From a virus, in the IMG/VR virus record IMGVR_UViG_3300037042_000551, positions 1 to 26,286 of that record: DNA of 26,286 nucleotides, one strand, 5' to 3'. The position numbers were made by a program, and so were the translations under genes. Shown here piece by piece: positions 1 to 26,286 of this stretch. Numbering within the stretch: the stretch's first letter is position 1; every line of letters starts with the position of its first letter. The notes below the pieces were generated by a model that saw only the letters and a list, made by a program, of their open reading frames with translations, had not been told where the DNA came from and searched no databases.

Positions 1-288
1 CTTGTCTTTGTGCTTCTTGCTGTGCCGCTATTTCGGCTTGTCTTTGTGCTTCTTGCTGTGCCGCTATTTCGGCTTGTCTTTGTGCTTCTTGCTGTGCCGC
101 TATTTCGGCTTGTCTTTGTGCTTCTTGTTGAGCCGCAATCTCAGCTTGTCTTTGTGCTTCTTGTTGAGCCGCTATTTCGGCTTGTCTTTGTGCTTCTTGC
201 TGTGCCGCTATTTCGGCTTGTCTTTGTGCTTCTTGCTGTGCCGCTATTTCGGCTTGTCTTTGTGCTTCTTGTTGAGCCAATGCATCTG
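1..288 (-). repeat. 36-bp tandem repeat, 8 copies, coding
   Basis: Units start at 1, 37, 73, 109, 145, 181, 217 and 253. Several are identical. The copies at 109, 145 and 253 differ by a few bases, such as TTGTTGAG in place of TTGCTGTG. The unit is a multiple of three and encodes a 12-residue Gln/Ala/Glu/Arg helix repeat. Degenerate shorter versions continue to about 366. The array touches the window edge, so the full copy number is unknown. Confidence 0.95.
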
Positions 289-1057
289 CTTGTTGCTGAG
301 CCAATAGATCGGCTGCTTGTTGACGGGCAAGTGCATCTGCTTGTTGCTGTGCTAATATGTCGGCTTGACTAGGTCCTGTATATACAGGTATAACGGGTAC
401 GTTATTCGTTGGAATAACATCACCTGTATCTAAACCTGTTGTATCTACGGGAGGAACATAAGGTGTAACGGGTACGTTATTCGTTGGAATAACATCACCA
501 GTATCTAATCCTGTTGTATCAATAGGATCGTCAATTGGAGTGAATTGTAAATGATCTGGAATTCTAACATCTCCAAAATTAGGAATATAAGGTTGGCGTT
601 CTACTTCAATAGGCATACCCAACGTTGGCATTGTTTGTACAAAATCATCGTCTGGCGTGCCGGATAATGTTGGCATTGTTTCTACAAAATCATCGTTTTC
701 CGAAGATGGTGGAATAGGTAATACTGGAGGTGATGTTGGGGGAGTATAAACATTTTGATCTTGCCAACTTGGTCCGCCAAAGTCATTACCGCCACCAAAG
801 GCACCACCTAAATCGTATGAATCTTCAAAGCCACCACCACCAAAATCTTCGTAGTTGATATATTGTAAGCCGCCATCATCCATAAACCTATACTCAGGTA
901 AACCTGTTTTAGGATTGATCGTGCCACTTCCACCCATGCGTTTCAGCATCTCTGCTTCTTCTGGATTAATGTGTGCTAACATTGTATCACCACCACGACC
1001 ATATTGAGCAAGTAATGCTAACTGTTCTGGTGATATTGGGCGGATATTATTTGCCAT
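1..1057 (-). CDS. Repeat-rich virion-associated protein, 3-prime end outside the window
   Basis: This is an open frame of about 352 codons that reads off the left edge, so the C-terminus is missing. It begins MANNIRPISPEQLALLAQYG and carries the segment MGGSGTINPKTGLPEY, which I have seen in unannotated proteins near the tail genes of aquatic phages. A Gly/Asp-rich stretch follows, then two copies of DDFV(E/Q)TMPTL, two copies of DTTGLDTGDVIPTNNVPV, and finally a long Gln/Ala/Glu helix built of 12-residue units (QAEIAAQQEAQR). The start at 1057 is preceded by GGTAAAAAAG as a weak ribosome site, 22 bases after the tail gene upstream in transcription. The helical repeats suggest an elongated coiled rod. 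An internal virion, tail or fibre role is inference from position only. Confidence 0.8.
   Translation of the reverse strand, partial: MANNIRPISPEQLALLAQYGRGGDTMLAHINPEEAEMLKRMGGSGTINPKTGLPEYRFMDDGGLQYINYEDFGGGGFEDSYDLGGAFGGGNDFGGPSWQDQNVYTPPTSPPVLPIPPSSENDDFVETMPTLSGTPDDDFVQTMPTLGMPIEVERQPYIPNFGDVRIPDHLQFTPIDDPIDTTGLDTGDVIPTNNVPVTPYVPPVDTTGLDTGDVIPTNNVPVIPVYTGPSQADILAQQQADALARQQAADLLAQQQADALAQQEAQRQAEIAAQQEAQRQAEIAAQQEAQRQAEIAAQQEAQRQAEIAAQQEAQRQAEIAAQQEAQRQAEIAAQQEAQRQAEIAAQQEAQRQ
391..520 (-). repeat. 75-bp direct repeat, two copies, coding
   Basis: Segments at 391-445 and 466-520 are nearly identical. Both begin TAACGGGTACGTTATTCGTT on the plus strand and encode DTTGLDTGDVIPTNNVPV twice, 25 residues apart. 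The pair lies in the linker between the N-terminal part and the helical repeat of the same partial gene. It looks like an in-frame duplication. Confidence 0.9.
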
Positions 1058-1076
1058 CTTTTTTACCTTATTCTTA

Positions 1077-1082
1077 TATTTA
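1077..1082 (-). promoter_or_regulatory. TAAATA element before the repeat-protein gene
   Basis: The minus strand reads CAGTAAATATAAGAATAAGG, with the stop codon of the tail gene forming the first three bases of TAAATA. It lies about 20 bases before the next start codon. The resemblance to T4-like late promoters is inference. Confidence 0.25.
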
Positions 1083-1973
1083 CTGTTTAATAACTTGTGC
1101 TGTTAGACTACGCAAGCCTGTTGTGGCACGACCTATTGTTACATCAGTTATGTCGGCTACAAACTCTACTCCTAGGATATACCAATAGTATCCGAAATCT
1201 AAATCGGGACCATCTAATACTGTTGTAAAGATTGCTTCTAATGAATCTGTTCCAGTGCCAACAGTTACAGTCTTTGTAAATGTTTTTTGACTTATAGGTG
1301 TAAAGTCTGCGAACAAGAAATCAGTAGATCCTGGCGTAGAGTCGGGGAATCCTTTACCACGAAGGATTTGAACTATTACCTCATAACTAATATTATTGAA
1401 GCATTCATATTCATAACTTAAATCTAATTGTGCTGATACGAATACTTGGTCAGTAGGACCTGCTACTGTTACCCTTGCATTACAATCAGTTGAATTGAAG
1501 AAGTTCATATAGTTTCTACCAACACTGCCACCACTAGTGTAAGCAGGCCAAGTGTAAGTGCCTGATGTGAATAATGTTACATCTGTTGTGGTGCAACTAA
1601 ACGCTGTGTAACTACCGTCATAGAAAATTGGAGTAACTCCTGCCAAATCTATTTGATCGCCATACGCAAACGGTGCTGTTGCTTGTGGTGTAGTAAAGGT
1701 GCATACAATCTGTTGCCCAGGATTAGTTGGCACAGTAATGTTGTTAATAGGTATATCCAAATAGATACTAGGGTTTAGAGGCTGGGCTACAGGAGGATTA
1801 CCTACTGTAACAGGTAAGTCAAAAGGTTGTCTTACGCTTGGGCGAATGTATGCTGGAAGATAAGCACTGAAGCCTTGAAAGTTTTGTCCTAAGCCTGCTG
1901 GACCCGATAGCAAATAGTTAACTGCTTCGTTTGTGGCTGCTAGGTCGCCGATCTCAATAGGGAACTGAGCCAT
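1080..1973 (-). CDS. Putative tail protein with beta-rich module
   Basis: The 297-residue protein begins MAQFPIEIGDLAATNEAVNY and shows no signal peptide or membrane segment. Residues 98-151 form a beta-rich module with APFA, a YDG turn, CTTTDVT and SGGSV. This module matches residues 193-247 of the much larger tail protein encoded directly upstream. The C-terminal half is beta-rich and aromatic (YYWYILGVEF). The start codon overlaps the upstream stop as TAATG, which implies translational coupling. Its place between the nozzle-like protein and the repeat protein suggests a distal tail component or a minor fibre. I do not recognise a named family. Confidence 0.8.
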   Translation of the reverse strand: MAQFPIEIGDLAATNEAVNYLLSGPAGLGQNFQGFSAYLPAYIRPSVRQPFDLPVTVGNPPVAQPLNPSIYLDIPINNITVPTNPGQQIVCTFTTPQATAPFAYGDQIDLAGVTPIFYDGSYTAFSCTTTDVTLFTSGTYTWPAYTSGGSVGRNYMNFFNSTDCNARVTVAGPTDQVFVSAQLDLSYEYECFNNISYEVIVQILRGKGFPDSTPGSTDFLFADFTPISQKTFTKTVTVGTGTDSLEAIFTTVLDGPDLDFGYYWYILGVEFVADITDVTIGRATTGLRSLTAQVIKQ

Positions 1974-4135
1974 TATCTATCGTCCTCAACTTGTGTAACT
2001 TGCCATGTTGTTGCACTGCACATCCAAACACTGTTGTTACTACTGTTGCTTAATTCAATAGTGTTAACACGAAAAGCGTTTTGATCTATCTGTGCCCATG
2101 GATTATTACCATTGTTACCATTTGCATCAACTGCTAATGTTACACTTGCTTTCGCTGTGGGCGCACTACCTACACTGTTTGCACCTTCAATGGTTACTGT
2201 TACGTTACCTTTGTTTGTACTTGTAGCAGGATCCACTGGGCGTTCGTCATCGTTTGTAAATGGGTCTGCGCCAAGATTAACTACTTCAGGCAGTATGCGG
2301 TGAACCATTAGTTTGCCACTATAATCTTTTAATAGTTTAATGTTGTCTCGTCTGAATGAACTGTTGATGGGTGCGCCACCTAGGTACTCAAAGCCTTGAT
2401 CTTTTTGTATGACATTGCTTTCTGCGACACCACGAGCATACACTACAGTTCTTGAACCATCGCTAGTAATCCAATCAGGATCGTCATATGTCCAGATCGG
2501 ACTTTCACAACTGAATGTAGCGTCACTCACATCTCTTGGACTGTTCCAACAATCTAAGTCATAACGATAGCTTAACATTTTGTTTGGTACACCACCAGTA
2601 GCATCACGGTCAGGATAATATATCTCAACTTGCGATCTTTGACTGTTGACTTCCATAAACACTCTGTCATAATATAGTGGGTCTAGTTGATCGTAGAACC
2701 AATTCTTTACACGCTGGTTACCTAGGCCCTGAAAGTCTTGTCCATCAAAGACCCATATGTCTCTAGCGTCTACACCATACACTAACTTGTCGGTGTTTGC
2801 CCAACAGTTGCTTGACAGTAAGCCACGACCTTGATTGTATTGCCTTACGCCTAGGATAGGAGCCGCTGTCGTTGAGTAGTTGATAGGACTGAACACAACT
2901 GTATCCCAGTAACTGCACAAGAAGAACTGACCATTACAGGGAAACGCATCTAATGCAGGACCACGCAATGGAACTTCTAATTGGTTAGCAATGTTTGTAA
3001 CTGTGGGCGTCCAAGTTGTGGGTGCTTGATTGAGACCAAACGCTTGACTCCATTGCACAGTAACGGGGTATATTTCTGTAGTGTCTAATGCTATGTTAAA
3101 CAATGCTGCCACTTCACTTGTCGTAGCGGCGTTACTTATTACCATATCAACACCCGCATTAACTGAAACAACTGTTGTATTAGCGGGTATGCCAGGCCCA
3201 GTTATTACACCATTAACCATATTGGCTGTTATGCCTATGCTTGTTAATGTTGTAGATGTTGTTGTGGTATCACCTGTGATTTGAACCGTTGGCGTTGCCG
3301 TCAAGTTACCAGCGACTAATATACTACCCACATTAGGTGTGTTATATAGTCTCATAAACTTGGCATAAACGCTAGCCCATTCTGGATTATAGTTCCATGT
3401 ATATGCTGGGGCTACTACACCACCGCTACTGTAAGCGTCTGTTACTTCGCACTCAATGGTTACATCTGTTGCTGTGCAGGCTGTGACTAACCAAGTTCCA
3501 TTGTAGTAGCGTGGTAATACTTCAGTAATAAGAACATAACTACCAACAGCAAACGGTGCCTGACTTTGAACATCTGAAAACTCAACAAGTTTTGTAGTTA
3601 ATGAGGGCGTTGTAATATCATTAATGTCTAATGGAACCTGATTGCTGTAACTAACTAGTACTGCACCAGGATCAGCGGGCCAGAACATAGGAGGATTCTG
3701 TTCATCGTTTAAGAACAATACATTACCGTTCCAAGCCTCTGTAATGTTTGTTGCTTGATTGTAACCTTCGCTGTTAAAGTTTAGGTCAGTTGGCGTAATG
3801 TCTTCCCAAGCCTGAGTCGTAGGATTGTAAGTAAGATATTGTCCAGGGTAAGTAGCAGGATCATCAGGGTCTGCTTGTGTTGCTACGACGAACCAAAAGT
3901 TGCCATCGTTGCGAAAGCCACCAGTAATGAATGTTGGAGCACCACTACCAACGGGCAAACTGTCAAGTATCTCTTGGTCACCTGCCATTGAACGAATGCC
4001 TCTAACATCAGTCTCAACATTTTGACCATCGTTGTATTCGTTTGGTCCTAACGCTGTAGAAGGTACATCAGGCGTAAAGGTCATCTTCGCAAATGGTATG
4101 CGTATTTCGTCTAGAGGATTTTTTATTTGAGCCAT
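1973..4135 (-). CDS. Tail nozzle/hub-like protein (P22 gp10 or T7 gp12 type role)
   Basis: The 720-residue protein begins MAQIKNPLDEIRIPFAKMTF. Its overall layout resembles the large beta-propeller tail nozzle proteins of podoviruses: an N-terminal list of parameters (DGQNVETDVRG), then repeated Trp/Phe/Asp-containing beta strands such as LVYGVDARDIWVFDG and VEIYYPDRDATGG. Two regions look like inserted beta modules: residues 193-247, shared with the next gene, and residues 283-349, which contain VITGPGIPANTTV and resemble an insert in the head-tail adaptor. The start is ATG with CGAGAAAACATAA before it and no strong Shine-Dalgarno. It starts a separate tail block, behind the homing-type genes. 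The functional call rests on pattern recognition, not on an alignment. Confidence 0.75.
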   Translation of the reverse strand: MAQIKNPLDEIRIPFAKMTFTPDVPSTALGPNEYNDGQNVETDVRGIRSMAGDQEILDSLPVGSGAPTFITGGFRNDGNFWFVVATQADPDDPATYPGQYLTYNPTTQAWEDITPTDLNFNSEGYNQATNITEAWNGNVLFLNDEQNPPMFWPADPGAVLVSYSNQVPLDINDITTPSLTTKLVEFSDVQSQAPFAVGSYVLITEVLPRYYNGTWLVTACTATDVTIECEVTDAYSSGGVVAPAYTWNYNPEWASVYAKFMRLYNTPNVGSILVAGNLTATPTVQITGDTTTTSTTLTSIGITANMVNGVITGPGIPANTTVVSVNAGVDMVISNAATTSEVAALFNIALDTTEIYPVTVQWSQAFGLNQAPTTWTPTVTNIANQLEVPLRGPALDAFPCNGQFFLCSYWDTVVFSPINYSTTAAPILGVRQYNQGRGLLSSNCWANTDKLVYGVDARDIWVFDGQDFQGLGNQRVKNWFYDQLDPLYYDRVFMEVNSQRSQVEIYYPDRDATGGVPNKMLSYRYDLDCWNSPRDVSDATFSCESPIWTYDDPDWITSDGSRTVVYARGVAESNVIQKDQGFEYLGGAPINSSFRRDNIKLLKDYSGKLMVHRILPEVVNLGADPFTNDDERPVDPATSTNKGNVTVTIEGANSVGSAPTAKASVTLAVDANGNNGNNPWAQIDQNAFRVNTIELSNSSNNSVWMCSATTWQVTQVEDDR

Positions 4136-4159
4136 TTATGTTTTCTCGGTAATATATAC

Positions 4160-4165
4160 TATTTA
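4160..4165 (-). promoter_or_regulatory. CTAAATA element before the nozzle-like gene
   Basis: The minus strand reads TTAACTAAATAGTATATATT, about 25 bases before the ATG at 4135. It sits in a 76-base intergenic stretch just after a weak T-rich terminator candidate, so it is well placed to start a transcript for the second tail block. Confidence 0.4.
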
Positions 4166-4194
4166 GTTAAAATAAAAACAGTACAATTAACAAG

Positions 4195-4215
4195 AAAAAA
4201 TTTGAAAGAATTCAA
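4195..4215 (-). terminator. Weak intrinsic terminator candidate
   Basis: On the minus strand TTGAA and TTCAA can pair around TTCT, followed by ATTTTTTC. The stem is only five AT-rich pairs and overlaps the stop codon of the zinc-finger gene, so efficiency is doubtful. It would close the small homing-type gene pair before the tail block. Confidence 0.3.
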
Positions 4216-4499
4216 GTAGTATTTACTGTCAGTGGTTTCCAGATTTTGCGATCAGTTGTGATAACTAGTTCTGGATCATCAGCACCATATGATCTCTTGT
4301 CTATTCTCTTAAGTTCTTTGCATGTGCCTTTATGTTTGTGTACTGTTTCAACATGCTTGAAGCCACTGCCACATAATACACAACGGTATCCATTAAACTT
4401 CCAACTCTTTGAGATACTATCAAACTTGTGTACGAGATGCAAATCAATAGGACTATCTTGTAATACGTATTGTTTATGCAATTCTCGTACTGTTGTCAT
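4212..4499 (-). CDS. Small C2HC zinc-finger protein
   Basis: I place the start at 4499 (MTTVRELHKQYV, 95 residues). That ATG follows GAGGAACAA, a good ribosome site right after the upstream stop, whereas an upstream in-frame start at 4541 would overlap the preceding gene. Residues 40-60 contain C-x2-C-x12-H-x3-C (CVLCG ... HKGTC), a zinc-finger spacing. The same spacing occurs at the C-terminus of the HNH endonuclease encoded at 10405-10857. There is no catalytic motif. It is likely DNA- or RNA-binding. Adjacency to a NUMOD3-like gene suggests both derive from homing-endonuclease parts. Confidence 0.7.
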   Translation of the reverse strand: MTTVRELHKQYVLQDSPIDLHLVHKFDSISKSWKFNGYRCVLCGSGFKHVETVHKHKGTCKELKRIDKRSYGADDPELVITTDRKIWKPLTVNTT

Positions 4500-4506
4500 T
4501 TGTTCC

Positions 4507-4830
4507 TCACATTGCTTCTCGTAGTAAACGTTTTCTTTCAAAAGTCTTACGCATATTTAGTTTGTGTTGTTCTGTTTTAGGAACGCCTAACTTTGCAATA
4601 CGCATTTTCATTTTCTGTTCATCACTCTTTGGTACACCTTTACATGCTTTACGAATGCCTTCAACTACTTTGTTGTATGCTTCGTCACTATGTGGACCAG
4701 TGCCTTTAGTCCAACATGTATATCCCTCATCTGGTACATCTGTTGGGACAATGCCATGCTCAAAACGTTTGATGTATTTTTTACCATTCAAATCATATCT
4801 GTGATATCTATTGTATTTTGTTGTTTTCAT
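4507..4830 (-). CDS. NUMOD3-like DNA-binding protein (homing-endonuclease fragment?)
   Basis: The 107-residue, strongly basic protein begins MKTTKYNRYHRYDLNGKKY. Its C-terminal half has two tandem units, GVPKSDEQKMKMRIAKL and GVPKTEQHKLNMRK, which fit the G-x-P-K-(S/T)-x-E-x-x-x-K-M pattern of NUMOD3 helices. These helices bind DNA at the C-terminus of GIY-YIG and HNH homing endonucleases. No GIY-YIG or HNH catalytic motif is visible, so it is either a remnant or a stand-alone binding protein. The ATG lies only five bases after TAAATA and has no Shine-Dalgarno, which is unusual here. The next gene follows after six bases. Confidence 0.65.
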   Translation of the reverse strand: MKTTKYNRYHRYDLNGKKYIKRFEHGIVPTDVPDEGYTCWTKGTGPHSDEAYNKVVEGIRKACKGVPKSDEQKMKMRIAKLGVPKTEQHKLNMRKTFERKRLLREAM

Positions 4831-4835
4831 AAATC

Positions 4836-4841
4836 TATTTA
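4836..4841 (-). promoter_or_regulatory. GTAAATA element five bases before an ATG
   Basis: The minus strand reads CAGGTAAATAGATTTATG. If TAAATA acts as a late-type -10 element, the transcript would begin at or very near the ATG of the NUMOD3-like gene and be effectively leaderless. Confidence 0.3.
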
Positions 4842-4869
4842 CCTGTCATTTTTTGTGTTAAAATATTTT

Positions 4870-5098
4870 GCTACTTTTAGTCGTTTTTCGTGTAGCAAAG
4901 TAGCAAAAGTAGCAGAGTACATTCTCAAATACGGGGGTGTAAAGTTAAATACATCTTCGTATGGTGCCATAGAGAAGAAAGAGTCTAAATTTCGCTTTAG
5001 TATTAATATGTCTATCTGCTACTTGCTACTTTGCTACTTTGCTACTTTTGCCCCTGTTTTGCTACTTTTTGCTACTTTTAGACCACTCTTTTTGCTAC
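4870..5098. repeat. GCTAC iteron cluster, candidate replication origin
   Basis: The pentamer GCTAC, mostly within TTTGCTACTTT, occurs in plus orientation at 4870, 5018, 5025, 5033, 5041, 5061, 5071 and 5094, and in inverted orientation at 4892, 4900 and 4909. The copies at 5018-5045 are spaced 7-8 bases apart. TGCTACTTTT at 4869-4878 and AAAAGTAGCA at 4905-4914 can form a 10-bp stem. AAAATATTTT lies next to it at about 4860-4869. The cluster fills the 247-base gap directly after the primase and ATPase genes, as expected for an initiator-binding origin. A repressor- or RNA-level role is also possible. Confidence 0.6.
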
Positions 5099-6640
5099 GT
5101 CTTTCCCATTTAAGTCTACAAACGTAATCTCTCCACGACTTTTAATCTCATCTATAATCTTACGTCTTTCGTCAACTGATAATCCTCTAAAATACATAGG
5201 ACTCTTTTTGTTAAGCCAATCTTTATCAATGACAACTCCAACGTCCAACTTTTCTAATATTTTACCTGCTAGTTTCTCAGCAACACTGACTTGATTGGCA
5301 TACTTTGTACTTGCCCCTAAATCTAATGATATACGCTGTTCCAAATAAAAGAATGCCAACTCAACAGCGCATTCAGCATGACGCAACTCAATATTAGTTG
5401 AACCTTCAAAGATAGCAACTGTTGCTGCCAATCTAACACTATGTTCATACAAACGACTGACAAAACCTTGCCATTCACTGTATGTTGTAGTTTGCTCACG
5501 CTTAATAAGATTGTCAAACTCAGCCAGTTTATCACATGCTTCATCTGTCATTGATATTGTAGGCAAGTTAAGCTCTAATTTACTATCTTCATAATATGAT
5601 TTTTTCTGTGATAATAATTCATAGATCCTATCGTGAAACAATCCTAATTTGTTTTGACTAGATTGAATCTGCGCTTTCCTGTTTCTATCAAGTTCTGGCA
5701 CATCCCAGTAATCAGTATGAGTGATGAGTAAACGATGCACAAAACCCTGTTCACTGTAAATCTTATTACCTAACCAATCTTTAGCCATTGCCTTTTGAAG
5801 CAAGAATAACATAGTAAATCTACGATCTTTAATATATTTTGACTCAATGCCTGTTACCTTTTCTATTGGCGCTCCGTCCCAAAGATTAGTCAATGTAGTA
5901 ATCATTTCAAATCCTTTACTGTTGTTCTTACCATCCTGAAAAGTATGACCATTAAAGAACTCACCAGCTTCACTACTGCTCATACCCCCAAACGGAACAT
6001 TGTCAAGAAATTCAATCAATCCATTTCTTGTTCCAGTTGAAAGACGATATTTGAAACTGACTGGTTTTTGTGGTTCTGTTCCTAAACTGTTTACTAACCC
6101 TTCAAATCGTTGCTTATCTTGTAAATCTTCTGCTTTCATTGAACGCATTAATTTGTCATACTCTTTGTTCCAAACAGCAATAGCTAACTTGTAGTTTTGT
6201 ATTTCATTGCCATATCTTATCTTTTCATCTTCTTCAAAACGCTTGATACCACGATCTAACATCTTATAGATTGTAGATTTCATACCAGCTGTTGGAGCTA
6301 ATGCAATAAAATAATCTGTTGTTGGTATGATTGATCCACCGAAAAAGATAGGATCAACGTTGTATAGATTTTGTGTAGCAAAGTTTACTGTTCCTAGTAT
6401 AGCTTGTATAGCCATTTCTTCAGGCACATTATTCACTTCTTTTAATGCCTGCATAGTGTATGATAGTAAAGGGGGCAAAAACTTGAACTTTAATTTGTTT
6501 GTTTTAACTGCTTCTAAAACCTTCTTATTGTTCTCATCTTTACTGTTATTTTCAGTAAAAATGTCTAACTTCGGCGATAATATTTTGTTTTGAGATTTAT
6601 GTAGATTTTCTCTTAATCGTTTCAAATCTTCTGGTGTCAT
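5078..6640 (-). CDS. DUF3987-type replicative ATPase/helicase
   Basis: The 520-residue protein has a P-loop-like APTAGMKST at residues 115-123 and an acidic segment GGMSSSEAGEFF at 219-229, the pairing typical of the DUF3987 primase/helicase family. The N-terminal 50 residues are charged and likely helical, and the C-terminus has a winged-helix-like look (KSPMYFRGLSVDERRKIIDE). In this family the protein works with a primase domain to unwind and prime phage DNA. That fits the four-base ATGA overlap with the PrimPol gene upstream. The last codons (DVAKRV) lie inside the first GCTAC iteron of the non-coding repeat cluster that follows. The family call is good; helicase activity is inferred. Confidence 0.8.
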   Translation of the reverse strand: MTPEDLKRLRENLHKSQNKILSPKLDIFTENNSKDENNKKVLEAVKTNKLKFKFLPPLLSYTMQALKEVNNVPEEMAIQAILGTVNFATQNLYNVDPIFFGGSIIPTTDYFIALAPTAGMKSTIYKMLDRGIKRFEEDEKIRYGNEIQNYKLAIAVWNKEYDKLMRSMKAEDLQDKQRFEGLVNSLGTEPQKPVSFKYRLSTGTRNGLIEFLDNVPFGGMSSSEAGEFFNGHTFQDGKNNSKGFEMITTLTNLWDGAPIEKVTGIESKYIKDRRFTMLFLLQKAMAKDWLGNKIYSEQGFVHRLLITHTDYWDVPELDRNRKAQIQSSQNKLGLFHDRIYELLSQKKSYYEDSKLELNLPTISMTDEACDKLAEFDNLIKREQTTTYSEWQGFVSRLYEHSVRLAATVAIFEGSTNIELRHAECAVELAFFYLEQRISLDLGASTKYANQVSVAEKLAGKILEKLDVGVVIDKDWLNKKSPMYFRGLSVDERRKIIDEIKSRGEITFVDLNGKDVAKRVV

Positions 6641-7560
6641 ATAATGTTCCTACTTGCCTTTGTTTGATAAAATAAATCATCATTTGTGGAGAATTTCTTA
6701 AATCCTCCCCTGTCTTTAATCATTTTAATGATAGTTCCAATAGTGCAAACTCTGCCATTGTGTTTACTTTTCATTAATTTTTGATATTCTCCCTTTTTTG
6801 ATTCGGGATAATAATATTTCATTATTGCTATACCATCACTATAACCAACTGTATTACAAAATCCCCAAGTAACTCTGATCCAAGTATCATACTCTAATGT
6901 TGGATAATACTTTTTAAGTTCCTCTGCTATTTTGTTTGCCTCTTCACCATCAATAGATTTTGGTTCATACTGTACTATCTCTGGTTTGTAGTTATTTTCT
7001 TGGTCTCTATCTAAAATAGCCCATTCCAATAGTTTCATTGGAACTTCACAAACATTAACTTCGCTTGGTTTTCTAAGCCATTGATAGTTTATGTTTGGAT
7101 CTATTTTATTATCTGGATGTAAACTTGGAGGTAAAACACTTTGACACGATACATCATATGTGCCCCAGCGAAACTCTAATGCTTGATGTTTACCATCAAG
7201 TTCTGCTTCTGGCTTTATTTTTTTGAAAACTGTGGGAATATGTTCCCATAATTCTTTAGGAACACTGAAAGCCATTTGACAACGACCTACTTTATTACTA
7301 GTCCACATTACAGTGTCAAAACTATTAAAGTCAATTTTGATGTGTTCGTTCCAGTAATCCCAAGCCCAAGGTCCATCAAAATCAATAGCAAGTATGCCAT
7401 TACTTTGTGGACCTAATATGACGCCAATGTTATCCGATTGCGGTATCTGTTCTAGTGAGTAAGGTTTTTTGTGCCAATCTTTATATCTTGGACCCTTCTC
7501 ACCATATGGTATTTTACAGAAACCCCAACCTTTTAGTAGTTGAAGTTCACTGTCTTTCAT
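6637..7560 (-). CDS. PrimPol-type primase/polymerase N-terminal domain protein
   Basis: The 307-residue protein opens with a domain resembling the bifunctional primase-polymerase N-terminal family: GWGFCKIPYGEKGP near the start, the metal-binding pair in ILAIDFDG (Asp60 and Asp62), TSNKVGRCQMAF at 88-98, and LEFRWGTYD followed by SVLPPSLHP at 141-149. Residues from about 205 onward (EEANKIAEELKKYYP, YDTWIRVTWGF) resemble a PriCT-2-like helical C-terminal domain. It would synthesise primers for the adjacent ATPase. The start overlaps the upstream coiled-coil gene by ATGA and the stop overlaps the ATPase by ATGA, so the three form one translationally coupled operon. Confidence 0.8.
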   Translation of the reverse strand: MKDSELQLLKGWGFCKIPYGEKGPRYKDWHKKPYSLEQIPQSDNIGVILGPQSNGILAIDFDGPWAWDYWNEHIKIDFNSFDTVMWTSNKVGRCQMAFSVPKELWEHIPTVFKKIKPEAELDGKHQALEFRWGTYDVSCQSVLPPSLHPDNKIDPNINYQWLRKPSEVNVCEVPMKLLEWAILDRDQENNYKPEIVQYEPKSIDGEEANKIAEELKKYYPTLEYDTWIRVTWGFCNTVGYSDGIAIMKYYYPESKKGEYQKLMKSKHNGRVCTIGTIIKMIKDRGGFKKFSTNDDLFYQTKASRNII

Positions 7561-7772
7561 GTTCTTTCCAAGGCTATTTCTTTAATTAAAGTTAAAGTAT
7601 TATTAAGTTTTTCAATCTCATATGCGACCATACCTGGATCAACCATATTATCTTCACGTTCATTTAATTCTTTTAATTCTTTAGTTATACTGTATAATCC
7701 ATCATTAATACCACCTAATTGTGATTTAATATCTTTTAATGCCATCAGCATACATTGTTCAAATTCTGTCAT
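7557..7772 (-). CDS. Small coiled-coil protein, first gene of the replication operon
   Basis: The 71-residue protein begins MTEFEQCMLMALKDIKSQLG. It contains a heptad-like stretch (ITKELKELNERED) and a second helix (YEIEKLNNTLTLIKEIA), consistent with a dimeric coiled coil. A clear ribosome site, AAAGGAATAGAC, precedes the ATG, and the stop overlaps the primase start by four bases. It is the first gene after the structured RNA at 7836-7972, so that RNA could be its leader. The function is unknown; an accessory or regulatory role in replication is inferred from the operon. Confidence 0.7.
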   Translation of the reverse strand: MTEFEQCMLMALKDIKSQLGGINDGLYSITKELKELNEREDNMVDPGMVAYEIEKLNNTLTLIKEIALERT

Positions 7773-7835
7773 GTCTATTCCTTTAGAGGCACTTAGGCCC
7801 GTTAATTAATCAGCCCAAAATAGAATTATTTTTTG

Positions 7836-7972
7836 ATTTCTCGCAGGGCAACCCGTCTTGCACGGGGCGGGGATATAAGTTACCACACTCTATCCAGCCG
7901 AAAGCCCCAGTGAAGGGGCATCGGGGGTTTGTGGTAAATGCGAGAAATAACGTCGGAGATCTAAAAACCGAC
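7836..7972 (-). ncRNA. Structured RNA with predicted pseudoknot (new family candidate)
   Basis: This non-coding segment is visibly richer in G and C than its surroundings and shows nested and crossing complementarity. P1 pairs 7836-7845 with 7939-7948, 10 perfect pairs. A hairpin pairs 7852-7856 with 7862-7866. A second helix pairs 7871-7875 with 7891-7895. Its loop, TTACCACA at 7880-7887, pairs perfectly with TGTGGTAA at 7930-7937, giving an H-type pseudoknot. Inside that, 7898-7901 pairs with 7921-7924 and 7904-7908 with 7915-7919. A separate hairpin pairs 7952-7956 with 7968-7972. The minus strand is assigned from neighbours and from the GGACTAAATA element that ends five bases upstream; every helix is Watson-Crick on both strands. 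It may be a free RNA or a leader for the replication operon. I recognise no Rfam family. Confidence 0.65.
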
Positions 7973-7976
7973 ACAG

Positions 7977-7982
7977 TATTTA
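7977..7982 (-). promoter_or_regulatory. GGACTAAATA element before the structured RNA
   Basis: The minus strand reads CAGGACTAAATACTGTGTCGG. The hairpin that begins the structured RNA starts at 7972, five bases past the element, where a T4-like late promoter would place its start site. The stop codon of the upstream gene is embedded in it. The same GGACTAAATAC string occurs at about 8357. Confidence 0.4.
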
Positions 7983-8165
7983 GTCCTGCAAATCAGTCAC
8001 TAAATTTTCTATGTAATCACTGTACGCATCACTTTCAAACAGTTGTTCCGCACGACTTGTGGGAACAATGTTTGCCAAAGCACAGTAAAAGATTGCCTTA
8101 TCTACATATCGTTCATGTATAGTTAAGTATTTGTCTATTAATATTGTTTCATTTTTAGTCAGCAT
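7980..8165 (-). CDS. Small helical protein of unknown function
   Basis: The 61-residue protein begins MLTKNETILIDKYLTIHERY and is predicted helical and acidic at its C-terminus (DAYSDYIENLVTDLQD). There are no recognisable motifs. Its ATG lies inside the end of the 56-residue gene upstream, an 11-base overlap, and AAAGGAGCAGGGCT provides a ribosome site. It is the last gene before the structured RNA, and its stop forms part of the TAAATA element there. The function is unknown. Confidence 0.6.
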   Translation of the reverse strand: MLTKNETILIDKYLTIHERYVDKAIFYCALANIVPTSRAEQLFESDAYSDYIENLVTDLQD

Positions 8166-8325
8166 AGCCCTGCTCCTTTGCGAACTTACATAGATAGTCT
8201 AGTTCCTCGTCCCAGACACTTACCATGTTCCAATCACCGCCAATGATGAAACATTCACGATTCTCTATTGCGTTAACAATACGTTCGTTTAGTTCTACAA
8301 TATTTTGTATCAATTTATTAGTCAT
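8155..8325 (-). CDS. Small 56-residue protein of unknown function
   Basis: Translating the minus strand from the ATG at 8325 gives 56 residues beginning MTNKLIQNIVELNERIVNAI and ending CKFAKEQGYAD. The ribosome site GAAAGGCAAAAAT and a GGACTAAATAC element upstream support it, and the next gene overlaps its end by 11 bases. The protein is a long amphipathic helix followed by a short Trp/Asp segment (GGDWNMVSVWDEELDYL). I do not recognise the family. It fills what would otherwise look like a 200-base gap in an operon of small genes. Confidence 0.65.
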   Translation of the reverse strand: MTNKLIQNIVELNERIVNAIENRECFIIGGDWNMVSVWDEELDYLCKFAKEQGYAD

Positions 8326-8356
8326 ATTTTTGCCTTTCGTTTCAATGTCTATAATG

Positions 8357-8362
8357 TATTTA
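8357..8362 (-). promoter_or_regulatory. GGACTAAATA element before small-gene pair
   Basis: The minus strand reads TAGGACTAAATACATTATAG, in the 44-base gap between the 144-residue gene and the 56-residue gene. CATTATAG directly after it could also serve as a host -10 element. Confidence 0.35.
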
Positions 8363-8369
8363 GTCCTAG

Positions 8370-8804
8370 TTATAAGTCGTGAGAAAAATCTCCGTCAGGG
8401 AATTCACGTTTATATTCTTCCCAAGCACATATATCATGTAATTCTTTGTAATTCTTAGCAAACAGTTGATAAGCATCATCTTCACTAGTATCAGTCAAAT
8501 TAAGAATTACATTAACTAATCCTAACTTTAACCAATTCTTACAGGGAAATCCACTTATGAATTCGGGAATAAAAGCAACTGTTGATTGAGAATTATCTAT
8601 GTCATAGTAAACCCATAAATAATAAAAATGTGTTTTACAATATTCTGAATCATCTGTGCCATTTATTGTTGCAGGCTCCCAGTCACTTTTGTAATATTCA
8701 GGCCATGCATCACTCCAGTATAAATCAATGATGTCTCTGATTCGTTCGGGAGGCATTGTACCATATCTTAGTATGTTGAATGTCTTTAGACTTTCATTAT
8801 CCAT
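8370..8804 (-). CDS. Conserved-looking acidic protein, unknown function
   Basis: I start this gene at 8804 (MDNESLKTFNILRYGTMPPE, 144 residues), where the ATG overlaps the upstream stop as TAATG. An upstream TTG at 8840 would add 12 residues inside the preceding gene and is less likely. The protein is rich in Trp, Tyr and acidic residues (DLYWSDAWPEYYKSDWEP). It has one cysteine each in DSEYCKTHFYY, GFPCKNW and DICAWEEYKREF, and no classical motif. It is the last of a run of coupled small genes transcribed from the 10-kb promoter. The function is unknown. Confidence 0.7.
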   Translation of the reverse strand: MDNESLKTFNILRYGTMPPERIRDIIDLYWSDAWPEYYKSDWEPATINGTDDSEYCKTHFYYLWVYYDIDNSQSTVAFIPEFISGFPCKNWLKLGLVNVILNLTDTSEDDAYQLFAKNYKELHDICAWEEYKREFPDGDFSHDL

Positions 8805-9142
8805 TACCACTCCATTCTTATTGTGTATACTTTTTTCCAACTACCACCATTTGTAATTTTATATCTAAACTTTAACTTATCACATTCACTTTCCCAGTCA
8901 TCCCAGAACATACTGTAATCTTCGCCCATCTTTACATTGAACCATATAAAGCCACGACCAGTATAAGTTTTGCCCTTCTTCCAATCATACATGTTGTGTA
9001 TGTTTAGTTTAACTCGTTTGTCACTTAACCGTTCATGTATCTTCTTAGCTCCAACCATGAAACAGCGAAACAAAAACTCCTCACGATCCATTTGAAACCC
9101 CTCTGGGTAAATTCTATTCGGTGCTCTTTGTTTTCTTTTCAT
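8804..9142 (-). CDS. Small protein, paralogue of the neighbouring upstream gene
   Basis: The 112-residue basic protein begins MKRKQRAPNRIYPEGFQMDR. The core EEFLFRCFMVGAKKIHERLS and later FIWFNVKM and CDKLKFRYKI align with the 134-residue product of the adjacent gene, showing a tandem duplication. Its ATG overlaps that gene's stop by four bases (ATGA). There is no recognised domain. The conserved F-x-x-G-A-K-x-I-H-x-R-L motif could be a helical surface, but a binding partner cannot be inferred. Confidence 0.7.
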   Translation of the reverse strand: MKRKQRAPNRIYPEGFQMDREEFLFRCFMVGAKKIHERLSDKRVKLNIHNMYDWKKGKTYTGRGFIWFNVKMGEDYSMFWDDWESECDKLKFRYKITNGGSWKKVYTIRMEW

Positions 9143-9543
9143 ATTCTTTCCCTATGCAAATATTGATCTTGATATCGTTGATGTTGTTCATGTATTGTTT
9201 TGAAGTCTCTGATCTGCTTATCATAATGCCAGAAACTATTTTCAAGTAAAAACACAGTATAATGTGTTTCACTAGTTTGACGAATCTCCCAGCGTAGTCC
9301 TGTCTTTTCACAGTCCTCAGCCCATGATTGCAAACTTATAGGATTCTTTCCTTTGATTGGCACTTTGAACCAGCAACAAACATCATCAACAAACTTATCG
9401 CCCATCCATCTTTTGTCAGAAACATAACGATTACTTGTTAACCTACCATCAGTTAATCGTTTATGTATTAATTTTGCACCAGCGGCAAATGCCAAAAAGA
9501 TAAAATCTTCTAGTGTTTTATCACTACTACGATTTCTACTCAT
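9139..9543 (-). CDS. Small protein, paralogue of the neighbouring downstream gene
   Basis: The 134-residue protein begins MSRNRSSDKTLEDFIFLAFA. Residues 11-33 (LEDFIFLAFAAGAKLIHKRL) and the later CCWFKVPI and CEKTGLRWEI correspond to similar blocks in the 112-residue gene downstream. A positively charged, His/Gln-rich tail (FKTIHEQHQRYQDQYLHRER) has no counterpart there. The start overlaps the upstream stop by four bases. The function is unknown; both copies belong to the early-type operon. Confidence 0.7.
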   Translation of the reverse strand: MSRNRSSDKTLEDFIFLAFAAGAKLIHKRLTDGRLTSNRYVSDKRWMGDKFVDDVCCWFKVPIKGKNPISLQSWAEDCEKTGLRWEIRQTSETHYTVFLLENSFWHYDKQIRDFKTIHEQHQRYQDQYLHRERI

Positions 9544-9857
9544 TTGATTGCGTCCAATAATTCATATGCTGAACCAGAATACAATGTTTTCTTTCTAGCA
9601 CTACTTAAATCTCTTTTTTTAATACCTTCAAGTTCATTGATAATGATTTGTTTGTCGTTTTGAAATTGTATTAAATTTAACATTTCGGCACAAAGTGCTA
9701 CCTTTGTTTTTGGTGTGTCTGCGTGAATAAAGTTTAGATTTGTGAATCCGTCACGCTGTAATACTTTTAACCTCTGGTCCAAGCTATTTGCGTACTTTAC
9801 TTTTGTTTTGCCCTGTTTGTCTGTAGCTAGTCCTGCTACTGTATATGTTTTAGTCAT
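9540..9857 (-). CDS. Small early-region protein of a recurring phage family
   Basis: The 105-residue protein begins MTKTYTVAGLATDKQGKTKV and continues KYANSLDQRLKVLQRDGFTN. This N-terminal pattern is one I associate with small unannotated proteins in cyanophage-like and pelagiphage-like genomes, though I cannot cite a named family. The C-terminal part is helical (CAEMLNLIQFQNDKQIII). A good ribosome site, AAAAAGGAATAGAA, precedes the ATG and resembles that of the 71-residue gene before it. The opening M-T-x-x-Y-x-V-x-G also matches that gene, which may indicate distant relationship. The function is unknown. Confidence 0.65.
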   Translation of the reverse strand: MTKTYTVAGLATDKQGKTKVKYANSLDQRLKVLQRDGFTNLNFIHADTPKTKVALCAEMLNLIQFQNDKQIIINELEGIKKRDLSSARKKTLYSGSAYELLDAIK

Positions 9858-9877
9858 TTCTATTCCTTTTTGTTAAT

Positions 9878-9905
9878 GGGGGAGTTTCACCCCCTTCTTT
9901 TTATT
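9878..9905 (+). terminator. Intrinsic-terminator-like hairpin oriented to the plus strand
   Basis: GGGGG at 9878-9882 pairs with CCCCC at 9890-9894 around AGTTTCA, followed on the plus strand by TTCTTTTTATTTG. The T-rich tract sits on the plus-strand side, so it would stop rightward, antisense transcription. On the minus strand the hairpin is followed by ATTAACAAAAAGG, which is not a T-tract. It lies between the 71-residue and 105-residue genes. Confidence 0.5.
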
Positions 9906-10116
9906 TGCTTTTTGTTTGTAATGCGTCTAATATACTATCATCAATGTTTAGATTATCTGCAAGTTCTACCATTTCTTTTTTATCTAAACTCAATCCTCGT
10001 ATAATGCTCCCTCTGTAAGCACCACTAAATAGTTCATTTTTATCCGCCCTATCTATAACCATCCATCCTGTCAATCCATCCATATCTTTTCCTACTACGA
10101 TATATTTGTTAGTCAT
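9901..10116 (-). CDS. Small protein, first gene of the early-type operon
   Basis: The 71-residue protein begins MTNKYIVVGKDMDGLTGWMV and ends LDALQTKSK. It has a short beta-rich front and a helical end (LDKKEMVELADNLN). The ribosome site AAAAGGAATAAAAA precedes the ATG, and a near-consensus promoter with an overlapping dyad lies just upstream. The opening resembles that of the next gene (M-T-x-x-Y-x-V-x-G). The function is unknown. Being first behind a strong, apparently operator-controlled promoter, it may act early in infection. Confidence 0.65.
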   Translation of the reverse strand: MTNKYIVVGKDMDGLTGWMVIDRADKNELFSGAYRGSIIRGLSLDKKEMVELADNLNIDDSILDALQTKSK

Positions 10117-10139
10117 TTTTTATTCCTTTTATTAAATGA

Positions 10140-10157
10140 TGCGTTAATTGTAACGCA
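10140..10157. promoter_or_regulatory. Perfect dyad overlapping the -10, operator candidate
   Basis: TGCGTTA at 10140-10146 and TAACGCA at 10151-10157 are exact inverted copies separated by ATTG. The palindrome covers the -10 hexamer of the promoter at 10147-10175, the position at which a bound repressor would block polymerase. No repressor gene is evident in the window. Confidence 0.5.
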
Positions 10158-10175
10158 CAATCTATTTAGTGTCAA
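10147..10175 (-). promoter_or_regulatory. Sigma-70-type promoter, TTGACA-N17-TACAAT
   Basis: On the minus strand the -35 TTGACA (10170-10175) and the -10 TACAAT (10147-10152) are exactly 17 bases apart. It lies about 30 bases before the ATG of the 71-residue gene, with a ribosome site between, and just past the strong terminator at 10236-10272. The spacer also contains CTAAATA. This is the best host-type promoter in the window. Confidence 0.65.
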
Positions 10176-10235
10176 TAGAAACTGTGAAATATTTTTAATC
10201 TATTTACCCAGTCGTTTTTTGAGACTAATTTGCCC

Positions 10236-10272
10236 AAAAAAAGACCCCAAGATGACTAAAACTTGGGGTCTT
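10236..10272 (-). terminator. Strong intrinsic terminator ending the HNH/structured-RNA transcript
   Basis: AAGACCCCAAG at 10241-10251 pairs with CTTGGGGTCTT at 10262-10272 over 11 perfect pairs. On the minus strand the stem runs into seven consecutive T residues. It terminates leftward transcription coming from the tail, HNH and structured-RNA region, and separates it from the promoter at 10147-10175. Confidence 0.85.
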
Positions 10273-10274
10273 AA

Positions 10275-10398
10275 AGTTCCCGTTGCAGGAACTAGGCACT
10301 GAACGAAAGTGTAGACAGATAGAAATCAAGGAATATTCACCTATGGCGTAGTTGAATTGTAGGATAACTGACATGCAATCAGGCTCTATCTGCCTACA
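10275..10398 (-). ncRNA. Three-way-junction RNA with competing helix
   Basis: On the minus strand 10385-10398 pairs with 10310-10323, a 14-bp helix with one G-U wobble, extendable by another G-U. Inside, 10368-10372 pairs with 10378-10382 around TGCAT. The hairpin 10335-10357 has five and three pairs flanking one mismatch. A separate hairpin pairs 10275-10280 with 10288-10293, just before the terminator. The wobbles are G-U on the minus strand but A-C mismatches on the plus strand, supporting minus transcription. TGTAGG at 10393-10398 can instead pair with CCTACA at 10358-10363, a possible switch. It could be an independent small RNA or the 3-prime UTR of the HNH gene. No known family was recognised. 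Confidence 0.55.
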
Positions 10399-10401
10399 TT
10401 G

Positions 10402-10409
10402 TATTTATA
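10402..10409 (-). promoter_or_regulatory. TATAAATA element before the three-way-junction RNA
   Basis: The minus strand reads CTGTATAAATACAATGTAGG. It matches the T4 late consensus TATAAATA exactly. The long closing helix of the RNA begins at 10398, four bases past the element. Confidence 0.4.
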
Positions 10410-10857
10410 CAGCTTGTTTTAGTTTACAATTTTTTCCATGATACTTAACATAAGCGTTGTTAGCAACTTCTTTACTGCAATGTGGGCATTTAGTTTTTGG
10501 CATTTTCTTACCTAACATACCATAACCCGGTCCACCAAAGGGCCTTCCTCTGCCCTTACGCATCATATCTTTACTGTTATCACTACGTGTACCCAAACTT
10601 AAATGTTGAGGGTTTACACAAAGTGGTGTATCACAACTATGCATTACAACAAGATGACTTGGTATCTTAGTTTGAGTATGTTCTTCGTAACTAACTCTGT
10701 GTGCAGTACGCATTTTTTTACCATCACGCATCATTCCATAACCAAGATTGTTCTTACCACCTTGCCATATCCAACAACCTGTGTTGTTATCAATCTTTAT
10801 TTTGTTTAGTAGTCTATCCAATAAACTTAAACTAATATCTCCAATATATCTAGTCAT
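10405..10857 (-). CDS. HNH homing endonuclease (HNH_3-like) with C-terminal zinc finger
   Basis: I start at 10857 (MTRYIGDISLSLLDRLLNKI, 150 residues), where AAGGTAATGAA gives a ribosome site. A TTG at 10872 would overlap the upstream gene. Residues 23-53 have the opening typical of this group (CWIWQGGKNNLGYG, then TAHRVSYE). The catalytic core runs HSCDTPLC-x-NPQHL at 73-86, with His53 and His73 as the expected metal and general-base region. Residues 124-144 form C-x2-C-x12-H-x3-C, a finger common at the end of phage endonucleases. Such enzymes are mobile genes that cut cognate DNA to spread. It sits at the end of the tail operon without an intron being evident. Confidence 0.85.
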   Translation of the reverse strand: MTRYIGDISLSLLDRLLNKIKIDNNTGCWIWQGGKNNLGYGMMRDGKKMRTAHRVSYEEHTQTKIPSHLVVMHSCDTPLCVNPQHLSLGTRSDNSKDMMRKGRGRPFGGPGYGMLGKKMPKTKCPHCSKEVANNAYVKYHGKNCKLKQAV

Positions 10858-10868
10858 TTCATTACCTT

Positions 10869-11060
10869 TCAATTCTTATTAGTATTTAGCTTCTCCTCAA
10901 TACGTTCTAACATCTTATTTTGATTTTCTATTTGGTTATGAACGACTGCAACTTTAATTGCTAGTTCGTCAATCTTACTGTTCATTGACATATAGCCAGT
11001 GCCACCGATTCCTAATGAACCGATGACAATCCAACTTAATTGTTTTAGACTGAATTCCAT
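10869..11060 (-). CDS. Small one-TM protein, holin- or spanin-like candidate
   Basis: The 63-residue protein begins MEFSLKQLSWIVIGSLGIGG. Residues 8-26 form a hydrophobic membrane segment, and the rest is a charged coiled coil (HNQIENQNKMLERIEEKLN). This layout is seen in small phage membrane proteins, including some holins, placed after tail genes. No endolysin is visible in the window, so a lysis role is inference. An alternative is an inner-membrane accessory or a superinfection-exclusion protein. It is two bases from the upstream beta-propeller gene, in the same transcript. Confidence 0.65.
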   Translation of the reverse strand: MEFSLKQLSWIVIGSLGIGGTGYMSMNSKIDELAIKVAVVHNQIENQNKMLERIEEKLNTNKN

Positions 11061-11062
11061 AA

Positions 11063-12373
11063 TTACAGGGCATTAATGGTTGTAGTGTATAATACACTAT
11101 TGCTAGTAAAAGATGATGTATTCGTAGTAAGTGTATAGTTACTTGATATATCACCAACACCTGAAAATAATAAAGTAGAAGTATTTAAGGCAATAATGTT
11201 TGTATTAGCATATGTGTAATTTCCATATGTTCCTTCCCCACTACCATCGTCATTTATTTTGATAACAGATATTCCGTCATTACTAGGATTACCAGTTGTA
11301 CCAACTGTTGCAATATAACCATTTGCCCAAGTCATTTCAGTTACAGTTGGATAAGTTACATTACCAAGTGGAGTTAATGTTCTTTCCCAAACTTTATTCC
11401 CTGTATCATCTGTTTTTACAAAGACTATATCTGCTCCTGCAATATCTGCTACAAAATATATATTACTACCATCTGTTGTGATTTGATTTAAGCTAACACT
11501 TACTAACGCATTACTTGTGTTTGTGGCAGATTTAGTCCAAGCCTGAACACCATTACTATAAAACTTAGTTACATAGTTATTAATAAATCCATTAGGCCCA
11601 CTCAACGAATCTTCAATAGTCATTATAGCATTATTATTACTATCAGTATCTATATAATTTAATCTGCGAGTGTCTCCAATGTTAGAAGGAGGATTATGTG
11701 TATAACCCCAAATATAATTTCCATTGTTATCGTATTTGTAAAAATTCACGCCAAGTGAGCTTGGTACGCTATTTTCTAACCCTAATGTATAAACATTTCC
11801 ACTAGTATCAATAGTTAGTGTGGTCATTTCTGGCTGACCAGCAAACGTTTTAGAGAAAATCAAATTACCATTGTTGTCGTATTTGGCTAATATTGAATTA
11901 CCATACCCACCTCCTGGCACATCAACAACTCCACAAGCAAAAATATTATCACTACTATCAAGTGCACCACTAATAAATGCTTCAGTATTAGTAGTATTAC
12001 CAGTTACTATCACTGTTTGCCAAACTGGCTGTAGATTAGAATCTAACTTCATAAGCATGCCGTCATTGTAAGTATTTGCATTATAACCAACTCCACCAAT
12101 GATAACTTCTCCATCAGAATCTACTAATAATACCTTATTGTTTTGCGGTGTCATATTAGCATCAGGGTTTATTGAAATTTGTTTCTTAATGTAACCATTG
12201 TAATCTGTATAAATTACTGGAGGATTAGTTTGAGTCCCAGAAACAAACACATTACCGTCATTTTGCAAAACTATTTGACCACTAGTGCGAGCATTGCCAT
12301 CACTATAAATTGCAACATATGTAGTAAGTGAACCAGAACCACTAAAACGAAACCCATCTACTGCACTAAACAT
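11063..12373 (-). CDS. Beta-propeller-like tail protein
   Basis: The 436-residue protein contains repeating units of about 50-60 residues with the pattern D-x-x-G-N-V/I followed by a short strand and K-x-D-x-x-G-N-x-x-W. Examples are LMKLDSNLQPVWQT, LAKYDNNGNLIFSKTF, FYKYDNNGNYIWGY and VKTDDTGNKVWERT. This matches bacterial SBBP or delta-60-like propeller repeats and suggests roughly five to seven blades. The Ser/Thr/Asn-rich end may pack against a fibre. The ATG overlaps the fibre gene stop (TAATG), so it is probably made together with the fibre. A role in receptor contact is inferred. There is no catalytic motif to suggest an enzyme. Confidence 0.7.
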   Translation of the reverse strand: MFSAVDGFRFSGSGSLTTYVAIYSDGNARTSGQIVLQNDGNVFVSGTQTNPPVIYTDYNGYIKKQISINPDANMTPQNNKVLLVDSDGEVIIGGVGYNANTYNDGMLMKLDSNLQPVWQTVIVTGNTTNTEAFISGALDSSDNIFACGVVDVPGGGYGNSILAKYDNNGNLIFSKTFAGQPEMTTLTIDTSGNVYTLGLENSVPSSLGVNFYKYDNNGNYIWGYTHNPPSNIGDTRRLNYIDTDSNNNAIMTIEDSLSGPNGFINNYVTKFYSNGVQAWTKSATNTSNALVSVSLNQITTDGSNIYFVADIAGADIVFVKTDDTGNKVWERTLTPLGNVTYPTVTEMTWANGYIATVGTTGNPSNDGISVIKINDDGSGEGTYGNYTYANTNIIALNTSTLLFSGVGDISSNYTLTTNTSSFTSNSVLYTTTINAL

Positions 12374-14814
12374 TATACAAATCCTCTACTCAATGTAGCG
12401 TAATATGTTGCTCCCTCGTAAAACACACTCATAACATCAATTGCGTTTGGATTAGTGCTTAGTGTATTAATACCACCTGCAAACTTCATACTACTTGTTA
12501 ATGTACGACCACCCGTAGCGTCTTGCGTAATAACCAATGTCATACTACGACCTGTAATTGCATTACCTAAAGTATTCAATGTAATATTGCCAGTCAATGT
12601 CATATTTTGTATTGAACCATTAACAAAGTCTGGCGTAATTGTACCAGTAGCATTACCATACGCATAAACCGTTTCTTGAAAACGATTTAGTTGTAAATTG
12701 CCTACGTTAGCGTTACTAAAAGTTGCGTTATTAGATATTACTAAGTTTCCTAAGTTAGCGGTATTGTTTGCATCAAAAACGAATACGCCTGTACCAGAAC
12801 TATTGCTGGTATTACTTGCTTCTAATATAACATTTCTAGCATTAAGTTTAATGTTACCTCGGGTAACTGTACCTAACACGCTGGCTGCATTGTTTACTGC
12901 ACCTGTAAAAATATCAATACGACCACTTGTAAAATTGCCAGTAACACTTACATTACTAACATTACTACCGCCAGGATATATCCAACTACCAGATTCTAAT
13001 ACCAATCCAGGTGTAGTAATGTTACCAATTACAACATTGTTTATATTACCTTGACTTACACCTGCTACACCTCCTATACCAGGAGTACGAAAAAATACTT
13101 GATCTGCCGCTATAACATTACCAATAGTAATGTTGCTGACACCATTGCTTATACTAGTACCTAAACCAAAACCTGAACCAAAGTTAACTAATGGCGTTCT
13201 AATTGTACCTATAACACCATTGCTTGTGTCAATTGTAAAACGACCAAAGGCAAAAGTTGTAGCGGAAAGATTAACTGAGTTTGCGCTAAAACTTGATACC
13301 CCAATATCAGGCTGGATAGTGCCGGCGGCAATAGTTAACCCGCCACCCGATATATTATTACCTACTTGCCAACGAACACCGCCAGAATTTGCATTAAATG
13401 CACCACCCGTTATGTTATTAGCATTGGCGCTTTGACCACGACCAGAGGTCAAACTTATGGTTCCCCCGGTAACAACACGAGTTTGATTATTTGCACCCCA
13501 AGCTAAACCTGCGTTTATACTTATTGGACCACCTTGAATGCTTTGAGTATTTGAACTAATTCTGTTTGCATCACTACCCATTGTACCGCCACGAATAGTT
13601 AATCCGCCAGCGGCTATAATTGTGCCTGCATCCACATTAGCAAGACTAGTAATAGTTCCGCCATCTATACTTAATGATCTGTTATTGGCGTTTGCTACGT
13701 CAGTTATTATTTGTAAACTGTTTGTTGGAACAAGTGTAGAACTAAATTCTGTTAATAGTATATTACCTATTTTTAGATTACCAGCACCTGTAATGTTACC
13801 TGAAACGGCTAAACTTGTTAACGTACCAACTGCTGTAATGTTACTTTGTGTAGCATCAACTACTTGACCAGCAAAGTTTGCATAGTTTGCGTTTGCTATA
13901 CTTGTAGATTCAGGCGCAAATATGCCATTGCCAAACAATACGTTTGAACTAGAACCATCTAAATTGATGGTTGCGATGTTGCCTATACCAACAACATTAG
14001 CTACAGCAACGCTATTAGCACTTGCGGCAATATTTGCGTAACTTGCATAGTTTGCGTTAGCTACTTCACCACTTACATTAGCACCAGCTACACTGTTTGC
14101 TATACTTGCTACGTTTGCAAAACTTGCGTAATTAGCGTTAGCTACTTCACCACTTACATTGCTACCTGATACACTAAATGCTGTACCAGCAAAGTTTGCA
14201 TAGTTTGCGTTAGCTATGCTTGTAGATTCAGGCGCAAATACGCCATTGCCAAATAATACATTTGAGCTAGAACCATCTAAATTAAGCACTGCAATATTAC
14301 CTATACCAACAACATTAGCTACAGCAACACTGTTTGCACTTGCCGCAACATTTGCAAATGCACTATAGTTTGCATTAGCTACAATACCAGAAACATTAGC
14401 ACCTGCTACTGCATTAGCTGTAGTTGCGAACGTTGCAAGATTGGCTGTGTTTGCTATGTTTGCAAAACTTGCATAGTTTGCATTAGCTACTATACCACTT
14501 ACATTAGCACCTGCTACACTAAATGCTGTACCTGCAAAGTTTGCGTAATTGGCATTTGCTACAACAAGATTAGTCAAGCCAGTTAGAAATGCACCATTAC
14601 CAAAATAGTAATCTGCTGTTATATTACTATTTGCCGTAATAGTATCAATTGTCATGTTGCCAGTTGCAACAATGTTTGTGACTGTGTTGCCTCCATCAGT
14701 ACCTGCATTTAATAATGATACGACATTGGCATTACCATACGCTGAAGTTGGTCTTATATTTACGCCACCCCCAGAGTACAGTGTTGTTAAGTTATTTGAT
14801 GATACATTTGCCAT
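12373..14814 (-). CDS. Long repetitive tail fibre
   Basis: The 813-residue protein begins MANVSSNNLTTLYSGGGVNI. The first third is built from V/I-ANANYA-x-FA units, near residues 85, 109, 146, 200, 225, 251 and 306. A larger duplicated block ends FAPESTSIANANYANFAG at residues 157-210 and 263-316. The middle is beta-rich with Gly/Asn turns (GGTISLTSGRG, NNITGG). The last 95 residues (MTLTGNITLNTLGNAITGRS, VLTS-type strands, then FYEGATYYATLSRGFV) match a C-terminal domain I have seen in many aquatic phage fibres. It likely forms a trimeric receptor-binding fibre. The gene follows the head-tail adaptor by 11 bases and has no separate promoter. Confidence 0.85.
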   Translation of the reverse strand: MANVSSNNLTTLYSGGGVNIRPTSAYGNANVVSLLNAGTDGGNTVTNIVATGNMTIDTITANSNITADYYFGNGAFLTGLTNLVVANANYANFAGTAFSVAGANVSGIVANANYASFANIANTANLATFATTANAVAGANVSGIVANANYSAFANVAASANSVAVANVVGIGNIAVLNLDGSSSNVLFGNGVFAPESTSIANANYANFAGTAFSVSGSNVSGEVANANYASFANVASIANSVAGANVSGEVANANYASYANIAASANSVAVANVVGIGNIATINLDGSSSNVLFGNGIFAPESTSIANANYANFAGQVVDATQSNITAVGTLTSLAVSGNITGAGNLKIGNILLTEFSSTLVPTNSLQIITDVANANNRSLSIDGGTITSLANVDAGTIIAAGGLTIRGGTMGSDANRISSNTQSIQGGPISINAGLAWGANNQTRVVTGGTISLTSGRGQSANANNITGGAFNANSGGVRWQVGNNISGGGLTIAAGTIQPDIGVSSFSANSVNLSATTFAFGRFTIDTSNGVIGTIRTPLVNFGSGFGLGTSISNGVSNITIGNVIAADQVFFRTPGIGGVAGVSQGNINNVVIGNITTPGLVLESGSWIYPGGSNVSNVSVTGNFTSGRIDIFTGAVNNAASVLGTVTRGNIKLNARNVILEASNTSNSSGTGVFVFDANNTANLGNLVISNNATFSNANVGNLQLNRFQETVYAYGNATGTITPDFVNGSIQNMTLTGNITLNTLGNAITGRSMTLVITQDATGGRTLTSSMKFAGGINTLSTNPNAIDVMSVFYEGATYYATLSRGFV
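13867..14346 (-). repeat. 318-base direct repeat within the fibre gene
   Basis: Segments 14185-14346 and 13867-14028 encode almost identical 54-residue blocks, including VANVVGIGNIA and NLDGSSSNVLFGNG. The copies differ by a few conservative changes. They are 318 bases apart, a multiple of three, so they could recombine without a frameshift and change fibre length. Confidence 0.85.
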
Positions 14815-14825
14815 TTTCTTCTACC

Positions 14826-16034
14826 TTATTTGATGTTATATTGACGATACTGACGAGGTTGCCATACTGAAGTCAATCGTGTATGACCGCCACTCCATTT
14901 ACCTAAATTGTTTTGGTCATTAACAATGTTCCAAGCATTGTCGTATTTTTGTGCGTATACTGCGGCATCTTCAGCATTGTGACGCTTGATGTAGTATTCA
15001 CGTAATGTTGAATATACATAACCTTCTGCCCAAGTTTGCAATACTGCATTACTTTGAACTGTTACGTCAATTAGTGTAATGTCTGTAATTGTTCCACCTG
15101 CTGGACTAGAGCCACCAACTACGCTAACCTGAATACTAGTTGAATTAGTAATTTGTGTTACAGTGGCACTTGTAAAACCAGTTCCTAAACTACCTGTTCC
15201 TGGTGTTGCTGTAATCTTATCACCTACAGTTAATATACTTGTATCAGTCATACCTGTAATAGCAATCAACCAAGGACCACTTCCACTGATAGGATTTACA
15301 CTACCTACATCGCTAACTAATTCATCATTGACTGGACTGAATAGTAAAGGCCATGCTTTGTAGTAATACATGTTGATAAGATCGCCTTGAGCAACATATG
15401 GTAAAAACTGATAGCTGTCATAAACTTCACTGAATTTACCACGAATAACTGCTGGTACATTGACTGGTTGTAGATATAGTTGTGCAACCATACCCTGTGT
15501 AATAATGTCACGATCACCAATACGATCATAAACAATCCAAGGACCTGTTTGACTAGATTGTGATCCTACTGTTGTGAATTGTAATGTTCCACTTACTGTA
15601 CCGCCATTAGGAACAGACAACGTAATGACTGATCCAATAGTTGAACTTGGTGCAATAGTAACACTAGCACCTAGACCAATACCTGTTCCAGTTACAAGCA
15701 TACCAACTTGTATAGTTTGATTTGGAATGCTTGTTAGTGTTATTGTTGTTAGACCATTAGTACCTGTTGCTGTTGCACTTGTGTTATATTGCTGTCCTTG
15801 CTTGAAGAACAATATAGGCTTGTTCATGTCACCTGGAATAGGAATATGACCTAGTTCGTCTGCTATACCAATGTTCTCTGGTGCATATGGATCACTACGT
15901 AATGCGGGCAATTCAATGTTACGCATTGATAACTCAGCCATAAAGATGCACTTCTTTATTTCTGCGTCATTTGTTGAACCTGTGAAATCTTTGATGAATG
16001 TTACTAGGTCATCGCCTGTTGGTATTACAAACAT
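14826..16034 (-). CDS. Head-to-tail adaptor with two inserted beta modules
   Basis: The 402-residue protein begins MFVIPTGDDLVTFIKDFTGS. The outer parts, residues 1-80 and about 326-402 (WAEGYVYSTLREYYIKRHNA and later NLGKWSGG), are helical and resemble head-tail adaptor or gp4-like connectors. Residues 85-157 form a beta-rich insert (VGMLVTGTGIGLGASV). Residues 247-325 form a second insert (ILTVGDKITATPGTGSLGTG). Both look like modular Ig-like or beta-sandwich additions that would decorate the neck. The first insert resembles residues 283-349 of the nozzle-like protein. The gene starts three bases after the 192-residue gene and precedes the fibre. Confidence 0.7.
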   Translation of the reverse strand: MFVIPTGDDLVTFIKDFTGSTNDAEIKKCIFMAELSMRNIELPALRSDPYAPENIGIADELGHIPIPGDMNKPILFFKQGQQYNTSATATGTNGLTTITLTSIPNQTIQVGMLVTGTGIGLGASVTIAPSSTIGSVITLSVPNGGTVSGTLQFTTVGSQSSQTGPWIVYDRIGDRDIITQGMVAQLYLQPVNVPAVIRGKFSEVYDSYQFLPYVAQGDLINMYYYKAWPLLFSPVNDELVSDVGSVNPISGSGPWLIAITGMTDTSILTVGDKITATPGTGSLGTGFTSATVTQITNSTSIQVSVVGGSSPAGGTITDITLIDVTVQSNAVLQTWAEGYVYSTLREYYIKRHNAEDAAVYAQKYDNAWNIVNDQNNLGKWSGGHTRLTSVWQPRQYRQYNIK

Positions 16035-16037
16035 ATT

Positions 16038-16616
16038 TTAATGTCCTTGAAAATATTTCTTTTCGCCACTTTTAGTTGGGTAGGGTACAGCAACTGGGAT
16101 AGGCAACTTACCACCCGGATAACACACATACTGAGGATATTCTGTTTCAACCACTCTGTAAAATTGTGCTTTTAATGTTCTATCGTTTTTAATAGCTGAC
16201 CATGGCATACCGCCAAAATATTGATCGCTAATACGAATGCTAATTACTTTTGGTAATTCCATCCATTTGAAGCCTAATGTACCATCAGGCATTAGTGGAG
16301 CTAGTGGATCAGGTATTCCCATTTCTGCCGCATTCCTATAATTCTTTACATCTTCTAGTATGCGTTTAATGTTTAATTGTTCACGTTTAATGTAAAATTT
16401 ACCATCTTCACGACCTGTAGTTGTAATGATGTTTTTGCTTTTACTTGCTTCGGTTCTAGTCCAATCACCTTTCATTGAATTATAAAGATCATTATTTTGC
16501 AATAATCTATCTGCTAATCCATTGTCAGTTGTAATCATCCCACCATGATCTTGTCTATAGTAATCATGGTTTTTTTGTGGGTCATTGTCGTCTAAGTATT
16601 CAGGAGTATTATTCAT
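16038..16616 (-). CDS. Unknown protein after the capsid terminator
   Basis: The 192-residue protein begins MNNTPEYLDDNDPQKNHDYY and is polar, with a helical core (REQLNIKRILEDVKNYRNAA) and a C-terminal segment ending KYFQGH. I recognise no domain. Its position between the capsid protein and the adaptor suggests a neck or internal head component. It is unusual in starting six bases after a TAAATA element, with no Shine-Dalgarno. It is the first gene after the terminator at 16658-16680, so this transcript probably has its own initiation point. Confidence 0.65.
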   Translation of the reverse strand: MNNTPEYLDDNDPQKNHDYYRQDHGGMITTDNGLADRLLQNNDLYNSMKGDWTRTEASKSKNIITTTGREDGKFYIKREQLNIKRILEDVKNYRNAAEMGIPDPLAPLMPDGTLGFKWMELPKVISIRISDQYFGGMPWSAIKNDRTLKAQFYRVVETEYPQYVCYPGGKLPIPVAVPYPTKSGEKKYFQGH

Positions 16617-16622
16617 AGTATG

Positions 16623-16628
16623 TATTTA
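16623..16628 (-). promoter_or_regulatory. CTAAATA element six bases before an ATG
   Basis: The minus strand reads CACTAAATACATACTATG. It lies between the capsid terminator and the 192-residue gene. It is therefore a likely restart point for the neck and tail transcript, which would be leaderless or nearly so. Confidence 0.4.
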
Positions 16629-16657
16629 GTGTTTGTAGAAATGTCTTTTATGAATAG

Positions 16658-16680
16658 AAAAAGGGGAACCGAAGTTCCCC
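16658..16680 (-). terminator. Intrinsic terminator with UUCG tetraloop after the capsid gene
   Basis: On the minus strand GGGGAAC (16674-16680) pairs with GTTCCCC (16663-16669) around TTCG, forming the extra-stable C(UUCG)G loop. A run of T residues (TTTTTC) follows. It ends the transcript of the major capsid gene before the neck gene at 16616. Confidence 0.9.
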
Positions 16681-16705
16681 CTTGCTTTTACACTATAATC
16701 AATGA

Positions 16706-17878
16706 TTAAGGTGTAACGTCGCCAGGACCAAAGTTTACACGACTTACTAGAGCCGCGGCACGTGGGCCAGGTAAACTTGCTTGAGCGGTTGTACCTGCTG
16801 TGATGTTATTCAACATACCAACACCAGCTGGGTTACGTACAATCAATGTACCTTCCATAATGAACTGATCCAAACTAGCATCAGCATTACTGAATACTTC
16901 ATTGTTAGGACCTAAGTCACGCAATGAACCCCACTGAACAACATCTTCATTCAAGAAGTAGATGCTGTTTGGAGATACTTGGTCCATGATCCATGAATCA
17001 TAGATTTCGTATGTATAATTGAAGTCGCCTTCGTATGTACTAATTGTATCACCACGTGCTGAATCAACACGATTGATACCACGTGACTGAGGCATGTTAT
17101 CGCTTAATGATGTGCGTAATGATGTTGGAGCAACAACAGTACGAATCTTAGCGTTGTAACGCTGTTCAGCGGTAGTAACTAATTGCTTATACAATGCAGG
17201 TGAGAAGTACTGGTTAGTAAATGTACCAGCATAGTAGTAACTACCATTAGCATAAATGCGTAATGCATTACTAATTTGTGTAGCACTGTCAGTATCTTCG
17301 TTGTTGAAGAATGTGTCTAAACCACTTACTGAACCTGAAGTTGTATTGAAACTCATTGTACCTGCAAAAGATGCCAATGAACCCATACGACGACCTGTTT
17401 GACCAGCTGGTAGACCTGAAGCTGTACCAGATTGACCTGCGTACTTTGTACCGATTTGGTCAGCACGAACTAATTGTAACTCAACGTCAAACATCAATTC
17501 AATCAATTGCTTGACTTCTTGATATGCTTGTGGGTCACCACCAGATTGCATAACAGCACGTGCAGTGCCTGAAGCGGCAATAACTGTACTGAAAATCTGT
17601 GTGTAGTTACCTAAGTTGAAGCGACTGTTGCTTTCAGCTTGTGATGTAGCAACTGTAGCACCTTCAACTTGAGCTTGAACAGCTGGGGCTCGGTAAATGT
17701 CATCTGTCCACAATGGTAGTGTACTGTTAACTTTACGCTTTTTGCTCATACACATGTTTAATACAGGTGTATCATCTTTAACACGATTTGAAACGTCAAG
17801 GTCTAAATCCTTAACAACGATATCCGCACCATATGCAGTGGTACCATTACCAATCTGACTTGTTGTAATTTCTGCCAT
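16706..17878 (-). CDS. Major capsid protein (SU10-like, DUF5309 type)
   Basis: The 390-residue protein begins MAEITTSQIGNGTTAYGADI. It has blocks typical of the DUF5309/SU10 capsid group: NRVKDDTPVLNMCMSKKRKV, then LPLWTDDIYRAPAVQAQVEG, NLGNYTQIFSTVIAASGTA and VELQLVRAD. These match the HK97-fold capsid pattern of an N-arm followed by the E-loop and P-domain. It assembles the head shell. A strong AAGGAG site six bases before the start suggests heavy translation, and a terminator follows directly. It sits between the scaffold candidate and the neck genes, the usual capsid position. Confidence 0.88.
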   Translation of the reverse strand: MAEITTSQIGNGTTAYGADIVVKDLDLDVSNRVKDDTPVLNMCMSKKRKVNSTLPLWTDDIYRAPAVQAQVEGATVATSQAESNSRFNLGNYTQIFSTVIAASGTARAVMQSGGDPQAYQEVKQLIELMFDVELQLVRADQIGTKYAGQSGTASGLPAGQTGRRMGSLASFAGTMSFNTTSGSVSGLDTFFNNEDTDSATQISNALRIYANGSYYYAGTFTNQYFSPALYKQLVTTAEQRYNAKIRTVVAPTSLRTSLSDNMPQSRGINRVDSARGDTISTYEGDFNYTYEIYDSWIMDQVSPNSIYFLNEDVVQWGSLRDLGPNNEVFSNADASLDQFIMEGTLIVRNPAGVGMLNNITAGTTAQASLPGPRAAALVSRVNFGPGDVTP

Positions 17879-17884
17879 TTTATT

Positions 17885-17890
17885 CTCCTT
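17885..17890 (-). promoter_or_regulatory. Strong ribosome binding site for the capsid gene
   Basis: AAGGAG on the minus strand, six bases before the capsid ATG, is one of the best Shine-Dalgarno sequences in the window. It fits a protein needed in hundreds of copies. Confidence 0.8.
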
Positions 17891-17913
17891 AAATGAATGT
17901 AGTTAGGCTAAGT

Positions 17914-19059
17914 TTATCTACTACTACGAATCTGTTTTAAGCGACTCATTAGTAGATTATCTGCGGCTTTTTTATCGCCGCCCTTGGCTTGTTCACGAAG
18001 TTTGCTTAAGTCGTCACCACCACCTTTTTGTGTGGTAGACCCACGGCGTTGTGTTAACGCAGCCATACTAGATCCTGCAGATTTTGTAGTTGGTTTATCT
18101 CTATAGCGCAAACCGTCTCGTACCAATGATAATAAATTCTCATCGCTTGAGATTAGGTCAATATTAGGAACTCCAGGAATAATTTCTTGTTTGGCTTGAG
18201 GCCATAACTTAGAAACTTTTTCTCGTACTTCATTATAGACATATTCGTTTTTCAACTCTTTGTCTGTAAATCCCTTACGAGCCTGTTCTAATCGTTCATT
18301 GACTTGTTGAGCACGAACTTGTCTGAACTGATCTACAGCAGGTTTCATTTGATTAATGACACCTTGTTGCTGACGAATGTATTGTTCATTCTGTCTCATA
18401 CTCGCTTGGATTCTGGCTATTTGTCCAGGATCTCTAGTCGTTGCCAACTGTTGCTGAAATGTCGTTTGATAATTTTGTGTTTTAACAATCTCATCATACG
18501 CACTCTGTAACTTAGGCTGAACTGTAAATTCCATTGCTAAAGTTAAACCTTCTTGCCTTGCTTGAGTTTCCTTTAAGTACTCGTCAAACTCTGCCCTCTG
18601 TATTTTTAACTCTCTTGCTTCTTCATGTATTGCTGAACCTTGACCTAAAATGGCTGCGGCTTTCTTAGCATCAATAACTACTTCTTTACCATTTCGCATG
18701 AACTTGAACTTAGCGTTCGGGTTCGTTTCTGCGAATTCAATAAAATCAATTAGTTCGTCTGCTGTAGATCCATTACTACTGTCGCTTACCTCTTCAGGGG
18801 CTTCAGGTTCTTGAATGTCGCTTGCGTTTTCAGGAACAAAAATATCATCAACTTCTGGCATTTCATTCTCAGATGCCACAGGGCTTGATGATTCTGCCGA
18901 CTCATCTTGACCTGTTGCAGGTTGCTTGGTAGCACCAATTTGGTTACGCTGTGTGTTTTCACGCATTGCGGCCATTTTCTGGGCTATTGAGTCCAAACTA
19001 GGAACTGCTGGTGATTCAGTGACCGCGCTAGGAGCGTTAGGGCTGATTTCTGTTGTCAT
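17914..19059 (-). CDS. Capsid scaffolding protein candidate
   Basis: The 381-residue protein begins MTTEISPNAPSAVTESPAVP. The N-terminal 110 residues are disordered, acidic and Ser/Pro-rich. A segment KFKFMRNGKEVVIDAKKAAA follows, then a long charged helix (ARELKIQRAEFDEYLKETQA to VRAQQVNERLEQARKG), and finally a basic tail (SRLKQIRSSR). This acidic/coiled/basic layout and the position directly before the major capsid gene fit scaffolding proteins. I see no serine-protease motif, so I do not call it a protease. The start follows AAAGAAAATTT, a weak ribosome site. Confidence 0.7.
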   Translation of the reverse strand: MTTEISPNAPSAVTESPAVPSLDSIAQKMAAMRENTQRNQIGATKQPATGQDESAESSSPVASENEMPEVDDIFVPENASDIQEPEAPEEVSDSSNGSTADELIDFIEFAETNPNAKFKFMRNGKEVVIDAKKAAAILGQGSAIHEEARELKIQRAEFDEYLKETQARQEGLTLAMEFTVQPKLQSAYDEIVKTQNYQTTFQQQLATTRDPGQIARIQASMRQNEQYIRQQQGVINQMKPAVDQFRQVRAQQVNERLEQARKGFTDKELKNEYVYNEVREKVSKLWPQAKQEIIPGVPNIDLISSDENLLSLVRDGLRYRDKPTTKSAGSSMAALTQRRGSTTQKGGGDDLSKLREQAKGGDKKAADNLLMSRLKQIRSSR

Positions 19060-19076
19060 AAATTTTCTTTCTATAT

Positions 19077-19415
19077 TTACTCGGGCACCTGATTAGTGTT
19101 ACCAAGTTTGTTTTTCAAATATACTGCTCTTTTCAGAGAAGTAATGAAACTGTCTATTCCAGCGAGTTCGTTACATAACGATACTCGTTGAGCATTGTCG
19201 TCTGGACTGTGACCCCTTATACTTGCTAATTGGTCAGCTAGTTCAAACTTAAAATGATGTATAAACATTGCTAAATCTTTATCCTTTAGTAATTTTTCTG
19301 CTTGACTTCCGTAATGTCTTACACGATCGGCCTGTGATGGTGTAAGTTTGTTTATATTACTTAAATCAACGGTTAATCTGTTATTGTAAAATTCTATCGT
19401 ATCTTCATTAATCAT
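19077..19415 (-). CDS. Small unknown protein between portal and scaffold
   Basis: The 112-residue protein begins MINEDTIEFYNNRLTVDLSN. It is helical and mildly charged (ADRVRHYGSQAEKLLKDKDL, AGIDSFITSLKRAVYLKNKL), with no recognised motif. A ribosome site, TTGGAATAGAAT, precedes the ATG. Its place between portal and scaffold suggests a small head-assembly or head-interior protein. The function is not established. Confidence 0.65.
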   Translation of the reverse strand: MINEDTIEFYNNRLTVDLSNINKLTPSQADRVRHYGSQAEKLLKDKDLAMFIHHFKFELADQLASIRGHSPDDNAQRVSLCNELAGIDSFITSLKRAVYLKNKLGNTNQVPE

Positions 19416-19436
19416 ATTCTATTCCAATTATACTCT

Positions 19437-19442
19437 TATTTA
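19437..19442 (-). promoter_or_regulatory. GACTAAATA element before the 112-residue gene
   Basis: The minus strand reads TTTGACTAAATAAGAGTATAATTGG in the 37-base gap after the portal gene. TATAAT just downstream could also be a host -10 element, but no well-spaced -35 is evident. Confidence 0.35.
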
Positions 19443-19452
19443 GTCAAACAAA

Positions 19453-21714
19453 TTAGCTATAAACTTTTGGCTTACCTTGTGCTAATGCCATGTAGTCAAG
19501 TTGTGTTTCAGCATCTTGACCATTCATTTCTGCCATGATTTGTTGCGTTTTAGCATCATCAAGTTGAGCACTACTTAGTCGCTTCTTATCTTCAGCACTA
19601 GGTTCACGATTCTTCATAGCTTCTTGACCTTGAGCAATCATAGCTTTAACTTCACTGTCACTAGGTAGATATGTGTCACAATCTTTTACACCAAGAATGT
19701 ATAATGTATCAGCAAATGGCTTCTTAACTTTCTGATATATTTCAGGAGTCAATGTTCCTTGTGCAACCATACCTTGAGTTGTTTGATATAAATCACTTTG
19801 ACACTTTTGAATGATTTGTAAACGACCCAATGCGTTTTCTTCACTCATCATACCAATACTTAATTCTAAGTGAATTTGCTTACGATCACAGAAGTTCATA
19901 TCATCCCATGCTTTGTAATCTAAGTATTCTGGAAGGTTATCAGGGTGGAATTTCTGAGCTAATTTCTTAACACCATAATCATCACCATACTGAACTAATG
20001 TGCGCCATACTAGCCACAATGCTTCTTTAAGACCTTCAGCACTATTACGAATAGTGTTGTCTTGTATGATTTGGTTAGGAGTTAATGCTAGTTGTAGTTT
20101 AATACCACTATTACCTGCAGCCATAACTTCTGGATTGAATACATCACTAGGAGTTGTCATACCTACCATAGCCATCGTATCTTGTTGTATGCGATTCATA
20201 GCAACTTCCAAGAACTGTAAGTTTCCGCTTGGAGGAGGCAATTGGTAGATATCTTTTGTTGGATCAAATTTACTGTCTAAGATAAAGATTGCGGCTTCGC
20301 CATCTTGTAACATCTCAAAGTCTAATCTGTCGGGCTTAACACCGATTCTTGGTGTAGCTGTTAACAAGCCTAATTGTATTTCAGCACGTGCGGCTGATGT
20401 GTTGTATTCTTGCATTGGAATAACACTTTCAGCAATACTCATACCATAGAAGTTACCTGGCAGTGGCTTAGGACACATGTTAGCAACAGGAATAAACTCA
20501 ACTTCTTTTGCTGAAATAATATAGCTACCTGAGTAAATTAACTCAACTAGTTCTAATTCACCATCACCATCAATGTCATACTTGTTCCATACCGTAACAA
20601 TTGAAACTTGACGACTATCTGGATCTGCACTACTTGCACTGCTGACTGGCACACCCATAACAGGTACTGAGTCACGTGCGTGAATAGCTAAGTTGTTTAA
20701 TACTGAACCTGCTTGATATGCACCATTCATATTGTATTCTGCGTGTTCACGGAATTGTTCTAAATTAATACCAGGATATAATTCAGTAGCTTCCTGAATA
20801 GTCATAGGATCGTAGTAACCACAGAAAGGTTGATCTTTCATTTCTGGTACAGTTGGATCACAGATCCAATAGTGTTGTGCGATAGGTACAAACTTAACAT
20901 TGATATTATAACCAGTTAGTTTATACTTTGCACTATAAATTGTATTGCGATTGATTGCGTCATTAAAAACAGACTGTTCACCATCCAACATCATGTCTGC
21001 TGGATCCATTGGTTCTGCATCTTCATTCTCACCTTGAAGTGTTGCTAAAAACTCATCAAGTTTAGCTTGACCAATATTCGTTTTTTCTTGACCTAAGTTT
21101 TGTTGTATTTCAGCTAATGCTTTTTGCATATCAACGCTAGTTCTGCGTTTGCTTTGACGCAATGTTGTCAATCCACTTTCACTAGCTTGCTGTTCAAATG
21201 CACGTAATTGGTCATTTGTACCTTGTATGTCAACATATCGTGTAATTGGCTCACGAATAGGTTTAATCATCATCATGCCGTTCTTGTGCATAGTTGCGTC
21301 CATAATCCAACGCTCTAAAATAAAGTGTGGATCATTCATCTGATTGACAACTTTACTAACCATGTTAGTTGCTTGTCTTGCGGCAATTTCATCTTCTTCT
21401 GTATCAGCTACAAATTCAAAGTTAATTTCGCCATTGGGCATTAGACCTTTAGCAATAACTGCTGTAGCATAATCTACAACTGGTTTAACTGATGGATGGA
21501 TATAATCTATACCGTTAACAGGGGCAGTAGAATCAGTAACCGCTAAACATAAGTAATGATAGTCTGAAGCACGATTCACTGCATTTTTTGTGCCTAAATA
21601 ACGCAAATAGCTAGCCATTTTGACATCCATCAAATTCTTCATGCGAACGAAATTAGCGTTAATTTTTCTGTTTTGGTTGATGAACTCAACGGGGATATTT
21701 TTAATATCTAACAT
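19453..21714 (-). CDS. Portal protein
   Basis: The 753-residue protein begins MLDIKNIPVEFINQNRKINA. It has the architecture of large podovirus-type portals. The N-terminal helical part contains VKPVVDYATAVIAKGLMPNG and IMDATMHKNGMMMIKP. The middle includes FVPIAQHYWICDPTVPE and EFIPVANMCPKPLPGNFYGM. Next come the MNRIQQDTMAMVG region and a helical C-terminal barrel with VKKPFADTLYI and QQIMAEMNGQ. Twelve copies would form the ring through which DNA is packaged. It follows TerL and the Zn-ribbon gene and precedes the scaffold and capsid genes, the standard order. The family call is by architecture, not by alignment. Confidence 0.82.
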   Translation of the reverse strand: MLDIKNIPVEFINQNRKINANFVRMKNLMDVKMASYLRYLGTKNAVNRASDYHYLCLAVTDSTAPVNGIDYIHPSVKPVVDYATAVIAKGLMPNGEINFEFVADTEEDEIAARQATNMVSKVVNQMNDPHFILERWIMDATMHKNGMMMIKPIREPITRYVDIQGTNDQLRAFEQQASESGLTTLRQSKRRTSVDMQKALAEIQQNLGQEKTNIGQAKLDEFLATLQGENEDAEPMDPADMMLDGEQSVFNDAINRNTIYSAKYKLTGYNINVKFVPIAQHYWICDPTVPEMKDQPFCGYYDPMTIQEATELYPGINLEQFREHAEYNMNGAYQAGSVLNNLAIHARDSVPVMGVPVSSASSADPDSRQVSIVTVWNKYDIDGDGELELVELIYSGSYIISAKEVEFIPVANMCPKPLPGNFYGMSIAESVIPMQEYNTSAARAEIQLGLLTATPRIGVKPDRLDFEMLQDGEAAIFILDSKFDPTKDIYQLPPPSGNLQFLEVAMNRIQQDTMAMVGMTTPSDVFNPEVMAAGNSGIKLQLALTPNQIIQDNTIRNSAEGLKEALWLVWRTLVQYGDDYGVKKLAQKFHPDNLPEYLDYKAWDDMNFCDRKQIHLELSIGMMSEENALGRLQIIQKCQSDLYQTTQGMVAQGTLTPEIYQKVKKPFADTLYILGVKDCDTYLPSDSEVKAMIAQGQEAMKNREPSAEDKKRLSSAQLDDAKTQQIMAEMNGQDAETQLDYMALAQGKPKVYS

Positions 21715-21740
21715 AGTGGGGGATTACCTTAAGTATCTAC

Positions 21741-21746
21741 TATTTA
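21741..21746 (-). promoter_or_regulatory. GACTAAATA element before the portal gene
   Basis: The minus strand reads ACGACTAAATAGTAGATACTTAAGG, about 25 bases before the portal ATG, in the 47-base gap after the Zn-ribbon gene. Confidence 0.35.
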
Positions 21747-21761
21747 GTCGTGTAAAATTAG

Positions 21762-22001
21762 TTAGTTTGGTAATATGATTCTGGGCATATTATCTACAAT
21801 GTCCGGTAACATACTACAAGCCTGACATTTCTTGTCACTATCTTCATCATCTAATTCATAGATTGTACAGGGAAGATTAGCCAATAGTGTAATCTTTTCA
21901 AATATTTGTGCGTGTTTCTCACACATGATAACTGGTGGGTTATCATTAATTGTAACTAAGAACTTTGAATTACTTAGTTCGGGGAATAACTCTTTTTCCA
22001 T
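21762..22001 (-). CDS. Small Zn-ribbon-like protein overlapping terL
   Basis: The 79-residue protein begins MEKELFPELSNSKFLVTIND. Cys27-x2-His30 and Cys59-x2-Cys62 (MCEKHAQ ... KKCQACS) could bind zinc as a split ribbon. The acidic middle (YELDDEDSDKK) separates the two halves. The start lies 28 bases inside the 3-prime end of terL, so it is probably translated by ribosomes that terminate nearby. No terminase or portal function can be assigned. Confidence 0.65.
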   Translation of the reverse strand: MEKELFPELSNSKFLVTINDNPPVIMCEKHAQIFEKITLLANLPCTIYELDDEDSDKKCQACSMLPDIVDNMPRIILPN

Positions 22002-23584
22002 GCTGGTTTTGTGCTTTCATCTCTCTTTACATATCTGTCTCGTTGTGCCATCATTCGTTGTTGTGATGTTCTGTTGTCCCAGGGTTCTGCTATACCCTGT
22101 AAACAAGCTAACAATCCATAACGACAACTATCAATACAGTCATCTGGATCACTAAAACGACCATGTTGGTCAACGAAATAGTTTTGTGCTTCACTTAAAA
22201 AGTTCGTACAGTTTTCATTAATCATTAAATTGCCAACTTCTAACATCTGACGCATCTGATTAATACCATAGCTTTTATGGTTTGTTATACGACCTTGGCT
22301 GTCTGGAGGATTCATAATTGCTTTTTCATATACATTCAATTCATATCCTTCAAACAATTCTCTAATACTATTACTGCTCATGGTATATCTGCCACTAGTG
22401 TTAGCATCAGCAGGTAACACAATAGGAGTACCAAACACTTCAGGACGAAGTAAATGATTGACATACTGAGTTGGGACTGCTTCTTCAATACCTTGTACAA
22501 TAATCTGTCTGTGTAAATATGCAATTCTTTCATAAGGTTCCCAATACATTAAACTGATAACTGTTTTGTCGTTAACCAGTCCCAAGTCAAGTGCAATGAC
22601 TCGTTGAATGTTTGGCATTCGTTGAAAGTCAATCTCACCAGTCTTGTATGTAGGCCAGTTACTAAGTTGAAACACAGCTCCTTTACCCATAACTGGTTTA
22701 CCTGCAATACGTGCCTCACGTTCATGTGGTAAGTAATCACGCTCAAGTTGTTGTCGTGTTTCTTTTAATAGAAATGGTAGTCCCCAGGGATCGTATTCTG
22801 GTACATCATCCCAAGCAACACGAATGTAATCATATCCAGTTTCTTTGTTCCAGAATTTACTTACTAGACCATTCAGTCCTTTTAATGGTGTAAACGAACA
22901 CAACACTTTACCTTGTGTTGTAGCTGTACGAGTTACAATTTCACTGAAGAAGTCGTCTGGTGGCTGTTCATCAAAGACAGCAAGATTTAATTTGAAACCC
23001 TGTAGTTGTCGTACCTCTTGCGTATAATTGGCGAACAACAAATAACTATTACTGCCATTGATATGCTTAATTTCGCAACCAATGCAATTTGCGCCATCAT
23101 TACGCATTGTACCAGTAATAATATGCTCACGAGGTATAGCACCTGATCCAAGATTTTCAGAAATTTTGACATCTTGCGTTCCTAACAATTCATTTTGTAA
23201 CACTAGTGCTACTTGACTCCATCCCTCACCAGCAACCATTGCTGTGATAGGACCACTGAATCTATGACCTTCCCACCAATCAGGATATAGTCCTGTTAAG
23301 TGCATCGCTGTTTCAAAGCAAGTACTTACTGTTTTACCAATACGATTAGCGGCTAGAATACCTCTACGCTCACTACTACCTGACTTAAAAAATGTTCGTT
23401 GATGATTGAATGGTCTAAAGTATTTTAGTTGATGATATTTCATATCTTCAGCCACAACAATACTCAAGTCCATTAATTTACTTTTTAATGGGCCTGGTAT
23501 TGTTTTCAGTGCGTCTACAGTAAGATTGTTTTCATCTACACTATATCGCAATGCTCTCGCCATTAGAACATCTTCACCTAGCAT
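21974..23584 (-). CDS. terL: Terminase large subunit
   Basis: The 536-residue protein is the motor that packages DNA into the prohead and cuts the concatemer. The Walker A-like AANRIGKT is at 78-85. The Walker B LAVFDEQ is at 201-207 with Asp205 and the catalytic Glu206. The C-terminal nuclease shows acidic residues in ALDLG (Asp333) and PADANTSGR (Asp393), and DDCIDSCRYG with Asp481 and Asp485. The length and motif order fit a phage large terminase. The ATG at 23584 overlaps the upstream stop as TAATG, indicating coupling to the putative small subunit. The portal gene follows after one small gene. Confidence 0.95.
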   Translation of the reverse strand: MLGEDVLMARALRYSVDENNLTVDALKTIPGPLKSKLMDLSIVVAEDMKYHQLKYFRPFNHQRTFFKSGSSERRGILAANRIGKTVSTCFETAMHLTGLYPDWWEGHRFSGPITAMVAGEGWSQVALVLQNELLGTQDVKISENLGSGAIPREHIITGTMRNDGANCIGCEIKHINGSNSYLLFANYTQEVRQLQGFKLNLAVFDEQPPDDFFSEIVTRTATTQGKVLCSFTPLKGLNGLVSKFWNKETGYDYIRVAWDDVPEYDPWGLPFLLKETRQQLERDYLPHEREARIAGKPVMGKGAVFQLSNWPTYKTGEIDFQRMPNIQRVIALDLGLVNDKTVISLMYWEPYERIAYLHRQIIVQGIEEAVPTQYVNHLLRPEVFGTPIVLPADANTSGRYTMSSNSIRELFEGYELNVYEKAIMNPPDSQGRITNHKSYGINQMRQMLEVGNLMINENCTNFLSEAQNYFVDQHGRFSDPDDCIDSCRYGLLACLQGIAEPWDNRTSQQRMMAQRDRYVKRDESTKPAWKKSYSPN

Positions 23585-23883
23585 TATTCTTGCTTCAAAT
23601 CTTTGCGAACAAAGTATACTGCTTCTAATGCTTGACTTAGTTCTTTAAGTTCTGTGGGTGATAGTTTCCATGTACTTACATCTTCAATTATTACGCCATC
23701 ACGCTTATCAAGACCTGCTTGTAGTCGTTCTGTTAATAATCGTAGTATATGTTCGCATTGACCAGGAAACTTCTCAGCAAAAGCAATACGATGACTAGCA
23801 TTAATCTTTTGTAGAATTAATGTGTCAGATGCCTTTGCTTGCTGTTGAGCCTGACGAATTACACTGTCTCTGGCGTCGTTCAT
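23584..23883 (-). CDS. Putative small terminase subunit
   Basis: I start at 23883 (MNDARDSVIRQAQQQA, 99 residues), whose ATGA overlaps the upstream stop by four bases. A start at 23895 would add four residues. The protein is almost wholly helical, with a central coil (INASHRIAFAEKFPG, HILRLLTERLQAG) and a C-terminal charged tail. It ends at the base where terL begins. Position and size suggest a TerS-like DNA-recognition subunit, but I see no clear helix-turn-helix, so this is an inference from gene order. Confidence 0.6.
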   Translation of the reverse strand: MNDARDSVIRQAQQQAKASDTLILQKINASHRIAFAEKFPGQCEHILRLLTERLQAGLDKRDGVIIEDVSTWKLSPTELKELSQALEAVYFVRKDLKQE

Positions 23884-24686
23884 TTTAAGTCCCATGGGTT
23901 ATGTGCTACGTTTTCATTCAATGAAATGAATTCACGGTCTACCCATACGTCCCATTGATTACTTTTGTTAACACGATATGTTTGCATAGTACCACGTAAT
24001 TTTTTACCAGTTGGAGTTAATGTTCCATCTTCACGTTGTACAACTTGCTCACCACTACGAGGATCATACCATTTAATAACTTCAGGACGAATGCGACCAA
24101 ACTTGTCAATCTTCTCACCAATTGGTCTTTCTTGTAGTGGACCCATGATATCATAACTAATCATACCATTTTTATATTTTCTAAACAACATATGACATTT
24201 CATATCCTTAGCTCTTGCTTCTTCATCTGGATGAGGAAACGTAGGAACATAAAATAAGTTTTGTACTTCGCTTAATGGGGGCAAACTCTTATCACGTTCT
24301 GGTACTGGCTTAAGTGGATCAATAGGAACTAATTCAGTTCTATCAATATATGGATTATTTTCACCAACAAACTTATTATCAACTTGAACGTTGTTTAATA
24401 CGTCCATTGCTATTTGATATTTTAGTTTATTAGCACGACCTTTTAAGTTTAACACAATACCTGTTTGATCGTATACAAAACGTTCTAGTTCTGTAGCCGT
24501 AGGAAAGTCAGTCATCAACCCATCAATATCAAATTCTGGATGTGTCAATGATGCTTTATTTTCAACTATTTCTTTTTTTGTTTTTAATTTTGCCTGTTTG
24601 ACTTCTTCTACAATGTCAATAGGTTCTTGGGGAGTGGGCGCAATGTCCCATGTTGAATCTTCCGCTGGATTTGTTTTTCTATTCAT
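23880..24686 (-). CDS. Unknown protein upstream of the terminase genes
   Basis: The 268-residue soluble protein begins MNRKTNPAEDSTWDIAPTPQ. It has a charged N-terminal helix (VEEVKQAKLKTKKEIVE), a segment TATELERFVYDQTGIVLNLK, and a central block with YVPTFPHPDEEARAKDMKCH. It ends WVDREFISLNENVAHNPWDL. I recognise no domain. A ribosome site, GAAAGGAAAAT, precedes the ATG. It opens the coupled packaging cluster, with a four-base overlap to the next gene. It may be a conserved packaging or head protein of this phage group. Confidence 0.7.
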   Translation of the reverse strand: MNRKTNPAEDSTWDIAPTPQEPIDIVEEVKQAKLKTKKEIVENKASLTHPEFDIDGLMTDFPTATELERFVYDQTGIVLNLKGRANKLKYQIAMDVLNNVQVDNKFVGENNPYIDRTELVPIDPLKPVPERDKSLPPLSEVQNLFYVPTFPHPDEEARAKDMKCHMLFRKYKNGMISYDIMGPLQERPIGEKIDKFGRIRPEVIKWYDPRSGEQVVQREDGTLTPTGKKLRGTMQTYRVNKSNQWDVWVDREFISLNENVAHNPWDLK

Positions 24687-24713
24687 AATATTTTCCTTTC
24701 ATATCAAAACAAT

Positions 24714-24737
24714 AAGAGAGACAGTGTTGTCTCTCTT
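24714..24737 (-). terminator. Hairpin between the small-gene cluster and packaging genes
   Basis: AAGAGAGACA at 24714-24723 pairs with TGTCTCTCTT at 24728-24737 over ten perfect pairs with a GTGT loop. On the minus strand ATTGTTTTG follows, a moderate T-tract. It lies ten bases after the stop of the 49-residue gene and is therefore probably its terminator. Because a TATAAATA element abuts it, a 5-prime-leader stem-loop for the packaging mRNA is an alternative. Confidence 0.65.
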
Positions 24738-24745
24738 TATTTATA
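24738..24745 (-). promoter_or_regulatory. TATAAATA element abutting the hairpin
   Basis: The minus strand reads GAGTATAAATAAAGAGAG. It is an exact TATAAATA and directly abuts the hairpin at 24714-24737, so a transcript from it would start inside the stem. Confidence 0.3.
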
Positions 24746-24746
24746 C

Positions 24747-24896
24747 TCAATAACCGCTAGTTGCACCTAAAGCACCTTTGCGTCCTGCAGTACCTGATCT
24801 AGTAGGTAATGAGGGCTTGGGCATTTTAGTCTTAGGAAATGTAACTTTTTTTGCTACAGGCTTCTTAGTTGTTTTTGATTTGTTGTTTTTAGTCAT
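24747..24896 (-). CDS. Very small basic protein
   Basis: Translating from the ATG at 24896 gives 49 residues, MTKNNKSKTTKKPVAKKVTF through GATSGY, extremely rich in Lys and Thr. The ATG overlaps the upstream stop as TGATG, and a second ATG one codon earlier would add one residue. It is the last member of the small-gene cluster before the hairpin. Such short basic proteins often lie near terminase genes and may bind DNA or be packaged in the head. No family was recognised. Confidence 0.6.
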   Translation of the reverse strand: MTKNNKSKTTKKPVAKKVTFPKTKMPKPSLPTRSGTAGRKGALGATSGY

Positions 24897-25192
24897 CATT
24901 TTTTTGGTGACTTGTATTTGCCTGGTAGTTTAGCACCATCGGCAGTTGGGTTCTTCTTAGGACCTGTGTTAGAATGTAATCCTTCTAATGCAGGATTAAT
25001 CGTTGGTGCTGTGCCACGACCGCGCATTTCTAATGCACTAGTGACCATATTTGCCAATACTGACTTTTCACTTGAACTTGCACTTTTCTCTGCTACGTAA
25101 GTATCACGTTTGCTCATGCTACCTGCGTTGCCAGTAGTAGGGCCACGTTTTTGATTAATTGGTTTTGCTTGTGGGTTTTTTGTGTTTAACAT
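24896..25192 (-). CDS. Small basic protein with GPTxGN motif
   Basis: The 98-residue protein begins MLNTKNPQAKPINQKRGPTT and carries RGPTTGN at residues 16-22, then SVLANMVTSALEMRGRG and a Lys/Pro-rich tail. The same short motif occurs twice in the protein encoded at 25570-25890, suggesting common ancestry or a shared function. There are no other recognised domains. It is predicted soluble and basic. A head-interior or DNA-binding role is possible but not shown. Confidence 0.65.
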   Translation of the reverse strand: MLNTKNPQAKPINQKRGPTTGNAGSMSKRDTYVAEKSASSSEKSVLANMVTSALEMRGRGTAPTINPALEGLHSNTGPKKNPTADGAKLPGKYKSPKK

Positions 25193-25201
25193 TTTATTTC
25201 C

Positions 25202-25570
25202 TTAGCCTGTTATCGCCACTGGCGTAATATACACTGGGCTTGAATTTGCGGCAACACTAGCAACATAAATTGTTGTTGGTGTAGATGATTGTGGTGCAAC
25301 TTGTACAATAACTTCAGCATATGCTGGTATTACGCAACTGCCTGCATTTGCACCTTCACCTGTTGGTATAGTTGCTGTTACGTTTGCTGTGCCAGTTGCA
25401 AAATAAATGTTTTCACTAGCACTACCATTAGTAATTTTTAAGAAGATTGGTCCGCCTTGACCTGCAAAGTTTACATTAGCTTCTGTAGGAGTAATATTGA
25501 TTGAACTGCTTGAACTAGTGGCAGTAACAAGGTGAGTTAAACCTGTAACTTGATATGATTGAATAGCCAT
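25202..25570 (-). CDS. Small Ser/Thr-rich beta protein, decoration candidate
   Basis: The 122-residue protein begins MAIQSYQVTGLTHLVTATSS. It is mostly short beta strands rich in Ser, Thr, Ala and Val, with Gly/Asn turns (GPIFLKITNGSASENIYF, CVIPAYAEVIVQVA). This resembles small head decoration or stabilising proteins, though no family is recognised. Its ATG overlaps the upstream stop as TAATG, so it is translationally coupled to the GPTxGN protein. Confidence 0.6.
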   Translation of the reverse strand: MAIQSYQVTGLTHLVTATSSSSSINITPTEANVNFAGQGGPIFLKITNGSASENIYFATGTANVTATIPTGEGANAGSCVIPAYAEVIVQVAPQSSTPTTIYVASVAANSSPVYITPVAITG

Positions 25571-25890
25571 TATAGTTGATTACCTTTCGTTGGACCACGA
25601 CCATAGTTGAATGTTTCTTTACCAACTTTAGGCATTGTTGTTGTGCCGCCAGGAGTGCGTACTTGTGGATTAGCACTGCCTTTGAACATGTCATGTCCTG
25701 GATCGCAATTTGGCATACTTGAAGTACCTGGGGTAGATTTAGTACCTTTGTTACCTACTGTAGGACCACGTCCTTTGTTAACTAGTCTACCATCATTCAT
25801 ATAACCTGTATGTTGATTGACTAATACCTTTGCCGAGTTGTTACGGCTGAAACCATCGCTAGATGTACTAGTTGCTGGATTATATTTCAT
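25570..25890 (-). CDS. Small basic protein with two GRGPTxGN motifs
   Basis: The 106-residue protein begins MKYNPATSTSSDGFSRNNSA. GRGPTVGN is at 40-47 and GRGPTKGN near the C-terminus at 97-104, with a Gly/Thr/Pro-rich linker (RTPGGTTTMPKVG). It overlaps the upstream gene by ATGA. The function is unknown. The repeated motif and basic character suggest a structural or nucleic-acid-contacting peptide, and the same motif reappears in the protein encoded at 24896-25192. Confidence 0.65.
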   Translation of the reverse strand: MKYNPATSTSSDGFSRNNSAKVLVNQHTGYMNDGRLVNKGRGPTVGNKGTKSTPGTSSMPNCDPGHDMFKGSANPQVRTPGGTTTMPKVGKETFNYGRGPTKGNQL

Positions 25891-26045
25891 TTTGATTTTC
25901 CTTTTGTTTTAGCTGTCTTGGCTGATTGTTTGAATGCACTTGCTGTAGGAGCACCTTTTGTTCCTGGCTTACGCATCTTTTCGCCTGAGCCAGCCTTTAT
26001 TCGCTCACGCTTGGCATGTATATTAGCATACAATCCATTTTTCAT
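25887..26045 (-). CDS. Small basic protein, recurrent in cyanophage-like genomes
   Basis: I start at 26045 (MKNGLYANIHAKRERIKAGS, 52 residues), one base after the upstream stop. The longer frame from 26135 would lie inside that gene. The MKNGLYANIHAKRxRIKAGSGEKMRKPG pattern, with AP/SKGAPTA following, is one I associate with short unannotated proteins in cyanophage and pelagiphage genomes. It is very basic and probably binds nucleic acid or is packaged. The stop overlaps the next gene by four bases. Confidence 0.75.
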   Translation of the reverse strand: MKNGLYANIHAKRERIKAGSGEKMRKPGTKGAPTASAFKQSAKTAKTKGKSK

Positions 26046-26046
26046 T

Positions 26047-26271
26047 TTAACATCCCCATCTTTTTCTTGCGGCTTTGCCTCGTTCGCCATCCCAACTACT
26101 GCTTCTAGCACAAAAACTCTTTTGTCTAGGACCACTTTTAGTTGGTGCTTTCAAATCACTGCCAGTAGCACGATTGTATTTCTTTCTACCTTTTTCAGTT
26201 AAACCAGCGCCTTTGCTTACAGGTAATTTCTCACCTCTGCCAACACTTAGTTTAACTTTCTTAGTAGCCAT
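26047..26271 (-). CDS. DUF6321-like small basic protein
   Basis: The 74-residue protein begins MATKKVKLSVGRGEKLPVSK. It contains GLTEKGRKKYNRATGSDLKA and ends KSFCARSSSWDGERGKAARK followed by RWGC, matching the pattern I associate with DUF6321 proteins of marine phages. The Cys/Ser/Arg block and C-terminal Cys are conserved in that pattern. The function of the family is unknown. The start has no Shine-Dalgarno and lies five bases after TAAATA. Confidence 0.75.
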   Translation of the reverse strand: MATKKVKLSVGRGEKLPVSKGAGLTEKGRKKYNRATGSDLKAPTKSGPRQKSFCARSSSWDGERGKAARKRWGC

Positions 26272-26276
26272 ATTAC

Positions 26277-26282
26277 TATTTA
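26277..26282 (-). promoter_or_regulatory. ATAAATA element five bases before an ATG
   Basis: The minus strand reads AGAATAAATAGTAATATGG. It is the first intergenic element at the right edge, in front of the DUF6321-like gene. A transcript from it would be leaderless or nearly so. Confidence 0.3.
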
Positions 26283-26286
26283 TTCT

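Follow-up and report, generated by a model that had tools for sequence, protein, structure and literature searches.

We describe a structured phage RNA that probably represents a new class of translational leader, of the riboswitch or operator kind, and that would act in cis ahead of an operon encoding a Prim-Pol primase/polymerase and a DUF3987 helicase-like protein. It lies in an IMG/VR virus record of 26,286 bases from an uncultured, water-borne phage; this whole stretch of DNA is hereafter called the window. Terminase, portal and capsid genes are present in the window, and its minus strand carries all the main genes. The preliminary description had located a compact RNA ahead of the primase operon, and it does precede the 71-aa ORF, PrimPol and DUF3987. 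Gene order on the minus strand is 61-aa ORF, RNA, 71-aa ORF, Prim-Pol, DUF3987, as follows.

8165-7980, minus strand: upstream 61-aa ORF, whose stop codon is the TAA of the TAAATA box
7976-7986, minus strand: box GGACTAAATAC, directly before the RNA and containing that TAA
7557-7772, minus strand: 71-aa ORF, the first gene after the leader, of no known family and with no Pfam match
6637-7560, minus strand: Prim-Pol primase/polymerase (PF09250)
5078-6640, minus strand: DUF3987 helicase-like protein (PF13148)

Three of the helices drawn earlier are present at the stated positions and perfect: a closing helix of 10 bp (7836-7845/7939-7948), one of 8 bp (7880-7887/7930-7937) and one of 5 bp (7871-7875/7891-7895). 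The region is indeed richer in G and C than its surroundings, with a GC of 0.53-0.55 vs 0.30-0.36 for the flanking DNA and 0.377 for the whole window. Folding energy relative to dinucleotide-shuffled sequence had been named as a decisive comparison, and the RNA folds far better: on the minus strand, segment 7830-7975 has an MFE of -53.5 kcal/mol vs -37.0 +/- 3.5 for the shuffles (z -4.73), and none of 200 shuffles was as good. The same comparison on the plus strand gave a z of -4.57. We judge from the sequence that the functional strand is the minus strand, the RNA being read from 7972 to 7836, because of the direction of the genes, the G.U pairs and the continuity of the leader with the next gene. 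These G.U pairs, found in the 5' hairpin and in the pseudoknot stem of one homologue (L090, below), are A.C mismatches on the other strand.

Homologues were collected in two ways. A PrimPol search led to two phages, L001 (74% identity) and L003 (about 60%). Terminase relatives were also collected, of which 40 were searched and nearly all read, as 62 contig pieces. The same RNA, called type A hereafter, is present in L003 with 91% identity. The terminase relatives yielded one more copy, in L090, whose divergence makes it informative; L003 and L090 are both related IMG/VR phages. A covariance model built on the window alone matched exactly these three (window, L003 and L090) in 931 kb of related phage DNA, with E values of 1.1e-37, 3.5e-29 and 2.6e-7. 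Core z scores are -4.93 in the window, -5.24 in L003 and -4.77 in L090. The distribution appears narrow: searches with PrimPol, DUF3987 and the 71-aa protein yielded only two further phages, a loose pattern run over all IMG/VR returned 101 stretches, among the 80 listed of which only the two contigs already known fold, the type A RNA was not found in GTDB genomes, and phage and plasmid records had no relevant DNA similarity to it. Further type A copies are to be expected among metagenome contigs. No relative was recovered when GTDB genomes were searched with the terminase in order to identify a host. The elements of the RNA, and their state in the homologues, are given below.

7952-7972, minus strand: 5' hairpin GUCGG...CCGAC, in all three homologues, with a U.G to U-A change
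7836-7948, minus strand: pseudoknotted three-way core, closed by P1 (7948-7939/7845-7836)
7880-7937, minus strand: P2, pairing 7937-7930 (upstream strand) with 7887-7880 (loop of the pseudoknot hairpin), fully paired in L090 though rewritten
7898-7924, minus strand: P3 hairpin, CCGA/UCGG plus GCCCC/GGGGC, with UGGGGAC-UUCG-GUCCCCA as its substitute in L090
7871-7895, minus strand: pseudoknot stem GGAUA (7895-7891)/UAUCC (7875-7871), GGAUAAA/UUUAUCU in L090
7852-7866, minus strand: P4 hairpin CCCGU-GCAAG-ACGGG, with an invariant loop and a covarying stem (CCUGU/ACAGG, CCGAU/AUCGG)
7846-7852, minus strand: invariant strand GUUGCCC between P4 and P1, the same in all three homologues
7817-7832, minus strand: hairpin AAAAUA-AUUC-UAUUUU just 3' of P1, with an A-U to G-C change in L003

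Sequence comparison establishes the predicted fold and its pseudoknot, with covariation, and a conservation that ends at the ATG. When the window is compared with L003, no stretch of the region is as well conserved as the RNA core, which reaches 0.98 in its best 60-nt step and exceeds the neighbouring coding DNA. Compensatory changes are present in L003 (U-A to C-G in P1, C-G to U-A in P4). L090 keeps the architecture while most of its stems are rewritten. Around the same GCAAG loop, its P4 has CCGAU/AUCGG where the window has CCCGU/ACGGG, and two P4 pairs have changes on both sides. P2 is ACUUCAC/GUGAAGU in L090 and UUACCACA/UGUGGUAA in the window. As P2 joins the pseudoknot-hairpin loop to the upstream strand, nothing speaks more strongly for the H-type pseudoknot than the total replacement of this helix; when the loop is shuffled, a match of this kind arises by chance with a probability of about 0.014 for the 7-bp P2 of L090 and about 0.004 for the 8-bp P2 of the window. 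An inserted hairpin made MAFFT misalign the L090 P2, and this helix was compared by hand, in a scripted way. In the alignable part without large gaps, 48 of 48 cells pair and 3 pairs change on both sides, vs none when the partners are slid; with three sequences the covariation statistics are modest, the score on this part being reached by 22 of 500 shuffles. Covarying pairs, whose absence the preliminary description would have held against the RNA, are thus found in P1, P4 and the post-P1 hairpin among the three members. Invariant single strands of the core are GGCUGG, CNCCGCC, UGCAAGA and GUUGCCC.

The conserved unit extends beyond the end point first assigned to the RNA and reaches the ATG at 7772. 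Over the 63 nt that separate P1 from this ATG, the window shares 90% identity with L090, vs 48% over the first 120 nt of the next gene, about the level of unrelated AT-rich DNA. The 71-aa protein is 94% identical in L003; in L090 an unrelated-looking 90-aa ORF stands in its place, and the two first-gene proteins of the window and L090 have no convincing relationship. An abrupt end of conservation at a start codon characterises cis-acting leaders, and no terminator was detected in 7500-8500. The element thus has the features of a translational leader: it occupies the 5' region of a gene, is conserved to the start codon and lacks a terminator. A small RNA acting in trans, processed or transcribed here and serving host take-over or regulation within the phage, would fit the compact, autonomous fold with its own upstream box, and another likely small RNA, this one with a terminator, is present in the same phage (10404-10240). 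We nevertheless hold this to be quite unlikely, given the lack of an intrinsic 3' terminator and the conservation of the 63 nt separating the core from the ATG.

As described earlier, a sequence element does lie just before the RNA: GGACTAAATA (7986-7977, minus strand), four bases ahead of the 5' hairpin. All 11 leaders identified in this work, of the two designs described here, follow such a TAAATA[C/G] box, and no sigma-70 match was obtained at the box ahead of the RNA. The AU-rich TAAATAC box, the 5' hairpin and the core could instead mark an RNase cut and protect the 5' end of the replication mRNA. Such a processing or stability element would agree with the overlap of the box with the stop codon of the preceding gene in type A and type C, which implies that the RNA may sit within a longer transcript, and with the hairpin that comes right after the box in nearly all leaders. 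It would however explain neither the invariant internal loops (UGCAAGA, GUUGCCC) amid rewritten stems nor a conservation reaching the start codon, and we regard it as unlikely. In the window as a whole, TAAATA boxes number 19 on the coding strand vs 5 on the other, often intergenic and before structured RNAs (on the minus strand, for example, at 21746, 19442, 16628, 10407, 8362, 7982, 4841 and 4165); the box is reminiscent of a T4-like late promoter (TATAAATA) or of a processing site.

L001, whose primase is the closest to that of the window, is devoid of the type A RNA and has a different leader ahead of its primase operon. This design, called type B, was found by contig scans in eight phages, at the following positions.

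L097, 3887, plus strand: type B leader
L113, 4303, plus strand: type B leader
L119, 9233, plus strand: type B leader
L123, 13833, plus strand: type B leader
L143, 12961, plus strand: type B leader
L144, 9314, minus strand: type B leader
L149, about 5840-5715, minus strand: type B leader
L151, 16525, plus strand: type B leader

All eight are at or near the start of an early or replication operon. A Prim-Pol match was found in three type B phages (G001, G032 and G034), the members of this type whose downstream replication genes were identified, and, counting the window, six out of six Prim-Pol-bearing contigs have a type A or type B leader ahead of the primase operon. The type B sequences are unrelated to type A. 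Following a TAAATA[C/G] box and a 5' hairpin, they form a three-way junction of 54-65 nt in which two hairpins have loops that can pair. These kissing loops involve 5-8 bp of unrelated sequences (CUGAACC/GGUUCAG, UUGAACC/GGUUCAA, UUGGUAG/CUACCAA, UUAGCG/CGCUAA), with p values from 0.0002 to 0.017 each. In all eight leaders, the strand ahead of the first hairpin can pair with the downstream Shine-Dalgarno region, as in CUCCUAAAAAUGU/ACAUUUUUAAAGGAG, and these masking helices are better than those of shuffled sequences (p 0.002-0.048 each; Fisher 2e-9, or 3e-5 with one member per sequence group). In at least five type B members, the 5' strand of P1 overlaps the anti-Shine-Dalgarno strand (for example AUGU of AUGUCAA). 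Since closing stem and masking helix share these bases, the folded junction and the masking helix would compete, as in translational riboswitches.

Purine riboswitches are three-way junctions with two pairing hairpin loops, and this fold is common to them and to type B, to which alone the likeness applies. Type B differs by its kissing of 5-8 Watson-Crick pairs and by a junction devoid of the purine-binding core, and no Rfam match was obtained for type B leaders as far as they were tested.

The primases of the window and L001 are 74% identical and their leaders differ, whereas those of the window and L090 are 31% identical and share the same leader type. As the leader type does not follow the primase, the element appears to be a module of its position rather than the partner of one primase. 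Autoregulation by PrimPol is disfavoured on the same ground, leader type being independent of primase similarity. A role at the DNA level, with the stem-loops serving as a single-strand origin or a primase loading site, would suit a position directly before PrimPol/DUF3987. It is very improbable in view of the G.U pairs in the stems, of the Shine-Dalgarno-related pairing in type B, and of leaders being swapped among similar primases and common to dissimilar ones. The preliminary description had proposed a ribozyme, a cis-regulator of replication genes or a small RNA. Cis-regulation of the replication operon is the best supported of the three, given a conservation that goes no further than the start codon, the lack of a terminator, and the analogous leaders that relatives carry close to the start of the corresponding operon; there is no indication of a ribozyme, and the missing terminator leaves a free small RNA unsupported.

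In the type A leader, the platform strand UAUUUU has two possible partners, AAAAUA just upstream or GGAAUAG at the Shine-Dalgarno, the second giving a further candidate helix.

7775-7823, minus strand: candidate Shine-Dalgarno-masking helix, CUAUUUU (7823-7817) with GGAAUAG (7781-7775), incompatible with the AAAAUA hairpin

In L003 the upstream pairing is kept by a compensatory change (UAUUCU with AGAAUA), and the masking helix is Watson-Crick (CUAUUCU/AGAAUAG). Compared with shuffles, the masking duplexes of the three type A members have p values of 0.13, 0.010 and 0.13, that of the window being 0.13. Under equilibrium folding, the accessibility of the window Shine-Dalgarno was 0.43 vs 0.44 with shuffled upstream sequence, hence not lower. 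Equilibrium masking of the Shine-Dalgarno, first supposed for all such leaders, therefore fails for type A, and in the window's own RNA masking is a weakly supported hypothesis.

From these comparisons we infer an effect on translation, switching between two states and the existence of a ligand, which could combine as follows. A cis-acting structured leader, some 200 nt long (7976-7773, minus strand), would belong to the PrimPol/DUF3987 operon, with a 5' hairpin, then the pseudoknotted three-way core, then a 63-nt platform leading to the Shine-Dalgarno and start codon. The core would be stabilised or destabilised by a bound molecule (a metabolite, or a phage or host protein), or would act by its folding kinetics alone. 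Two partners would be open to the strand UAUUYU, the upstream AAAAUA/AGAAUA and the Shine-Dalgarno region (RGAAUAG), and the core, by deciding between them, would set translation of the operon. Such a mechanism with two alternative pairings is strongly, if indirectly, supported by the strand shared between the type B closing stem and masking helix.

No Rfam family accounts for the type A RNA, and to that extent the novelty claimed for it earlier stands. Rfam 15 gave no match in the window at gathering thresholds; at E<=10, the only one was a chance terminator-like hairpin (10.7 bits vs 40), and no credible family appeared for the homologues L003 and L090. A new self-cleaving ribozyme might be suspected from the pseudoknotted core, invariant loops and AU-rich flanks. 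We consider it extremely improbable: small ribozymes, twister included, had no Rfam match at E<=10 in the window, L090 or L003, no conserved unpaired site beside P1 recalls a known cleavage site, and no cleavage motif was recognised. Twister was considered for the UGCAAGA loop and rejected, since there is no model match and the helix order is wrong; an HDV-like topology is excluded by P1 and P2, which are nested and not crossing.

Returning to a translational leader, the closest functional parallel so far described would be the T4/RB69 gene 32 operator, a 5' leader pseudoknot through which gp32 exerts autogenous control (PMC3014915, PMC535899). In both, a pseudoknot lies in the leader of a gene for phage DNA replication, 5' of the ribosome binding site. 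The T4 pseudoknot is about 28 nt long and is followed by an unstructured, UUAAA-rich stretch, whereas type A has a 113-nt core with three more helices, a structured platform whose 3' part is conserved and partly paired, and a primase operon downstream, with no sequence match. The first gene also differs, being the ssDNA-binding protein in T4 and a 71-aa ORF lacking a Pfam match here. With translational riboswitches, type A shares a compact core, invariant unpaired strands, possible alternative Shine-Dalgarno pairings and a conservation ending at the start codon; it differs by the absence of an Rfam riboswitch match and by its narrow distribution in one phage group. A glutamine riboswitch, a glnA-type aptamer linked to tmRNA, is known in marine phages such as Melnitz (PMC9004378); it is likewise a structured regulatory RNA of an aquatic phage, but type A is not in Rfam.

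Phage cis-regulatory RNAs of such complexity are seldom described: among viral pseudoknots, that of T4 gene 32 was perhaps the sole case of translational autoregulation that a 2010 review could cite (PMC3014915). In the present phage group, elaborate leaders number at least 11 and fall into two unrelated architectures, at or near the starts of early or replication operons, which points to a strong selection for controlling the switch to DNA replication at the level of RNA. We tentatively raise, as a somewhat doubtful extension, that two unrelated, interchangeable riboswitch-like classes gate translation of the replication operon on an infection-stage signal, and might be new phage-specific riboswitch classes or operators for phage or host RNA-binding proteins. 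These RNAs are small and directly testable, and a ligand could be found.

Other features were observed in the same genomes. Across 5078-7836, comparison of the window with L001, L003 and L090 reveals mosaic exchange: related phages have swapped the leader, the first small ORF, PrimPol and the helicase (DUF3987 or VapE-like) independently of one another. Most type B leaders have as their first downstream gene a member of a protein family of about 56 aa with the pattern L..ELE.A......D...V..W.EEID.I, which has no Pfam match among the members tested; in type A phages a member lies two genes upstream of the RNA (window 8366-8200). In-frame repeats of LCFLLCRYFGLS and VFVLLAVPLFRL at 2-372, the start of the window, probably encode a repetitive structural protein on the opposite strand. 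Finally, the RNA at 10404-10240 (minus strand) is likely a stand-alone phage small RNA, with similar ones in L098 (8766, minus), L097 (8185, minus), L149 (6057, minus), L144 (10396, minus) and L151 (15560, plus). It comprises a TATAAATACA box, a closing stem UGUAGGCAGAUAG/CUAUCUGUCUACA, a conserved GCCAU apical loop, UUCCU and an intrinsic terminator at its end, to which its Rfam matches at E<=10 are confined. Within the same phage, the AAGGAAUA ribosome binding sites are possible pairing partners for its UAUUCCUU.
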